A stretch of 64,000 nucleotides of DNA, from positions 62,001 to 126,000 of the forward strand of contig JAIUPL010000012.1 in NCBI GenBank assembly GCA_020160935.1. The letters run 5' to 3'. Shown piece by piece: positions 1-64,000 of the stretch. The notes beneath the pieces are model-generated. The model had not been told where the DNA came from. It did not search any database and saw only the letters and a program-made list of their open reading frames with translations. Each line of letters opens with the position of its first letter. Positions within the stretch are counted from its first letter, which is position 1. The translations under genes and the position numbers were made by a program. This stretch comes from Bacteroidota bacterium (GTDB lineage Bacteria; Bacteroidota; Bacteroidia; Chitinophagales; Saprospiraceae).

Positions 1-612
1 GAATATCCGATGATTTTGCGGCAGGACGTAGGTATTATCCTCAGCAAATTCCACGCTGGCGGGAATGCACTGATCTGTACCTGGTGGGCATTTGCAATGG
101 TCGGGTTGCCACTTCTTCCTGCTTATGTACTGATTGGCCAATTGCTGGAAAAACAGGTTCCCTACGTGCGCTGGGCCACGAATATCGGCGTCATTAGCCT
201 CATCGTTCAAATGCTCGGATTACTGCGCTGGACATTTGTAGTGCCGGTGCTGGCCCAAAATTACCTCACAGGCAATGACATGACTAAAGAAGCAGCCAAA
301 ACTGCCTTTCAGGTGATACACCAGTATGGAGGTGTTGTGTTGGGCGAACACGTGGGCCAGTTGTTTACCATTATCTGGACCGTTATGATTTGCCTGGCGC
401 TGGAACGCCTCCGGATCATGCCCAAATGGCTGACACGGTTCGGGTTTGTTGCCTCTGCCATTTACCTGCTGGCGCAAACGGAACTTTTTGCTACTGTAAT
501 GCCCGCAATGCCGGTGGTGGATATGGCAGGATTTATTGGAAGCACGTTGTGGCTGATCTGGTTGATCGTGTTGGGGGTGAAATTTTTGCAAAGGGGGCGC
601 AAGAGCAAGTAA
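1..612 (+). CDS. DUF4386 family membrane protein, 5' end outside the window
   Basis: The frame is open to the first base of the window (E-Y-P before the methionine at position 10), and DUF4386 proteins normally have a YP-x-ILR type segment inside the N-terminal region, so the true start probably lies upstream. The visible 200+ residues carry several hydrophobic segments of membrane-helix length, one after the phrase AGGNALICTWW and the last near the C-terminus before a basic tail (QRGRKSK). The family consists of small integral membrane proteins of unknown function, usually about 220-240 aa, so little is missing. It is followed by 62 bases and then the hsdR stump, which suggests that a junction or deletion separates it from the defence operon. 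The family call is from overall resemblance and is moderately sure. Confidence 0.7.
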   Translation, partial: EYPMILRQDVGIILSKFHAGGNALICTWWAFAMVGLPLLPAYVLIGQLLEKQVPYVRWATNIGVISLIVQMLGLLRWTFVVPVLAQNYLTGNDMTKEAAKTAFQVIHQYGGVVLGEHVGQLFTIIWTVMICLALERLRIMPKWLTRFGFVASAIYLLAQTELFATVMPAMPVVDMAGFIGSTLWLIWLIVLGVKFLQRGRKSK

Positions 613-674
613 GATCATGCTGGGAATTTGAGTCAAACCCCTATAATTGCAAGGCCAAATAAATACCGAATTGA

Positions 675-812
675 GTCTATAAAGCGAAGATTGAAAAGAA
701 AGACCTGATCAACCCACCTTTCACTCAATTGCACCCGCAAGGAATATTAGGCGTTTTTTCGCCCAAAAAGATCGAAGAAATCATTACGGTGATTCAAAGA
801 GTAGCCGCTTAA
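675..812 (+). pseudogene. 3' stump of a type I restriction subunit gene (hsdR)
   Basis: This is a 45-codon frame bounded upstream by an in-frame TGA (672-674), with no start codon of its own, ending TAA four bases before the next gene. Its translation contains NPPFTQLHPQGILGVF followed by a short amphipathic helix. That resembles the extreme C-terminus of HsdR proteins (EcoEI R_C-type region: a PFT-x-H-x-x-G-x-x-GVF pattern and a final helix). Position agrees, since in related operons hsdR often precedes hsdM. The other ~900 codons are absent and a DUF4386 gene sits where they should be. The alternative is an unrelated short decayed frame. The assignment is by resemblance only and needs a profile search. 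Confidence 0.5.
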
Positions 813-816
813 CAAG

Positions 817-1797
817 ATGAACAAGGCTTTAGACAAAAATTTTTTCGAAAACATTCGATCGCTTTTACTCAAAGCGCAGGAAACCTTAGTAAAACAGGTA
901 AACGCTGTCATGGTGCTTACCTATTTTGAATTGGGAAAACAAATTGTAGAACAGGAGCAAAAAGGAAAAGATTATGCTGATTATGGCACTTTTATTCTTT
1001 CCGAACTTTCCGAAAAACTTACAGCCGAGTTCGGAAAGGGATATTCGAAACGAAACCTGGAACTTATCCGAAAATTTTACCTGACGTTCAAGAATGCGAA
1101 ATCACCGATTTCGCAAAGTTTGAGTTGGACGCATTTTATCCACCTGATGCGCATAGAAAACGAGGATGAACGCAACTACTATCAAACAGAAGCCGAGCAA
1201 AACAACTGGAGCGTAAGAGTACTCGAGCGACAAATCAACTCCGCAGCCTACCATCGTTTGCTGATTTCAAAGGGTATCGAAGGAAAAGATACAGTACATT
1301 TGGCAAACAACCCCCATCCGCTCAACACCCTGAAAGACCCCTACGTATTGGAATTTCTAAATCTGAAAGAGCAGCCTGCTTATTCGGAAACACAACTGGA
1401 ACAAGCCATCATCGATCGCCTGGAACATTTCCTGTTAGAACTCGGCAAGGGTTTTACATTTGTGGGCAGACAGCTGCGTTTTACCTTCGAAGAAGAACAT
1501 TTCAGGGTGGATTTGGTGTTTTACAACCGCCTGCTCCGGTGCTTCGTTTTGATCGACCTCAAAATTGGTAAACTCAAGCACCAGGATTTGGGCCAAATGC
1601 AGATGTATGTAAACTACTACGACCGATTTGTCAAAACCGATGAGGAATTGCCTACCATCGGCATTATTCTCTGCAAGGATAAAAAAGACGCCATGGTAGA
1701 AATCACCTTGCCCAAAGACAATAAACAGATATTTGCCAGCAAGTACCTGTTGTACCTTCCCAATAAAGAAGAATTACTGAAACTCATTGAAGAATAG
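817..1797 (+). CDS. YhcG/DUF1016 family PD-(D/E)XK nuclease
   Basis: This 326-residue protein has the family's two-part layout: an N-terminal helical DUF1016 domain (about residues 8-150, with LGKQIVE and GKGYSKRNLELIRKFY) and a C-terminal PD-(D/E)XK nuclease domain (about 170-320). Catalytic candidates are D232 in FRVDLVFYN and the D247-L-K249 element in FVLIDLKIGKLK, followed by the family helix GQMQMYVNYYD. Length is normal. The family is recurrent in defence islands and next to type I restriction-modification genes. The stop is 3 bases before hsdM, so it is part of the same operon. Its exact role is not established; with hsdR missing it is one of two nucleases that could supply cleavage, which is inference. 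Confidence 0.88.
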   Translation: MNKALDKNFFENIRSLLLKAQETLVKQVNAVMVLTYFELGKQIVEQEQKGKDYADYGTFILSELSEKLTAEFGKGYSKRNLELIRKFYLTFKNAKSPISQSLSWTHFIHLMRIENEDERNYYQTEAEQNNWSVRVLERQINSAAYHRLLISKGIEGKDTVHLANNPHPLNTLKDPYVLEFLNLKEQPAYSETQLEQAIIDRLEHFLLELGKGFTFVGRQLRFTFEEEHFRVDLVFYNRLLRCFVLIDLKIGKLKHQDLGQMQMYVNYYDRFVKTDEELPTIGIILCKDKKDAMVEITLPKDNKQIFASKYLLYLPNKEELLKLIEE

Positions 1798-1800
1798 AAG

Positions 1801-3414
1801 ATGCTTTCAAACGATTTAAAATCAAAAATCAATAAACTTTGGGACAAGTTCTGGAGCAGAGGAATTACCAATCCCATCACGGCTATCGAGCAAATCTCGT
1901 ATTTGCTGTTTATGCGTAGAATTGATGATGCAGACCTGGATGCGCAAACGAAAGCGTCTTTTGCTGGAGTTGAGTATAAAACAATTTTTAGCCGACCCAA
2001 ATTGGACGAAAAAGGTAATCCGGTTAAGGATAAGGACAATCTGCCCATTTACGAAAATGCAGACGACTGCCGGTGGTCGTATTTTTCGCAATTGGACCCC
2101 GACTCTATGCTGGAACTGGTTTCTAAAAAAGCCTTTCCTTTTATCAAAAACCTGAATGACCCGACACAGCCATATACAAGGCACATGGACAACGCCATTT
2201 TCATCATCAACAACGCGGCCTTATTGGATGAGGCCGTAAAAGCCATTGATGAAATTTTTGAAGATATCAAAAAACAACAAGACGCGGGCCAGCAGTTTCA
2301 GGATACTCAGGGCGATGTGTATGAATACCTCATCAATGAAATCGGCTCCTCCGGCAAAAACGGACAATTCCGGACGCCGAGGCACCTTATTCAGTTGATG
2401 TGCGAACTGGTGGACCCCGACTGGACCGACAAAATTTGCGACCCTGCCTGCGGCACGGGCGGTTTTTTGGTAGGCGCTTACCAGCACATTCTCACCAAAT
2501 ACACCAGGGCCGAAGAAATTACCGAAGATGAAAACGGCCTGAAACGTTTTAAAAAATATGGCGGCGACAAAATCACCAAACAGGAGGTTTGGGACAACCT
2601 GAACGAAAAAACATTTTTCGGTTTCGATATTGACCAAACCATGGTGCGTATCGGTTTAATGAACCTGATGTTGCATGGGATCAAAATTCCGCAGATCGAA
2701 AACGTCGATACGCTTTCCAAAAGATACGATCAGCAATATCAGGATGGCGAATATTCGGTGGTGATGGCCAACCCGCCTTTCACCGGCCGAATCGACAAAG
2801 GCGGCATGAGCGACCAACTCAAAATAGATGGCACACAAAGCGAATTGCTCTTCCTGATCCGTATTTCCAAAATGCTGCGCCCGGGTGGCAGAGCCGCCGT
2901 GATCATCCCTGAAGGCGTATTGTTTGGCGGCAGCAAAAACCAACGGCAAACCCGGGAAATTTTGCTGAAAGACACTCAGTTGGAAGCCGTTATTTCCTTG
3001 CCCAGCGGCGCATTCAAACCCTATACCGGCGTTAAAACTGCTATTTTGCTGTTTACCAAGGCAGAAGAAGATAGCCAGACGTGGCATACCGAAAAAGTTT
3101 GGTTTTATGAATTGAAAAATGACGGCTACAGCCTCGACGACAACCGCAGAAAATTGGCCGAAAACCCGCTGCCAGTAGCCGTGAATGCTTACAAAACCCG
3201 CACTACCTCAACGCCCATTGAAAGAACCAATCACTTCTACGTACCCCTTGCCGAAATACAGGAAAACGGCCTCGACCTGAGCTACAATCGATATAAAAAG
3301 TTTGAATATGAAGAGCAAACCTACGAACCACCGCAGAAAATACTGGAAGCATTGTTCGCTTTGGAGGAAGAGATTCAAAAGGATATGTTAGAACTAAAAA
3401 ATTTGATTGGATGA
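1801..3414 (+). CDS. hsdM: Type I restriction-modification DNA methyltransferase subunit
   Basis: This 537-aa N6-adenine methyltransferase has the usual HsdM layout. An N-terminal helical HsdM_N domain (about 1-150, starting SKINKLWDKFW) precedes the Rossmann methyltransferase domain. The SAM-binding motif I is DPACGTGGF at residues 214-222 and the catalytic motif IV is NPPF at 324-327. The entry segment SSGKNGQFRTPRHLIQLM at about 183-200 is also typical. It should form an M2S complex with the next gene product and methylate adenines at the bipartite site set by HsdS. The stop overlaps the hsdS start (ATGA), indicating translational coupling. It appears complete, with no frameshift. Confidence 0.95.
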   Translation: MLSNDLKSKINKLWDKFWSRGITNPITAIEQISYLLFMRRIDDADLDAQTKASFAGVEYKTIFSRPKLDEKGNPVKDKDNLPIYENADDCRWSYFSQLDPDSMLELVSKKAFPFIKNLNDPTQPYTRHMDNAIFIINNAALLDEAVKAIDEIFEDIKKQQDAGQQFQDTQGDVYEYLINEIGSSGKNGQFRTPRHLIQLMCELVDPDWTDKICDPACGTGGFLVGAYQHILTKYTRAEEITEDENGLKRFKKYGGDKITKQEVWDNLNEKTFFGFDIDQTMVRIGLMNLMLHGIKIPQIENVDTLSKRYDQQYQDGEYSVVMANPPFTGRIDKGGMSDQLKIDGTQSELLFLIRISKMLRPGGRAAVIIPEGVLFGGSKNQRQTREILLKDTQLEAVISLPSGAFKPYTGVKTAILLFTKAEEDSQTWHTEKVWFYELKNDGYSLDDNRRKLAENPLPVAVNAYKTRTTSTPIERTNHFYVPLAEIQENGLDLSYNRYKKFEYEEQTYEPPQKILEALFALEEEIQKDMLELKNLIG

Positions 3415-4868
3415 TGGAGAAAGTACACCTTAAAACTATCGCTACTCAAGTTAGAGGAGTTTCTTATAAGCCTGAAGATTTGGGTAAAGAGTATATAGAT
3501 GGTTTTGTTCCCTTACTTAGAGCTGGCAATATTGGATATTCAACTGTTTCAAACTTAGATGACTTAGTTTATGTCTCTGAAAAAAATGTTTCAAAGCATC
3601 AGTATCTACAACGTGGGGATATCTTAATAGCCGCATCAAGCGGGAGCATAGATATTGTAGGCAAATCAGTTTATATAGAAGAAAGTCAAGGCTTTACATT
3701 CGGGGCTTTCTGCAAAGTTGTAAGGCCAAAGAAGGAGTTGGTAAACCCGAAGTATGTGAGTTTTTACTTCCAGACAGATTATTACAGAAAAAAAATTAGC
3801 AATTTAGCCCAAGGAGCCAATATCAATAATCTCAAGAATGAGCATATTGACAATTTAGAAATCCCTCTTCCCGACCTCGAAACCCAAAACAAAATCGTAG
3901 CCATCTTGGACAAGGCCAAAGCCATTGTGAATAAGCGGGAGGAGACGATCAGGAAGTATGATGAGTTGTTGAGGGCGGTATTTTTGGATATGTTTGGGGA
4001 TCCGGTGAGGAATGAGAAGGGCTGGGAGAAAATTTCTTTAGGGGAACTAGGTCTGGGCGATTGGAAATCTGGTGGTACACCTATAAGATCAAATCGAGAT
4101 TTTTTCGCTGGTCAAATTCCTTGGGTTACATCTGGAGAGTTAAACGACTTATATATTTCATCAACCAAAGAAAAGATTTCACAGGAAGCAGTTGAACAAT
4201 CAAATGCAAAACTAATCCCAGAGAACAGTCTTTTAATTGGAATGTATGATACAGCAGCATTAAAATCTAGTATCAATACTATTCCGCTTACTTGTAATCA
4301 GGCCATCGCATATTCTCAAATAGACGAACAAATATGTAAAATTCTATATGTTCACACTGCTATACAAATTGGAAAAGATTATTTTAAAAGTAATCAGAGA
4401 GGCGTCCGTCAGCAAAATTTAAATTTGTCAATGATAAAAAAAATCACCTTCCCCAAACCGCCTATTGCATTACAAGAAATGTTTGTGGACAGGTTCAATT
4501 TTATACTTAGTGCCAAAAATAAAATAAAAAAATTTAGAGACCAATCTCAAAATTTACTCAAAAGCCTCACTCAGCAAGTCTTTTCAGAACGCATTACCTT
4601 TGATGTTGACATCGAACTTGAAGCACTAATAAACGCCATTGATTTGGATAAAAACGATGAGGCAAATGAAATTGATTCTGTTATAAACGACCTCACTTTT
4701 GTTCAGCGGTTAATTGACCGATTAGCCGAGCAACAATTTGAAGATAAAGACCAATATGCCAAAGCAAAATATATATTATTCAGGATGTTAAAAGAGGAGA
4801 AAGACTTGGCAAAGCAGGTTTTTAGGGACAATAAGATACATTTAACTTTACAGAATGAAACTACTTAA
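3411..4868 (+). CDS. hsdS: Type I restriction-modification specificity subunit
   Basis: HsdS layout: target recognition domain 1 (about 1-155), a central conserved helix (LPDLETQNKIVAILDKAKAI near 160-180) ending in FLDMFGDPVRNEKGWE, TRD2 (about 205-350), and a second conserved helix with LQEMFVDRF. It sets the DNA site for HsdM. The TRD segments are visibly richer in A/T than hsdM and than the central helix, the usual mark of TRD exchange. At 485 aa it is about 80 residues longer than typical; the extra C-terminal part (after SLTQQVF) is charged and helical, with no domain that I recognise. It overlaps the following ATPase gene by 14 bases. Confidence 0.93.
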   Translation: MMEKVHLKTIATQVRGVSYKPEDLGKEYIDGFVPLLRAGNIGYSTVSNLDDLVYVSEKNVSKHQYLQRGDILIAASSGSIDIVGKSVYIEESQGFTFGAFCKVVRPKKELVNPKYVSFYFQTDYYRKKISNLAQGANINNLKNEHIDNLEIPLPDLETQNKIVAILDKAKAIVNKREETIRKYDELLRAVFLDMFGDPVRNEKGWEKISLGELGLGDWKSGGTPIRSNRDFFAGQIPWVTSGELNDLYISSTKEKISQEAVEQSNAKLIPENSLLIGMYDTAALKSSINTIPLTCNQAIAYSQIDEQICKILYVHTAIQIGKDYFKSNQRGVRQQNLNLSMIKKITFPKPPIALQEMFVDRFNFILSAKNKIKKFRDQSQNLLKSLTQQVFSERITFDVDIELEALINAIDLDKNDEANEIDSVINDLTFVQRLIDRLAEQQFEDKDQYAKAKYILFRMLKEEKDLAKQVFRDNKIHLTLQNETT

Positions 4869-6591
4869 ACTCAAAATAGAAACCAACGAAGGATTCCGAA
4901 GCCTGCAAAAAGGTTTTGAAATCAACTTCCACACTTTGGCGGACGCCAAAGCGATGGGGCAGTTTCGTCCGTTCTGTTTTGCGGGTTTGAATGGCAGTGG
5001 GAAGAGCAATGTATTGGAAGCGCTGGCCAATATTTTTTATCATCTGGAAGTTTGTGTAGCGCGTTATCTCCCGGAAAGTATCAGAGACCCGAAGAACTTT
5101 CAGAGAAATAAATGTACGCCAGACGCTTTTACCCTGGAGTATTTGATCCCCGAAAAAGATACCAAGCCTGATAAGATAGAACAATTTATTAAAGTAACAA
5201 TATCCAAAAAAGAGGCTGAAGAACCCCGCATGACGATTCAGTTGTATCCATTTGATGAAACTACGGCCATCAATGAGATACCATTACTGCCAATCAAAGG
5301 AAGCGAGCAAAGCGCCCCGGGCAAAAGTTTTTTACCCGACCATATCATCGGCTACTCCTCAGGAGAAAACGAAATTTTGAGTTTGCCTTTTATCAAAAGC
5401 CGTCTGATCCATCTGGATGAATACCGCCAGGCGGCAAGAGACAATCACAACAATTTCGAGGAATCGGAAAACAGTCTGATTTATATCGACAACAATATGA
5501 GTCAGGCAGTACTGCTAGCTTGTTTGCTTTTTGAAACCGAGGAAACGCTTGCCCCATTGAGGCAGGTAGACAATACCGGAATCCTGGGTTTGAGGAGTTT
5601 TCGAATGCATATCAATCTGCACAATTTTGACCCTATAGACGAACAAAAAAGTATTCCAATTCATTGGCTTATTGAACACAATCAATTGGCGAAACTAAAA
5701 AAATGCGCCACTTCCTGGTTTTTAGATCAAAAGGCCCAAACGTTGTGGCTTGACTTTTATGTGAATGAAGCCACCAAAACTGCGTTTAAGGCGCATTTCC
5801 ATTCTGGTCTGGAATGTTTTCAATTTTTCAGGTTGCTCTATGAACTGAACAATCATTTTGTGGATGATGATTCTAAAAGAGAGGTGTATCGTTCCAAGGG
5901 GGTTTACACAGATGGGAAACTTCCAATAGGTAACCCCAGGCAAGATTTTTTTCATTTCTTAGATTTTTATATCACCAAAGAAATCAGAGGAACCAGAGAA
6001 CAAAAAGACCTGCTTTTGAGGAGTTTTTCAGATGGAGAACATCAGTTTATTCATACTATGGGAATTTGTTTGCTGCTGCAAAACAAACGCTCCATACTAT
6101 TACTTGACGAACCCGAGACGCATTTCAATCCGAGTTGGAGGGCGCGTTTCATCAAAATTCTGAATGATAGTATTACGGCCAGCGCTTCTAAAGAGATGTC
6201 GGATAGTGCACACAATGTTCATTTTTTGAAAGATATTCTGCTTACTTCTCATTCGCCTTTCATCATTTCGGATTGTTTGCCGGATAATGTGGTGCTTTTT
6301 GAGAAGGATGGGAAAGGAGAGACGACGGCGAAGAAGGTTTCTGAATCGGAAAATGCTTTCAATACTTATGGAACATCCGTTGAATTTATTTTGGACAAGT
6401 TATTCAACTATAGACAATCTATTGGTGATTTATCCTTTTCCGAATTAGGAGGAATCGATTTTTCGAATCTCGATTCACCAGAAAAAGTCGAGAGGGAAAA
6501 ACAGAAGTTGAGGAAACTGGGAGAATCCTTTGAAAAAGACATGGTTTTAGCCCGCTTAAATAGAATTTTATTAGATCAAAAAGATGCTTAG
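4855..6591 (+). CDS. Restriction system-associated AAA-type ATPase
   Basis: This 578-aa SMC/OLD-like ABC-class ATPase has Walker A GLNGSGKS at 44-51, a signature-like LRSFSDGEHQF at 388-398, Walker B LLLDEPETH at 415-423, and the H-loop TSHSP at 464-468. The long middle (about 100-380) carries no domain I recognise. It matches the family known as restriction system-associated AAA ATPase, found with variant type I loci. It starts inside hsdS and ends overlapping the HNH gene by 8 bases, so hsdS, ATPase and nuclease are translationally coupled. An ATPase followed by an HNH protein is also the layout of Septu (PtuA/PtuB), and a functional parallel is plausible but unproven. Confidence 0.88.
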   Translation: MKLLKLKIETNEGFRSLQKGFEINFHTLADAKAMGQFRPFCFAGLNGSGKSNVLEALANIFYHLEVCVARYLPESIRDPKNFQRNKCTPDAFTLEYLIPEKDTKPDKIEQFIKVTISKKEAEEPRMTIQLYPFDETTAINEIPLLPIKGSEQSAPGKSFLPDHIIGYSSGENEILSLPFIKSRLIHLDEYRQAARDNHNNFEESENSLIYIDNNMSQAVLLACLLFETEETLAPLRQVDNTGILGLRSFRMHINLHNFDPIDEQKSIPIHWLIEHNQLAKLKKCATSWFLDQKAQTLWLDFYVNEATKTAFKAHFHSGLECFQFFRLLYELNNHFVDDDSKREVYRSKGVYTDGKLPIGNPRQDFFHFLDFYITKEIRGTREQKDLLLRSFSDGEHQFIHTMGICLLLQNKRSILLLDEPETHFNPSWRARFIKILNDSITASASKEMSDSAHNVHFLKDILLTSHSPFIISDCLPDNVVLFEKDGKGETTAKKVSESENAFNTYGTSVEFILDKLFNYRQSIGDLSFSELGGIDFSNLDSPEKVEREKQKLRKLGESFEKDMVLARLNRILLDQKDA

Positions 6592-7600
6592 AACTTATTC
6601 TCCTATAGTACACCCAATTTCGACACTGCATGAAATGCTGGAGTATCTAATTTGCGAAGTTTGGTGCAAAGCAGATAAAATAAATAACTGTATTGATTTA
6701 TTACATAGTGATTTCAAGAAAATATATGAGTGTCTGGATTGGCTAAAATCAGATGTGGATGATATTTTTGAACACAGCCGAGCGCTTGAAACCCATGAGC
6801 GTCAAAGTATTATTGACGCCTTTAAAAGCAATAATCAAATTGAAAATTTGTGCAATGGGGTAGTTAAACCCATAGAATTGACTTCACTTCCTTCTGTTGT
6901 TGAGATGAAAATGAAGCCGTTACTCGAAGTTTTTTATAGTCGATTACTAGATATTAAGAAGGTTCCTGGAGAAAAGTTGGACTATTACAAGCAGTTAGTA
7001 AAATTGAATAATTTTAAGACATGCCCAGTTTGTGGACTGGCCAATATTGAAACTCCTGAAAGTAGATATATTGAGGATTATGACCACTTTCTACCTAAAG
7101 CCTATTATCCTTTTGCTGCTGTAAACTTCAAGAATCTGGTTCCAACCTGTGACAAGTGCAATAAAAAACACAAAGGTGGCAAAAAGCCATTAGATAAAAA
7201 TGGAAAAGCATATTACCCTTTTGAATCAGGGCGGCCACCAATTAATATTAAAATTACACTTAAATTTATTGACTTTGATAGTGATCAAAAGTTAACGCAA
7301 ATGCCTAAATTCCAATTTTCGGGCGATGCAGATAAAAATGAAACCTGGAATTGGTTATACAATATCGAATCTCGTTACACGGATGAGTTCAAGAGATTTT
7401 CCTACAGTTGGTTAAGAAATTTGAAAAAAGAAATTGAGTTCAATGAATCTAAATCGGCAGAGCAATATATTGATTTCAAGATTGCCAATTATAAGGAAGA
7501 TGAGTTTGACGAGATGAAATTTTTGAAAATTGCATTACTCGAAGAAGTCAAAACAAAACAGGAGTGGATGGAAGTATACTCACAAAAAGTCTCACTTTAA
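6584..7600 (+). CDS. HNH-type nuclease partner of the AAA ATPase
   Basis: The 338-residue protein has a helical N-terminal half with no recognisable domain and a zinc-stabilised HNH core in the middle. C147-x-x-C150 (CPVCG) and C189-x-x-C192 (CDKCNKKHKG) would bind the structural zinc, D167-H168 in YDHFLPK is the catalytic beta-strand pair, and N184/H196 are candidates for the remaining HNH positions. The arrangement resembles PtuB-type HNH effectors. The gene starts inside the ATPase gene (8-base overlap) and ends the operon. Base composition is more A/T-rich than the housekeeping genes downstream, consistent with horizontal transfer of the defence block. I infer a DNase effector gated by the ATPase; the target is unknown. 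Confidence 0.82.
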   Translation: MLRTYSPIVHPISTLHEMLEYLICEVWCKADKINNCIDLLHSDFKKIYECLDWLKSDVDDIFEHSRALETHERQSIIDAFKSNNQIENLCNGVVKPIELTSLPSVVEMKMKPLLEVFYSRLLDIKKVPGEKLDYYKQLVKLNNFKTCPVCGLANIETPESRYIEDYDHFLPKAYYPFAAVNFKNLVPTCDKCNKKHKGGKKPLDKNGKAYYPFESGRPPINIKITLKFIDFDSDQKLTQMPKFQFSGDADKNETWNWLYNIESRYTDEFKRFSYSWLRNLKKEIEFNESKSAEQYIDFKIANYKEDEFDEMKFLKIALLEEVKTKQEWMEVYSQKVSL

Positions 7601-7774
7601 TATCGAATCATTGAAACTCGTATAGTTGCTAGAGTTGGGTGTTAAATTTTTGCACCGGGCTCAGGGCGCATAACTTCAGCCGTAACGATTGCCCCCCAGG
7701 TACACCTTTTTTATTCATCCAGTCGGGCATCCCCACACCCCAAAGTGGGGAATTTTCATGCATCAACTGACAAA

Positions 7775-8881
7775 ATGAATAAATCACTTCTCCAACGTAC
7801 TGTTTTAATAGGGCTGACCATCGTGCTGGCCGGCGCTATTCTGTATTTCGGCAGGCCGTTTCTGGTGCCCATTGCGCTGGCCGGCCTGTTGTCTATGTTG
7901 TTATTGCCGCTGGCCGGGTGGTTTGAAAAGAAGGGACTCGGGCGGGGGCTCTCTACGGCGCTTTCCGTGCTGGCGCTTGTCGTGGGTATTTTGGGTATGC
8001 TCGCGCTGCTGAGTTGGCAACTTACCAATGTGACGGACGACCTGTCCCAAATAAAAACCATAGCAGCCGAACGCATGGAGCAGTTGCGTCAATATGGGTC
8101 AGATCATTTGGGAATTTCGCGGGAGGAGCAACAGAAAATGATGGAAGAGAACAAGTCTTCCGGTGCGGAAAGTGCTTCCAAAATCGCCGCGGCGATTGTT
8201 TCCGGCTTCATGGGAGGCCTGGTTACATTTATCATCGCGGTGGTGTACATCTTCATGTTCCTGTATTATCGTTCGCATTTCAAGCAGTTTGTTCTTCAAT
8301 TGGTGCCGACAGGCAACAAGGCAGAAGCGACACGTGTAATGGCCGAGGCAAGCCGAATAGCACAAAAATACCTCGGTGGTCTGGGACTGATGATTACCAT
8401 GCTGTGGGTGCTGTATGGAATAGGTTTCAGCATTGTAGGTGTAAAAAACGCCGTATTCTTCGCCATTCTATGCGGGGTGCTGGAAATAATACCGTACGTG
8501 GGCAATCTCACCGGCACCGCCATCACACTGCTGATGACCATGGCTCAAGGCGGCGACACCAGCATGATGCTGGGGGTTGTCATCACCTACGCCCTGGTAC
8601 AGTTTTTTCAAAACAATGTGCTCACACCCCTGATTGTAGGCTCTGAAGTCAATATCAACCCGGTTTTTACGATCATGGCACTGATGGCAGGCGAACTGGT
8701 CTGGGGCGTTCCGGGTATGATTCTCGCTATCCCGATTCTGGGGATTTTGAAAATCATTTTCGATCACGTGGAGGTGCTCAAACCTTTTGGATTTCTTATC
8801 GGGCAGCCCAAACAGTCGGCGGGGGCAAACAAGGAAAAAGGCTTTCTCAGCAAACTGAAAGGTATATTCAAGTCAAAGTAA
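7775..8881 (+). CDS. AI-2E family transporter (PF01594-type permease)
   Basis: This 368-aa polytopic membrane protein begins MNKSLLQRTVLIGL. An upstream in-frame GTG at 7745 would add ten polar residues and I consider it less likely. It shows the family pattern: two N-terminal hydrophobic hairpins (about 8-60), a soluble coiled segment (about 75-125) rich in Q/E/K, then five or more helices including the conserved IPYVGNLTG and the C-terminal GIPGM-like stretch (VWGVPGMILAIPILGILK). Members are described as exporters of AI-2, sodium/proton antiporters or unassigned, so the substrate cannot be inferred. It appears separate from the defence operon, with 174 bases between them. Confidence 0.88.
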   Translation: MNKSLLQRTVLIGLTIVLAGAILYFGRPFLVPIALAGLLSMLLLPLAGWFEKKGLGRGLSTALSVLALVVGILGMLALLSWQLTNVTDDLSQIKTIAAERMEQLRQYGSDHLGISREEQQKMMEENKSSGAESASKIAAAIVSGFMGGLVTFIIAVVYIFMFLYYRSHFKQFVLQLVPTGNKAEATRVMAEASRIAQKYLGGLGLMITMLWVLYGIGFSIVGVKNAVFFAILCGVLEIIPYVGNLTGTAITLLMTMAQGGDTSMMLGVVITYALVQFFQNNVLTPLIVGSEVNINPVFTIMALMAGELVWGVPGMILAIPILGILKIIFDHVEVLKPFGFLIGQPKQSAGANKEKGFLSKLKGIFKSK

Positions 8882-8982
8882 ATAAGTGAGAAGAGAATGG
8901 TTATCTTGCAGCGCAAATAGCCGGCTATTTACAACAAGCCAGGCTGGTGTTCCATTCCTCATGCTTTAAAAACCTTTGCACG

Positions 8983-9813
8983 ATGAGTTTCTTTTCACGT
9001 TTGTCCAACGGCTGGAATATGGCCATGGTTAGTTTTGACACCATACAAAAAAGGCCATTTCTGATGTTGTTCCCTGTACTTTCACTGCTTTCTTTTATTG
9101 TGGTGTTGTCCACATTCCTGGGAGGCTCCTACTTTTTTCTGGGCGATGAAATACAGGCGATCATGGAAGATGAACAATATGGGAGAGTGGCAGGATTTGC
9201 CACCTTGTTTTTATACTACCTGATCAATTTTTTCATTGTTATCTTTTTCAACTCTGCGCTGTTGTATTGCGCCTCCAGAATTCTGGACGGCGAGGAAACA
9301 AGCGTGAGTGAAGGGCTGGAATTTGCTAACTCCCGGCTGGGTAAAATCTTCGCCTGGTCGGTAGTAGCCGCCACGGTGGGTATGTTGCTGAAATTGCTCC
9401 AGGAAACAGGTAAAATCGGGCAGTTCGTGTCCTCCCTGCTGGGTGTTACCTGGTCGATTCTGACATTTTTCGCCGTTCCAGTGCTCATTTTCCAGGATAA
9501 AAGCGTGATGGATACCATCAAGGAATCCGGCAGACTGATCCGTGAAAAATGGGGCGAATCGCTGGCTGCCAATATCAGTTTCGGCATTTTCCATTTGCTG
9601 GGTTTGGCAGTAGCCGCTCTCGTGGTCGTTTTGCTGTTCAATATCAATATTTTCCTGGCCATTCTGTTGGGCATCCTGATTTTCGCATTTGTCAGCACCT
9701 TTATTGCCACTGCTGAAACGATCTTCCTGGCAGCCATGTACAACCACGTATGTGAGAAGCCAACAGGCAATTTCGACGATCAGACCCTCGACAGCATGTT
9801 CATCCACAAATAA
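8983..9813 (+). CDS. DUF6159-like integral membrane protein
   Basis: I take the start as the ATG at 8983 (MSFFSRLSNGWNMAMVSFDTIQKRP) rather than an upstream GTG at 8947, because the segment W-x-M-A-x-x-S followed by KRPFLMLFPVLSLLSF is the characteristic N-terminus of DUF6159 proteins. About five to six hydrophobic helices span the 276 residues. The function is unknown. The next gene starts 4 bases after the stop, so the two are probably co-transcribed. Confidence 0.72.
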   Translation: MSFFSRLSNGWNMAMVSFDTIQKRPFLMLFPVLSLLSFIVVLSTFLGGSYFFLGDEIQAIMEDEQYGRVAGFATLFLYYLINFFIVIFFNSALLYCASRILDGEETSVSEGLEFANSRLGKIFAWSVVAATVGMLLKLLQETGKIGQFVSSLLGVTWSILTFFAVPVLIFQDKSVMDTIKESGRLIREKWGESLAANISFGIFHLLGLAVAALVVVLLFNINIFLAILLGILIFAFVSTFIATAETIFLAAMYNHVCEKPTGNFDDQTLDSMFIHK

Positions 9814-9817
9814 TGGC

Positions 9818-10540
9818 ATGTGCACTGTCACGTATTACCCCGGAAAAACCGGATTTATCCTGACCCACAACCGCGATGAAGCGCCCAAACGCGCATCGCA
9901 ACAAATAACGGATGCAGGAAATTCATACCGACGCTACGTGTTTCCGCGAGATACGGGCGCCGGAGGTACCTGGATTACTGCCGATGATACAGGACAGGTA
10001 GCCTGTCTGCTGAACGGCGCATTTATCAAGCACCCGCATCAACCACCCTACCGCCGTAGCCGTGGCTTGATTTTGCTGGATTGCTTTGAGGCGCCGGACC
10101 CGGTTCGATTCCTGGAGAATTATGATTTTTCAGGAATCGAACCTTTTACCCTCTTGTTTTTCAGGGCCAATACCGTACTGGAAATGCGCTGGGATGAATC
10201 GAGGTTGCATATGGCAACCCTGCCAGGCAACCAGACGCATTTTTGGTGTTCGGCTACGCTGTATCCACCCGATATGCAGGCGCAACGAGAACACGTATTT
10301 CGCAACTGGCTTTCGGAGCACGTTCAGGCGCCCAGGGCTGAAGATTTGCTGCAATTGCATCGGACAGGAAGCGTAGGCGACCCTGAAAACAACTATGTAA
10401 TGAACCGACAGGAACGTGTGCGTACGGTCAGCATTACACAAGTCGTATGCGCTGCCGACGAGGCCAGAATGCAGTATTTCGACCTGTTGAATAAGCGGGA
10501 GGATGTCCGCGCCCTAACATTACAAAGGGAATTAAACTGA
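9818..10540 (+). CDS. NRDE family protein (TANGO2-like)
   Basis: The 240-residue reading starting MCTVTYY is chosen because the family begins with Met-Cys and carries the NRDE signature shortly after; here N18-R19-D20-E21 follows the strand FILTH. A longer in-frame extension upstream overlaps the previous gene and is not needed. A further conserved element is GTWITADDTGQVACLLNG (about 50-67). NRDE/TANGO2 proteins have an Ntn-hydrolase-like fold; the eukaryotic relative is implicated in heme or lipid handling, and the bacterial role is unsettled. It is probably in an operon with the preceding membrane protein. Confidence 0.88.
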   Translation: MCTVTYYPGKTGFILTHNRDEAPKRASQQITDAGNSYRRYVFPRDTGAGGTWITADDTGQVACLLNGAFIKHPHQPPYRRSRGLILLDCFEAPDPVRFLENYDFSGIEPFTLLFFRANTVLEMRWDESRLHMATLPGNQTHFWCSATLYPPDMQAQREHVFRNWLSEHVQAPRAEDLLQLHRTGSVGDPENNYVMNRQERVRTVSITQVVCAADEARMQYFDLLNKREDVRALTLQRELN

Positions 10541-10625
10541 ATTTTCGCTCAATATCAGTGCGAAATTGTCATTTTTGCAGCACCAACGACGACACCGCAT
10601 TTTTAAAACCTAACATTCACTGCAT

Positions 10626-11150
10626 ATGGATGCGCGCGAAGGGACACTTCTGATCACCAGCCAGATGTTTACCTTGCTGGACAGAATTCCGAGATATGTG
10701 TACACACGACCGGTCAGCCTGTTTCATGGCAGCACGGTTGGGCAACACTTTCGGCATATTCTGGAGTTTTACACCTGCCTGCTGGAAGGAAGTAGCGCCG
10801 ACTATGTAAATTATGGCTGCCGAAAGCGCAATGAAGCCATTTCAGAAGATCCCTGCGTTGCCAAAGGGATTTTGGAATCGGTTACTACTGCTATCCAGAC
10901 ACTGGATACAAGCCGTACCGTAAAAGTACAAAGTGAATTTTCGGAAATGGATGATGAACACCCGATATACATGTCCAGCATCGGGCGCGAACTCCAGTAT
11001 GCATTTGACCATGCGGTGCACCACCTGGCTATTATCAGAATGGGGCTGGAAGCCCATTTCCCGGAAGTGCCGGTTGATCCGGATCTGGGTGTCGCGCCTT
11101 CTACGCTGAAGCATCGGCGCACACAGGAGGCTGTGGAAGCCGATAGTTAG
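10626..11150 (+). CDS. DinB-fold protein
   Basis: This 174-aa predicted four-helix bundle has histidines placed as in the DinB/YfiT metal site: H41 and H44 in VGQHFRHILEF and H129/H132/H133 in DHAVHHLAIIRMGL. The second half of that motif ends with the family's HxxxI-R helix. DinB-like proteins are mostly uncharacterised, with some acting as metal-dependent thiol transferases. The start ATG is preceded by an A-rich stretch. It lies 85 bases downstream of the NRDE gene and 57 bases upstream of the DoxX gene, on the same strand. Confidence 0.78.
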   Translation: MDAREGTLLITSQMFTLLDRIPRYVYTRPVSLFHGSTVGQHFRHILEFYTCLLEGSSADYVNYGCRKRNEAISEDPCVAKGILESVTTAIQTLDTSRTVKVQSEFSEMDDEHPIYMSSIGRELQYAFDHAVHHLAIIRMGLEAHFPEVPVDPDLGVAPSTLKHRRTQEAVEADS

Positions 11151-11207
11151 TTAGTACGAGCGCCGCCGTTGGTTACGAGCGAACTATTCACCTAATTATT
11201 TTTTGTC

Positions 11208-11606
11208 ATGTCTAAAACCAATATGACACTTTCCTGGGTATTGCGCATCATTGCTGCCATTATCCTGGGCCAAACCCTCTTTTTTAAATTTTCAGGGGCA
11301 GAAGAAAGCAAATACATTTTCAGTACGCTGGGCATGGAGCCCGCCGGCCGATACGGATCGGGCGTAGCCGAACTCATTGCAGTAGTGTTGCTGTTGATTC
11401 CCGGAACGGCAGCCTGGGGCGCTCTGCTTGGGCTGGGCGTTATCAGCGGTGCTTTGGTATCGCACCTGGCCGTGCTGGGTATCGAAGTAAAAGGCGACGG
11501 CGGCCTGCTGTTTTATCTGGCAGTGGCTGTTTTTGTGTGCTGTGCAGGCACTTTGTGGCTGCATCGGGAGCAGGTGCAACAGGTATTGCGCAGATTGCAA
11601 CACTGA
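11208..11606 (+). CDS. DoxX family membrane protein
   Basis: A 132-aa protein with four hydrophobic helices: residues about 9-28 (LSWVLRIIAAIILGQTLFFK), 50-70, 72-90 and 98-118. The helix-1 ending LFFKFSG and the following E-x-x-G-x-E/AEL (GVAELIAVVLLL) match DoxX proteins. Family members are implicated in oxidative-stress complexes or quinol oxidation, but no partner is visible here. The last codons lie inside the first copy of a 21-base tandem repeat, so the extragenic repeat starts within the gene and supplies its C-terminus (QVLRRLQH). Confidence 0.75.
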   Translation: MSKTNMTLSWVLRIIAAIILGQTLFFKFSGAEESKYIFSTLGMEPAGRYGSGVAELIAVVLLLIPGTAAWGALLGLGVISGALVSHLAVLGIEVKGDGGLLFYLAVAVFVCCAGTLWLHREQVQQVLRRLQH

Positions 11607-11756
11607 TTGCGCAGATTGCAACACGGATTGCGCAGATTGTAATACGGATTTTCACAGATCAATTGGGAGGATAAGGGAAATTTGAAGCAATAAATAATCC
11701 CTTATCTCTCAGTATAATCTGTGAAAATCCGTTTTACAATCTGCGCAATCAGTGTT
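11585..11756 (+). repeat. Composite palindrome with three 21-base tandem repeats
   Basis: Three tandem copies of a 21-base unit beginning ATTGCGCAGATTG lie at 11585-11605, 11606-11626 and 11627-11647, the third with two changes. The third copy and the next 12 bases (to 11659) are mirrored at 11717-11755 as an imperfect inverted repeat. A second nested stem (GATAAGGGA near 11670 and TCCCTTATC at 11698-11706) lies in the loop. The element fills the whole space between two convergent genes and reaches into the 3' end of each. It could act as a bidirectional terminator or be a mobile palindromic repeat. No coding capacity is seen. Confidence 0.8.
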
Positions 11757-12264
11757 ACCCGTTTTTCACGTTCAAATCCACCCCGGCATAAAAATCGAGC
11801 GCTTCATCCTGTAAAATCTTCGTCCAGAAAGCGATCTGGCCCGTATGGTAGGAATAATGTTCCGTCACGTGAATCATGATACCGATTCCGGAAAGTGCAA
11901 AACCTTGCACCGAATGCACTCGGAGTAATTCAGCAGGTGTCATCCGAAGCATGCTTTTTTTTGCTTCCTCGACCGTTGTGGTCAGTTTTTCCAGCAATTC
12001 CGTTTTCGAATAACCCTCTTTTGCTGCAAATTCGGCATCTCGTACCCTGACATCGCCCGCGCCACTCAGGCTAGAAATGGCGTACTGGCGGATATTGCCA
12101 CTCAAATGCAGCAAAAGATTGCCGATACTATTGGATGCTTCATTGGGGCGTTTCCAGACGGCTTCTTCAGGAAGCAGTTCCAGGCATCGGCCAATTCGTT
12201 GAGTGCTCTCATCCATCCGGAAAATGGACTGACTGATAAATTCATCGGCAAGTTGTTGCTCCAT
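11755..12264 (-). CDS. DinB-fold protein (DUF1572-like)
   Basis: The 169-residue protein, read on the minus strand, has helix 1 with MEQQLADEFI, a histidine at position 53 in IGNLLLHLSGN, and the C-terminal HVTEHYSYHTGQIAFWTKIL element that supplies two further metal-ligand histidines, as in DinB/DUF1572 proteins. It is a second, distinct DinB-fold protein in the window, not a close copy of the one at 10626. Function is unknown. It converges on the DoxX gene, with a palindromic repeat abutting its stop codon. Confidence 0.78.
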   Translation of the reverse strand: MEQQLADEFISQSIFRMDESTQRIGRCLELLPEEAVWKRPNEASNSIGNLLLHLSGNIRQYAISSLSGAGDVRVRDAEFAAKEGYSKTELLEKLTTTVEEAKKSMLRMTPAELLRVHSVQGFALSGIGIMIHVTEHYSYHTGQIAFWTKILQDEALDFYAGVDLNVKNG

Positions 12265-12368
12265 ACTACAAGGCAGGCGGTTTTGTTAACGGCAACGAAG
12301 GTAAGTAGTCCGCGAAACACCCAAATACGGATGCTGACGAAAATCATCTTCCCGATCTACACAAATCA

Positions 12369-12399
12369 TTGACAGGAAATGGCAAGCCCGTCACCTTTG
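12369..12399 (+). promoter_or_regulatory. Possible Bacteroidota promoter of the JmjC-like gene
   Basis: A TTG at 12369-12371 is followed after 20 bases by CACCTTTG (12392-12399), one mismatch from the TAnnTTTG -7 element. It lies about 50 bases before the chosen start at 12450. Confidence 0.35.
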
Positions 12400-12449
12400 C
12401 GGCTTACCTAACAATATGCCAATTTCACACTGTCACGCAACGTACGATC

Positions 12450-13307
12450 ATGCTCAAACTTATTCCAATTGAACGTCGAACGGGGTTGACCCGAGAAGAA
12501 TTTATCGAAAACTACCTGAAACCCCGCAAGCCGGTCGTTTTTACAGACCTTTCAAAAGACTGGGCTGCTACCAAAAAATGGACCTTTGAATACCTGTCGG
12601 AGAATTTTGGCGACCTGGATGTGCCTGTGGTCGACCCAACCTTTCACCTGCCGGGCGCCCACTACATGAAAAGCCATCGGACGATGAAATTTCGCGATTA
12701 CCTCGCTGAAATTCAGAAAGGCCCGAGCAAACTGCGCGTCTTTTTGTGGAATATCATGGAACACGCCAAAGGGCTGACCAACGATGTAGCGTTTCCGACC
12801 ATTTGTGATGGCTGGGCCGACAATTATCCGTTTATGTTTTACGGCGGCGCTGGTTCGGTTACGGGCATGCACTACGACATCGATTGTTCGCATGTATTTC
12901 ACACGCATTTCCTGACCCGCAAACACATCGTTTTGTTCAGCCCCGAACAAGGCCGATTGTTGTACCAACATCCGTTTACGGTGCAAAGCCCGGTCAATCC
13001 GCTCGAGCCGGATTATGAAAAATACCCGGCACTGGATCGCGCCATCGGTTATGAAACCGTGCTGACCCATGGAGAAACGCTCTTTATTCCAGCGCTCTGG
13101 TGGCACTACATCGTATATGTGGATGCCGGTTTTTCGTTGAGCCAGCGATCGATTGACAATCCGTTTATCATGACACGTGGCTTGTTCAACATTGCCCGAC
13201 ATTTCGTGGTAGACAAAGGGATGAACAAAATTGCCGGGCCCGAGTGGAAAAAATGGAAAGAAAAAGAGTCGTATAAACGCGCAGAAAAAGCAATGGCCGA
13301 ATTATAA
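12450..13307 (+). CDS. JmjC/cupin-8-like Fe(II)/2-oxoglutarate oxygenase
   Basis: I choose the ATG at 12450 (MLKLIPIERRTGLTREEF). The frame is open further upstream, but the added residues look non-coding. The 285-aa product has the cupin-8/JmjC pattern: an N-terminal KPVVFTDLSKDW element (about 27-38), the iron-binding H141-x-D143 in GMHYDID, and the distal H219 in FIPALWWHYI. K158 or the nearby T/H residues could hold 2-oxoglutarate. Related proteins hydroxylate proteins or small molecules; the substrate here is not deducible. A strong intrinsic terminator follows at 13356. Confidence 0.85.
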   Translation: MLKLIPIERRTGLTREEFIENYLKPRKPVVFTDLSKDWAATKKWTFEYLSENFGDLDVPVVDPTFHLPGAHYMKSHRTMKFRDYLAEIQKGPSKLRVFLWNIMEHAKGLTNDVAFPTICDGWADNYPFMFYGGAGSVTGMHYDIDCSHVFHTHFLTRKHIVLFSPEQGRLLYQHPFTVQSPVNPLEPDYEKYPALDRAIGYETVLTHGETLFIPALWWHYIVYVDAGFSLSQRSIDNPFIMTRGLFNIARHFVVDKGMNKIAGPEWKKWKEKESYKRAEKAMAEL

Positions 13308-13355
13308 TCCGTACGGTCATTTTGCACTTTTGACAGGAATCCCCCTACTTTTATC

Positions 13356-13390
13356 AGCAGAAGTCAGTAACATGGCTTCTGCTTTTTTTA
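13356..13390 (+). terminator. Intrinsic terminator after the JmjC-like gene
   Basis: A perfect 8-bp stem (AGCAGAAG at 13356-13363 with CTTCTGCT at 13376-13383), a 12-base loop, then a run of T. It separates the JmjC-like gene from the HTH gene, which argues against starting the HTH protein at the earlier in-frame ATG at 13372. Confidence 0.75.
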
Positions 13391-13512
13391 TGTTGTATTT
13401 GAAAAGTTTTTTTCGTATTATTGTAAGGAAAAACAGACGGAAACCGATTTATTTTCTCTGTTGTTTGATCAGACACGCGACGTTGAAAGTCACCCTCCAC
13501 TTTCGACTTCCG

Positions 13513-13881
13513 ATGAAAACGAGAGAAAACACTTTTATGCAGGATGTGTGTTCAGTGGTGGAAGCCCATCTGGATGATATGGACTTCAATGTGGAAAAAC
13601 TCTGCAAGGCCATCCACATGAGCACATCACAACTGTATCGTAAAATGGAAGCAGTAGCCGGTATTTCGGCGGTTAGACTCATTCGTTTGTTGCGCCTGAA
13701 CAGGGCGAAACAACTGCTTCAAAATCCACAACTGAGCATTACGCACGTTGCCTTTAAAACAGGCTTTGGCGACCCGGCTTATTTTGCCAGGGTTTTTAAA
13801 AAGGAATTTGGCATTTCGCCGCTCAAATGGCGACATGCCTATTTGCGTAATAAAAGGTCCTTAAACAGAAAGAAGTTGTAA
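13513..13881 (+). CDS. Stand-alone AraC-type helix-turn-helix protein
   Basis: With the ATG at 13513 the product is 122 aa and is almost entirely a two-HTH AraC DNA-binding domain: FNVEKLCKAIHMSTSQLYRKM for the first HTH, ISAVRLIRLLRLNRAKQLL for the linking helix, and FGDPAYFARVFKKEFGISPLKWR for the second. This subtype usually forms the C-terminus of hybrid two-component regulators in Bacteroidota. Here no receiver or sensor domain is attached; the upstream extension of the frame overlaps the previous gene and a terminator. It may be a small regulator or a remnant of a larger one. It converges with the membrane gene at 13887, 5 bases away. Confidence 0.75.
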   Translation: MKTRENTFMQDVCSVVEAHLDDMDFNVEKLCKAIHMSTSQLYRKMEAVAGISAVRLIRLLRLNRAKQLLQNPQLSITHVAFKTGFGDPAYFARVFKKEFGISPLKWRHAYLRNKRSLNRKKL

Positions 13882-13886
13882 CGCCC

Positions 13887-14732
13887 TTATTCTGTCATCA
13901 AGGCAATGCCTGCATACGCCATTTGACGTAGTTGAATCCTGAAAAATGCGAAGGCTTGCTGTATCGCGAAAAAGATGACAATCAGTATGGGAGTTATCAT
14001 TCCACTGTGCGACTCCAGCCACCAGTAAATGGCAAAAAGAAGCACCTGCACTGCAAAAAAAGCAAGCATAAACAGCATCAGTTTCCCCTTGTGGCGGTTC
14101 AGTATACGCAGCCCTGTTTGAAGGCTGAGGCGTACGGATGCACTGGTACGAATGTGTTGCAGGCGGCTCACCACCGACCATACCTGAATAAAAAGTAGTC
14201 CTGCCACATACAATCCGAGTAGTCCAAGAAAAGTCCAAACAGGACCAATTTCCGTGACAGAATTTTCGAGGGCAGGCAGAACCAGCAATACCACCGGAAG
14301 AAAAATCACAACCGTCCAGACGAGCCAAAGCACCAGTAAAATCAGCCCTATTTTCAAAAACGGAAAAAAATAACAGGCTCCTCCTTCCCAAAACACCCGG
14401 CCTCTGATAGGGCCCGATGTAGTGACGCCATTCAGCAAACCGGCATCTGTAAAAACAGAAAACAATACCCACACCAGAAACAGCCAGCGCAACTGACCAA
14501 TGAGCGGCGTGATGGAAGCGCCATGCACTTTCAGGAAATCGCTGAATACCGTGTGGTCATAATGGCCTAGTAACTTGTTGAATTCCAGCGAATTACCAAT
14601 CGATGCCACCAGGACGTTGCGTACCTCCATACCAATCGGTAAAGCCAGGCACAACTGAATGACATATACGATCAAGGCGATTCGCCATTGCTGCATGCCT
14701 GTTGTGAAAGCCCGGGAAAGAACGCGTATCAT
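13887..14732 (-). CDS. Polytopic membrane protein of unknown function
   Basis: I do not recognise a specific family. The 281-residue product has about six hydrophobic helices (for example LFLVWVLFSVF, LKIGLILLVLWLVWTVVIF, FLGLLGLYVAGLLF and LMLFMLAFFAVQVLLFAIYWW), an interior region with many hydroxylated and basic residues, and a soluble loop around 45-75. Layout resembles DUF4013-like or glycerophosphodiester-phosphodiesterase membrane domains, but that is only a similarity of pattern. Its start is 16 bases after the stop of the M1 peptidase gene, so it is probably in one transcript with it. Confidence 0.6.
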   Translation of the reverse strand: MIRVLSRAFTTGMQQWRIALIVYVIQLCLALPIGMEVRNVLVASIGNSLEFNKLLGHYDHTVFSDFLKVHGASITPLIGQLRWLFLVWVLFSVFTDAGLLNGVTTSGPIRGRVFWEGGACYFFPFLKIGLILLVLWLVWTVVIFLPVVLLVLPALENSVTEIGPVWTFLGLLGLYVAGLLFIQVWSVVSRLQHIRTSASVRLSLQTGLRILNRHKGKLMLFMLAFFAVQVLLFAIYWWLESHSGMITPILIVIFFAIQQAFAFFRIQLRQMAYAGIALMTE

Positions 14733-14748
14733 GCGATTTTTTTACTGT

Positions 14749-16749
14749 TTATAGGAAAAAACTGGAGGATTGCATCAGGTTTTGCACCCAGAAAACGGCC
14801 TTGGCAGCATATTTCCAGCCGGGCGAAGCGGCAGGCTGCAAGGTCATACTGTTGTTGTTGAGGTCGACATCCAGGCCTATTTTCAAACCGGGATCGATTT
14901 GTGCCGAAACGATTTTATGACTTCCCATAAATTCAAAAGTATGCGAGCCTTCTTCTCCCGACCAATGCATCAGTTTGGTGCTTCCGTCTTCAAATGTAAT
15001 CAGCACTTCTACCGGAAAAACCCAGTCGCCCTTGCGTTGTAGTTCCACCTTCGACAACAGCGTACGCTGCCCGCTGCCATCCTGGTATTCAAAAACACTT
15101 TCTGTTTTTCCATAAATTCCTTGGGGCGCAGGCAGTTCATCGTTGGAAATATGGGTCACGGCATAATCCAGCACGACTGCCTGAAAAATGCCGGTTTCTA
15201 CCAAGTGGTACAATTGCATCGCACGCGCAGCGTCCTGACGAGCCAGGAGTTGCGATTTCAGGGTAGCCATAAAATCGGTACCACGCGGATGCCGGAATTT
15301 CCATTGCTCGAAATAAGCCTTAATGATACGATCCATTTCTGCTTCACCGACGAGTTCCTGCAAGGTGCGCAGCGTAGTAGCCGGCTTGCTGTAAATCAAT
15401 GCCTTGAAATTGGATTCAGAGAAAAACCAGCCCGGGCGATCCGGAGCGCCTTCACGCGGGTTGGCCATCGTGGTATATTCGAGTCTGGTCAATTCGCGGT
15501 TGTCGAAACTATACCCGAATACATCCACCAGCGAAGATTTTTGCCCGAATGCGGCGTCGATGATCCGGTCTTCAAAATAGGTCACAAAACCCTCATCGAG
15601 CCAGGCTTCTTCCTTTTCATTGGAAGCCACCATGCCCATAAAGTATTGATGCACAAACTCGTGTACGACCAGCGACTCTGTCATACGAAGCGAGCGAGGC
15701 ATGCCGTAAAACGTGCCGACCGTTATCAGCGTGGGGTATTCCATCAGGCCCGAATGCAACCCGTGAAAAGGTGGATCCACAACGGTAATGCCAGGGTACG
15801 GGTACTTGCCCACGTGTTCTTCCAGGTAAGAAAGGGCGTACTTGAGCGCATGCAGGTACCTCGGCGCCAGAGCCCTGTGTTCGGGAGGCACCAGCAGGCG
15901 TATCTGTACTGTTTTCCAGCGATCCTCCCATACCTGAAAACGAGGATAAACCGACCAGGCGAAATCAATCACATCTTCTGCATGATAATGTCGGGTGATC
16001 GTGCCGTTGTCGTTGTTTTTTTCGGAAACCAGACAACCGGAAGCGCCCATTACAAATTTGGGGTCGAGCGTGATGTGCACATCATACACACCAAAATCGG
16101 CGTAAAACTCGGTGGTTCTAAAAAACTGATGGCAATTCCAGCCCCACTCCCCTGCCCTGTTTTGTTCGAATACGCCCAATTGCGGAAACCAGTGGCAGAA
16201 CATGTAAAAATCCTTGCTATGCCCTGCCCGGGAAATGGTTTTGGGCATTTTGGCCCGCCAGTCGAGTTGAAAAACGGCCGTTTCTCCCGGCAGGATGGGG
16301 CGATCCAACGGAATTTGAAGCACCGACTGATCGTCCGGGTTCCAGTCATCCGGACAAATGAACTTCATATTTTTTGTCAGATCGGCGCCGCCTTCCCGGC
16401 GAATGGTGCGCACGTCGATCCAGCCCCATTCGTCGGCAGGCCGGTTCAGGTACGACTGCCCAAAAATTTTCGTCGCGCCTTTCAGAAAAGAGGAATTGGT
16501 ATTTTTGAACGCATTGAGATACAGGTACATCCGCAATTCGCCCACAGGTACCGGCGAGGTGTTGACAAAACGAATCGTCTGTGTGGCATCCAGCGAGTGC
16601 GTCGCATCGTCGAGAGAGGCATGTATCTCGTAGTTGGCAGGGCGTTGGCTCAGCGGGTGCTTGAAAACCGGGTCGCATTGCGCGTATGCGACCCGGCTTG
16701 CAAGGGCTGACAGGAAAAGACAAAAGAGGATGCGAAACCTGCTGTTCAT
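14749..16749 (-). CDS. Exported M1-family metallopeptidase
   Basis: This 666-aa protein has a signal peptide (1-23, ending AYA). An N-terminal beta domain (about 30-270) precedes a gluzincin catalytic domain with the exopeptidase motif GLMEYP at 334-339, HEFVH at 363-367 and the third zinc ligand E386 in WLDEGFVTYFE. The C-terminal part (about 520-666) is a beta-sandwich with a hydrophobic tail and no T9SS sorting motif that I can see. M1 enzymes of this type are periplasmic or surface aminopeptidases. It follows the beta-barrel gene at 16813-17439 with a 63-base gap and precedes the membrane gene, so the three form a likely minus-strand operon. Confidence 0.9.
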   Translation of the reverse strand: MNSRFRILFCLFLSALASRVAYAQCDPVFKHPLSQRPANYEIHASLDDATHSLDATQTIRFVNTSPVPVGELRMYLYLNAFKNTNSSFLKGATKIFGQSYLNRPADEWGWIDVRTIRREGGADLTKNMKFICPDDWNPDDQSVLQIPLDRPILPGETAVFQLDWRAKMPKTISRAGHSKDFYMFCHWFPQLGVFEQNRAGEWGWNCHQFFRTTEFYADFGVYDVHITLDPKFVMGASGCLVSEKNNDNGTITRHYHAEDVIDFAWSVYPRFQVWEDRWKTVQIRLLVPPEHRALAPRYLHALKYALSYLEEHVGKYPYPGITVVDPPFHGLHSGLMEYPTLITVGTFYGMPRSLRMTESLVVHEFVHQYFMGMVASNEKEEAWLDEGFVTYFEDRIIDAAFGQKSSLVDVFGYSFDNRELTRLEYTTMANPREGAPDRPGWFFSESNFKALIYSKPATTLRTLQELVGEAEMDRIIKAYFEQWKFRHPRGTDFMATLKSQLLARQDAARAMQLYHLVETGIFQAVVLDYAVTHISNDELPAPQGIYGKTESVFEYQDGSGQRTLLSKVELQRKGDWVFPVEVLITFEDGSTKLMHWSGEEGSHTFEFMGSHKIVSAQIDPGLKIGLDVDLNNNSMTLQPAASPGWKYAAKAVFWVQNLMQSSSFFL

Positions 16750-16812
16750 GGCGCTTTTTCCGTTGAGACGAGAAAGTGCGCAAAGTAAGGAAGAAATACG
16801 AGCCAGCAGGGG

Positions 16813-17439
16813 TTAAAATTGAAATCCCATTTGTATGCGGGCGTATGGTGCGCCGGTACGCAATCGCGGTGCTATTTTTTCTACATCGGCGCGGGTGTCG
16901 CTCAGTTCAAATCCTGCGGAGTAATCGATCAGAAATGATTTTTTCTGCCAGCGGTATCCGCCGCCAAGTTTGAACCCGTGCGATTTCACGTTGTCGAAAC
17001 GCGTAACTTTATGCGATTCGCTGCCAAAGAAATCACCTGCCAGAAATCCCCAGACGCTCCAGGAACTGGAAGATTCTTTCTTTACCACATCGAATTTTCC
17101 GGTGTACAGCCCGCCCTCTGCAAACCAGCCCTTTGCTCCTTTTTTTGCATATAATCGCCCTGTCAGGTGCAGCCTGTTGCCGGAAATAGTGGTCACATTA
17201 GAGGAAGACGTAATAAATCCGAAAAAAGCGAAGCCACTGTTGTTGCGTTTGCTGCTCTCCCAGTGCTGCCATTCCAAGCTCAGGGTCTGCCAGGGCGATA
17301 TTTTCCGCTCGTATTGAAGCCCCAGTTTTCCGGTAAGAGGCAAGGGGGTGAAACTCAAGGTATTTTTTTGTGCCGATACGGAGGCCGATACGATGCAAAA
17401 AGATGCAAGCAAAACGAATGGAAATGGTGTGTTTTTCAT
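16813..17439 (-). CDS. Small outer-membrane beta-barrel protein
   Basis: A 208-aa protein with a signal peptide (1-23, ASVSA then QK) followed by alternating hydrophobic/polar strands typical of eight- to ten-stranded barrels and a C-terminal strand ending in F (ARIQMGFQF), as used for Bam recognition. Its composition (many S, G, W, K and a LGLQYERKI strand early) resembles DUF3575-type barrels. No enzymatic motif is seen. It is the first gene of the likely operon with the M1 peptidase. Confidence 0.7.
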   Translation of the reverse strand: MKNTPFPFVLLASFCIVSASVSAQKNTLSFTPLPLTGKLGLQYERKISPWQTLSLEWQHWESSKRNNSGFAFFGFITSSSNVTTISGNRLHLTGRLYAKKGAKGWFAEGGLYTGKFDVVKKESSSSWSVWGFLAGDFFGSESHKVTRFDNVKSHGFKLGGGYRWQKKSFLIDYSAGFELSDTRADVEKIAPRLRTGAPYARIQMGFQF

Positions 17440-17594
17440 GTGTCAGAAAATTTACAGCACAAAGGTGCAGGCCTTGTCAGGCTGGGTGGAATTGACTATT
17501 CCCTGCAAACACATGAAATTTTATTGAATACAAATTCGGGTATACTTTTTTTATGAATACTGTGTCTTTCCTAACCAATTAAACTACCACTCCT

Positions 17595-18314
17595 ATGAAA
17601 AACATCCAGATTACAGTTCTTTTCGCACTTTCTATTTTGGCGTTCAGCGCGTGCAGCCCGCAATACTACATTCCCAATACGCAAAATGTACCTGCCATTG
17701 GAGCAAAAGGCGAAACGCGCATCAACATTGCGGGCAACGGCAACCAGTTGGAATTGCAGGGTGCAGTTGGGGTGTCCGGGCAACTAGCCGTTCAATTAAA
17801 TGGTGGGTATGTTTTTCCTCAAAATGAAGACAATGGAAACGGCGGCTCCGGAAAAATGCTGGAAGCAGGAATCGGCTATTACAACAACCTGAATGAAAGC
17901 CTGCTATTCGATGTGTATGCCCTCGGAGGCATCGGCCATATGGAAAACCATTTTCCAGGTACTGTATCGGCTAACCCTTCGACTACGGGAAAAATATCTG
18001 CCGGCCTCGCACGCTGGGGCTTACAGCCGGGACTGACTTTTCATACAAAGTATTTTTCTGTTTCCGGATCGGCACGACTGCTGAGCCTGCATTATTCCAA
18101 TATCGATGGCAGCCTGATATTTGACAATGAAGATCAGGTGAAATACCTGCAAGACCACCGTTCGGGTTTTCTGATCGAACCGGCGCTGACACTGCGCGGC
18201 GGGCTTGAAAAAATCAAGTTGCAATTACAACTGATGAAAAGCCTCAATCTCTCGGATTCCAATTTCCGGCAGGATGATTCGCTGCTTTCGCTGGGCTTGC
18301 ATTTCAAGTTGTAA
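17595..18314 (+). CDS. Outer-membrane lipoprotein with beta-barrel-like body
   Basis: The 239-residue product starts with a lipoprotein signal peptide whose lipobox is LAFSAC (lipidated Cys 20). The remainder has alternating amphipathic strands ending in a terminal L-x-L-H-F-K-L strand, similar to small barrel-like proteins. No family was recognised. The stop lies inside the promoter elements of the next gene (TTG at 18309). Confidence 0.6.
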   Translation: MKNIQITVLFALSILAFSACSPQYYIPNTQNVPAIGAKGETRINIAGNGNQLELQGAVGVSGQLAVQLNGGYVFPQNEDNGNGGSGKMLEAGIGYYNNLNESLLFDVYALGGIGHMENHFPGTVSANPSTTGKISAGLARWGLQPGLTFHTKYFSVSGSARLLSLHYSNIDGSLIFDNEDQVKYLQDHRSGFLIEPALTLRGGLEKIKLQLQLMKSLNLSDSNFRQDDSLLSLGLHFKL

Positions 18315-18340
18315 ATCAGGTACGTTACATGATAACTTTG
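18309..18340 (+). promoter_or_regulatory. Bacteroidota-type promoter of the HD-domain gene
   Basis: A TTG at 18309-18311 and TAACTTTG at 18333-18340, separated by 21 bases, fit the TTG-N19..21-TAnnTTTG consensus. The start codon is 35 bases downstream. Confidence 0.6.
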
Positions 18341-18374
18341 CCTGAATCCGGAAAAACACGGAAACCAATAGTTC

Positions 18375-18986
18375 ATGCGTGCACTGTTCCTGTCACTTGC
18401 TCAAAAATACTCGGAGGATGCTGTCCTGATTGAAACGCTCTGGAATGAAATCGAGCAGGCATATGCCGGTAAAAAACGTTTTTACCACAACATCGGGCAT
18501 TTGGAACACTTGTATGCGCAGTTACTGCCTGTAAGGGAACGGCTGGAAGACGAAGATGCAGTCTGTTTTGCACTTTTTTACCACGATCTGGTATATCAGG
18601 TCACACAGCACGACAACGAGGAAAAAAGTGCTCAAAGGGCACGTGCGTGTCTGTCGGCCCTCGGTTTTCCTGCAGCGCGCATAGATCGCTGTGCTGCGCA
18701 TATTCTCGCCACCAAGGGGCATACATGGAGCAGTGATCCGGATACGAACTTGTTTACGGATGCCGACTTGTCCATCCTGGGCCAGGAAGAATCGGTTTAC
18801 GAAGCATATTGCAAAGCGGTTCGTAAAGAATACGCGATCTATCCCGATTTACTGTATCGGCCCGGACGCAAGAAAGTGGTGCGTCATTTTCTGGACATGG
18901 CGCGGATTTATAAAACCGATTATTTTTTTGAACGGCTGGAAGCACTGGCCAGGAAAAATCTGGAACGAGAAGCAGTTCAATGCTGA
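18375..18986 (+). CDS. HD-superfamily metal-dependent phosphohydrolase-like protein
   Basis: A 203-aa protein of the COG4339 type. The first element RFYHNIGHLEHL (36-47) supplies a histidine, and the HD pair is H70-D71 in FALFYHDLVY. The basic/acidic NEEKSAQRAR (81-90) is the next conserved element, and a further D-A-D-L-S (TDADLSILG) supplies the last acidic ligand. Substrates of this small HD family are not known. It overlaps the converging DUF983 gene by 10 bases at the 3' ends. Confidence 0.82.
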   Translation: MRALFLSLAQKYSEDAVLIETLWNEIEQAYAGKKRFYHNIGHLEHLYAQLLPVRERLEDEDAVCFALFYHDLVYQVTQHDNEEKSAQRARACLSALGFPAARIDRCAAHILATKGHTWSSDPDTNLFTDADLSILGQEESVYEAYCKAVRKEYAIYPDLLYRPGRKKVVRHFLDMARIYKTDYFFERLEALARKNLEREAVQC

Positions 18987-19402
18987 TGGCCGGCAGCCGC
19001 ATCGGTTTTGCCGAATTTCTCAATGGCCTGCGGGTCGTATTTCACATTGATATTGAGCCACATCAGTCTTGAAATACGGAAGATATACACGAAGTTGACG
19101 GCCATAAACAACACCAACATTCCAAATGCGCTGTTGATACTCCAGCCCATTCCCCAGGTAAAAATGCCTACGAATAACAGCGAAAACCAGCCCGTCCAGA
19201 TGTAGGAAATAAACATGGCCCCATAGTAATAACCTGGCTCAGGGAAATAGTTCAGATCGCATTTCGGGCAACGCTCCATCATGTCGAAAGGCTTTACGAA
19301 CGACCAACTCCCGGTAGAAAAGGTTTCTCCCTCGTGACAGCGCGGGCATTTCAGGTAAAAAATACTGTATGCCTTCGAGGGATGTTTATGCTGAATTGCC
19401 AT
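18977..19402 (-). CDS. DUF983 family protein
   Basis: A 141-residue protein with an N-terminal zinc-ribbon-like pair of CxxC motifs (KCPRCHEGETF and RCPKCDLNYF), followed by the family's PEPGYYYGAMFISYIW segment and two or three membrane helices, and a His-rich tail (AAGHQH). DUF983 members are membrane proteins of unknown role. The layout and length are standard. Confidence 0.85.
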   Translation of the reverse strand: MAIQHKHPSKAYSIFYLKCPRCHEGETFSTGSWSFVKPFDMMERCPKCDLNYFPEPGYYYGAMFISYIWTGWFSLLFVGIFTWGMGWSINSAFGMLVLFMAVNFVYIFRISRLMWLNINVKYDPQAIEKFGKTDAAAGHQH

Positions 19403-19490
19403 GGCTACTTATATAAAAATGAAGGCGCCAAGGTACGACGGGCTTGTGGATTTGCAATTGCACTTTTCCACTGGAGTTGAGTGTTTTTTA

Positions 19491-19664
19491 GTGTGTTTTG
19501 GTGTTTTGGTGTTTTGGTGTTTTGGTGTTTTTGTGTTTTTGTGTTTTGGTGGGCTTCGCTCTTGGTATTTGAAAATAAGGGCTTCCCTAATTCAGATACT
19601 AAGAGCGAAGCCCACAAAAACACAAAAACACAAAAACACCAAAACACAAAAACACCAAAACACA
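19491..19664 (+). repeat. Composite palindrome with tandem GTGTTTTG units
   Basis: The left arm is a run of octamers of the type GTGTTTTG or GTGTTTTT (19491-19548). It ends in a stem (19550-19563) perfectly complementary to 19601-19614, after which the right arm repeats the complement (CACAAAAA, CACCAAAA) to about 19664. The loop of about 37 bases has no other clear feature. All three frames on both strands give low-complexity peptides only. The element abuts the 3' end of the small gene at 19668. Confidence 0.8.
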
Positions 19665-19667
19665 CCC

Positions 19668-19967
19668 CTACCCCCTCTTCTGCGACGGGAAGAGTCGTTT
19701 CAACAAGGTAAGTGGCGAAAAATCCTGTCTGGAAAGCATTTCACGCACAAAGGCCAGTTTGAGGTGTTTGTGCGCACTGGATACCGCAATTACCAGTGTA
19801 TGCGGCGACTGGTGGTTGCCATTTCTGACGTGGTGGAGGGCGTCGAGCCGCCAGTCGTGCGACTGGATAGCGTCTTCCGGGAGGTTGAGTTGATCGAGGT
19901 CTGTGATGCGGTAGCCATTTCCGGCAAGGTTTTGAAGGGTTTCCGAAAGGGAGGTGGTGTAAGTCAT
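19668..19967 (-). CDS. Small hypothetical protein (99 aa)
   Basis: This is a short ORF with sensible composition and an N-terminus (MTYTTSLSETLQNLAGNGY) like several small Bacteroidota proteins that begin with a helix of the form L-x-E-x-L-x-x-L-x-x-x-G-Y. A central HHVRNGNHQSPHTLVIAVSS strand-like region follows. I cannot assign a family; similar small proteins are sometimes mislabelled as phosphoribosylpyrophosphate synthetase. It stands divergent to the BamA-like gene. It is probably a real gene, because its composition differs from the flanking repeat and no better frame overlaps it. Confidence 0.5.
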   Translation of the reverse strand: MTYTTSLSETLQNLAGNGYRITDLDQLNLPEDAIQSHDWRLDALHHVRNGNHQSPHTLVIAVSSAHKHLKLAFVREMLSRQDFSPLTLLKRLFPSQKRG

Positions 19968-20202
19968 ATTAAAAAGAGGGTGATTAGAAAATAAATAAAA
20001 TACCGGGTAATCAGGGTTTTGTAATTATTTATTTCAAAATCAGAAGTTTCGCGCCTGAAACATACTGGCTTTGGGGGAAGAGTTATTGAACGGCGGGAGT
20101 GGAGTCAAAAGTATTGCATCACGAAAAAATAATATATCATTCTTTGCGTGTTCTTTTTGCCGGCAACATTTCCAAATACCCGCTTGTTTCGTATGTTTCG
20201 GC

Positions 20203-21273
20203 ATGCACTTTCTTCGATTGCTGTTTTGTTGCAACCTCTTGCTATGGCTTGGTGCCCGTGCGCAAGCGCAGGAAATCACACAGGATTCCTCGGTGCGTTT
20301 TTTTGGCGTCCCGCTCGTTTTTTTTAGTTCGGATACCAAATGGGGCGGAGGGGCAGGCGGGGTGCTTACTTTCCCTGGATACCGGCTTCGTTCGAGTGTG
20401 ACGTTCAGTCTCACCTATACTCAACGCAAACAATGGCTGGCAGTCTTTCCTTTTGCCTGGTATGGCCGACATGGCAACTGGCGTGTGTATGGCGAGGCCG
20501 GCTGGGTTCATTACACCTATCGTTATTTTGGCCTGGGAAACAATTACTCCAACGATTATGTGGAGTATTACAAGGCAGAATATCCGAGGTTGCGGATCAC
20601 GGCTACACGCAGCATCAACCGCCGGTTTTCGGCAGGCATTCGTTCATATGTAGAAGGATATCGCATCATCGAAAAAGAAGCCGGCAAGGAACTGGATCAG
20701 CACAAAGTGATCGGAGCCGAGGGCGGTTTTTCATCTGGGCTCGGCGTTGTAGCATTACTGGACACAAGGAGAAATCAGTTTTTCCCGCGCAATGGATGGT
20801 ATGTGGAGGCGACACTCTCGGGCGAGCATCCGCTCACGCTGAGTACATTCCGATACCTGCGTTTTTTGGTCGATGCGTCGCATTATCAGTCGCTGGGAGG
20901 CAACTGGGTGCTTGCCACGCAGGTGTACACGCAGTTTACCACACCGCATGCACCGTTTTTTCAATTGCCTTCACTTGGAGGCAACCGAAGGTTGCGAGGA
21001 TATCCCGATTTTAAATACCGCGATCGTCATATTGTGTTGATGCAACATGAATTGCGCTTTCCACTTGTCTGGCGTTTCAAGGGCGTGGCGTTTGCAGCGG
21101 CAGGCGCCATATTCGGTACGCCACACGAACGCATCCGTTGGCGGCCGAACGGCGGGATCGGATTGCGGGTAGAATTTGACAGGGAACAAGAGCAACACTT
21201 GCGGCTCGACTACGGCTGGGGGGAGTTTCCGGGCAATTCCGGGTTTTATCTGACTTTTGGAGAAGCATTTTAA
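20203..21273 (+). CDS. BamA/TamA-like outer-membrane protein
   Basis: The start at 20203 gives a clean signal peptide (MHFLRLLFCCNLLLWLGARAQA), while the frame further upstream is non-coding in character. The 356-aa product is a single surface-antigen (D15/BamA-type) 16-strand barrel without POTRA domains. The conserved element GGNRRLRGYPDFKYRDRH lies near two thirds of the length, and the C-terminus ends in F (YLTFGEAF). Such POTRA-less barrels are common in Bacteroidota and have unknown cargo. Confidence 0.82.
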   Translation: MHFLRLLFCCNLLLWLGARAQAQEITQDSSVRFFGVPLVFFSSDTKWGGGAGGVLTFPGYRLRSSVTFSLTYTQRKQWLAVFPFAWYGRHGNWRVYGEAGWVHYTYRYFGLGNNYSNDYVEYYKAEYPRLRITATRSINRRFSAGIRSYVEGYRIIEKEAGKELDQHKVIGAEGGFSSGLGVVALLDTRRNQFFPRNGWYVEATLSGEHPLTLSTFRYLRFLVDASHYQSLGGNWVLATQVYTQFTTPHAPFFQLPSLGGNRRLRGYPDFKYRDRHIVLMQHELRFPLVWRFKGVAFAAAGAIFGTPHERIRWRPNGGIGLRVEFDREQEQHLRLDYGWGEFPGNSGFYLTFGEAF

Positions 21274-21328
21274 ACACATTCAAATATGAAATCCGGGCAG
21301 TTTTCGTTTTTTCAGAAAACTGTTTTGC

Positions 21329-22195
21329 ATGAGAAAATCACTTCTTCTGTACTTTTTGCTGTCAGGCGTACTACCTGCTGTTGCTCAAAAGGCCACTCCG
21401 CCTTCTTCCCGAAATGTAGATTTGCGAGACGCCCTGGAAAGAAAGTTGATACGAGTGGAAATAAGCGGCCTGGGTGGGCATCATGGCGAATGCCTGAAAA
21501 TTACCTGCAATAACCTGGGAACGCAGCAAATACGTGTGCATTTCCCGCAAGGACAATTAATGGAGCCTGCCGACTCCAGTCAGCAAACGCTGGTGGTGGC
21601 GGAAGAAAAATGGCTGGCCGTGTCGGCCAAAAAGCCGGCTGAGGTGTTGTTGCGAACATTCTGTACCCAAGCCGGCGACCTCTCTCCTACCCGCGGGTCG
21701 GCATTTTCAGTAGCCGCATTGGCGCCTGAATCCCTCTGCAAAGTGCTGCAATACATTTCTGAACACGGGAAAACAGAAGATGTGGCAGCGCAGGCAGCCG
21801 TTTGGGCTGTCACCAGTGGTTCGGGTCTGGGCAGTATCGGTGATCCGCAACTTACCCAGTTTGTAGCCTTGCAATTAGGGAAAAAAACGCCCAACTATCG
21901 CATCAGGCATGAAAAAGTGGAATCAGTGCCCGGAAGAACAGCCGATCTGGGTAAAGCCCTGGTAGTGGAAGGTAATTTTCAGTATTTTCTTGAAAAGGAT
22001 GAAATGGTACGCATGGTACTGCTCGATGGGTCGGGCGCGCTGGTGAAAAACATTTCCAAAGATGAAAAAATGGTGGCAGGAGAACATCGCAGCGGGCTTC
22101 AACTTCAGGTATGGAATCTTCAGCCCGGCAAATACACTGTTCGGATGCAAACCAAAGACGGGCGGGTGATCAAGGATATGGAAGTGGAGTTTTAG
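21329..22195 (+). CDS. Secreted protein of unknown function
   Basis: The 288-residue product has a signal peptide ending AVA-QK (about residue 20). Its N-terminal half contains a beta region rich in ITCNN and LVVAEEKW, and its C-terminus (LQVWNLQPGKYTVRMQTKDG) resembles the last strands of FlgD-like or sorting-type Ig domains, although the full T9SS signature is not there. I do not recognise a family. It begins 55 bases after the BamA-like gene on the same strand and may share its transcript. Confidence 0.6.
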   Translation: MRKSLLLYFLLSGVLPAVAQKATPPSSRNVDLRDALERKLIRVEISGLGGHHGECLKITCNNLGTQQIRVHFPQGQLMEPADSSQQTLVVAEEKWLAVSAKKPAEVLLRTFCTQAGDLSPTRGSAFSVAALAPESLCKVLQYISEHGKTEDVAAQAAVWAVTSGSGLGSIGDPQLTQFVALQLGKKTPNYRIRHEKVESVPGRTADLGKALVVEGNFQYFLEKDEMVRMVLLDGSGALVKNISKDEKMVAGEHRSGLQLQVWNLQPGKYTVRMQTKDGRVIKDMEVEF

Positions 22196-22316
22196 CATTC
22201 GGATTTTTTCGGGCAATGAAGTTCGGCTTCGCCTCACTCATTGTAAAAGCAACGCGGATGGTGCGGATTGTGCGGATTATATGGATTTTTGTGGTTTCAC
22301 AGTTTATCCAATCAAA

Positions 22317-22658
22317 ATGTCGGTACAACTAAAATCCACGTTTGTTTTCGCGCTCCACCTGTTCGTAACCATCCTGGCCTGGGTAGCACCTTTTCTTTTT
22401 TCCTGGCAATGGTGTATCGCTGCTTACACGACCGTCATGTTGCAATTTACCATTTTCGGAAAATGCCTCATGAACGAACACCATGGGCTGGCCGAAGAGG
22501 GCGACCGAATATTTTACACGGATTTACTGGAAAAAATGAATATTCACCTCGATCGATCAAAGGTGAAATGGGTGGTTCGGCGTTTGCTTTATCCTGCTTT
22601 GGGTGTAGTGGCGCTTGTTTGGCAGGTCGTGTTGGGGAATGCGCCGTTGTTGTTTTAG
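22317..22658 (+). CDS. Small membrane protein, DUF2784-like
   Basis: From the ATG at 22317 (MSVQLKSTFVFALHLF) the product is 113 aa with two hydrophobic helices in its first half and a third near its C-terminus. The element QFTIFGKCLMNEHHGLAEEGDRIFY between them is distinctive. The pattern resembles small DUF2784-type membrane proteins, with no known activity. Short repeats of GCGGATT lie just upstream (22254-22290). Confidence 0.55.
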   Translation: MSVQLKSTFVFALHLFVTILAWVAPFLFSWQWCIAAYTTVMLQFTIFGKCLMNEHHGLAEEGDRIFYTDLLEKMNIHLDRSKVKWVVRRLLYPALGVVALVWQVVLGNAPLLF

Positions 22659-22683
22659 TGGTCGCATTTCCTGGAGCGCAATT

Positions 22684-22885
22684 TCCTGTAGAATAGTTTC
22701 CTGTAGAATAGTTTCCCGCAGATTTGCGCAGAATACACGCAGATTTACGCAGATCATAGAGTACACCAATTTCTTCAAAGCGTTAACAATGTGTACTCTA
22801 CGTTTTACACTCTACGATCTGCGGAAATCTGCGGGTAAATCTGCGCCATCTGCGGGAAACTACTCTAAGGGAAAATACTCTACGC
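22684..22885 (+). repeat. Composite palindrome with CGCAGATTT units
   Basis: The left arm (about 22684-22773) contains tandem TTTCCTGTAGAATAG units and then several CGCAGATTT-type units. The right arm (about 22790-22885) holds the complement (AAATCTGCG) and ACTCTA units in reverse order. The unit GCGCAGATTTGCG recalls the repeat at 11585 but is not identical. It fills most of the gap between a small membrane gene and the first giant surface-protein gene. Confidence 0.75.
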
Positions 22886-22899
22886 GATATTACCACCAA

Positions 22900-22949
22900 A
22901 AAACACAATCCCGAATCCTGGCCTTAACCAAAATTCGGGATCGTGTTTT
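22900..22949 (-). terminator. Terminator of the giant surface-protein gene
   Basis: A 17-base arm (22900-22916) pairs with 22933-22949 with a single mismatch, loop 16 bases. On the minus strand the second arm runs into a T-rich stretch, so it is placed to terminate the gene that stops at 22963. Confidence 0.7.
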
Positions 22950-22962
22950 ACTCATATCGACT

Positions 22963-25900
22963 TCATCGTACGATGGTCACATCGCCTTTGAACGTTTCTA
23001 CCTGTCCATCCAGAAACTCGATTTCCGCTGCCCAAACGTACACACCCGGCTGGCCTTTTTCGCCGCGGATGGTACCATTCCAGGCTTTGGTCAGGTCGTT
23101 GGGCAGGAAGTTCTGCACTTCGAACACTGCATCACCCCAACGGTCGAAAATCAGCCATTTGTGGATCTTAACCACATCCTTTCCACCCTGAATCATCAAC
23201 ACAGACTGGAGTGGGTCGTCGCTGTTCATGTTGAAAATATTCGGGATGAACACCTGGCGGTCTTTTCTGACGGTGATATTGAGTGCATCAGTGGCTACGC
23301 ATCCATTCACATCCTGAACCGTCACGATATGCCGGTTCGACTGCAAAGGCAGGTAAGCGAAGGTGCAGCATTCGGCCGAGTCGCGGTTGGGCGACTGGTT
23401 CCATTTCACGTTTAACAGAGGCGTTTCATTGGTAATGGTGGCCTGAACCGTTACGCTGTCGCCGAGGTGAACGAACATGTCCGGGCCGAGTTCTACAAAC
23501 AATTCGCCGGGTTCAACGATGTTGACCAGTGTATCGAGAATACAGCCGTTGGCATCTTCCAGTGAAATGGTGTATTCGCCTGCGCTCAGGTTATTGAACT
23601 GATCGATGCTGCTGGCCGTAGCGCCATTGAGGCTGTACATAAATGGTTCCACACCGCCAGAAACGCCGGTAACAGCAATGACGCCGTTTTCGTCGCCAAA
23701 ACATTTGATATCGCGCACCGTGAGATCGAGCGAGGTAGGTACGTTCGGATCAATGGCAACCTGTACCGATTCGGTGCTGGTGCAACCATTCAACAGATTG
23801 GTTACGAGGAGGGTATATGTACCCGCAGCATCGACCACTGGCGAAAGGGTGTTGGCGCCGGATACGATGTTGCCACCAGCGGTCGTCCAGTCATAGGAGA
23901 ATGAACCTCCGGTGGAGGTGCCATTTCCATTGATAGACAATGACGTGGTGCTGCAATTCAGCGTGCCGGGTACAGTGGCTACAACCGTTGGTTCGGTGAA
24001 ATTGGCAGATACATTGACAGGAATCGGATTAACACATCCATTGCTGGCTACCACGTTAAAGGTGTAGGTACCGGCAGTAGAAATAGTCACCGTTGGGGTC
24101 GTGGCATTAAAGCCATTCGGGCCCGACCAGAAGAAGGTTGCCCCCTGGGTAATAACATTACCGGTGATGCTACCCACGCCATCGTTGGTACAATTCAACT
24201 CGTCGCCTTCGGCAGTGCCCAGCGGGAAATTGGCATCTACATTCATTTGTGTAGAGGCAACCGTCGTACAACCGTTTGTGGCTGTCACTGTCACGCTGTA
24301 TGCTCCTGGCAGGTTGACATCGAGTGTTTGCAGGTTTGCATTGCCTGCATTGATGCCCTGGCCTTCCCATTCGTACAGAGAACCGGGATCCGAACTGGTA
24401 GCAGCAAGGGTTCCCGTGGGGCTTTGGCAGGTAATGGTATCGCCTTGAGCACTTACTACCGGCGGCGTCGTATTCAATTCAACCAGTACATTATCCGTAG
24501 ACTGACAACCCGAAACCGGGTTGACAACCGTAAGCATATAATTACCGGAAACAGTGACGGAAATCGATGCGTTGTGTTCGCTGCCAGTAGGTACGCCCGT
24601 ACCCGACCACGTGTATTCCAGTTGTCCGCTTGGCGAAGTGGAAGCACTTCCATCGAGTGTTACCTGTGTTATGACGCAAGTAATGGTCTGGTCTGCCCCT
24701 GCGGAAGATACCGGCAGGTTTTGATCCTGCAGCACTTCCACATCATCGGTATCGCTACATCCATTCAGGTTATTGACGATGGTGAGGGTGTACGGGCCGA
24801 CGCCGGTAACAACCGGGTTGGCTGCAGATTCATTGCCTGCATTGATTCCCGAGCCGCTCCATGTGATCGTATAATCCGGCCCACTGCTCGATCCTGTCGA
24901 AAGCAAGGTTACACCTGTACTACTGTTGGCGCAAGTAAGCGTCTGGTCAGGCCCTGCAAAAACAAATGGCGGGTTTACATCTTCCAGTACTGTTACCTGG
25001 TCTGTATTGGTACAGCCGTTTTGTGTATTGGTGATTGTAAGGATATAATTACCAATAAGATGCACATTGGGTGAGTTCAGTGTTTCTTCTCCCGCGACAA
25101 TACCGGGGCCAGACCACTGATAGGTAAATTCAGCACCGCTCTGCGATAATGCGCCATCCAGTTGAATGGTATCGATCGCACAGGTCAGCGTTTGATCCGC
25201 ACCTGCAGAAGTGATTGGCAGAACAGCGTCGCGGCCTACATACACCAAATCTGTTGCCGTACAATGGTTATCGATATTGGTAACCGTCACGATATAGGTA
25301 CCAGAGTCGGATACCATCGGACTGATAACATTGAAATTACTGGAGTTGATACCATTGCCCTGCCACAGGTATTCAATACCGGTTCCGGTACTTGAATTTG
25401 AGCCATCTATGGCTTGCGTAGGATTAAGGCAATCAAGCACAAGATCTGCACCGGCATCTGCTACCGGCGGAGTAATACTCTGATCGATCACTACTGCGTC
25501 GGTAGCGGTACAACCATTGACCGGATTGGTAACCAGCAGGGTGTATGTATCGGGCAGCGAAACAACGGGATTCTGCTGTGTTTCAGTGTTTGGAGTAATG
25601 CCCTGACCCGTCCAGAAATAATCCAGGCCAGCAGTTGAACCATTTCCATCCAGGGTAATGCTGGTTTTCTGGCAATCCAGTCGATCATCGGTACCGGCTG
25701 CGGCTATGGGCGCTACCTTGTCTTCCAGTACAATTACCGTATCTTTTGAAACACAACTGTTTACAGTATTCGTTACGGTCAAAATATAGGCATCGGCCAA
25801 CGATACGTCGGGCGTAAGCGAGGCTTCATTAACAGGTGTAATGCTTTGTCCGGTCCATTGTATCTGAACGCCATTGCCACTGCTTGACGCGCTTGCGTCC

Positions 25901-28900
25901 AGGATAATCAACGGATTCTGACAGGTTATCACCGTATCGACGCCTGCATCTGCCACCGGGTAGTTAAGGTCTTCCGATACGTCTACATCATTGAGCGTGG
26001 AGCATCCATTCGTCTGATTGGTCACTTGCAGTTGATAGTTACCGGAAATGGCCACATTGAGGGTGGCCAATGCCTCGTTGCCGGTATTGATATCCGGGCC
26101 GGTCCAATGGTAATTAATATTCGCGCCTGAAGAAGAATTACCGCCGATCGGAACCGAACTGTTCGCGCAATCGATGATCTGATTGACGCCTGCATCTGCT
26201 ACCGGTGCAATCGTATCTGACACAACGAGCGCTTCGGCTGTTGCGGTACAGGTGTTAACGGTATTGGTAATCAGCAGCACATAGGTACCAGGTTGGTTCA
26301 CCACCGGGCGCGGCAGGTTCTGGGTGGCTGCTGTAATGCCCGGGCCGCTCCACAACAGGGTAAATCCTGCTCCTGTTGAAGAACCGTTTGCATCCAGTGT
26401 ATCTATATGGTTGTTATAACAGTTCAAAGTCAGATCGGCGCCTGCCACAGAAATGGGCCCCAAGGTGTCGATGGTAATAATAACTTCATCCGTATTGGTA
26501 CAACTATTTGCCACATTGGTAACAGTCAGGTTATAGGTACCCGGCAAATTGATATTCTGCGGATTTAAAACCGTGCTGTTTGCCCCCGAGATACCCGGGC
26601 CCGACCAGAGATATTGAATATTGGCGCCGGTAGATGAATTGGAAGCGTCAATATTTACGCTGGTTGCCGTACAGTTCAGTACAAGGTCTGTCCCGGCATT
26701 CGCCATGGGCACACTGGAATCTTCCGTAATCACTACCTGATCGGAAGCAGAACAATGGTTGACCGTGTTGGTCACAACAAGGGTGTAGGTACCCGGGTCG
26801 ACAATGGTCGGATTAGGCAAAGTTTCATTGGAAGCATTGATACCCGGGCCAGTCCAATGGAATGTAATGGAAACCGGGCTGCCACTTCCATTCAGGGAAA
26901 TACCGTTTGGAGTGGTACAGGATAGCAGGGAGTCCAAACCTGCATTCACAGTAGGATTGGCAATATCCTGTGAAATGGTAACATTGTCGGTAGCCGTACA
27001 ATTGTTATTTGTATTGGTAATTGTCAGGGTGTACAAACCGGGAACGTTCACTTGCGGAGTGTAGGAGGACTGGTTTCCGGCATTGATACCGGGTCCGATC
27101 CAGGCTGCACTGAATCCGGCGCCTTGCGACGAGTTGCTACCGTTCAATGTAACACTTAATACCGTACAATTCAGGGTGCTGTCATTACCTGCCTGAGCGG
27201 TTGGGTAAGCCACCAGGTCTGTGATAAGCGTGGTATCGCTGGTAGAGCATCCATTGTTCGCATTGTTGACTGTCAGAATATAAGTGCCCCCGGAAGAAAC
27301 CGTTGGCATCGGCTGGTTTTGATTGGCAGCCGTGATGCCCGGGCCAGTCCACAAAACAGTGATACCTGCGCCGGAACTGGTAGTAGCGCCACCCAGCGTT
27401 ACTGTTGTCACAGTACAACTCAGGGATTGATCCGCGCCTGCCGCTGCCACAGGCGCATTGGCATCCTGAGAGATAACTACCTGGTCGGTTGCGGTACAAT
27501 GGTTGACAGGATTCATCACCTGCAACGTGTACGTACCAGGAATTTCGACATTCGGATTTGGAATAGAATTATTACCCGCATTGATATCCGGACCCGTCCA
27601 CAGGAACGTTACCCCTGCAGGGCCGCCACTCCCGTTCAAAGTAGCGCCGTTGGTAGAAGAGCACGTTAGAATCTGGTCATTACCTGCATTTACCGTCGGC
27701 GGAGTAATATTTTGAGTCACCACCACTACATCCGTGGCCGTACAGGTACTTACTGTATTCGTAACAGTAATAGTATATGTACCTGGAAGGCTTACTTGTG
27801 GCGTGTATAAGTTTTGATTGGAAGCATTAATACCTGGCCCCGACCATATGGCGGTAAAGTTGGCGCCCTGGGATGAACCCGAACCATTCAATGTGGTCAT
27901 CAATATACTACAATTCAAAATGGAGTCGGCACCGGCACTGGCGGTTGGTGGAGTGGTTAACTGCGCTACCTGTACCGTATCCGTGTCGGAGCATCCGTTT
28001 CCGGTATTCAACACATTTAGAATATAGGTTCCTCCGGTTGTTACACTTGGAGATTGCTGGTTTTGATTGGCCCCGGTAATTCCAGGACCTGTCCAGGTGT
28101 ACTGGAAAGTACCGGCTCCGCTGGCAGACCCACTTAAGACGACGCTGGACTGCTGACAGTTGATCGTCTGGTCAGCGCCGGCATTGGCAACAGGAGGTGC
28201 ATTGTTCTGATTTACGGTGGTGGTCGCCGTTTGTGAACATCCGTTGGCGGGATTGATTACAGTGACGATATAGGATCCGGGCGCGCTCACCGTCGGATTT
28301 TCCTGTTGCTGGTTACCGGCATTGATACCTGGCCCGCTCCAGGAATAATTGGCCGGCATTGCATTGGAACCGCCATCAAGGATAACCGAGGGTTGTGTAC
28401 ACGTGATCGTGCCGCCGACCGCCGTAGCAGTAGGCAAAGTGTTATTTGGAACTACAGTGGTATTGGCAATAGATGTACAGCCATTTGCCGGATTGGTAAT
28501 GGAAACGGTATAAGTTCCACTTGCACTTACTGTCGGGTTTTGTAAAAACTGGTTGGAAGCGTTGATTCCCGGCCCCGCCCACTGATAATTGACACCAGAT
28601 GTGGGCGAACTGGATTGTAGCGTCACATTGGGCGCTGCGCAGGTAACAGTGCCCCCACTGGCAGTAGCGCCCGGGAATGCAGCCGTGGAGGTAACATTTA
28701 CCGTAGCGGTATCTCTACATGTAGTACCCGAAACGGTATTGGAAATAATGAGGTTGTAAGTACCCGGCCCCACGATGTTTTGATTGGCGCCGGTTCCAAT
28801 CACCGTCCATGCAGCATCTGTCCACCTGTAGTTGGATGTCACTACGGCTGTCGACCCCGTACTGTTCAAGGTAAGGCTTGGATTGGTACAATTGATCTGC

Positions 28901-30048
28901 GGTACTGCCGGTATATTGGCAACTGCGGGAACAATTACCACCGTAAAAGTGAGGATAGTATCACAGGTATTATTGTAGATCAGTTGTTGCTGCTGCGGGC
29001 CCGGATTGCAATAACTGGTTCCATTCAACACATAACACGAGCCCTGACATATATACTTGGTGCCCAGGTTCTTGAAGTTTTGGGGTAATACGGTTATGAC
29101 CTGTCTGACCGTACTATCACAATTCAGGTAAGATGTATAATGTGCAGTAAGCGTTGTTTGACCAACCGGAAGTGTTGTCGTGGTAAACGGCGCCTCCGGG
29201 TTGGTAAATACGCGGTCTTCGTAACACAGGGTCAGCGGTGGTTTTACCGTAGCAGGCAACAAGGTCAACTGTACAGGCAAACAAGCCTGATTGGGCGCAT
29301 AACACGGGTTGCCGGCGGCCACACAAACGGTTCCGTTCACCGGTGTATTCCCAAAAGTAATGGTAACAGTAGTACCACCTGGCGCAGCAATGGTAGCCGA
29401 ATTGCCGGCTGAGCCATTGATATGCGATCCTGGAGGGCCGGTCCAGCGGTACCATGAAGCATTGTCAACAGGTGGAATGGTGTATATGCCCGTAGCGCCC
29501 GGGCACAGGTGTGTGGGGCCTTCCGGTTGTTCAGGCACACCGGGAGCAGGGGGGGTTACAGAACCTTGAGTAATATCTATATCAAAATCACATACGTCGC
29601 CGAACGAACCGTCAATCATCAGATAGTATGTTTGTCCTGGTACAAACTGATCATAAGACAAGGTAAGTGGAATGCCTTCTCCATTAACGATACCTGGATT
29701 ACAGGCAACAGCGTCCGGGGCATTGCAGGCATCAAAAAAGGCAATTTGAATACCTTCTCCCATTTGACAACTGGTAGCAGTCGCTACAATTTCCATACTA
29801 TTGGACGTAGCAACGAACCCAAGCCACTGGTCGTTGTGTACGACAATCTGACCACATATGAGATTGCCCGTTGATGGCGTGCCACCGCTGGTTCCCATAT
29901 ATCCGTCGAAGTCGCAGTATACACAGGTTTGATTGCAGGCACTGGCCCCCTGAGGAGGAGGATTAGGACATGGATTGGAGATTTGAGATTTAACTTCTAG
30001 CCAAAAAAACAAACAAGCAGTGAGAGTAAGGAGTAATTTTTTGTGCAT
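22963..30048 (-). CDS. Giant Ig-repeat surface protein, T9SS type B sorting domain
   Basis: The product is 2361 aa with a signal peptide (1-21). The N-terminal region (about 45-160) is PPC-like, then mixed Ig-like segments run to about 456. From about 457 to 2107 come some 20 tandem modules of about 82 residues, most opening with a V-x-A-G-x-D-x-x-x-x-C pattern and containing WTGPGI-N-x-x-N-Q. Next is a SprB-type repeat (about 2108-2180) and, from about 2262, the gliding-motility-associated C-terminal domain, with VFIPNIFNMN, FDRWGDAVF and ending GDVTIVR. That tail is the T9SS type B signal, so the protein is secreted and probably anchored on the cell surface. Ligand unknown. A terminator lies at 22900. 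Confidence 0.9.
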   Translation of the reverse strand: MHKKLLLTLTACLFFWLEVKSQISNPCPNPPPQGASACNQTCVYCDFDGYMGTSGGTPSTGNLICGQIVVHNDQWLGFVATSNSMEIVATATSCQMGEGIQIAFFDACNAPDAVACNPGIVNGEGIPLTLSYDQFVPGQTYYLMIDGSFGDVCDFDIDITQGSVTPPAPGVPEQPEGPTHLCPGATGIYTIPPVDNASWYRWTGPPGSHINGSAGNSATIAAPGGTTVTITFGNTPVNGTVCVAAGNPCYAPNQACLPVQLTLLPATVKPPLTLCYEDRVFTNPEAPFTTTTLPVGQTTLTAHYTSYLNCDSTVRQVITVLPQNFKNLGTKYICQGSCYVLNGTSYCNPGPQQQQLIYNNTCDTILTFTVVIVPAVANIPAVPQINCTNPSLTLNSTGSTAVVTSNYRWTDAAWTVIGTGANQNIVGPGTYNLIISNTVSGTTCRDTATVNVTSTAAFPGATASGGTVTCAAPNVTLQSSSPTSGVNYQWAGPGINASNQFLQNPTVSASGTYTVSITNPANGCTSIANTTVVPNNTLPTATAVGGTITCTQPSVILDGGSNAMPANYSWSGPGINAGNQQQENPTVSAPGSYIVTVINPANGCSQTATTTVNQNNAPPVANAGADQTINCQQSSVVLSGSASGAGTFQYTWTGPGITGANQNQQSPSVTTGGTYILNVLNTGNGCSDTDTVQVAQLTTPPTASAGADSILNCSILMTTLNGSGSSQGANFTAIWSGPGINASNQNLYTPQVSLPGTYTITVTNTVSTCTATDVVVVTQNITPPTVNAGNDQILTCSSTNGATLNGSGGPAGVTFLWTGPDINAGNNSIPNPNVEIPGTYTLQVMNPVNHCTATDQVVISQDANAPVAAAGADQSLSCTVTTVTLGGATTSSGAGITVLWTGPGITAANQNQPMPTVSSGGTYILTVNNANNGCSTSDTTLITDLVAYPTAQAGNDSTLNCTVLSVTLNGSNSSQGAGFSAAWIGPGINAGNQSSYTPQVNVPGLYTLTITNTNNNCTATDNVTISQDIANPTVNAGLDSLLSCTTPNGISLNGSGSPVSITFHWTGPGINASNETLPNPTIVDPGTYTLVVTNTVNHCSASDQVVITEDSSVPMANAGTDLVLNCTATSVNIDASNSSTGANIQYLWSGPGISGANSTVLNPQNINLPGTYNLTVTNVANSCTNTDEVIITIDTLGPISVAGADLTLNCYNNHIDTLDANGSSTGAGFTLLWSGPGITAATQNLPRPVVNQPGTYVLLITNTVNTCTATAEALVVSDTIAPVADAGVNQIIDCANSSVPIGGNSSSGANINYHWTGPDINTGNEALATLNVAISGNYQLQVTNQTNGCSTLNDVDVSEDLNYPVADAGVDTVITCQNPLIILDASASSSGNGVQIQWTGQSITPVNEASLTPDVSLADAYILTVTNTVNSCVSKDTVIVLEDKVAPIAAAGTDDRLDCQKTSITLDGNGSTAGLDYFWTGQGITPNTETQQNPVVSLPDTYTLLVTNPVNGCTATDAVVIDQSITPPVADAGADLVLDCLNPTQAIDGSNSSTGTGIEYLWQGNGINSSNFNVISPMVSDSGTYIVTVTNIDNHCTATDLVYVGRDAVLPITSAGADQTLTCAIDTIQLDGALSQSGAEFTYQWSGPGIVAGEETLNSPNVHLIGNYILTITNTQNGCTNTDQVTVLEDVNPPFVFAGPDQTLTCANSSTGVTLLSTGSSSGPDYTITWSGSGINAGNESAANPVVTGVGPYTLTIVNNLNGCSDTDDVEVLQDQNLPVSSAGADQTITCVITQVTLDGSASTSPSGQLEYTWSGTGVPTGSEHNASISVTVSGNYMLTVVNPVSGCQSTDNVLVELNTTPPVVSAQGDTITCQSPTGTLAATSSDPGSLYEWEGQGINAGNANLQTLDVNLPGAYSVTVTATNGCTTVASTQMNVDANFPLGTAEGDELNCTNDGVGSITGNVITQGATFFWSGPNGFNATTPTVTISTAGTYTFNVVASNGCVNPIPVNVSANFTEPTVVATVPGTLNCSTTSLSINGNGTSTGGSFSYDWTTAGGNIVSGANTLSPVVDAAGTYTLLVTNLLNGCTSTESVQVAIDPNVPTSLDLTVRDIKCFGDENGVIAVTGVSGGVEPFMYSLNGATASSIDQFNNLSAGEYTISLEDANGCILDTLVNIVEPGELFVELGPDMFVHLGDSVTVQATITNETPLLNVKWNQSPNRDSAECCTFAYLPLQSNRHIVTVQDVNGCVATDALNITVRKDRQVFIPNIFNMNSDDPLQSVLMIQGGKDVVKIHKWLIFDRWGDAVFEVQNFLPNDLTKAWNGTIRGEKGQPGVYVWAAEIEFLDGQVETFKGDVTIVR
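23728..28680 (-). repeat. About 20 tandem ~250-base modules coding for Ig-like domains
   Basis: Coding repeats within the giant gene. Module-start residues cluster around V-x-A-G-x-D and D-x-x-x-x-C. The nucleotide identity between modules looks moderate, not identical, so this is not an assembly artefact of a single unit, though it is a substrate for unequal recombination. Confidence 0.8.
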
Positions 30049-30480
30049 GAGAACCGCAGTTTGGATAACCGTTTAAACAGGACAAAAGAAATATACGACT
30101 GGAATGCAGGGCATACAGTCGGATATATACGTGTAAAACAAATTGATTAGATGTAATTGGGTGGAGATGCCTTCACGCTCGGATGAGGCGGTTCATTGGA
30201 GGGAAGCAGAATCAATTGGGGCACGGCAAAAAACGGAATTTTTTACCGCATCTCGTATGATGCGAATTGTTTATTCGTGGCAAAATGAGATTTTATGCAA
30301 TCTGTCAAGACTGAATCAAATGTATAGGCTCGAGGAAGAGTGAAAAATTTTATTTTATTTTCGATGCTTTTAGACCTTCCAGGTTTTAAAAACCTGGAAG
30401 GTCTGGCATCTCAATCAAGTAAAACATCCTACTTTCTTCCAAACCGATACTTATGAAACAATCTCAACGTTCCGATTATT
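30049..30480. other. Gap between the two giant genes, with a palindrome
   Basis: I see no supported gene here. The gap lies downstream of the gene ending at 30481 and upstream of the gene starting at 30048, both on minus, so it must hold a promoter for the latter if they are not co-transcribed. The only clear structure is the palindrome at 30372-30404. A short ORF (30143-30343 on +) has no support. Confidence 0.6.
30372..30404 (+). repeat. Perfect 15-bp palindrome with a 3-base loop
   Basis: AGACCTTCCAGGTTT pairs with the complement at 30390-30404. It sits 77 bases beyond the stop of the second giant gene and may terminate it. AGACCTTCCAGG palindromes recur in many Bacteroidota genomes as I recall, but I cannot check that here. 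Confidence 0.75.
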
Positions 30481-33400
30481 CTATTTAAAGACCGTGACAT
30501 CACCTTTGTACAAAACGCGTTCACCGTCAATAAACCTGACCACAGCAGTGAAAATATAAACACCAGGGTTCACTTCTTTTCCATTAAAATTACCTTTCCA
30601 GCCTTTGGTAAGGTCATTTGGCATAAATGGTCCCGCTTCGAACATCTGGTCGCCCCAACGGTCGAATACTTTGAAGAGTTCAACCTCTGCAACATCCCGG
30701 CCGCCAAATACTGTAACCACGTCATTCTCCGCACTGCCGATCTTGATGATATTCGGAATGTAGACGTGCCGTTCCTGATCGACTACCAGGAAAGTGCGAT
30801 CACTGGTAGCACATCCATTCGTATCGACGATCCTCAAATCGATAAAATGCGAAGACAAGGGCAGGAAATCCTGTTCCAGCGTGCCGGCTTTGAGTGTATC
30901 GTACACCGGATTCCAGTACAAGGTATCCAGAGATGAGAACGGAACATTGATCAAGGCCTCCAGGTGTACCGAGTCGCCGAGTGCCACGTTAATATCCGCC
31001 CCCAGATTGACGACCAATTGAGGTGGTTCAACAACCTGAAGATTATCGGAAGTCCATTCGCAACCATTGGCATCCTGCAGGGTGATGGTATAGTCGCCAG
31101 GCAACAAGGCTGAATATATGCGTTGACTTGTAAATGGCCCGCCATTCAGCGAAATCAATACAGGCGGATGCGTGCTAATGATGGAATCTACAGTAATACT
31201 GCCGTTTTTATCGCCCCAGCAGCGGACATCTTTTACTGAAATTGCACTGACAAAAGGCAATTCATCATCCACCGTCACCACTGCTGCATCCGAAGCGGTA
31301 CAACCTGCGCTGTTGGTTACCAGCAGGGTATATACACCGGCTTCTCCTGTAATCAGGTTGATGGTATTTCCGATCAATCCTGTATCACGGCGCCATTCAT
31401 ACACAATACCTGCTCCCGAACTGGTACCAGGCCCGCCAAGCGTAGCCGACAAAACAAGACAGTTGAGTTGCTTGTCTGCTCCTGCATTGGCAACAGGAAG
31501 TGGGTCGATCACCACTTCTACAGTTGCTTCATCGGATGGGCAAGGCGCAGGCGCTGTACGCGTGTATTTAAATCTGTACGTTCCGGCAGGCTGTCCGTTC
31601 GTCAGGAAGGTTCCCGTTTGTGCATTGAAAGCACCTGCCAGAGATGGAACACTCGATACTTCCGACCAGGTACCTCCCGGGTCTGCGCCAGTGAGCAGGT
31701 TGATCAACTGTATGGGCAATGCAGTGCCCTGACAGAGGCGAACCGGTTCATTAGGCGTTCCGGCCGATAAAGTCTGGTTTACATTTACCGTTACAGACTG
31801 GCTGAGGTTGGTTGTACAGGTCGGGTTGGTTCCACTGGCAACGCTGATCAGGGTATAAGTGGTATTGGCTGTTGGCGATACCTGAATCGTGGTGCCCTGT
31901 TGTCCGTTTATGGTAACCGTGTTGTTGTTGGTAGTACCATCGGAATACGTCACTGTCAGCGGATAAGTGCCTGTACCACTGAATTGCAAGGGTGAATTGC
32001 TGCCTGCGCAAATAGTAGCATCTCCCGCCAGCGTGGCTGCCGGTAGTGGCCGCCACTGAACCGGCGTACCATTGGCAACCGAGAAGCATGGCTCGTTGGT
32101 ATCAATATTTCCGTTTACATTGTTACCTGCAATCGCAGAAATATAATACGTAACACCTGTCTGCAATCCGGGTCCGAATGAGAAGGTCGGCACATCGGAA
32201 GTAGCATATACCGTACCGAGCGTAGAGCCGGATTGGTTGTGTAGAATAAACTGGACAATATCGTCGGCATCGGTGGTCGCATCGTTGTTCCACACCGCCG
32301 TTGCGGGTTGATCCTGGCAGAATGCGACAGGCGCAGTATTCATGGTACCGGCGTCCGTCTGGCAATTGCAGTTTTTAATACCCGTCACTACCTCGCTTTC
32401 ACAGCCATTGGCATCTATTACAGTGAATGAGTAAGCCGAGTTGTTGGGCAGCAATACTGAAGTAAAGTTGTTGCCGCTAAACGAGCCGCCGATACCGGAA
32501 GCCGTGTAAGGAGCAGTACCGCCTGAAACACTGAACGTGACGGTGTATTGTGTATTGGTACCATTGCAGGTTTCATCCAGCCCATTGACAACGGGCAATT
32601 CGTTGAACGTAATTTCTACCTGATCGGATGCGACACAAATGGAATTGGTTTCTTCCCACTGGAATACATATACCCCAAGAACATCCACAGTTGCATTACT
32701 GTTGGGGTCATTGCCGTCCGAGAAAGTAGCAGTTCCCGGGCCGCTCACCTGCGTCCAGACGCCGCCGAAAGCACTTGCAACTGCCTGTAAATCAAAACTG
32801 TTTCCACAAACAGCAGCATCCAGACCTGCATTGGGTGTCGGGTTTTGCAGGAAAACAACCGGCTGTCCGGGCGCCACAGAGAAGCAAATATCCTGCGGAT
32901 TGGGGAATCCATTGCTGCCAGGATTACCTGCTACACGGGAAATGTAGTACGTAACGCCAAGTGACATACCAGGCTGCAATCCAAAAATACCCGTAGTGTT
33001 TTGTGCATAAATATCGCCCAGTGCCTGGCCCGAACCATTGTGCAAGACATAGGAAATCACATCGTTTCCATCCAGCGCCTGGTCTGCATTGGCAATAGCC
33101 TGCACCGTATTGTCTTCACATGCTGTAAGAGTTGAAAGAGACATGGTTCCGGCATCGGTGGCACAATCGCAACTGAATGATCCGGAAATATCGGGCATAT
33201 TACAGCCGTTGGCATCGGTAATGGTGTACAGGTAAGGATCTCCGTTTGGAATCAATGCCGAAACGAAAGTGGCGCCGCTGATTTGAGTTCCATTTACAGA
33301 ATAAGGTTGAGTACCGCCCTGTATATCGATCGTCACTGTGTAGTTCTCATTGGCAGGGTCGCAATCTCTTGCCAAATCTGCCAGAGAAGGGTTGTCGTTA

Positions 33401-36400
33401 AATGTAAGCACTACATCATCGGAATCGGTGCACCCATTTTGCGTCAGCGTCCATGTTACAGTGTACTGACCTGATGCAGAAGCCGTTGCCTGTGAAACAG
33501 GGTCTTGCAGATCAGCGATCGTGAGCGTTGCGCCAGCAGGTGCTGCGCCTACTGTCCACTGGCCGTTTCCTGTGCCACTTCCTGCAAGGGTGATAACCGA
33601 ACCGCACACGGCATTATCAGGACCCGCATTCGCAATCGGGTTTTGATAAAACACAACCGGCTGGCCTTGTGCAACCGAGAGGCATAGATCTGTCGGGTTG
33701 GGGAATCCGCCCTGGTTATTGCCTACCACAAACGAAACATAATACGTAGTTCCATAAGTCATACCTGCCTGGAAGGAGAAGATGCCGGTATGATTCTGGG
33801 CAATTACCGTTCCCAGCGAGGTGCCGGAATTGGTATGCAGCACATAAGCAGAAACATCATTTCCATCCAGCGTTTCGCCGCCAAGGTGGGTTGCCGTTAT
33901 GCTTTCCCCTTCGCATGCCTGTTGAGGGGTGAGGCTCATTTGTCCGGCGTCGGAAGTGCAGGCACAATTGACCACCCCTGTAAGAACAGGAGCCGTGCAT
34001 CCGTTGGCATCGGAAATGGTAAATGAGTAGCCTTGTCCGTTCAGGATAGGCGCCGAAACATAGGTATTACCTGTTATGGGCGATCCGTTTATCGTATAAG
34101 GCGTTTCTCCACCGCTGATCGGAATCGTGACGGTGTAATATTCATTGGCAGAATCACATGCCGTGGTAATAGTGCCTGCTACGGGTGTACTGTTGAAGGT
34201 AATGGCTACATCATCTGAATCGGTACATCCGCTGTTGTCCAGCGTCCAGACCAGGGTATATGTGCCGTAAGTCGTAGCGGTGATATTACTGATATTACTG
34301 TGCAGGTCATTGAAGGTAATAGTACCTCCTGCGGGTGCTCCAGTCACCGTCCAGGTGCCATTGGGGCCTACATTTCCTGCAAGTGCAATGGTGAGGCCAC
34401 AAATTTCATTATCTGCGCCTGCATTTGAAACAGGGTTCTGGTGGAAAACAACCGGCTGGCCCTGTGCTACAGAAAGGCACTGGTCGCCTGCCACATCTGG
34501 TACGCCGCCCACATTGTTACCTACGACGTAGGAAACATAATAAGTTGTTTCATACAACATCGGCGCCTGGAAACTGAATGTTCCGGTTGTATTCTGAGCA
34601 ATCACATTGCCCAGTGTGGTGCCCGAATTGGTATGCAGCACATAGGAAGCCACGTCATTGCCATCGAGCGTTTCACCACCGAGATGTTGCGCTGAAATGG
34701 ATTGGCCCTCGCAGGCCGACAATTGTTGCAGGCTCATTTGACCGGCATCACTGGTACAGGCACAGTTAAACGTGCCCGTAGTGGCTGGAGAGGAACAACC
34801 GTTGGCATCCGTCACGACAAATGAGTAAGGCGTACCGCTGAAAATCGAATCAGACACAAACTGATTGCCACTCACGGTTCCACCCGGCACCGTGTAGGGT
34901 GCCGTGCCACCATTGATCTGGAACGAAACAGTGTAATACTGGTTCGTGCTTTCGCAGGCTGTTTGTACCTGCCCTACGCTTGGATTTGGATTGAAGTTGA
35001 TGGTTACAGTTGCATCGTCTACACAACTGCCATTGGATTCTGTCCAACGGAAAACATATTGTCCAGTAGCGCTCACCGTGACACTGGAAGTAGGGCTGGA
35101 AGGGTTCGCAAAAGTGGCAATTCCCGGCCCTGAAACAGTTGTCCAGGCTCCTGTACTTCCAGTAACACTGTTCACAGCATTCAGGCCTATGGTAAGCGCG
35201 CAGGTAGAAGCAGTGCTACCGGCATTGGCATTGGGTACTGCTTTTACCTGAACCGGGAAGCAGCCTTGCGGGCCGGGGCCGCATGTGCTCAGGGTTTGTG
35301 CACAGACGGTGCCACCGGAACCAGTGCCCCAGTTTACAACCAGATTGAGGGTATTTTGGCCACTGACGATCGTGCCGCCTGTAACAGTCCAGGCATAACC
35401 GATGGCGCCAGGTACAGCGGTAATGGAATAGTTACCATTTGTTCCGGAACACAAGGTCGCATTACCCGTCACAACAGGTGCGGGTAGCGGAGAGTTGAGT
35501 GTCACATTGAAACAATTCAATGCGCTGGAATCACAGGTATTGACTGCACGTACGCAAATACTTCCCGAAGAAACGTTGGCATCCCAGGTTACGTTGACAT
35601 TGGCCGTGCCATTCCCGCTGGTGATGGTACCGTTCGTAATAGACCAGTGATAAGAAGTGGCGCCGGAAACCGCTGTCACATTATAGGCACCTGTTCCGGT
35701 AGCGCAGGCGGTTGCATTGCCAATAATATTGGGCATGGCAGGTGCGCTGGTTATTTGTACGGGTAAACATGCATTCGGGCTGGGAGCGCAAGCACCTTGC
35801 ACACTGACACATACATTGCCGCTGGTTCCTGTTCCCCAATGCACGGTAATAGTGTTGGTTCCCTGGCCAGTAGAAATGGTACCGCCTGTAACCGTCCAGG
35901 TGTACGTAGTTACATTAGGATTGCTCGGAATGGTGTAGGTGACGTTGGAGTTGGCACAAACAGCAGCGCTACCTTGTGGTTGCGAGGAAGTAACTGTTGG
36001 GTAAACAGATACCGGAATACATATTTGAGCACTCATTCCGCAACTGTTCACCGCCTTTACACATACGTTTCCGCCCGTTGTATTGTTCCACAACACCGTA
36101 ACAGAGTTAGTATTGGCGCCGGAAGTAACCGTCACGCCGGCAGGGAATGTCCAGGTATAGGATGTCGCTCCTGTTACGGCCGGCGTACTAAATGTCACGG
36201 AAGCGCCCTGACAAACGGAAGCGGGTCCGTTGATCACCGTGGGGTCGCTGAGCGTACTCACCACTTCAGTGACAGTTACCATGGCGGAATCACAACAGGC
36301 CGCCCCACTGGGGTTTGTTCGACACACCTTTAGTTTATATGTCCCGGGTTCATCAACGGTGACCGTCGTTCCGGTAGTGCCCCCTGTAATATGTCCCCCA

Positions 36401-37815
36401 TTGCTGGCCGTCCACATATAGTTGCCCGGGCTCGATCCAGTGCCGTTTAGCACTACAGTTGGTTGGGTACATGTGATCTGTTGTGGTGGCTGTATAGCGA
36501 CATTGGTTACCAACTGTACGACAGTCAGTCGAATGGTCGTATCACACTGATCCGGTTGTGTGGTAGGAAGCAAACGAGTAAATACTCCCGTGGCACAGGC
36601 ATTTGGGAACCCAGGCTCGATGGAGCAGTTGCCTTCACAGATGGTATCGCGGATATTTATGGTTACAGGCTGAATAACATTCAGAACGAGTGTGGCTTTG
36701 TAAGGGCATCCGTTTTGGGTAAGGTTTTTCACATATGTACCTGTAGCACAATATGTTGTACCATAAAACGTGGTGCATTGAGGCGCACAGAGGTCTTTGG
36801 TAACAAAAATGTCTTGTACACCGGGATTGATGGTAACATTGACACAGTTGCTGGTTACTTTCCCGCAGAATGGCGGCGAACTGGAGTTTAACTGAGCCAG
36901 CAATTGTGCTGTTGTCATACTGCCAGGAGCAGGGAAAAGAGGTTCCTGACCTTCCAGATATGACAAACCGCAAACGGTGTAGGAACCAGGTGCAAAACCG
37001 GAAAGGTCGGCATCCGGATCATAACCAATAATCGTTCCGCCCGGGTTCTGGCTGATGACGTAGGTGTAATCGTATTCGCTGGCAGGAGGAGCCACATTCG
37101 GCGCCGTATAAGTAGGTGGCAGGTTGAGGTTGAGGGTACTGGCGCCTTCGCAGGCTGTTACGTCTGGCTGGGTCAATGCACCAGCATTCGCAGCACAGGT
37201 AAAACAGTCTATACAGGAAGGGTCGCAGAATATGATCTCATAATCAAAAAAAGTACCCACGTCGATCGCCTGCTGGTCAAATACTGTAAGGGTCCAGGTG
37301 CCGTTTACAGGGCCGGTAAAATTCTCAAGGCACCCGACGCTAGGATGATATGAACCAGAATAGTTGCCGTTCAAACCCCAGGGCTGGTTGTTGTTCCAGG
37401 TAGCGGAAAAGCCCGGATCTGGTGCGGCAGCGGCACTACAAGGTACAAATGTGATATCCCAGTCGGTAAAGTCAGTACCACCGAAAAATCCAACAGGCCC
37501 GATCAGCGTTACCGACTGTCCACCAGGAGATGTCAGCGTAATACGCAAGTCGCCTATGTACTCATGTTCGAGGTGCAAACGTACGCCGCAAACGCCCTGG
37601 CCATTCTGACCAAGAATAGGGTTACAGGCATTCTGTACGTTGAGGAAAAAACTTCCGGTAAAACCGTCAGGCATAAATTGCGGACAGTTGGTACAAGTAC
37701 AGGGTGTTTGTGCAAGGAGTGCGCTGGAATAATAGAAAAGCATCAAAACAATGAGTTTCCAGCTGCGGAACGAACTCTTTTGGGTGAAAGTCATGTACTT
37801 CCAAAAATTAAGCAT
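30481..37815 (-). CDS. Second giant surface protein, P-domain and T9SS type B sorting domain
   Basis: About 2444 aa from the ATG at 37815; the next ATG at 37794 (MTFTQKSSFRSW) gives a more standard signal peptide and is equally possible. After the signal peptide comes a proprotein-convertase-type P domain (about 73-198, LEHEYIGDLRITLTSPGG). Further on are four PKD-like modules built on 'CVKAVNSCG', 'CVSVQGACAP' and similar elements. Then come four long modules of about 265 aa, each opening DAGQMSL or DAGTM (at about 34,765, 33,970, 33,175 and 32,371), and Ig-like segments. A SprB-like repeat precedes the C-terminal IPNIIKIGSAEND, KVFDRWGDQMF and GDVTVFK. That tail is the type B sorting domain. 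Function as adhesin is inferred from layout alone. Confidence 0.9.
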   Translation of the reverse strand: MLNFWKYMTFTQKSSFRSWKLIVLMLFYYSSALLAQTPCTCTNCPQFMPDGFTGSFFLNVQNACNPILGQNGQGVCGVRLHLEHEYIGDLRITLTSPGGQSVTLIGPVGFFGGTDFTDWDITFVPCSAAAAPDPGFSATWNNNQPWGLNGNYSGSYHPSVGCLENFTGPVNGTWTLTVFDQQAIDVGTFFDYEIIFCDPSCIDCFTCAANAGALTQPDVTACEGASTLNLNLPPTYTAPNVAPPASEYDYTYVISQNPGGTIIGYDPDADLSGFAPGSYTVCGLSYLEGQEPLFPAPGSMTTAQLLAQLNSSSPPFCGKVTSNCVNVTINPGVQDIFVTKDLCAPQCTTFYGTTYCATGTYVKNLTQNGCPYKATLVLNVIQPVTINIRDTICEGNCSIEPGFPNACATGVFTRLLPTTQPDQCDTTIRLTVVQLVTNVAIQPPQQITCTQPTVVLNGTGSSPGNYMWTASNGGHITGGTTGTTVTVDEPGTYKLKVCRTNPSGAACCDSAMVTVTEVVSTLSDPTVINGPASVCQGASVTFSTPAVTGATSYTWTFPAGVTVTSGANTNSVTVLWNNTTGGNVCVKAVNSCGMSAQICIPVSVYPTVTSSQPQGSAAVCANSNVTYTIPSNPNVTTYTWTVTGGTISTGQGTNTITVHWGTGTSGNVCVSVQGACAPSPNACLPVQITSAPAMPNIIGNATACATGTGAYNVTAVSGATSYHWSITNGTITSGNGTANVNVTWDANVSSGSICVRAVNTCDSSALNCFNVTLNSPLPAPVVTGNATLCSGTNGNYSITAVPGAIGYAWTVTGGTIVSGQNTLNLVVNWGTGSGGTVCAQTLSTCGPGPQGCFPVQVKAVPNANAGSTASTCALTIGLNAVNSVTGSTGAWTTVSGPGIATFANPSSPTSSVTVSATGQYVFRWTESNGSCVDDATVTINFNPNPSVGQVQTACESTNQYYTVSFQINGGTAPYTVPGGTVSGNQFVSDSIFSGTPYSFVVTDANGCSSPATTGTFNCACTSDAGQMSLQQLSACEGQSISAQHLGGETLDGNDVASYVLHTNSGTTLGNVIAQNTTGTFSFQAPMLYETTYYVSYVVGNNVGGVPDVAGDQCLSVAQGQPVVFHQNPVSNAGADNEICGLTIALAGNVGPNGTWTVTGAPAGGTITFNDLHSNISNITATTYGTYTLVWTLDNSGCTDSDDVAITFNSTPVAGTITTACDSANEYYTVTIPISGGETPYTINGSPITGNTYVSAPILNGQGYSFTISDANGCTAPVLTGVVNCACTSDAGQMSLTPQQACEGESITATHLGGETLDGNDVSAYVLHTNSGTSLGTVIAQNHTGIFSFQAGMTYGTTYYVSFVVGNNQGGFPNPTDLCLSVAQGQPVVFYQNPIANAGPDNAVCGSVITLAGSGTGNGQWTVGAAPAGATLTIADLQDPVSQATASASGQYTVTWTLTQNGCTDSDDVVLTFNDNPSLADLARDCDPANENYTVTIDIQGGTQPYSVNGTQISGATFVSALIPNGDPYLYTITDANGCNMPDISGSFSCDCATDAGTMSLSTLTACEDNTVQAIANADQALDGNDVISYVLHNGSGQALGDIYAQNTTGIFGLQPGMSLGVTYYISRVAGNPGSNGFPNPQDICFSVAPGQPVVFLQNPTPNAGLDAAVCGNSFDLQAVASAFGGVWTQVSGPGTATFSDGNDPNSNATVDVLGVYVFQWEETNSICVASDQVEITFNELPVVNGLDETCNGTNTQYTVTFSVSGGTAPYTASGIGGSFSGNNFTSVLLPNNSAYSFTVIDANGCESEVVTGIKNCNCQTDAGTMNTAPVAFCQDQPATAVWNNDATTDADDIVQFILHNQSGSTLGTVYATSDVPTFSFGPGLQTGVTYYISAIAGNNVNGNIDTNEPCFSVANGTPVQWRPLPAATLAGDATICAGSNSPLQFSGTGTYPLTVTYSDGTTNNNTVTINGQQGTTIQVSPTANTTYTLISVASGTNPTCTTNLSQSVTVNVNQTLSAGTPNEPVRLCQGTALPIQLINLLTGADPGGTWSEVSSVPSLAGAFNAQTGTFLTNGQPAGTYRFKYTRTAPAPCPSDEATVEVVIDPLPVANAGADKQLNCLVLSATLGGPGTSSGAGIVYEWRRDTGLIGNTINLITGEAGVYTLLVTNSAGCTASDAAVVTVDDELPFVSAISVKDVRCWGDKNGSITVDSIISTHPPVLISLNGGPFTSQRIYSALLPGDYTITLQDANGCEWTSDNLQVVEPPQLVVNLGADINVALGDSVHLEALINVPFSSLDTLYWNPVYDTLKAGTLEQDFLPLSSHFIDLRIVDTNGCATSDRTFLVVDQERHVYIPNIIKIGSAENDVVTVFGGRDVAEVELFKVFDRWGDQMFEAGPFMPNDLTKGWKGNFNGKEVNPGVYIFTAVVRFIDGERVLYKGDVTVFK
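31560..34770 (-). repeat. Four ~800-base tandem modules inside the second giant gene
   Basis: The coding modules start at roughly 34,765, 33,970, 33,175 and 32,371 (spacing about 795-804 bases). Each encodes C-x-C-x-x-DAG-x-M, then GETLDGNDV-like and GQPVVF elements, and a closing Ig-like fold. The first two are closest to each other. Confidence 0.75.
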
Positions 37816-38037
37816 CGGCAATTAATTTGGCTGAATGGCATTCGTATTTTCGAATATTTGTCAGCAACGCAAAAAAATAGTGTTAGCCCAAAAGTTATTT
37901 GGAGAATAAGTTTTTGTTAAGCCTCCGCAAAGTAAAAAACGGATCACAATATTTTGACAAAAATGTACGCTCCATTTAATTTTAACACCGCTCCCTCATT
38001 CAAACGGTATTTTTGCCGTTGGAAAACGAAGTTAAGA

Positions 38038-40785
38038 ATGCAAAAATTGGGAGCACAAATAGAAGCGGTATTCGTATTACGCAAGTCGGGTTCGTGGCAG
38101 AGACAACCTGGTTTTAAAACGCTGCCTGGCGTTTTAACTTTATTTTTATTTTTTGTTACTTTTTTGCAAACCCGGGCTCAACACTCGGAAGGGCTGCTCG
38201 TACGCTTGAAAGATCATGATACGCCTGCATCTTTGTTGGACCGGTGGGAACGCGCATTGCACCCCTCGGCGGTTGTTGAAAAAAAAGTATCTGAATCCCT
38301 CAACGTTTGGCTCATCCGCCCACAGCCCTCCAAAACAGGCACCATGGAATTGCTGGAGTGGCTACGCCGTCAGCCTGAAGTACTGCTGGCCCAATTCAAC
38401 CACCTGCTCACATGCAGAAACACTACTCCTGACGATCCTTTCTTTCCCCAGCAATGGCAATTGAACAATTCGGGACAAAGCGGCGGCTTGCCCGGCGCCG
38501 ACATGGCTGCAACGGCAGCATGGGATATTACAACAGGCGGTACTACCGCTGCCGGCGATACCATCGTTGTGGCTGTCATCGACGGAGGGGTTGCTCCACA
38601 CCCCGACCTGCTGCAGAATTTATGGTACAACCTGAACGAAATCCCCAACGATGGAATTGACAATGACAACAATGGGTATACGGATGATTACCGTGGCTGG
38701 AATGTGTGGACTTCTACCGATCATATTGAAGGAAACTCCATTACCCATGGTACACCCGTCAGTGCCCTGATCGGTGCAAAGGGAAACAATGGCAGCGGCG
38801 TGGCAGGTGTCAACTGGAATATCAAAATTATGTTTGTAGCCGGTAGCGGGTCGGAAGCCTCTATTCTGGAATCATACGACTATATATATAAGGCACGCAA
38901 ACTTTACAATCAGACGCATGGACAAAAAGGGGCGTTTGTCGTGGCAGTCAATTGTTCCTGGGGCGTCAACTATGGCAATCCTGACGAAGCCCCCATCTGG
39001 TGCGCTACCCTCGACACGCTGGGACAAGCCGGGGTACTCAGTGTGGCAGCCACAGCCAATATTCCTGTAAATGTGGATGAAGTGGGCGACCTTCCCACCA
39101 CCTGCCCCAGTGATTACATGATTGCGGTAACCAGCCTCGATCATAACAATATAAAAGCCGAAAATGCCGCCTGGGGCGCCCAGCACATCGACCTGGGTGC
39201 GCCGGGAAAAAATGTATTTACCGCAAGCGGCGACTCCGGATATGGCCTGTTTTCCGGCACCTCTTTTGCCGCACCGGAAGTAAGCGGCGCGGTAGGACTG
39301 CTGTATTCATCTCCCTGCCCCCACCTGATTGCACTGGCCAAAAGCGAACCTGCCGCTGCAGCCGCTCTTGTGAAAGACATCATTCTGCAAAGCGTGGCGC
39401 CCAATGCCGACCTTGACAATCGAACGGTGAGCAACGGAGCCCTGCATTTGCACCAAATGCTTCAGCACTACGAAAGCCAGTGTTCTGACTGCCCCACTCC
39501 TTTCAACCTGTATGCCGATAACCTGACCACACAGGCTGCTCTCCTTCACTGGATCGGGATTGCCGATTTCGAAACCGTTAAACTGAGATGGCGGGCACTA
39601 ACCGACACGGAATGGACGGAAGTGAGTTCGGCAAGTTCGCCTTTTCAACTTGACAATCTTGCCGCCTGTACTTCCTATGAATTTTCACTGTCCGCTTATT
39701 GCACATCCACAAATGCCTGGAGTGAATGGGCTGCTCCATTCGGCTTTACCACAGACGGCTGCTGCGCACCACCTTCAGGTCTGGAGATAACTGGCACATC
39801 CGTTACCGGTTGTTCGGGCGCATGGCAGCCGGTAACAGCCGCCACATCTTACAAGTACAGGATCAAGGAAATAAACAGTTCTGTTTGGGATGAATGGGAA
39901 ACTACTCAGACCAACTATAGTATATATGGATTGTTGCCCTGCACGATGTACGAGGTGCAGGTGCTAACCGTTTGCGATACAGGAAGTACGGTTTACAGCC
40001 CTTCGATTTTCTTTCAGACAGCCGGATGTGGTTCGTGTATGGATGCCAATTATTGCCCGGCAAGCGCCGTACAATCTACTTACGAATGGATCGAACATGT
40101 TTCCATCGGCGACTGGAGCCATTCATCCGGACCAGCGGGTTCGGGATTTCAGAACTTTACCGGAGATCTGAATAATTTATTGCAAATTGCTCCGCTCTGC
40201 TACCACCCGGTGACCATTATTCCCGGCTATGCAGGATTAACTTACAAGGAATTTTTTCGCATTTACATTGATTTTAATATGGATGGCGATTTTGATGACG
40301 CTGGAGAACTCGCTTTCGATCCCGGCTATGCGCATGATGCCGCCATCTCGGGACAACTTTACACGCCGCTATTTTTCACACAAGGCCTGACACGGATGCG
40401 TGTGATGATGAAATTTAAAAACCTGAACAATTCACTGCCCCAGCCTTGTGAATCATTCGACTACGGACAAGTGGAAGATTATTGTGTTGAACTGGTGAGC
40501 AACCCGGCACCCTCTACGCTGACACCACGGGAACCGAGGGAACTGCGCATTTTTCCACAACCGGTGCAGGATTATGTGCGGCTATCCTTTGCCACGGAAC
40601 TTTCGGGCGAATGGGACTGGAATGTAAGTGATATGAGCGGGCGTGTTTTCCAGTCGGGTCGTCAGGCATTGGGCAAATTCAGTGATATTCTGATTCCGGC
40701 CAGTGCCTGGAAACCAGGCATGTATGTAATTATGGTGCGCAAAGACAATTATGTGTTCAAAGGCAAGGTTGTAAAAGCAGAATAA
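38038..40785 (+). CDS. Secreted S8 subtilisin-like protease with T9SS type A domain
   Basis: From the ATG at 38038 (MQKLGAQIEAVF) the product is 915 aa with a late signal anchor (LPGVLTLFLFFVTFLQTRAQ). The in-frame ATG at 37963 would lengthen it by 25 residues. An inhibitor-like propeptide precedes the S8 domain, with catalytic D182 (VVAVIDGG), H237 (ITHGTPVSA) and S409 (SGTSFAAPEVSG). Two fibronectin III domains follow (about 480-660, each opening with a C-x-x-P segment). Next is a GEVED-type domain (IDFNMDGDFDDAGE). Last is a type A sorting domain (LRIFPQPVQDY, KPGMYVIMVRKD). It is exported by the T9SS, as a degradative or processing protease. Confidence 0.9.
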   Translation: MQKLGAQIEAVFVLRKSGSWQRQPGFKTLPGVLTLFLFFVTFLQTRAQHSEGLLVRLKDHDTPASLLDRWERALHPSAVVEKKVSESLNVWLIRPQPSKTGTMELLEWLRRQPEVLLAQFNHLLTCRNTTPDDPFFPQQWQLNNSGQSGGLPGADMAATAAWDITTGGTTAAGDTIVVAVIDGGVAPHPDLLQNLWYNLNEIPNDGIDNDNNGYTDDYRGWNVWTSTDHIEGNSITHGTPVSALIGAKGNNGSGVAGVNWNIKIMFVAGSGSEASILESYDYIYKARKLYNQTHGQKGAFVVAVNCSWGVNYGNPDEAPIWCATLDTLGQAGVLSVAATANIPVNVDEVGDLPTTCPSDYMIAVTSLDHNNIKAENAAWGAQHIDLGAPGKNVFTASGDSGYGLFSGTSFAAPEVSGAVGLLYSSPCPHLIALAKSEPAAAAALVKDIILQSVAPNADLDNRTVSNGALHLHQMLQHYESQCSDCPTPFNLYADNLTTQAALLHWIGIADFETVKLRWRALTDTEWTEVSSASSPFQLDNLAACTSYEFSLSAYCTSTNAWSEWAAPFGFTTDGCCAPPSGLEITGTSVTGCSGAWQPVTAATSYKYRIKEINSSVWDEWETTQTNYSIYGLLPCTMYEVQVLTVCDTGSTVYSPSIFFQTAGCGSCMDANYCPASAVQSTYEWIEHVSIGDWSHSSGPAGSGFQNFTGDLNNLLQIAPLCYHPVTIIPGYAGLTYKEFFRIYIDFNMDGDFDDAGELAFDPGYAHDAAISGQLYTPLFFTQGLTRMRVMMKFKNLNNSLPQPCESFDYGQVEDYCVELVSNPAPSTLTPREPRELRIFPQPVQDYVRLSFATELSGEWDWNVSDMSGRVFQSGRQALGKFSDILIPASAWKPGMYVIMVRKDNYVFKGKVVKAE

Positions 40786-40795
40786 CCGGATTGAA

Positions 40796-42484
40796 CTACA
40801 ACAACACCCGTTTTCTTGTTTTCGGAAACAATTCCGCCAGTTCTTCCGGCAAGGAAGGTCTGTCGGGAAATTGTGCCGTCAGCACCTGTGCAATTTCCTT
40901 CACCAGTTCTGTAGCGCCTTTTTGCAACAGGATGGACAACTGCTGGCGGACATAGGCGGCAGCGGGCTGACCAAAGTGCTCTATCAGATATTGTTGGAGC
41001 AAGGAGATATATCGATTTTTCAAAAAATCGTGGTATTCCGGCAGCAATTGTGCTTCAAAACGTTGAATCTGTCGGATATCGGGCTCTTCTTCCAGCCAGG
41101 CCACCAGCGCCTCCCAGTCATTGTCGAGCGCTAGCATGGATGCCAGTTTGGAGCGTTCGCCTTTTGCCTGCAACTGTTCTGCCAGATCGCGACGCAGGGC
41201 CGGCCAATCTGCAGCAGCCACTTTTTTTAGTTTTTCGTACTGTTCAAAACTGCCCGATTGCAGAAAGCGACGCTGAAGAATTTCGCGTTGGCGAGCCATA
41301 TCGCCCGACTGCTCGGCCAGGTACAGGAGGATATCTTCTATTTCCTTGCGCCATCCTGTCGGCAGGTCGGGGGTTTGCAAAAATGCCTCTCCGGCCAGCA
41401 CCACGGCTTCCCTGTATCTTAGGTAATACAACACAAGCAAGGCCGACCTGACTTGCTCGGGGTATGGGCTGTAATCTTTGAGCACCCGGGCTACTGCTGC
41501 AGCCGACCCTCTTTCGGCCAATGCCACCAGAAACAACTGCAACACGAAAGGAGGGGCCGGTGCGGGTGTTTCGTCGAACAAGCGGTCGATGCGTTCAAAT
41601 TTAACAGCCTCTTTTGCTGCTTCTGCCAGGTATTTCAGTACGTCGCGGCTGCATTCTGGTGGTATTTGCCCGGCACTGCCGATTTCGAACAACAAATCCC
41701 ATACATGGTCGCGCAAAGCCTGCGCTACCTGTTCTTTTTCCCAGTTCAACAATGGGTGCAATGCAGATTGATAAGACTGCAAAAGCAGTGCATAGCGGTT
41801 GTCGGTCTGTTGAAGTAAAAACCCGCCGATTTTGCGCAAAACAGCAGTATTAATGAGAAAAACGGTCTGAAAATTGGATAGTGCAAGCGCAGTATCCGCC
41901 TGCATGCCCAAATCGTCCAGCGTTTTTCGCAAACGGCGAAACTCGGGCTCCCGCACATTTTTCCCTTTGGGAATCACCGAATCGAGCACCAGCAGGTACG
42001 GGTTTTCAGACGCAGTTATCAGTCCTGCAAACCAGGTTTTCAGCGCCAGGGAAAAATCCCGGTCGCGGCGTGCATATTCCAGCACAAACTCTGTTATGGC
42101 TTCAGGTGTGGCATTTTGCAGGGCATCCTGTACGGTAAGCCGGCTGCGTTCCTTTTGTTCCTGTTGTTCTGCCTTTGCACGCTTTTCCTCCTGGCGTTGT
42201 TCCAGAAACTGGCGCAGCCGAAGCAGCGAAGCCGCCACGTGGGCACACATCAGCCGGCGCCCCTCCCCAAAACATTCACAGGTGAAGGCCTTGATTTTAT
42301 GAGGGGAAATAATCATTTCGGTTTCAAAATGGCCTTCATCAGTTGTGACAAGGGCCACCCAGAAATGTTTTTCCACCTCGCGCAGGTTTTTGACCGCACC
42401 AGCCTGCAACAACGCTTCCGCTGTATTCCAGGTCTGCGAACTGATGTGGTGCTCAAAATCCTTTAGCCAGCGTTTTTGTTGCAT
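40796..42484 (-). CDS. SWIM zinc-finger protein
   Basis: The 562-residue protein has a SWIM motif near the N-terminus, C69-x-C71 followed eight residues later by C80-x-H82 (FTCECFGEGRRLMCAHV), and a mostly helical remainder with TPR-like segments. SWIM proteins of this kind in Bacteria are often encoded near SNF2 helicases and bind nucleic acid or protein; no such helicase is in this window. It converges on the protease gene with a gap of 10 bases. Confidence 0.85.
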   Translation of the reverse strand: MQQKRWLKDFEHHISSQTWNTAEALLQAGAVKNLREVEKHFWVALVTTDEGHFETEMIISPHKIKAFTCECFGEGRRLMCAHVAASLLRLRQFLEQRQEEKRAKAEQQEQKERSRLTVQDALQNATPEAITEFVLEYARRDRDFSLALKTWFAGLITASENPYLLVLDSVIPKGKNVREPEFRRLRKTLDDLGMQADTALALSNFQTVFLINTAVLRKIGGFLLQQTDNRYALLLQSYQSALHPLLNWEKEQVAQALRDHVWDLLFEIGSAGQIPPECSRDVLKYLAEAAKEAVKFERIDRLFDETPAPAPPFVLQLFLVALAERGSAAAVARVLKDYSPYPEQVRSALLVLYYLRYREAVVLAGEAFLQTPDLPTGWRKEIEDILLYLAEQSGDMARQREILQRRFLQSGSFEQYEKLKKVAAADWPALRRDLAEQLQAKGERSKLASMLALDNDWEALVAWLEEEPDIRQIQRFEAQLLPEYHDFLKNRYISLLQQYLIEHFGQPAAAYVRQQLSILLQKGATELVKEIAQVLTAQFPDRPSLPEELAELFPKTRKRVLL

Positions 42485-42546
42485 GGTAAGTTGTGCAGTT
42501 TCTAAGGGCTTTTAAAAAATCAAACCTCAAATATACGAATATTTGA

Positions 42547-42579
42547 TTTGTGTTCAACAATTAAGCAGCCTTACCTTTG
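42547..42579 (+). promoter_or_regulatory. Bacteroidota-type promoter of the histidine phosphatase gene
   Basis: TTTG (42547-42550), 21 bases, then TACCTTTG (42572-42579), a full match to TAnnTTTG. The ATG at 42585 is only 5 bases after the element, so the transcript would be almost leaderless. Confidence 0.65.
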
Positions 42580-42584
42580 CCGTT

Positions 42585-43082
42585 ATGCGTACATTATTTT
42601 TGATCCGCCATGCCAAGTCGAGTTGGGACAACCCCGGGCTGCGCGATTTTAACCGGCCGCTCAACGAACGCGGCTTCCGAGAAGCGCCCCGCATGGCTCT
42701 GATACTCCGCGAAACCGGCGTCAAGCCTGATTTAATAGTGAGCAGCCCCGCCAAAAGAGCGCTCACAACCGCTCTGTTTTTTGCCGAGGCATTTGGCATC
42801 CCGGAAGATGCTGTGCTGCGAGAGCCGGATATTTACGAAGCGAATCCTTCCGAAATTTTTCGGATCATCAGCGCCTTGCCCGACACTGCGGAGGTGGTGC
42901 TGATGTTTGGGCATAACCCTACTTTCACGGAGGTGGCCAATGCATTTACTGATACGTTTATAGACAACGTACCTACCTGTGGCATCGTTCAGATCGTATC
43001 GGAAGCCGATCGCTGGAACCAGGTGTACGAAGGGAACAGCAAGGTGACTGCTCATTATTTTCCAAAAGAAATGCGCTTTTAA
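42585..43082 (+). CDS. SixA-type histidine phosphatase
   Basis: A 165-aa protein of the small SixA branch of the histidine phosphatase superfamily. The catalytic RHA(K) motif is R8-H9-A10-K11 (LIRHAKSSW), with the second-site SSPAKRALTTA (53-63) and the distal H110 in MFGHNPT. The start at 42585 is set by the RHG-type motif near the N-terminus; the in-frame upstream codon at 42543 would lengthen it with unlikely sequence. SixA acts on phosphohistidine of relay proteins in E. coli; the target here is unknown. It probably shares a transcript with the DUF4296 gene 13 bases downstream. Confidence 0.88.
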   Translation: MRTLFLIRHAKSSWDNPGLRDFNRPLNERGFREAPRMALILRETGVKPDLIVSSPAKRALTTALFFAEAFGIPEDAVLREPDIYEANPSEIFRIISALPDTAEVVLMFGHNPTFTEVANAFTDTFIDNVPTCGIVQIVSEADRWNQVYEGNSKVTAHYFPKEMRF

Positions 43083-43095
43083 AATACGTCCAAAC

Positions 43096-43422
43096 ATGCG
43101 TTTTCCCCTGTTCCTGCTCCTTGTTTTGGGTAGCCTTTGGGCTTGCCAGTTTCAAAATTCGGCAGAAAAACCTTCTGTTTCAGAAGAAAAAATGGCGCGT
43201 ATTATGGCTGATCTGGCGATTGCCGACGCGGCCACCAATGGTATTGCCGGGTATGACAAAGACAGCCTGATGCAGGTGTACAACCGGCAAGTGTTTGAAT
43301 TGCATGGTATTACCATGGAGGAACATGAAAAAAACCTGCACATCTACGCCAACAACAGCGATCAAATGAAAGCCCTGCTGGAAAAGGCTGCCGCACTGCT
43401 CGATACGAGCAAGTGGCAATAA
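43096..43422 (+). CDS. DUF4296 lipoprotein
   Basis: A 108-residue lipoprotein with lipobox SLWAC (Cys17). The DUF4296 body consists of helices with the pattern MARIMADLAIADAA, then a second helix MQVYNRQVFELHGI, and H-E-K-N-L-H-I-Y-A near the end. The family is found in Bacteroidota with no known function. It is second in an operon with the histidine phosphatase, and converges on the large adhesin gene. Confidence 0.85.
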   Translation: MRFPLFLLLVLGSLWACQFQNSAEKPSVSEEKMARIMADLAIADAATNGIAGYDKDSLMQVYNRQVFELHGITMEEHEKNLHIYANNSDQMKALLEKAAALLDTSKWQ

Positions 43423-43436
43423 ACAACAGTCTGGCC

Positions 43437-46400
43437 TTATTTCACCACTACCAGCGGCTGCATCAACAGTTCGTGTTCGGTGAGTATCCGCACCTGATAG
43501 GAGCCTGCAGGCAAATCCTTGATTTCAAGGGAAATATTCTGCTCCATGACCGATCCGGCAGCCTTTGATTTCAATATTCTGCCGTTGGCATCCACAATAC
43601 TCCAGAACAGGGAGCGCGTAGCCGGGAATGCCACCGCCAAAGTGGCTTTTTCACGGGCTGGATTTGGAAATACTTCGGCAAATACCTGTTCGTCGGGCTG
43701 ACTGGTTCCCACTGTTTCGGTAAGCGTAATATCAAAAACGCCCGTACAACCACTGCCGTCGGTCACTTGAAGTTGGTACTCCCCGGCAGGCGCATTGGTC
43801 AGGTCTTCTGACTGGGCAAACGGGGCGCCATTGAGCAGCCAGTTGTATAGATAATTGCCATTTCCACCAAAAATATCCACGAAAACGGAGCCATTGCTTT
43901 GGCCCTGCGAGGGCTGTAGAATGCTCGTAGGTGCTACACTCAGGGGCAGCGGCTCTGTCAGGGTTTGTGTAAGAACGGTTTCACAATCCACGGCATCTGT
44001 AACAGTTACGGTATAAACGCCTGCTGTCAAACCCGAAATATTGGCCGTCGTGGCGCTGTTGGACCACTGGTAGGCGTATGGCTCAACGCCACCTACGACA
44101 TTGGCCGTGAGGCCGCCGTCATTGCTGGCAAAACACGAAGGGTTTTGTACCGAAACGGAGGCAATGACATTGCAATCATTAGCCTGACACTCGTCGACGA
44201 TGCCCAGCAGCGATTGCTCGCAGCCGATAGCATCTTTCACGATCACGAGGTAAACATCCCCGCTGTTCAGCACTTGCCCGTCAGGTGTGCCCTGGTATGC
44301 GTATGGAGCGACGCCGTCATGTACCGACACATGCAGGCGTGCAAGTCCTGCGCCTATACAGTTTTCATTGACTGTCAGGGTCATCGGCTGAAATTCAGGC
44401 GGATTCAGGCCGTTCTGGATTTTCAGGCAAATATCGCCGCTGTTCAATCCTGCGGCGCCATTCCACGAAGCGATCTGAACGTAATAGGTTTGCCCGGACG
44501 AAAGGCTTCCCACTGTTACGAAGCCATTGCAGCGCAAAGGGTTTTTGGCACAAAAAACTTCCTGCAGGTTATCGCAGTTGCCTTGCCAAAGCGTCAACAC
44601 GTGTTCGAAAGTAGCGCCTGTGTTGATCCGCACCGTTCCGGAACTCGGCGCGGTGAACTTGAACCACACATCGCGGTCGGCCTGCACGACGCAGGAAGGT
44701 TGTCTTCCGGAAAACGTAGCGTTCAGATTCGCAGAGGCCGTGCATTGGCTGCCGATGCTTACCGAAACTGCCGAAATACAGTCGTCGTTGCCAGGCGCCT
44801 GCACTTGTTTGCGCAGCATTTGTGGACAAAGATGGCCTTCGATGGTGGCAAAATTGCCAGCAATTTGAACCAGATAGTTATCTCCTGCAGTCAATATGGG
44901 CAATTCGAGTAACCCACCCTTATGCGTACCGGCCACTTCTTCCAATGCGCCGCAACTGCCTTTGTAAACCGAAATCACATCCGAGAAATCGGCATTGCTT
45001 CTGATTTCCAGGCGTTCGTTGGCCGCCAGCGTCGGTGCTGTAAAGGAATACCAGACATCTGCACGCGCCAGGGTATCGAGCGACACGAGGGGCTGTGCAG
45101 TTCGTGCATTCAGGTTGTTGATTGTTACACAATTGGTATTTTCTGTCAGTACAATCGCACCGGAACACTGGTCGTTTGCCGGAACAACAGGCAGCGAAGA
45201 CACCTGCTCTACCCGAATGCACAGGTGACCGCGTGGCACACCGAAACCACCTTCCTGGCCACTTACCCTGAACAGATAGGTTGTACCCGCTTGTGCGGTG
45301 AAAAAAGTGGTTTCGCCTGTAAAACCATGTTCATCATGGTTGTTACAAAGCAGCAATTGCGGGTTGGTGCAATTACCGGTGAAAATACTCGTCACATCGT
45401 TGAAATCCGATTGGGTAGTCACCCGCGCCTGGCCGCTGAACGTCGCCTGCCATTTGAACCACACACCGGCAATGCTTTTAGGTGTACAGGGCGCGGGAGG
45501 GCCATCAAACAAGGCCGTCAGGTTATCATCGAGTACACAATTGGCGCCGGTAGTTATTTCCATGGCGTTGGCACACAGGTCGTTGGCTTCGCCGCTGCCG
45601 GTGATCTTGACATTGTCGATACCAACCCACCAGCCCCAGGCATTGCCGTCGTTGTACTCAAAAATGACCCGCATTTGCTGATTTCGATAGGGAGAGAGGT
45701 CGAGCCCGGCGTGCAGGTACTGCGGAAAATAAGGCCCTCCTACATCACCGTCCGACTCGCGCACGATAAATTCATCGCCATTGGCGTGTTGTACAATAAC
45801 GGCTACGCGTTCCTTCACATACCGCAGGATGATGTCAAAATTGAGTTCATAACTGGCATATTCAGATCCGTCGAACCAAGGGGTAGCGAGTCGTACAGTG
45901 GAATAAGGAGCATCCTCACCGACCAGGTCGTCGTCGAAGAGTGCGAAACAGGTACCGTCCATCGAATTGCCGTTGCTGTACCCTTTGGAAGCAGTATCTA
46001 CCAACCCGAATTGCCAGTCGGCATCCCCTGCCACGATTTGGGTTTCCCATCCGGCAGGTTTCTGGCAGTCGTTGAAAGTTTCCGCTACGACATTGGTACC
46101 ATTTCCATATCCACGTACGAGGATGTTGTCGACCGCCGCCCACCAGGCAAACCCGGCGGCATCGTCGTAGCGCAGAATAATGCGTGTCTGTGGTGAATGG
46201 GTAATGAGCGAAAGGTCGTATTTCAGGGTAAAATGGTCTGATAGCAAAGCGCCGTTTCTTCTATGCTCGTCGTAACGGGCGATGCGATGTTCTGTCACCC
46301 CGTCGGTCACCAGCACATCAAAATATTCCTGCGAAGGCGCCCAGTCGCGGTAGTGCACGTCCATGGTCAGTTCAATGGTGCTGAATTGGGATGCGTCGAA

Positions 46401-46679
46401 TGCCGGCGAAGTAAAACTGATGACATACGGCGCGGTATTGTCGCCCGTAGCATCATCGTCGATAATCAGGCAGCAGGTGCTGTCGATGCTTTGTCCCAGG
46501 GCGTCGTTGTTGGTGGAATAACCTACCAGCCACACCGGATTTTGATTGCCTACGCTGCTCACCTGCCAGCCAGCCGGCAGGGCACAGTCGTTAAAATCTT
46601 CCGAGAACAAGACTGTTTGTGCACGGAGAGTGTGGACGGCAAGAACCAGGAGGAAAAAGGCAACGATCCGCAGGCGCAT
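43437..46679 (-). CDS. Large secreted adhesin-like protein with T9SS type A domain
   Basis: A 1080-aa protein with a signal peptide (1-20, VHTLRA then Q). Domains in order: two N-terminal adhesin- or MAM-like beta domains (about 20-190 and 195-365, each with an F-N-D-C-x-x-P-x-G-W opening), three PPC-like domains (about 368-500, 503-640 and 645-790, each with N-D-x-C opening and W-F-K/S-F-x-A), a SprB-type repeat (about 860-925), and a type A sorting domain (VFPNPAREKATL, LPAGSYQVRI) at the C-terminus. It should be exported by the T9SS. Adhesion or glycan binding is inferred from domain type only. Confidence 0.85.
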   Translation of the reverse strand: MRLRIVAFFLLVLAVHTLRAQTVLFSEDFNDCALPAGWQVSSVGNQNPVWLVGYSTNNDALGQSIDSTCCLIIDDDATGDNTAPYVISFTSPAFDASQFSTIELTMDVHYRDWAPSQEYFDVLVTDGVTEHRIARYDEHRRNGALLSDHFTLKYDLSLITHSPQTRIILRYDDAAGFAWWAAVDNILVRGYGNGTNVVAETFNDCQKPAGWETQIVAGDADWQFGLVDTASKGYSNGNSMDGTCFALFDDDLVGEDAPYSTVRLATPWFDGSEYASYELNFDIILRYVKERVAVIVQHANGDEFIVRESDGDVGGPYFPQYLHAGLDLSPYRNQQMRVIFEYNDGNAWGWWVGIDNVKITGSGEANDLCANAMEITTGANCVLDDNLTALFDGPPAPCTPKSIAGVWFKWQATFSGQARVTTQSDFNDVTSIFTGNCTNPQLLLCNNHDEHGFTGETTFFTAQAGTTYLFRVSGQEGGFGVPRGHLCIRVEQVSSLPVVPANDQCSGAIVLTENTNCVTINNLNARTAQPLVSLDTLARADVWYSFTAPTLAANERLEIRSNADFSDVISVYKGSCGALEEVAGTHKGGLLELPILTAGDNYLVQIAGNFATIEGHLCPQMLRKQVQAPGNDDCISAVSVSIGSQCTASANLNATFSGRQPSCVVQADRDVWFKFTAPSSGTVRINTGATFEHVLTLWQGNCDNLQEVFCAKNPLRCNGFVTVGSLSSGQTYYVQIASWNGAAGLNSGDICLKIQNGLNPPEFQPMTLTVNENCIGAGLARLHVSVHDGVAPYAYQGTPDGQVLNSGDVYLVIVKDAIGCEQSLLGIVDECQANDCNVIASVSVQNPSCFASNDGGLTANVVGGVEPYAYQWSNSATTANISGLTAGVYTVTVTDAVDCETVLTQTLTEPLPLSVAPTSILQPSQGQSNGSVFVDIFGGNGNYLYNWLLNGAPFAQSEDLTNAPAGEYQLQVTDGSGCTGVFDITLTETVGTSQPDEQVFAEVFPNPAREKATLAVAFPATRSLFWSIVDANGRILKSKAAGSVMEQNISLEIKDLPAGSYQVRILTEHELLMQPLVVVK

Positions 46680-46872
46680 GGCGATGGTTTTAAACGTGAT
46701 ATTTTGAACGTGAAAGGTAGGTAAATCTGCGTATTTACAAACACGTGTTTTGGGTTTTATGCAGCAAGAAAAAAAGTCAGCAATTTAATCCACCGTATTA
46801 CCCGGAAATCGCAAAAACTTCTTTAATCTTGCTTCGCCTTGATGGCATTCTTTCGACTTTATTTTTTGCAAT

Positions 46873-48366
46873 ATGCCCGCTCACGCTGATCATCTAGAAA
46901 AAACAAGCCGGGGGACAGCGCCGCCGCCTACAGACAGCCTCCAACCTTATGCACCCTCGGCCGCCAAGCCCTGGAATGCCGCCCGCGTGATGCACCTGTA
47001 TCGGCGGCTTGGATTCGGCGCTACCCTGGAACAAATACAACAGGGGCTGCTGATGTCGCCTTCCGACCTGGTAGACCAACTGCTCGATGGAGCCATGGAA
47101 CTGGATATTCCGGCGCCACCCTACTGGGGTGGCTACACCAATGCCGACTACAACGGCGACCAGGATCTGGTGGAAGAGCACCGCCGCGAATTGCGCCACC
47201 GCTGGCTGGGCGATATGCTGTCGGAAAGTATCCGGGCAAAAATGGCCCTGTTCTGGCACAACCATTTTGTGACGGAATTGCAAGTCTATCAATGCAATTC
47301 ATACATGTGGAGTTACTACTCCATGTTGCATGAATATGCCTTCGGAAATTTCCGTGTTTTTGCAAGGGAAATGGGTAAAAACCCCGCCATGCTCGATTAC
47401 CTCAACGGCAATACCAATGTAGTGGGCAACCCCAACGAGAACTATGCCCGCGAACTCATGGAACTGTTTACCATGGGCGAAAGCAATGGATATTCGCAGG
47501 CCGACATCGTGGAAATGGCGCGCGCCCTCACCGGTTGGCAAGCCATGGCCTATCTCTGTACGCCGGCTTTCTACAACGCGAATTTGCACGACAACCAGTC
47601 GAAAACAATTTTCGGGCAAACCAGCAATTTCAGTTTTACCACGGCGCACAACCTGATCTTTTCGGAACGCTCCGAACAGGTGTCGCAGTTTATTACCACC
47701 AAGATTTACAAGAATTATGTGTACCAGCAGCCCGACCTGACGATCATTGCCGGGCTGGCCGATACGTTTAAAAACGGCAACTGGGAACTGATGCCCATGC
47801 TCAAACAACTGTTCAAAAGCGAGCACTTTTTTGAAGAGAAATTCATCAACGCCCGGATCAAAAATCCGCTGGAATCGATGATTCCCTTACTGAAAAACGC
47901 CGGCGCTACCCCCGATCAGATATTACCCGACTGGTGGGACGCCATCGCTTACTGGTCGTACCAACTGGGGCAGGAAATTTTCAATCCGCCGAATGTGGCC
48001 GGCTGGAAAGGACACCACACCTGGATCAATGAAAGCACACTGACAGCGCGCTGGAATGTGAATTCGGTGACTGCTTATTTCCTTACCCAGGACGATCAGT
48101 TGCGCGAAAACCTGCGCAATGCAGCCATTGCGCTGACCAATGACAGCAATGATCCGGCGGTTATTGTGCCAACCCTGATTGCATTTTTTACCGGTCAAAC
48201 GCTCGATCCCGTTTATCAGCAAGGCGCTATCATTAATTTTAAGGCCGGTATTCCGGAAAATTATTTTGAGGATGGTTCCTGGGGCCTTTACTGGGATGAA
48301 GCGCCCGATCAGATTGTGAATTTGTTGTATTATCTGGTGAGAATGCCGGAATATCAGTTGACGTGA
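46873..48366 (+). CDS. DUF1800 family protein
   Basis: The 497-residue protein has the family's hallmark elements: AARVMHLYRRLGFGAT (about 36-51), KMALFWHNHFVT (about 117-128) and YARELMELFTMGE near 195. There is no obvious signal peptide. DUF1800 proteins are nearly always adjacent to DUF1501 proteins, as here, and may be secreted as a complex via the partner's Tat signal; the biochemical role is unsettled. A palindromic repeat starts at its stop codon. Confidence 0.92.
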   Translation: MPAHADHLEKTSRGTAPPPTDSLQPYAPSAAKPWNAARVMHLYRRLGFGATLEQIQQGLLMSPSDLVDQLLDGAMELDIPAPPYWGGYTNADYNGDQDLVEEHRRELRHRWLGDMLSESIRAKMALFWHNHFVTELQVYQCNSYMWSYYSMLHEYAFGNFRVFAREMGKNPAMLDYLNGNTNVVGNPNENYARELMELFTMGESNGYSQADIVEMARALTGWQAMAYLCTPAFYNANLHDNQSKTIFGQTSNFSFTTAHNLIFSERSEQVSQFITTKIYKNYVYQQPDLTIIAGLADTFKNGNWELMPMLKQLFKSEHFFEEKFINARIKNPLESMIPLLKNAGATPDQILPDWWDAIAYWSYQLGQEIFNPPNVAGWKGHHTWINESTLTARWNVNSVTAYFLTQDDQLRENLRNAAIALTNDSNDPAVIVPTLIAFFTGQTLDPVYQQGAIINFKAGIPENYFEDGSWGLYWDEAPDQIVNLLYYLVRMPEYQLT

Positions 48367-48526
48367 GGGGGGTGATAAAGGTTGATGAGGGTTGATAAGT
48401 GTTGATGAGGGTTGATATTCAGCCACTCGATAGATGGAAAAAACAACCCTTATCCCGAGCCGCTATTTATCACCCCTCATCAACACTTATCAACCCTCAT
48501 CAACCCTATCAACCCCATCACCCCTC
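48365..48526 (+). repeat. Composite palindrome with GGTTGATGA units
   Basis: Left arm (48365-48418) contains units of GTTGATGAG, GTTGATAAG and similar. The right arm (about 48463-48526) contains the complement (CTCATCAAC, CTTATCAAC). It starts in the stop codon of the DUF1800 gene and ends 22 bases before the start codon of the DUF1501 gene, so any transcript crossing both genes contains the whole structure. Confidence 0.8.
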
Positions 48527-48547
48527 ATCCACTCATACCAATCCGTC

Positions 48548-50167
48548 ATGTGCGAAAAACATAACAACTCCCGTCCCGGCACCACGCTCGACAACCGACA
48601 GGCCCACGAACAAGACCATCGCTTGTGGTCGCGTCGAGATTTTCTGTCTGCTACCGGCCTCATAGGAGCAGGGGGCATGTTGCTGGGCAAATTGCCGGTG
48701 CATGCCTTTCAGCCCACGCCCATGATGGCGGCATTGGCCAATGGTCCGAATGACCGCATTTTGGTGTTGATACGCCTCGATGGCGGCAACGATGGCGTGA
48801 ATACCGTGATTGAACGCAGCAACCCGTTTTATTACAATATCCGACCGAATATTGCCATTCCCGACAACAACCTCTGGGCGCTCAGCAACGAATATGGCAT
48901 GCCGCTGTCGACCAGTGCCCTGCAACCCATGTGGGAAGACGGGATGATGAAAGTGATTTTTAATGTGGGTTATCCCGACCCCAATTACAGCCATTTCCGT
49001 TCTTACGACATTGTGGCTTCGGCCAGCAGTTCGGAAGAAGTGGTCAATACAGGCTGGATGGGTCGTTTTCTCGACAACGAATACGCAGCCTTCCTCGAAG
49101 CGCCTCCAACGGTGCCACCCGCCTTGCAAATCGGCGTGCAGTCCAACCTGGTTTTCAAAGCCGACAATGCCAATATGGCGCTGGCCATCAGCAGTCCGGA
49201 GGAGTTTTACCAGATCGCCCAAACCGGATTGCTGTATGAAACGGCTTCACTGGGCACCTCTCCTCGCGAACTCGAACTGGCTTACGTGCGCCAGACCGCC
49301 AATGCCGCCTTCCGATACGCTCAAACGATTAAGGAAGCCTATGCGCGGGGCAAAAACCAGACAGATTACCCCACCGACAACTACCTGGCAGAACAATTGG
49401 CCATTGTAGCCAAATTGATAAAAGGCAACCTTGGCACCCGCGTTTTTATGGTGCAAATTGGTGGCTTTGACACCCACTCAGATCAGATAGACCGCCATCC
49501 CGTGCTGCTGAATCGACTGGCCACGGCTGTCAAGGCCTTTTATGAAGACCTCGCCGCAGGCAGTAACAATTTGCAGGAAAAGGTGCTAAGCATGACATTT
49601 TCGGAATTTGGCCGCACGATCTTCGAAAACGGCTCACAAGGCACCGATCACGGCTGGGGCACACCCATGCTGTTGTTTGGTGGCGGGATTGGCAATGGCT
49701 TCACAGGCGCCTATCAGGATTTGAGCAATCCCGACCCTTACACCGACCCGGAATTCAGCGTCGATTTTCGCGATGTGTATGCTACCGTTCTACAGGACTG
49801 GATGGGCAACAGCCCCGAACTGGTACAATTTGTGATGGGCCAGCCTCAAACCAACCTCGGGGGTCTTGTGCCCGCTATTCCGCCTGCGCTGGGCGATAAC
49901 GGGAAATGCGCCTTGCTGGGACACAACCCACACCCTACCCTGCCGGGCGTGTTTGAAATCAAGTATTCCATGATGCAAAACGGCCCGGTGCGGATTCAAT
50001 TGCTTGACTCCGCAGGCCATGTGCTGCGTACAATGGTCAATGAATACAAGAATACAGGCAGTTACATCATGCTCTTCAAGCCCAGCGACTGGTTTGTGGC
50101 GCCCGGACAATACCGGTATCGTTTGCAGGCCGGCGGACAAGTGTTTGTAAGGGATATTATTGTATAA
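48548..50167 (+). CDS. Tat-exported DUF1501 protein
   Basis: From the ATG at 48548 the product is 539 aa. An upstream in-frame ATG at 48434 would be inside the palindromic repeat and is rejected. Twin arginines at 29-30 in SRRDFLSATG, followed by a hydrophobic stretch, form a Tat signal. DUF1501 elements: LIRLDGGNDGVNTV, FDTHSDQ and MTFSEFGRT-x6-GTDHGWG. The C-terminal 70 residues form a FlgD-like Ig domain. DUF1501 relates to sulfatase-type alkaline phosphatase folds and pairs with DUF1800. No typical T9SS C-terminal motif was recognised, so final location is uncertain. Confidence 0.9.
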   Translation: MCEKHNNSRPGTTLDNRQAHEQDHRLWSRRDFLSATGLIGAGGMLLGKLPVHAFQPTPMMAALANGPNDRILVLIRLDGGNDGVNTVIERSNPFYYNIRPNIAIPDNNLWALSNEYGMPLSTSALQPMWEDGMMKVIFNVGYPDPNYSHFRSYDIVASASSSEEVVNTGWMGRFLDNEYAAFLEAPPTVPPALQIGVQSNLVFKADNANMALAISSPEEFYQIAQTGLLYETASLGTSPRELELAYVRQTANAAFRYAQTIKEAYARGKNQTDYPTDNYLAEQLAIVAKLIKGNLGTRVFMVQIGGFDTHSDQIDRHPVLLNRLATAVKAFYEDLAAGSNNLQEKVLSMTFSEFGRTIFENGSQGTDHGWGTPMLLFGGGIGNGFTGAYQDLSNPDPYTDPEFSVDFRDVYATVLQDWMGNSPELVQFVMGQPQTNLGGLVPAIPPALGDNGKCALLGHNPHPTLPGVFEIKYSMMQNGPVRIQLLDSAGHVLRTMVNEYKNTGSYIMLFKPSDWFVAPGQYRYRLQAGGQVFVRDIIV

Positions 50168-50198
50168 GCGTCGGCAGCGCTTGAAGCGCTGCCGACGC
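50168..50198 (+). terminator. Perfect 14-bp hairpin after the DUF1501 gene
   Basis: GCGTCGGCAGCGCT (50168-50181), loop TGA, then its complement to 50198. There is no T-run, so it may be a palindromic repeat rather than an intrinsic terminator. It starts just after the TAA stop (50165-50167). Confidence 0.6.
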
Positions 50199-50253
50199 CG
50201 GTTCACGATGCCCCAAAAACAAACATTATAATCCACCATCCTACCTCTACCAA

Positions 50254-53200
50254 ATGCAGGAACACCCATTACTGATGATCTTTGCGCAGATCGTGGGCGA
50301 TTTTTTCTACCACCGTCTGCCCGGCGCTCCTCTGAGAGAAGCCCTTTTGCGTCGCATTGCCCAGGCACTTGTGCAGGGACAGTCGGCCGACTCCATTCGG
50401 GAGTATTTTCAGTTTGAAAAAATTACCCATTTCAGCACGCAATACCTCGACGCGGAAGACCGCGACCTGCTGAACCACATTCTCGGTGAGGAGCAGACTG
50501 CCCTGGTGGCAGGGCAGTCGCAACAGGTGCGCGTTTTTTTAAGGGAAATGCCCTTGCGCGCCGCGTACCTGCGCAGCAGCATTCCTGCCTGGGCGCGTGC
50601 CGCCGCTCTAATGGACTCGATTGGGCCCATTCTCAACCGCGACGGGCGGCGTTTCTGGCTCGACGTGTATGCGCCTGTCACGCAGGTACGCTCTATCGGG
50701 TTTGTCAATACCAATCGCCCGGTCATTATTCTCGGGCCGGATAAGCCTTTGGTGGTAAATGGAGCGCAAGTAGGAGCCATCTCTATTGGTAGGGGTACCA
50801 TTTGGGTGCAGGCGCGGCAATTCGTAGCCAATGTCGACGAAAAACTGTACTGCCCGCTGCTGGTAGAATCAGCAGAAGTGAGTTTTCAAAACGGGACAGC
50901 GCAAAATTCGCACGGGCAACTCGTCATGCGGGGCGCTGTTCGAGCGGTGCTAAGTGTCAGGCTGCGCACACAGGAAGTTTTTCACCCGGAAGATGTGCTG
51001 CATGGAACAGATGCCTGGAATGCGCAGTTCCGCATGCCGAAAGGTTTTGACATGCAAATTCAACCGGCGACTGGCAACCTGACAGCCGTGGCGGATGCAG
51101 GCTGGACACTTTATGGAGAAGAAAAGGCATTCTCCTGGGCTCAAATGCCCCCAACGTACAATTACCTGTTTAGTGCGGTTTCGATCCCGATGACTGTCAA
51201 TCAAACGGAGTTGAACGTCCTGCAGGCCTCATCTCCGGTATTTTACCCTTCCGGCGCTACCAAAGTAGATGAATCGGACTGGTTGCTGCCTGCTGCCGAA
51301 ATTGCCAACCTCCTGCCTGCCGAAGGCGCAGGGATGTTGTCTGTAAGGACGCAGAAAGGGCTACTTGCTTCCACCACGGGCGTGCTCGACGCCAATCAGG
51401 CCAATTCCGCGCCCCTGCACATCAACCGCTGCTGGATCACCGGCATGCCGGGGCAAATTCAGGTGATCGCACTGGAAACCACCACGGAACAGACGCGGCA
51501 AACACTCCGGATGTGGATGGACAAGGATGCACGCTGGAATGAACTGCATTTGCAGTATCCAGGCATTTTCCCCTTTATTTATCAGTCGAATGCCGCCGGA
51601 ACGGAGGCTATTATTTCCATAGCCAATTGTTCGGGCAAACTCGACCGCCCGCTGGGGGTTGATCAGCAACCTTTCCCGCTGGAAACCAAAACATCCCTCT
51701 ACCTGCGGCAATTCGGCGCTCTGAGCGACTACCTCGTGCTGTACGATGAAAACGTGATCCGCGACAATGCAGCGCCTGTCAATGGCCTGGAAGTCGGCGC
51801 TGATCAGTTGACGTTCCAAAGCCGCGCATTGGCCCTGAACAACGCCTTGCTGACCGTTTCGCCCGTCAATGCCTTTCTATTGAATGCAGAAATGCCTCCA
51901 CAAGCCGACTATTTCACCGAAGCCAGCCTGCTGTATGGATTCGGGCTGGTTGGTTACATGCCTATTTTGCCTGACCCGTACGCGGCCAATAAAGGTTTGT
52001 TCAAGTGGATGCACCACGAACTGGAAGGTCAGGACGGCGTGTATCGGCTCAGTCAGATACAGCGCCTGCTGGTCGGGACCATGCACTGGCAGAGCAGCGT
52101 AGCGCCTGATACGCGTTTTATTTTCGGCGATCAGGTGGGCAATGAAGCCAATATGTTCATACATCTCAACCCGCTGCTCGACCTGCAACGGGCCTTGAGT
52201 GAAGAAAACAACAACAGAACCAACCGCGCTGCCAAACGAAGCGCCCTTTTTTCTCAGCACTCCGGGCTGGAACGCGGCCGCAACGACAACTACTGGCCCG
52301 AAGAATACGACATCAATATCCGCGTCAACGACCAATACCGAAATCACCATTTTTTCAGCCTGCTGGATGTGAGTACGGCGGCCGACTGGATGGGGGTCGA
52401 CCTGGGTTACCTGGATGAAGCGTTTATTTTTGAGCAGCGATTTTCAGTAGAAACTGCCCAAAATCCTTTGTCTGCCGACGGCATGGACGTAGTGGCCTCC
52501 GGCAAATTGGTGCGGCTTTTCACCACACCGCAGATCAGTTGGGAACCTGTGCTGAATACCGCGCCGGCGACCAGTTTTGCCAACGACCCGCCCGAAGGGC
52601 TGCTGCTGTTCAAAGACGATGGCCCTCCTGCACTGATCGGGAACACTGGCAATGAGCCCGTGCCCATTGCGCCCTTGCCCCTGGCGCAGTACCTCGAACA
52701 GGGTTATCGCGACAAGGATTTTAAAGCCTGGAGTTTTTTTACCCTGCCCTTCGGCATGCTCGGCATTGCCCGCTACAACCAGGAGTTGACCATCGGCAAC
52801 AACCCGCCTTCGGAAGGCGCCCGCATCGACATTATCCGCGAAAGTTTCGGAAATGACATAGCAACCAGCCTGCAAATCAGTACGCAAGGCTACTATTCCG
52901 ATTTTCAGAAAAACCGGAATTTTGAGGGCATGACGTATCAGTTGTACAACCTGTACAACCCGCTGGGGCAAGCCCTCGACCGAAGCATCCTCAGCAAAAC
53001 GGTGACGGAAATTTTCAACCGCGAATTCGGGCCGAACTCCGGCAAACTGCGCCAGCGTGGCGTACCTGTCGAACGCTACGATTTCAGCGGATACGGCGCC
53101 AATTTGTTCAGCCACTGGCTCAACGACCGCGCGCGCATCGCCGAAACCTCGCAGGCCAAATTCGACGTGTGGCGCGGCCGTACCGCCCATGAAGTGATCC

Positions 53201-55308
53201 AGGTGCGCAGCATCCTCTATCCCTGGGGCATCCGCGTGGTGCGCACCATTACCATGTTCCGCAACAGCGCAGGCCTGGTGTACCGCATCGACAGCGGCTG
53301 GCGCGCCGAAAGCGACGGCGTGTACGATTTCAGCACGGTGGTGCTCGATAAATCCAATATGGAGCGCGCCGAATCGCCCGGATACGCTTTCCATTCCGGT
53401 ATTGTAAAAGGCGTTTTCAATGTGCGCAATATCGTAGAGAGCGATGATCTGGCGCCGTTTGAGAGGAAATGGACCAAAACCTACGGCTACTACATCGACG
53501 AAAACGACGGCCTGGCCGTATCTGTCGGCGCCGGCTGGCCGCTCGATGTGGAATTGCAGCCTGTGTATTTTGATGCTGATGTAGAAATTGAGGGCATCAT
53601 TCAGGGTGGCGTCAACGGCCGCACCCCTTCCAAACGTATGCTGGGTTACCTGCAACTGGCCCCACGCGGCGTACCCATTTCCGCAGAAATGTTCCGCGAC
53701 CTGTTGCTGTTCCAAAATGGACTCGGCGGCCCGGTAGATTGTGTCATCGATATTGCAGACAGCAAACAGCACATGCGATTGAGCCGGGTGGAAATCCAGC
53801 CTTCCATGAACGGTGGGCAACTGGTATTCGTCACAGCCGCCAAAGGAACGCCCATTTTGCCCAAAGACGGCAGTTGGAGCGTGGTGATGCACAAAAAAGC
53901 GAGCAAAGAAGTGCTGCCCATCAGCGATTCGGTGGTGCCGCTCATCCGCCGCGGCCTGCATGGCACAGCGAGCAACAACCCGCTGGAATTAGCCAGTCCG
54001 ACCGATTTGTTCAACCTGAACCTCGAAGATCGGGCCACGCAGTACGCTTTTTTGCAAAATACCGACACGCAAAAAGTGCTGTTCAGAAATCCGTTTTTTG
54101 AAACGGGCATAAAGCAATTGCAAAGTTCGAAACCCGACCTGGCCGATGCCTACCGCCTGCTCAACAGCAAAGGCATTTTCCCGAAATTAGACAACCTGCC
54201 CCGGCTCGATCTGGCCGATTTCAACCTGAATATCATCGATCAAGGCTATCAGTTGCTGCACAAAATTGATCCCGCGCAAGTGCTCGACCAGGTATTGCCC
54301 GACGGCCCGGTGTATTTCATCAACGAAAAAGAGGTGAAAATTTACGCCGAATACGCCAAAAAGGATATTCAGGGGAATAAACTGGGCAACGGCACGGTCA
54401 ACTTTGGCCTCGACAGCGCCCTCGGCACCTGGGCCAACAAGATGAACGATATCACCGTCGTCATCGACCTGCTGGACATGAAACGCCTGTTCCTGATTCG
54501 GGGAAAATTCGATACCGAAAAAGGCAAAGCGCCGGCATTCACGGGCCCTGAACTCCAATTTGGCAAAGACCTGCAACCTATTGTCGACATCCTGCAGGTG
54601 TTGCAATCCATTGGCGACGGCAACTACGGCGATGCGCTCAACAAGGGGCTGAAAATTGCCATGAGCAACAGCCCCAACAACTGGGAGTATAAGTTTCAGG
54701 CCGACAAAGAACTTCCCGTTCTGCGTTTTCCGCCCGGTGCAGCAGGCCCTGCGGTGCCTTTGCGGCTCGAAGCCTACATGAAACTGGGTTGTTATTTCAA
54801 CGTAGGCATGCCGCTGCCGCCTGGCGCCGGAATGCCCATGCCCAGTGGCGGCGCATTCATCGAATTCGGCGCCAAACTCAGCGTCATGTGCCTGTCCGTC
54901 GCTGCGGCAACTGTGTATGCCGTCGGCACCTGCAACCTGCGCATCAGCGCCGACACCGTCCGCGGGCCGGGACTGTCGATGAAAATGGGCTTCGGCGTCG
55001 AACTCATGGTCGGCCTGCCCGTCATCGGCAATGTGAGCGTGTACTATGCAGCGGGCGTGGAAATTTCTATTGACAGCCGGGTGATTGTGGTGGGCGCGTT
55101 CATCCTGTTCCGTGGTCGCGCCGAACTGATCGGCGGATTGGTCACCATTCAGATTCAGATTGAAGCCGCCGGCAAGGTGGTGCGCGACCTGGCAGCGGGC
55201 CGTACCGACTGCGTGGCGCAGGTAACGTTCAGCCTCGACATCAGTATTTTCCTCGTGATCAATATCAGTTTTTCAAAGAGTTTTCAGGAAAATCGTCAAA
55301 TCGCCTAA
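50254..55308 (+). CDS. Giant protein of unknown function (1684 aa)
   Basis: I do not recognise this protein. There is no signal peptide, lipobox, Walker motif or T9SS tail. The N-terminal 130 residues are helical (MQEHPLLMIFAQIVGDFFYHRLPG). The long middle is beta-rich with many aromatic-flanked strands (WGIRVVRTITMFRNSAGLVYRIDSG near 990). A helical portion lies about 1250-1420. The last 200 residues contain repeated Gly/Val/Ile-rich amphipathic strands (FGVELMVGLPVIGNVSVYYA). The next giant gene begins 15 bases downstream, so they are co-transcribed. G+C appears higher than in the defence block. It could be part of a large assembly or toxin-like particle, but this is speculation. Confidence 0.75.
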   Translation: MQEHPLLMIFAQIVGDFFYHRLPGAPLREALLRRIAQALVQGQSADSIREYFQFEKITHFSTQYLDAEDRDLLNHILGEEQTALVAGQSQQVRVFLREMPLRAAYLRSSIPAWARAAALMDSIGPILNRDGRRFWLDVYAPVTQVRSIGFVNTNRPVIILGPDKPLVVNGAQVGAISIGRGTIWVQARQFVANVDEKLYCPLLVESAEVSFQNGTAQNSHGQLVMRGAVRAVLSVRLRTQEVFHPEDVLHGTDAWNAQFRMPKGFDMQIQPATGNLTAVADAGWTLYGEEKAFSWAQMPPTYNYLFSAVSIPMTVNQTELNVLQASSPVFYPSGATKVDESDWLLPAAEIANLLPAEGAGMLSVRTQKGLLASTTGVLDANQANSAPLHINRCWITGMPGQIQVIALETTTEQTRQTLRMWMDKDARWNELHLQYPGIFPFIYQSNAAGTEAIISIANCSGKLDRPLGVDQQPFPLETKTSLYLRQFGALSDYLVLYDENVIRDNAAPVNGLEVGADQLTFQSRALALNNALLTVSPVNAFLLNAEMPPQADYFTEASLLYGFGLVGYMPILPDPYAANKGLFKWMHHELEGQDGVYRLSQIQRLLVGTMHWQSSVAPDTRFIFGDQVGNEANMFIHLNPLLDLQRALSEENNNRTNRAAKRSALFSQHSGLERGRNDNYWPEEYDINIRVNDQYRNHHFFSLLDVSTAADWMGVDLGYLDEAFIFEQRFSVETAQNPLSADGMDVVASGKLVRLFTTPQISWEPVLNTAPATSFANDPPEGLLLFKDDGPPALIGNTGNEPVPIAPLPLAQYLEQGYRDKDFKAWSFFTLPFGMLGIARYNQELTIGNNPPSEGARIDIIRESFGNDIATSLQISTQGYYSDFQKNRNFEGMTYQLYNLYNPLGQALDRSILSKTVTEIFNREFGPNSGKLRQRGVPVERYDFSGYGANLFSHWLNDRARIAETSQAKFDVWRGRTAHEVIQVRSILYPWGIRVVRTITMFRNSAGLVYRIDSGWRAESDGVYDFSTVVLDKSNMERAESPGYAFHSGIVKGVFNVRNIVESDDLAPFERKWTKTYGYYIDENDGLAVSVGAGWPLDVELQPVYFDADVEIEGIIQGGVNGRTPSKRMLGYLQLAPRGVPISAEMFRDLLLFQNGLGGPVDCVIDIADSKQHMRLSRVEIQPSMNGGQLVFVTAAKGTPILPKDGSWSVVMHKKASKEVLPISDSVVPLIRRGLHGTASNNPLELASPTDLFNLNLEDRATQYAFLQNTDTQKVLFRNPFFETGIKQLQSSKPDLADAYRLLNSKGIFPKLDNLPRLDLADFNLNIIDQGYQLLHKIDPAQVLDQVLPDGPVYFINEKEVKIYAEYAKKDIQGNKLGNGTVNFGLDSALGTWANKMNDITVVIDLLDMKRLFLIRGKFDTEKGKAPAFTGPELQFGKDLQPIVDILQVLQSIGDGNYGDALNKGLKIAMSNSPNNWEYKFQADKELPVLRFPPGAAGPAVPLRLEAYMKLGCYFNVGMPLPPGAGMPMPSGGAFIEFGAKLSVMCLSVAAATVYAVGTCNLRISADTVRGPGLSMKMGFGVELMVGLPVIGNVSVYYAAGVEISIDSRVIVVGAFILFRGRAELIGGLVTIQIQIEAAGKVVRDLAAGRTDCVAQVTFSLDISIFLVINISFSKSFQENRQIA

Positions 55309-55323
55309 CCCCCTCGCCGATAT

Positions 55324-58300
55324 ATGGAAGCCAAAATCAGCATACTCACTTTTCCGCAACGCATTGAAAATGAACGACTTTATTTCAATGTGTTGGTCAT
55401 ACCGCGCAATTTCAACCCCTTGCTCGACGATCCGATACAGGCGCTGTCGCCCGCCTGGGTCAATGCCACTTTGCAACTGCGCGCATACGTGTCCGACTCG
55501 CTGGCAGATTACCCCATGCTCAACCCTGCGCCGGCCTTCAACGTGTTGCTACCCGATATGCCTACGGACCCGGATGCCACGGAAATTTTCAATACCCTGG
55601 CCCTGCGTTTCGACATCAGCAGCACGGCGACCGCAGAAGCGCCCAAGGCTACTCATTTTGCTCGAAAATACCTGCCGCTCAGTTACCGCGATGCCTTTCA
55701 TTTTACCCGCCCGCGTACAGACAGGGCGGCCATCGACGACAGTTATGCCTGTGCGCTCGACAAGGAAAAAGAACCGGCAGGCGATTTTAAGCCCGACAAC
55801 GACCAGGTGAGTTGGGGGCAGGTGTTTGCATTTTGCCTGCGCCAGCCGGCGATTGCGCGCAAATGCGGCTTCATCCGCGAGGCTTTTGTAGACCTGACAC
55901 CCGGCTTTTTGGCCAATGGCGGCTGGTTATTTGTCGATTTTGAGGCGGGCTCCTCTTATGATTTTGCCGACATGACGGCCGTGAAACGCTATGCCGCGCG
56001 GCTCCCGAAAATTCAGGCAGGCGAAAACCGGCCTTTGTTCGCCGCCGTACAATTCCGCGTGCGCCTTGATGACATGACGCCGCCGCCCCTCAACCCCGAG
56101 ATGCCCTCCGCTTACGACGAACTGTTGGTGGAATCCAGCATGTACGACGACGGTTTTGCCAAAATCGTACACGCCCAACAGCCCGTCAGCGACCACATGC
56201 TGAAAGAAACGCACGATCCGGAATTTCCAGTCACCAACGATTCAGGCATCCGCCTGGCCTGGGACGACGAGCAGTTGCTCATCTGGATGAACCGCCAAAT
56301 GGAGGAAAATCCGAAGAAACCCGGCACACAGGAACGCGACGACGCGCCGATGGGTGTATTCGGCTACCGCATCGATGTGCGCGAACGGAGTGCCGATGAC
56401 GCCAATCCCAATGCCTGGACTTCACTCTGCGAAGTGCGCAACAAAACCGACCTGGCGATAGGCGCCGCGCTCATCGATTCGGTCAACCAGCAACGCGAAC
56501 TGAACGTCGAAGTGTACCCTTCCATTCCCGATGGCCGCAAAAACAAACATTTCTGGCTGCCGGCTTATTTCGCCTACTGGACGGGAAAAAGCCTCGTGCT
56601 GCAGGATGAAGATGCCATCGATCTTTTCCGGAAAGACCAAAACACCCAACAGGATGGAACACCGCAGGCGGCTGTAAAAAACCTGATGTACGACCCTGTT
56701 GGGCTCGAAAACGTACCACTGCTGTACGGCCGCCAGTATCAATTCCGTACCCGCTTTGCAGATATGACCGGCGGCGGCCCGGCGGCCAGCCAGGAACCCG
56801 TGTACGCCGCCGAAGCGCCTGTGGCTACGCATCATTTCAAACGCCATGCGATACCGCAAACGGTACGGTTGCAGCATGTTTTACCCGAAACAGACGGCGC
56901 ATATTTTACTGAAAACCAACTGGTTGTGCAGCGGCCATTATTGGGCTACCCGAGCGTATTGTTTACCGGCGCTTACCCCAATGCGCTGGATTTGCTCAAA
57001 GCAGATTTTGACCTTGCACTCGGCAGTCGCGACATCGGCATCGCCGACCCGGATGTAGACCGGCTGGAAATCGAGGTGGCGGTGCGCGCCTTAGATATGG
57101 ACACGACGGTGCTGAAACACCAGCCGCAGGATCACTTCGCCATTTTGTACACCACTACCCGTGCATTTCCGGCCGACCTGAATGGCGACCTGAATATTCC
57201 GCTGGTGTTCGTGGATCGGCCGGTGCTGAATTTCAGCAATTCCAGCGATCTGCAAGCGTTGGGGTTGTCGGACAATACCCTTTCTATCAACGATTTGCAG
57301 GAACTCGTTTTACCAACACACCGCGATATTCAGATCACGGTACGTGCCAAATGCAGCGAAAAAGAAGGTTATTATGCTCATGGCAATTCCATTACCGGCA
57401 TGCCTTCCCGCATCGTAACGCGCAGGGCCGCCACCAGCGAAACGGCATTTTTCAAACCCACCGGCGCGCCCACCATGATTCGCGGCATTTACCTGCGCCG
57501 TACGGAAGAGCCGAAGGTAAAAGCCAAGATCAAACACGTATTCATCGGCTCCAAAGCCACGCCCGAGCAGTCTCCTACCCTCATCCAGCGCCTTGCCACG
57601 GCCATCGATGTGCAAAACAAAGGCATGTCGCTGATGGGTAAAAACGGGCAACGCTGGCAATTTGGCGCAGCCCGCGCAATTCGACACACGCTCGCACCCG
57701 ACAATACCAGCATCACCATCGCCACGGAAGACGACCTGATCAACCACTGGCTGGTGCCTATTACGCTGCTGATCGACCGCGACTGGTCCTGGGACGGTAT
57801 CAAGCCGGACAGCATCGATATTTTCCGAAGAAAAAAATTCGCGCTGGCAGACGACTGGGAGGATGAAATCAAAGTGGGCGACGTGGAACTGAAAAAAGGC
57901 ATCAATATTCAGGCGCTGAGCAACGCCGACCGCAGCCAGACGTTCCTGTGTTTTTTGGATGCCGTAGAGCCCAAATCGACCGATCCGACCTTGTTTCCCG
58001 ATGAAATCATGGTGGAATATCGCATCGAGCCGCGTTTCAAGGAGGAAAACCCGGAACTGACCGTGGATGCACCGCTCAGCCTGAGCCTGTTGCTGCCCAT
58101 CACGACCCCGCCTGCGCAAATGCCCAACATTGTGAGCGCAGGCATGGCCATGAGCCGCTACCAGCGCGATCCTTCCTACGCCAACACCGAGGCGCGGCAA
58201 CGCTACCTCTGGGTGGAATTTGAAAAGCCGCTGGACAACCCGCGCGACGCTTATTTCGGCCGTATCACGGCCTACGCCCCCGATCCTTTGCTGGCCGAAT

Positions 58301-59226
58301 GGACGGAAGACTGGATGAAACCACGCCAGGAGCCGCCGCTGGCCATCGAACCGGAGCCCATTCGCATCATCAGTCCGGGTCACAGCGACAATCAAAGCGG
58401 CCTGAACGCCATGCAGCAGTTGATTCCAGCCACGGGCAGCAAGCGGCATTTTCTGGTGCCGCTGCCACCGGGACTGCACCCGGAATCGCCGGAACTGTTC
58501 GGTTTTTTCACCTACGAATTCCGCGTGGGGCACCGCGACGGCTGGAGCACTGCACAAGGCCGCTTCGGGCGGGCGTTGAGTTATCAAGGCGTACAACATC
58601 CTTATCCTCAATTGATTGCATCGCCCGACCGCAATGAAACACGGATTCGCGTTTCGGCGCCACATGCGCAGTCGGTGTTCGACGGCCGAGAAGTGACCGG
58701 CAAACCCGTGCGCACACAGATGTGGGCGCTTCTGTATGCGCAGGTACGCATGGCCGACGACAGCGACAACCGCAATGTCCTGCTCGACGACCGCTTTATG
58801 CGGCCCATGCCACGTTTCGATGTAGCAGGCGCCTTGCTGCTTGCACAGGATGACGACGCGCCGCAACGCTCCCTTGCAGAATGGAGCAATGCCGAAATCA
58901 GCGCCTTGCTCAAAAACTACGGCCTGCCCGCCGACAGCCCCCTGAGTGTGTTGTGTGTGGAAATGATGCCCGGCTCCGAACATTTCGTGATGCGCCGCGA
59001 ATACGTGGAAAGTTATCAGCACCTGGCCCGCACAATCGACGAGCCCGGCCGCGCACTGGATTTTATCCGGAACACGGGCGCTATTTTGCAGATTTCGCAG
59101 GCCATGGCGCAGGCGCCGCCGGAAGAATTGCTGGCCCGCCCGCTGTCCGACGATCTGGGCAGTTACCGGATGCTGCGGACATCGACGCTGACGGCGGTGC
59201 CGGAAGTGTGTTGTGTGGATTGTTGA
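55324..59226 (+). CDS. Giant protein of unknown function (1300 aa)
   Basis: I do not recognise this protein either. It has no signal peptide (MEAKISILTFPQRIENERLYFNVLVIP) and no catalytic motif that I can see. Most of it is predicted beta structure with short charged loops; Ig-like or FnIII-like strands with conserved W and Y appear around 330-490 and 960-1110. The C-terminus carries a short cysteine cluster (PEVCCVDC). The start follows the previous giant gene by 15 bases, and the pair is likely a two-component structure of unknown role. The next gene is separated by a strong palindrome (59296-59400). Confidence 0.75.
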   Translation: MEAKISILTFPQRIENERLYFNVLVIPRNFNPLLDDPIQALSPAWVNATLQLRAYVSDSLADYPMLNPAPAFNVLLPDMPTDPDATEIFNTLALRFDISSTATAEAPKATHFARKYLPLSYRDAFHFTRPRTDRAAIDDSYACALDKEKEPAGDFKPDNDQVSWGQVFAFCLRQPAIARKCGFIREAFVDLTPGFLANGGWLFVDFEAGSSYDFADMTAVKRYAARLPKIQAGENRPLFAAVQFRVRLDDMTPPPLNPEMPSAYDELLVESSMYDDGFAKIVHAQQPVSDHMLKETHDPEFPVTNDSGIRLAWDDEQLLIWMNRQMEENPKKPGTQERDDAPMGVFGYRIDVRERSADDANPNAWTSLCEVRNKTDLAIGAALIDSVNQQRELNVEVYPSIPDGRKNKHFWLPAYFAYWTGKSLVLQDEDAIDLFRKDQNTQQDGTPQAAVKNLMYDPVGLENVPLLYGRQYQFRTRFADMTGGGPAASQEPVYAAEAPVATHHFKRHAIPQTVRLQHVLPETDGAYFTENQLVVQRPLLGYPSVLFTGAYPNALDLLKADFDLALGSRDIGIADPDVDRLEIEVAVRALDMDTTVLKHQPQDHFAILYTTTRAFPADLNGDLNIPLVFVDRPVLNFSNSSDLQALGLSDNTLSINDLQELVLPTHRDIQITVRAKCSEKEGYYAHGNSITGMPSRIVTRRAATSETAFFKPTGAPTMIRGIYLRRTEEPKVKAKIKHVFIGSKATPEQSPTLIQRLATAIDVQNKGMSLMGKNGQRWQFGAARAIRHTLAPDNTSITIATEDDLINHWLVPITLLIDRDWSWDGIKPDSIDIFRRKKFALADDWEDEIKVGDVELKKGINIQALSNADRSQTFLCFLDAVEPKSTDPTLFPDEIMVEYRIEPRFKEENPELTVDAPLSLSLLLPITTPPAQMPNIVSAGMAMSRYQRDPSYANTEARQRYLWVEFEKPLDNPRDAYFGRITAYAPDPLLAEWTEDWMKPRQEPPLAIEPEPIRIISPGHSDNQSGLNAMQQLIPATGSKRHFLVPLPPGLHPESPELFGFFTYEFRVGHRDGWSTAQGRFGRALSYQGVQHPYPQLIASPDRNETRIRVSAPHAQSVFDGREVTGKPVRTQMWALLYAQVRMADDSDNRNVLLDDRFMRPMPRFDVAGALLLAQDDDAPQRSLAEWSNAEISALLKNYGLPADSPLSVLCVEMMPGSEHFVMRREYVESYQHLARTIDEPGRALDFIRNTGAILQISQAMAQAPPEELLARPLSDDLGSYRMLRTSTLTAVPEVCCVDC

Positions 59227-59295
59227 GGGGGCGAGGATGGATAGGTGAACGGATGGAAACTGATTTTTTTTTTTAAATCTACTGAAAAATCCGGT

Positions 59296-59400
59296 ACACT
59301 CTACGCATAGTGCCCTTTGTGAAACCTTGGTGTTCTTCGTGGTAAAAATTTTACCACAACGGCCACCAAGGTTTCACAAAGGGCACTATGCGTAGAGTGT
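59296..59400 (+). repeat. Long perfect palindrome (37-bp arms)
   Basis: The arm 59296-59332 is exactly complementary to 59364-59400, and the loop holds a second small palindrome around GGTAAAA-ATT-TTACC (59341-59353). The arms contain the phrases CCCTTTGTGAAACC and GCATAGTGCCC. The element sits between the giant pair and the M48-like gene, so it may insulate them. I found no second copy in this window. Confidence 0.85.
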
Positions 59401-59440
59401 GCAAATAATGCTAAGGAGCGCGTCCGTATCTCTTTTGGGT

Positions 59441-59448
59441 TATATTTG
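59441..59448 (+). promoter_or_regulatory. Possible -7 element upstream of the peptidase gene
   Basis: TATATTTG matches TAnnTTTG, 22 bases before the start at 59471. I do not find a TTG at the expected 19-21 base spacing, so this is weak. Confidence 0.3.
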
Positions 59449-59470
59449 CCCAAAATCTGCCCCTTTTCAC

Positions 59471-60688
59471 ATGCACCTTCGATTCACCCTTGCGTTTTGT
59501 TCGCTTTTTCTCATTCAACACAGCGAAGCGCAGCAACTGCTCCGCCTGAACCTCGACAAGCGTTGTATTTTCAACAAGGAAAATCCGGATGAGGAATTGT
59601 ACGCCTTCAGAACCGAAGCGCAGGATGTACCTATGCTCGTCGCCGACATATTGCGCACAGCCGGGGAAGACACCCAAAATTTCACCCTCGTTCAATCCAA
59701 TGTCGACAACGTAACAGCCGTGGTGAATGACAACGTCCGCTACCTGTTGTGGAGCCCTGATTTTTGGGAAACGGCCGATACCCTGTTGCGTTACGCCGCT
59801 TTCGCCCATGAAATAGGCCACCACCTGGCAAAACACAGCCTGACACCTGCCTTGAAACAGATAGAAGAACAGGAAGCAGACTTTTTTATGGGTTATATCC
59901 TGAGCATGAAAAACTTCCCGTTTCGTCAGGTGCAGAAACGACTTCCTGATTTTTTTACAAAATCCTCCGGTGAATACGACCGGGCCAGCGCCTTATCCGC
60001 AGGTTATGATCGGGCGCGAAAATCCCTCGAAGTATCCGCGCTTGCTTTTGAAAACGACCCGGACTGGAACCGGTTTCAGAAAGCGGAATTTCCCTTTCCG
60101 CCGCCGCCCTGCTTTCAGTTTGTGGCCTTGTCGCGCAAGGAAAGTTTTGCTGCCTGCCGCACGCTCGGCGACGTAGCCAACAGCATTGGCCAGGCATTCG
60201 GGCAAAAAGGTTACCCCTACCGTTTTTTGTCGGTACCCAATGAAACGGGCAAGCCAGAAGGTTTTGCCGTTGTGACCCAACTTGAACAGTATGAAGTCGA
60301 CGGGCATATTTTCAGAGACCCTGCTTATCGCTGGCAGGAATTGCCGCCGGCTCAAACATTTTCGTTGACACTCGACTACCTCAAAAGCCTGGTTTTTCCG
60401 CGCAAAGCGTATTTGCGCTTGTTCGTAGTGCTGGTGACCCAACAAAGTTATGCCGCCTCCGGCGAGCAGGTGCCCAAGGATATTGCCAAGTCGTGGGTGA
60501 GCCGGGGCCTCAATCGCCTGCCCCAAACCGTCGCCCAAAAACCTTTTTCGGAAGGCTACTCGGTAGATGTACTGGTGTATGAATTTGAAGTGCCGGAAAC
60601 CAACCATCGCCCCACCCAACATTGCCCCTGCCACCTCGACGCACGCGCCCACCTGCGCGCTACGAGGCTGGATGCCTGGCTGAAGTAA
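59471..60688 (+). CDS. M48-like HEIGHH zinc peptidase with signal peptide
   Basis: The start at 59471 (MHLRFTLAFCSLFLIQHSEA) gives a signal peptide. The 405-aa product has HEIGHH at 113-118 in FAHEIGHHLAKHS, followed by EEQEADFFMGYIL (132-144), in which E135 or D137 would supply the third ligand, as in gluzincin peptidases with an E-x-x-x-D element. The rest is beta-rich, with no further domain recognised. Its stop codon abuts the next start (TAAATG), so it is coupled to the EAD11-like gene. Presence directly before a DGR suggests a role in the same system, which is inference. Confidence 0.78.
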   Translation: MHLRFTLAFCSLFLIQHSEAQQLLRLNLDKRCIFNKENPDEELYAFRTEAQDVPMLVADILRTAGEDTQNFTLVQSNVDNVTAVVNDNVRYLLWSPDFWETADTLLRYAAFAHEIGHHLAKHSLTPALKQIEEQEADFFMGYILSMKNFPFRQVQKRLPDFFTKSSGEYDRASALSAGYDRARKSLEVSALAFENDPDWNRFQKAEFPFPPPPCFQFVALSRKESFAACRTLGDVANSIGQAFGQKGYPYRFLSVPNETGKPEGFAVVTQLEQYEVDGHIFRDPAYRWQELPPAQTFSLTLDYLKSLVFPRKAYLRLFVVLVTQQSYAASGEQVPKDIAKSWVSRGLNRLPQTVAQKPFSEGYSVDVLVYEFEVPETNHRPTQHCPCHLDARAHLRATRLDAWLK

Positions 60689-61447
60689 ATGACACCCACC
60701 CAACAACATTTCTCTATGCTGCTGCTCTCCGACGTTCGTAAAAAACTGCTGCTGCTCTGGCTTTCCCTCTCTGTTGTTTTGCTGCTGTTTTTTCTGGTAC
60801 AGGCGCAACACGGCAAATACGATGGCATCGAAGGCACTGCCTGGGGCTGGGTGTTTGCACAATTGCTGCCAGCGCTTTGCATCCTGCTGGCGGCCACGCT
60901 GGCGCGCCGACACACCGGCAAAACGGTGCTGCGTTGGGTGTACCGGAGTATCATGGCGCTGGCTGCACTCGTACTAGTGTTTGTGCTGCTTACCCTGCTC
61001 GGCATATCGGGTGGGTCGGCAGGCCTGAGTCTGGAAGAAGGTTTTAGCCGTTCCTGGCGCTACCTGTTGCCACTGCAAGCCTTGCTTTGTACCGTGCTGG
61101 GCGTACTTTTTTTCAAAAAAGAAAGCATTTTCCTGCCCAATGAAGCCCTGCTGCGCAACCATGCCGACCAACTGCTCCGACAGGCAGAAGGCCCGGAAGC
61201 GCTGAACCGCCGCCGGGCGCTGGAACTCTTTGTGGCCGCAGAAATGCCTGCGCTGCTGGATTTTCTGGAAGAAAAAATACGTGCTCGGGATACCGGCGAT
61301 GCGGCTCTGAATGATGTATTGTTGCTGAAAAACAACTTCACATTGCTACGCAAGAATACGGATACGGGCCGCCTGAGCGTGGAAGAATCGCGGCGAGAGT
61401 ACCAGCGGATTTGTGTGGCAACGATCAGTATTATTGAGTGTATTTAA
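60689..61447 (+). CDS. Four-TM protein with EAD11-like effector-associated domain
   Basis: The 252-aa product has four hydrophobic helices (about 20-40, 54-72, 87-106 and 124-142) and a C-terminal cytosolic domain (about 160-252). The segment LNDVLLLKNNFTLL (207-220), GRLSVEESRREYQR (227-240) and the final I-x-x-I-I-E helix match effector-associated domain 11 proteins, which in bacterial conflict systems hold effectors and recognition proteins together through EAD-EAD contacts. The start codon directly follows the previous stop. Its 3' end overlaps the first candidate start of the reverse transcriptase. The EAD11 call is from memory of the motif and should be confirmed by profile search. Confidence 0.7.
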   Translation: MTPTQQHFSMLLLSDVRKKLLLLWLSLSVVLLLFFLVQAQHGKYDGIEGTAWGWVFAQLLPALCILLAATLARRHTGKTVLRWVYRSIMALAALVLVFVLLTLLGISGGSAGLSLEEGFSRSWRYLLPLQALLCTVLGVLFFKKESIFLPNEALLRNHADQLLRQAEGPEALNRRRALELFVAAEMPALLDFLEEKIRARDTGDAALNDVLLLKNNFTLLRKNTDTGRLSVEESRREYQRICVATISIIECI

Positions 61448-62573
61448 TACTGTGGACGGCACTCTTTTTCCACAAATTTCCGATTTCCAAAATCTGTACC
61501 TTGCTTTCAAAAAAGCAAAAACAGGAAAACCATACACACCCAATATTGCCTGTTTTGAGGCTTGTCTTGAACAACAACTTTTTCAATTGCAGCAGGAACT
61601 TGTTTCTCGTTCATATCAACCGGGACAATACCGTGCATTCCTTATTTACGAGCCAAAAATCAGATTAATATCCGCTGCACCTTTTCGAGACAGGGTGGTT
61701 CACCATGCCATTTGCAATGTGATAGAACCCATTTTCGAATCATCTTTTATTCAAGATACTTATGCCAATCGTCGGGAAAAAGGAACCCACAAGGGAATCA
61801 AGCGTTGTCGTGATTTCCTGCGTCAATACAGGTTTGTATTAAAAGCAGATATCAGGAAGTATTTCCCAAGCCTTGATCTGCACATTTTAAAAAAATTAAT
61901 CTCCGATAAAATTTCCTGTGCCGATACCCTTGACCTTATTTACAAAATCATTGACAACTCTAATCCACAAGAGTTTGTGCCGGATTATTTCGCAGGCGAT
62001 AATCTTTTTTCTGTTCTTGAAAGAAGGCGAGGGCTTCCTATGGGTAATTTGACGAGTCAGTTTTTTGCCAACCTCTACTTGTCGCCGCTCGATCATTTTG
62101 TAACCGATACACTACGCCTGCGTTATGTCAGGTACGTAGACGATTTCATCGTATTTGCAAACGATAAAAAAACGCTCGCCAACGCTCGCCATCTAATTGA
62201 AGGATTTTTAGCCCAACAATTACGGCTACGGCTTCACCCAGATAAAACGCATATCACGCCTTGTGAGAAAGGGATTACATTTCTTGGTCAACGAGTATTT
62301 CGAACGCACCAAAAATTAAAAAATGAGAATATACGTCGTTTTAGGAAACGAATTCGCCGTCGGATAAAAGCATTTAAAGCAGGCAGACTACATCCAGATA
62401 AACTGGAACAACAACTTAATGCCTGGCTTGGGCACGCAAAACAAGCGGATACTTTCCGACTACGAAAAAAAATTCTCCACCAGTTATTTTTTGAAGAACA
62501 CATCAACATCGCTGAAACACCTGACGGCGTGTGGAAGGTGCTGGAAAGACCACGAATGCCCAAAAAGCCATAA
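61413..62573 (+). CDS. DGR-type reverse transcriptase
   Basis: The 386-residue form starts at GTG 61413; TTG 61434 and GTG 61452 are alternatives. The frame is closed upstream at 61374 and no ATG lies near the N-terminus. Motifs: DFQNLYLAF (24-32), RDRVVHHAIC (92-101), catalytic D146 in LKADIRKYFPSLD, the DGR-specific motif 4 GLPMGNLTSQ (207-216), the active-site YVDD at 241-244, and GITFLGQRVF. It synthesises adenine-mutagenised cDNA from the TR. It is coupled to the EAD gene and followed by avd after 52 bases. Retron and group II RTs differ at motif 4 and lack Avd. Confidence 0.92.
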   Translation: MWQRSVLLSVFNTVDGTLFPQISDFQNLYLAFKKAKTGKPYTPNIACFEACLEQQLFQLQQELVSRSYQPGQYRAFLIYEPKIRLISAAPFRDRVVHHAICNVIEPIFESSFIQDTYANRREKGTHKGIKRCRDFLRQYRFVLKADIRKYFPSLDLHILKKLISDKISCADTLDLIYKIIDNSNPQEFVPDYFAGDNLFSVLERRRGLPMGNLTSQFFANLYLSPLDHFVTDTLRLRYVRYVDDFIVFANDKKTLANARHLIEGFLAQQLRLRLHPDKTHITPCEKGITFLGQRVFRTHQKLKNENIRRFRKRIRRRIKAFKAGRLHPDKLEQQLNAWLGHAKQADTFRLRKKILHQLFFEEHINIAETPDGVWKVLERPRMPKKP

Positions 62574-62625
62574 AGTGGCTACAACATAGCCAGTAAATAT
62601 CTATTTGCCTTATTTCTAACACATT

Positions 62626-62967
62626 ATGCACGATACTGTACTGACCAAAATCTATGATTTCTGGAAACTAATCCTGCCCCTGGCAGGCAAATTTCCGCGA
62701 CAATACAAATTTGTTTTAGGCGACCGAATACAACATTTATCATCCGAACTTATGGAACGCGTCGTCGAAGCCTATTTCACTTCAGGCAACATCGAAAACA
62801 AACGTTCCATGATTCAAAATGCCAACCTGAAAGTTGAACTCCTGCGCCGATACCTGCGCCTGAGCCACGATTTAGGCATTTTATCATTCTCCACCCTCGA
62901 ACGTCTTCAGCGCCAGGTGGATGAAATAGGTCGTATGCTTGGCGGGTGGTTGAAAAGCCTGAAATAA
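62626..62967 (+). CDS. avd: Accessory variability determinant (Avd), four-helix-bundle protein
   Basis: A 113-aa basic protein with four predicted helices: MHDTVLTKIYDFWKLILPLA, GDRIQHLSSELMERVVEAYF, MIQNANLKVELLRRYLRLSH and ERLQRQVDEIGRMLGGWL. The typical Avd element KFPRQYKF-x-L-G-D-R-I is clear (about 22-35). Avd forms a pentameric barrel that binds the RT and TR RNA. The stop is 4 bases before a bidirectional hairpin. Confidence 0.9.
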   Translation: MHDTVLTKIYDFWKLILPLAGKFPRQYKFVLGDRIQHLSSELMERVVEAYFTSGNIENKRSMIQNANLKVELLRRYLRLSHDLGILSFSTLERLQRQVDEIGRMLGGWLKSLK

Positions 62968-62970
62968 AAT

Positions 62971-63007
62971 GCCTGACAGCCTTTTTTATACAAAAAGACT
63001 ATCAGGC
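62971..63007. terminator. Hairpin between avd and the TR
   Basis: GCCTGACAGCCTTTTT (62971-62986) pairs imperfectly with 62992-63007 (AAAAAGACTATCAGGC). On + it follows avd; on - it follows the TR transcript, so it could end both. Confidence 0.7.
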
Positions 63008-63152
63008 GGTTTGTATGTTCGGCTTTCCGATGGGTTGAACCATCGGAGGCACGGGAAGTGCGCTGGACTGTACTGTTGCACACTCTGGTCGACACCCGAT
63101 TGTGGCGACCAAACTCTGGCATACCATGTACCCTGAGGTATGGTGTATAGTG

Positions 63153-63276
63153 CTGGGCCAAACGGAAGCCATTATTGTTGTTCCGATTGTCAGGTTCATT
63201 GTTGTTGCGCTCCGCGACACGTAAGTTACTGGTATTGTTATTGTTCCAGGAACCGCCGCGAAGAACTCGAACCGAA
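63153..63276 (-). repeat. DGR template repeat (TR), minus-strand sense
   Basis: A 124-base segment whose minus-strand reading has many AAC/AAT codons (W-N-N-N-N-T-S-N-L-R, R-N-N-N-E-P-D-N-R-N-N-N-N-G-F-R-L-A-Q), exactly the adenine-rich signature of a DGR template. It aligns with the VR at 63412-63527; all substitutions outside the 3' end can be placed at TR adenines. The 3' 19 bases (63153-63171) equal the VR copy with one T/A difference and would be the initiation-of-mutagenic-homing region. It is on the opposite strand to the RT and avd, so its RNA must come from a minus-strand transcript. Confidence 0.9.
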
Positions 63277-63339
63277 TTGCACACTTCCCATCCTGATTTG
63301 TACCAGGACGAACAAAATTGATATTTTTTTCTAAAATTT

Positions 63340-63360
63340 TTCGGCTTCGCCGAAGTCTTT
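63340..63360 (+). terminator. Hairpin near the VR, plus-strand terminator-like
   Basis: TTCGGC-TTC-GCCGAA at 63340-63354 followed by a T-run to 63363. On + it would stop transcripts entering the variable-protein gene. On - it lies 57 bases beyond the VR 3' end, where hairpins needed for homing are reported in other DGRs (usually much closer), so such a role is uncertain. Confidence 0.5.
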
Positions 63361-63361
63361 T

Positions 63362-64000
63362 TTACGCCCGTGATGTTAAAAGGGTAAAAGTAAAAAGTGT
63401 AATATTCAGTCCTGGGCCAATCGGAAGCCACAACCGTCTGTCAGGAGCATAGTTGAAGCGCTCCGCGACACGTAAGTTACTGGAATTGAAATTGACCCAG
63501 GAACCGCCGCGAAGAACTCGAACCGAACTATCTGCACTCGTCTTTGAATCACAAGAATAAGGTTTGTAGGTATCCTGGCACCATTCCCATACATTGCCGC
63601 TCATATCATAAAGCCCCAGTTCATTGGCCTGTTTTCCACCAACTGGGTGCGTTTTTTTGTCGGAATTATTGTAATTCCAGGCTACCTCATTCAATGTATT
63701 GCCGCCTGCATACAGGTATCCTTTCGACTGTTTCCCGCCACGCGCGGCATATTCCCATTCCACTTCTGTGGGCAGGCGGAAGGGCAGGCCTGTTTTTTCC
63801 TTAAGTTTTGTAATAAACTGCTGGATATCATCCCAGGAAACTGATTCCACCGGGCAATCCGGGCAGTTCTTGAAATTAGAAGGGTTGCTGCCCATCACGG
63901 CCTGCCAGTCGGCCTGGGTCACCTCATATACACCAATTTTAAAACTACGCACCGTTTCTGAGTGCTGGCATTCATCCGCATCGCGGCCGCTTTCTGTGGT
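63362..64000 (-). CDS. DGR variable protein, FGE-sulfatase (C-type lectin-like) fold, 5' part outside window
   Basis: The visible 212 codons continue beyond position 64000, upstream of the reading. Family elements: FKIGVYEVTQADWQAVMG, SVSWDDIQQFI, RLPTEVEWEYAARGG, HPVGGKQANELGLYDMSGNVWEWC and RVLRGGSW, as in formylglycine-generating-enzyme-like proteins used as DGR targets. The C-terminal part carries the VR. The present frame passes the expected end GFRLAQD-stop (TGA 63406-63408 in another frame) and runs 25 further residues to TAA at 63362, because the VR lacks 8 bases relative to the TR. So the current copy encodes an altered C-terminus. N-terminal domains are unseen. Confidence 0.88.
   Translation of the reverse strand, partial: TTESGRDADECQHSETVRSFKIGVYEVTQADWQAVMGSNPSNFKNCPDCPVESVSWDDIQQFITKLKEKTGLPFRLPTEVEWEYAARGGKQSKGYLYAGGNTLNEVAWNYNNSDKKTHPVGGKQANELGLYDMSGNVWEWCQDTYKPYSCDSKTSADSSVRVLRGGSWVNFNSSNLRVAERFNYAPDRRLWLPIGPGLNITLFTFTLLTSRA
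63412..63527 (-). repeat. DGR variable repeat (VR) in the target gene
   Basis: A 116-base copy of the TR at 63153-63276. Identical blocks: the 5' RVLRGGSW-coding segment and the SNLRVAER segment. The 15 substitutions at TR adenines turn N-codons into V, F, Y, R, L and W. An 8-base gap in the second A-rich tract shifts the frame. The 3' 19 bases differ from the TR at one non-adenine site, as expected for initiation regions that distinguish VR from TR. Confidence 0.9.

Follow-up and report, generated by a model that had tools for sequence, protein, structure and literature searches.

Among the described diversity-generating retroelements (DGRs), that of Bordetella phage BPP-1 offers a close comparison for the locus reported here: both have a reverse transcriptase (RT), Avd, a template repeat (TR) and a variable repeat (VR). 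A GAAA-looped hairpin 3' of VR in BPP-1 has a candidate counterpart here. All BPP-1 parts, however, share a strand, running mtd, bbp7 (Avd), TR and brt. In the portions of PMC3240598 drawn on here, phage DGR hairpins 3' of VR are given a 7- to 10-bp stem, a 4-nt GRNA loop and a distance of 4 to 34 bp. Inverted DGRs are also known: according to the sections of Schillinger et al. 2012 (PMC3521204) used here, Group 4 comprises three cases, from Shewanella, Vibrio and Photobacterium, in which RT lies opposite the strand that carries TR, VR and target; they were interpreted as having arisen once and then been passed on by transfer. In cyanobacterial and multicellular-bacterial DGRs, targets ending in FGE or CLec domains are joined to peptidase or TIR domains, as stated in the parts of PMC10907252, PMC7159879 and PMC12691664 considered. 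For Nostoc punctiforme, PMC12691664 reports low-level variation at adenines in both of its DGR targets.

The window, by which we mean the whole 64,000-nucleotide stretch of Bacteroidota DNA analyzed, contains a locus that we confirmed, on sequence grounds, to be a DGR of the known Avd type (Table 1). RT, Avd, TR, VR and a target gene all occur where an earlier note on this DNA had placed them. Its DGR interpretation is supported but was incomplete: it had missed that the parts are divided between strands, that VR carries a frameshift, and that a structured RNA tail follows TR and a tract follows VR. The plus strand carries RT and Avd; on the minus strand lie TR with its structured 3' tail, VR and the target. 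Coordinates of the locus contig (L004) were converted by subtracting 1 and adding 60000.

Table 1. Features of the DGR locus, in window positions
Feature	Position	Strand	Basis
DGR reverse transcriptase, 386 aa, putative GTG start	61413..62573	+	Motifs, profile matches, tree
Avd, accessory variability determinant, 113 aa	62626..62967	+	Pfam, NCBIfam, PHROG matches
Structured 3' domain (Sp) of DGR RNA, convergent with avd	62967..63126	-	R1 match, fold
Terminal 16-bp hairpin then ATTTTATTTC, probable DGR RNA end	62971..63007	-	Fold
Template repeat (TR), adenine-rich, in frame RGGSW to GFR	63149..63276	-	TR/VR alignment
Hairpin TTCGGC-GAA-GCCGAA, GNA loop, 3' of target	63340..63354	-	Candidate target-site hairpin and/or terminator
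Target gene, 3' part in window (whole ORF L004:3363-5192, 609 aa)	63362..64000	-	Domain matches
Phased pyrimidine tract of three CTTT units (spacing, 7 and 8 nt)	63377..63400	-	VR-flank survey
Variable repeat (VR), 8-nt deletion versus TR	63408..63527	-	TR/VR alignment

The RT open reading frame contains the DGR-type motifs RRRGLPMGNLTSQ and RYVDDF, as previously read, and matches RVT_1 in a profile search (E = 1.3e-21). In a phmmer search of PDB, the top chain was 8ub7 (202.6 bits), a 328-aa RT of the same length as BPP-1 brt, and the next was a group II RT at 66.5 bits. PHROG 1423 takes in both this RT and that of BPP-1, brt, at 416 and 421 bits. In a tree of 29 rows to which we assigned DGR labels, BPP-1 brt included, and 4 group II rows, with named retron RTs absent, it stood apart from the group II introns and on the side of BPP-1 brt (branch support 99/95). 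The Avd reading frame, 3' of RT, matched Pfam bAvd at 79.7 bits (cut-off, 40), NCBIfam DivGenRetAVD at 87.8 bits (cut-off, 80) and a PHROG annotated as Avd protein of DGR; against PDB sequences alone it gave no convincing match (Bbp7 at E = 0.63).

Two copies of one sequence do lie beyond Avd, with the bounds now as tabulated. TR and VR differ by 16 substitutions, of which 13 fall on adenines of TR, with A accounting for 30 of its 120 aligned bases (hypergeometric p = 4.7e-7), so the earlier description of nearly all changes as adenine directed agrees with the count, and an even spread over the four TR bases was not seen. Over the first 110 alignment columns the figure is 13/14 (p = 4.7e-8), and the three non-A substitutions are T>A at columns 90 and 114 and C>G at column 124 of 128. 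The adenine-directed substitutions and the grouping of the RT with BPP-1 brt therefore identify the locus as a DGR. A group II intron or retron RT next to an ordinary gene-end duplication would account for the top NCBIfam match of the RT being a group II model, which it reached with 153 bits against a cut-off of 300 (retron_St85 gave 54.3 against 235). The RT tree, the PDB scores, the presence of Avd and the adenine-directed substitutions contradict this reading, which we consider practically out of the question.

The target was rightly recognized as an FGE-fold gene, with PF03781 matching residues 386 to 585 of 609 at 155 bits, but the end placed at 63952 is an internal GTG of an open reading frame that leaves the window, running from 63362 to the equivalent of 65191. 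The product combines an M48-like HEIGHH domain, four TSP3 stretches and the FGE domain, with its last residues out of frame. By our reading the N terminus has an apparent signal peptide. The target here is thus apparently a secreted M48/TSP3/FGE protein, in which it differs from the conflict-system targets of cyanobacterial and multicellular-bacterial DGRs; it probably serves as a variable sensor that binds ligands, as proposed for such DGR-diversified systems.

VR is 8 nt shorter than TR, which shifts the reading frame of the target ahead of the GFR end. The frame that encodes GFR stops at 63406 (ORF 63406-63594), directly past the end of VR homology. Judged by its reading frame, the present target copy is left without the conserved GFR end. 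The deletion also bears on the variable residues listed previously: the L and W in that list appear because the frame is shifted and are not products of adenine substitution. We propose that RT may slip in AAC runs and that the 8-nt deletion would be one such slip; later retrohoming from the intact TR would overwrite the frameshifted VR. The other Avd-type DGR of this genome (C17) carries a 1-nt deletion in the corresponding run. Among 197 TR/VR pairs, drawn from 156 of the 198 loci put through the pair search after removal of pairs with <8 mismatches, with <75% of them at A or with TR >2 kb from RT, we found 23 internal indels, 6 frameshifting and 17 in frame, and the indel context was 45% A versus 27% in the TRs. 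Separately, the frameshift could be fixed, and the element might no longer act.

Two other accounts of the indels have to be weighed. A dying DGR, in which the frameshift is fixed, the target C terminus is a pseudogene and retrohoming has stopped, would fit the frameshifts in both Avd-type targets of the genome, as well as a fourth locus (C27) that has a partial TR and neither RT nor Avd within 18 kb. The reading frames of RT and Avd are open, however, the RNA tail has a good fold and agrees with the covariance model R1 (see below), and only 1 of the 14 VR substitutions in the first 110 columns is at a non-A base, which implies little drift since the last copying; we regard this account as rather unlikely. 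Assembly error, by which a mixture of VR variants would have collapsed into a false consensus, is still less probable in our judgment. Variable repeats are hard to assemble, and 2/2 Avd-type VRs of the genome are affected, but long genes within and near the window appear intact (an impression rather than a count), adenine-directed changes are present to either side of the deletion, and frameshifted VRs also occur in isolate-titled records, namely, Calothrix sp. NIES-4105 (L154) and a complete plasmid of Anabaena sp. 90 (L329). We retain slippage in AAC runs as the preferred explanation.

The division of the locus between strands is shared with the Group 4 inverted DGRs, as far as the cited sections describe them, but its distribution differs. 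Here, strand-split loci made up 9/156, seven of them in the Saprospirales Avd set, and the flip recurs, with at least five changes required on the RT tree and Avd found on either strand among the split loci. In the cyanobacterial loci, TR and RT lay on one strand in 20/21.

A structured RNA tail follows TR in this locus. The model R1 was built without Bacteroidota from a mostly cyanobacterial alignment of 22 sequences (A3), in which 29 of 33 predicted pairs show changes on both sides and double-changed cells number 144, versus 39.8 in shuffles. At E ≤ 1 it gave a single match in the 64-kb window (39.6 bits; E = 6.3e-8), directly 3' of TR and on the TR strand, and the fold z score for 62960-63130 was -7.22. 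Of 97 loci, the window's own included, 37 yielded R1 matches at E ≤ 0.5, 38 in total; a same-strand TR was found for 22 of the matches, each of which begins between -2 and +113 nt 3' of that TR, a placement that holds in split loci too (L004, L062 and L125). R1 had no match in the other 60 loci, which include Avd-less ones, nor in L065, L067, L068 and L070, four of the 10 Saprospirales loci of Avd type that have a pair, or in 9/9 tested loci of genus g303, whose RTs are near those of this set. The BPP-1 spacer (AY029185) likewise gave no match, its best score being 2.3 bits. Rfam had no match in six loci at the gathering threshold, and for positions 59000-64000, at E up to 1, it yielded only seven miRNA-model matches, at a palindrome (59292-59405), and one weak sRNA, which we set aside; within these searches the tail has no Rfam counterpart. 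Promoter-like sites were not above chance (2, versus 4.0 in shuffles) in a scan not made for Bacteroidota promoters.

Past VR, on the same strand, lie a phased pyrimidine tract and a hairpin with a 6-bp stem and a three-base GAA loop, 53 nt from VR. We surveyed 68 loci in which Avd was found and RT was ≥44% identical to that of the window, taking one VR from each and using a broad unit (CTTT, CTCT, CTTG, CTTC, CTAT or CTG at 6 to 9 nt) that was chosen after viewing the counted flanks; by this unit the tract follows VR in 50/68 loci and TR in 1/68 and occurs at 4/302 other gene ends of the same loci, while the hairpin occurs at 30/68 VR flanks and 4/302 gene ends. The window's own three units fall below the survey cut of at least four. 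Three CTTT units alone occur in 28/68 VR flanks, 0/68 TR flanks and 2/302 gene ends. The consensus is 4 to 8 copies of a unit close to RYYCTTT, phased at some 7.5 nt and starting a median of 7 nt past VR, often closed by a GNA- or GNNA-loop hairpin. Because the unit was chosen on the same flanks, the mean spacing, 7.51, could only fall between 6 and 9; an independent sign of the period is the CT autocorrelation. The tract clade spans Bacteroidota, Cyanobacteriota, Chlorobiota, Chloroflexota, Pseudomonadota and others, by phylum labels taken by hand from record titles, and many of the nearest RTs among the searched contigs are those of cyanobacterial DGRs, where the tract is also present. BPP-1 is without it. 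A small literature search found no description of such a tract.

The loci in these surveys are those returned by searches, a nonrandom sample in which near-duplicates were kept. From 8 of 15 plasmid records taken, loci with RT ≥44% identical passed in 4/4 loci with a pair and 7/8 VRs, against 0/4 TR flanks, but these are not independent because the cyanobacteria are akin to the earlier ones; in three plasmid loci with RT 39 to 41% identical, the tract was found in 0/4 VRs. A search for further loci in genomes gave 1/395 by class, from this genome only, and 19/395 by phylum, 17 of genus g303. Among 19 further genome loci surveyed, 16 had a pair, and the tract passed in 21/22 VRs, of which 7 flanks had been seen before; 15/16 loci were of g303, with the CTG unit already in the pattern.

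We tentatively propose that tract and hairpin form a cis element that addresses the recipient VR in a large Avd-type DGR clade, a reading on which we are almost evenly divided. The placement after VRs and so rarely after TRs could give retrohoming its one-way course and let far targets be found. That the two features have nothing to do with retrohoming, being a terminator, a Rho-loading site or an effect of composition, strikes us as somewhat unlikely. A T run often follows the hairpin, the 45 nt past VRs are rich in C/T (69%) and poor in G (15%), and TTTGCCC-type arrays occur elsewhere in the genome. The exact hairpin, tried as a mark specific to DGR targets, was rejected, with 8 of its 11 genome copies in palindromic elements. 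Against such an origin stand the low counts at other gene ends, the presence of at least three CTTT units in 35/85 real VR flanks versus 9/2550 base-shuffled ones, and the six further FGE genes of the genome, among which only that of C27, the carrier of the partial TR, has the tract. Genome-wide, CTTTTACCCTTTNNNCTTT was enriched (50, versus 25 for the control), and ACNCTTTTACCCTTTT with up to 2 mismatches was not (39, versus 59 for the reversed control); the single-stranded DNA fold of the VR flank was unremarkable (z = -1.44). The Avd ring is a pentamer, and the regular spacing of the units invites the guess that each ring subunit might contact one of them. C27 itself, found via the tract, is on its sequence features an RT-less DGR remnant. 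C34 was considered as a target of the C51 DGR and rejected, with 21/49 differences at A; it would be old or drifted at best.

We consider it very likely that the locus as a whole is a split-strand Avd-type DGR that would work through a separate minus-strand RNA and mutagenic retrohoming, with a tract and hairpin marking the recipient and with slips in AAC runs. TR and its 160-nt tail would be transcribed as a separate minus-strand RNA whose end, at 62971-63007, would face the 3' terminus of avd. A complex of RT and Avd would bind the tail and begin cDNA synthesis within it, TR would be copied with bases inserted at random across from its adenines, and the resulting cDNA would replace VR of the neighboring M48/TSP3/FGE gene, with the phased tract and GNA hairpin as the mark of the recipient. 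The steps of transcription, cDNA priming and VR replacement are modeled in part on the BPP-1 mechanism, as given in the parts of PMC12875486 consulted. The strand layout, the substitutions at TR adenines and the frameshifting VR deletion are features of the sequence itself.

The frameshifts in AAC runs represent a cost of adenine-rich templates that is invisible in substitution tables. To our knowledge, how cDNA chooses VR over TR and how distant targets are found have been little studied outside BPP-1; a phased element that in several phyla follows VRs and very rarely TRs and a model of the RNA tail provide two handles on DGR RNAs and targets. The covariance model can locate the tail on either strand and so may give a means of finding DGR RNAs without RT, and the case of C27 indicates that DGR targets, too, may be found without starting from RT.

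The locus in the window is a diversity-generating retroelement (DGR) of a known kind, in the rarer split-strand form and with a target that is currently frameshifted. The earlier note had read it as a DGR, and this reading is supported by the direction of the substitutions, the grouping of the RT and the PDB scores. TR adenines are the site of 13 of the 16 TR-VR substitutions (p 4.7e-7), and in an RT tree the window RT and 28 other DGR-labelled RTs, including BPP-1 brt, were split from four group II RTs (99/95); an extra row on a very long branch, the RT next to a Cas1-like ORF of this genome, was left uncounted. A PDB search with the RT returned 8ub7 at 202.6 bits, followed by a second match at 66.5. 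The 8ub7 chain has 328 residues, the length of BPP-1 brt, and we take this entry to be the BPP-1 complex. Read from the right, the minus strand carries the target gene with its VR, then the TR, then a structured stretch.

Features of the split-strand DGR in the window
Feature	Position	Strand
RT	61413-62573	+
Avd	62626-62967	+
VR in target gene	63408-63527	-
TR	63149-63276	-
Structured stretch, head-on to avd 3' end	62967-63126	-

The target is a 609-aa ORF (3363-5192 of L004, the window's own locus) whose start lies outside the window. It has an apparent signal peptide, as judged by eye, and a family search identified an M48-like domain (HEIGHH; 23.2 bits, cut-off 20.3) together with TSP3 repeats and an FGE domain. 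The product of window positions 59399-60688 is a paralogue of the M48-like N-terminal part of the target, with which it has about 200 residues in common at 28% identity. Between that gene and the RT, the protein encoded at 60689-61447 has a C-terminal EAD11 domain (30.2 bits, cut-off 26); passages of PMC10907252 link EAD adapters to conflict systems. An intergenic palindrome at 59292-59405 is matched on both strands by miRNA hairpin models, below their cut-offs.

The same genome contains a second Avd-type DGR on contig C17 (L005, G000:C17:176000-194000, at 7420-11242), with RT(-), Avd(+), TR(+) and VR(-), so that TR and VR lie on opposite strands; its target is a TIR-TPR-FGE protein. In a screen of 149 related genomes, own genome included, a comparable RT was found at E<=1e-40 in 26. 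Among 156 loci with a TR/VR pair no more than 2 kb from the RT, the TR was opposite the RT strand in 9, namely, 7 of the 10 Saprospirales Avd-type loci versus 2 of the 146 others, which include Saprospirales loci from other RT clades (Fisher p 1e-8, the loci not being independent). Mapped onto a rapidly built tree of 68 RTs, the strand label requires at least five changes, and well-supported branches impose four of these. The 2012 account of inverted DGRs covered three cases and took them as a one-time event (PMC3521204); RT inversion appears as a minor class of DGR in PMC6642488. In L328, a later-fetched locus on Acaryochloris marina plasmid pREC1, the RNA tail is on one strand and the RT and Avd are on the other, and two transposases, one of them of the IS200/IS605 type, separate the tail from Avd; a repeat scan found no TR/VR pair there.

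The BPP-1 spacer is known to fold and to recruit RT-Avd (passages of PMC12875486, citing Handa et al. 2025). In the window, the minus strand 3' of the TR has a stable fold (z -7.22). Handa et al. in 2025 reportedly expected conservation of the RNA tail in distant taxa. Given the known spacer and this expectation, the tail itself was to be expected; what is new here is a covariance model of it, R1, and the application of that model to split loci. The alignment behind R1 comprises 22 loci, 19 of them cyanobacterial by record title and none from Bacteroidota; 29 of its 33 pairs changed on both sides, with 144 double-changed cells versus 39.8 +/- 6.7 in shuffles. R1 gave a single match in the 64-kb window, at 62967-63126 (-). 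When run over 97 loci (1.03 Mb, L004 included) at E<=0.5, it matched 37 of them, with 38 matches in all, and left 60 without a match; L063 and L097, both among the 37, look like one contig. All 22 matches with a same-strand TR start between -2 and +113 nt 3' of it; for the remaining 16 no same-strand TR was found, and these are therefore uninformative on placement. Seven of 79 viral contigs matched at E<=0.5, each match beginning between -7 and +71 nt relative to the 3' end of a TR, while BPP-1, searched alongside, gave none. Six of the 10 Saprospirales Avd-type loci matched (L004, L062, L064, L071, L072 and, in a smaller search only, L005), and L065, L067, L068 and L070 did not. Seven of 18 later-fetched loci matched (five cyanobacterial plasmid loci, L325 and, weakly, L330), and none of the nine loci in that set from g303, a genus with RTs close to these in sequence, did so. 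The covariation seen in a 54-row alignment (578 cells versus 144.5) is biased towards the R1 model. A covariance search of window positions 59000-64000 and six loci against Rfam 15 found no family for the tail.

In the window VR, 8 nt are missing within the TR run CGGAACAACAATAATGG, and the target frame runs past the stop at 63406 of the GFR frame (GFR being the conserved target end encoded in the TR) and terminates in LWLPIGPGLNITLFTFTLLTSRA. The C17 VR is 1 nt short in the corresponding run, and there too the GFR frame soon hits a stop 3' of the VR. Across 197 TR/VR pairs we counted 23 internal indels, 17 in frame and 6 frameshifting (L004, L005, L070, L089, L154 and L160); their surroundings are 45% A versus 27% A in TRs. 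Frameshifted loci make up 3/10 of the Saprospirales set, two of them from one genome, versus 3/146 others (p 0.0035). A frameshifted VR with a 1-nt deletion also occurs in a complete record, Anabaena sp. 90 plasmid pANA02 (L329, 2880-3003). We infer that the indels arise by RT slippage in AAC runs and that frameshifts are later selected against. A limited search of the DGR literature yielded no description of VR frameshifts, the frameshift mention there concerning RT genes.

Elsewhere in the genome, contig C51 carries a DGR (L006, G000:C51:364000-377748) with an RT, one TR and three indel-free FGE targets, adjoined by an LRR-Roc-COR protein; no bAvd match was found for it, and its VR 3' flanks have no pyrimidine tract of at least four units. 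An FGE gene on C34 (L023, G000:C34:123416-124117) has an end similar to the C51 targets, and since only 21 of its 49 differences from the C51 TR are at A, it is an old target at most. The fourth RT of the genome (L260, on C20; 350 aa) adjoins an ORF with a Cas1 look, as judged by eye.

The VRs in this RT clade are directly followed by a C/T tract whose unit is about RYYCTTT. With this broad unit, which was chosen on the same data as counted, chains of 4 to 8 units occur in 50 of 68 loci (one VR flank each), the units being 7.51 nt apart on average, a value bounded by the 6 to 9 nt that a chain permits. Independently of chain spacing, the CT dinucleotide recurs at lags of 7-8, 15-16 and 23 after VRs, a pattern absent after other genes. 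Chains of at least four units were found in 1/68 TR flanks, 4/302 other gene ends and 22/1360 random stretches; the corresponding counts for GNA/GNNA-loop hairpins were 30/68 VR flanks, 0/68, 4/302 and 5/1360, and 22/68 VR flanks have both. By phylum, the tract is present in 17/21 Cyanobacteriota, 8/10 Saprospirales, 4/4 Chlorobiota (two near-identical), 7/8 Chloroflexota, 6/8 Pseudomonadota, 2/3 Acidobacteriota, 1/2 Planctomycetota, 0/2 Nitrospirota, 0/2 Verrucomicrobiota and 5/8 single-locus groups; the later-fetched plasmid loci agree with the pattern. At least three CTTT units were seen in 0/36 Avd-less VR flanks, in 3/76 VR flanks of Avd loci with an RT less than 44% identical to the window's, and in 35/85 of the rest. 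The window's own tract has three units. Besides the choice of unit on the same data, a limit on these counts is the presence of TTTGCCC arrays elsewhere in the genome.

Among six FGE genes of the genome outside the known DGR targets, one has both tract and GNA hairpin: the C27 gene, a caspase-TSP3-FGE target with a partial TR, which is the best single, though unplanned, test of the tract. Its stop codon is followed, about 110 nt further on, by a TR-like repeat roughly 73 nt long. All 8 differences in the repeat core are at A, as are 15/26 in a longer gapped alignment extending past it. A search of C27:115000-133000 detected neither an RT nor Avd. The locus (L020, 2160-2510) is an RT-less DGR remnant, on which an RT or Avd from elsewhere may act. 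Four palindromic elements (L278, L280, L282 and L285, on C23, C25, C28 and C51) have hairpins 150-250 nt apart, TTCGGCTTCGCCGAA / TTCGGCGAAGCCGAA at their borders and GCGGATT-like heptamers within; their hairpin is identical to that 3' of the targets on C17 and on C29, the window's contig.

Efficient retrohoming of BPP-1 requires a hairpin 3' of the VR (passages of PMC3240598). In a small literature search, the portions consulted of that paper, of PMC10907252 and of PMC7517822, the last checked for other terms, contained no mention of the pyrimidine tract. Two results go beyond the routine: the tract is a candidate recipient address, and the covariance model finds DGR RNAs on either strand.
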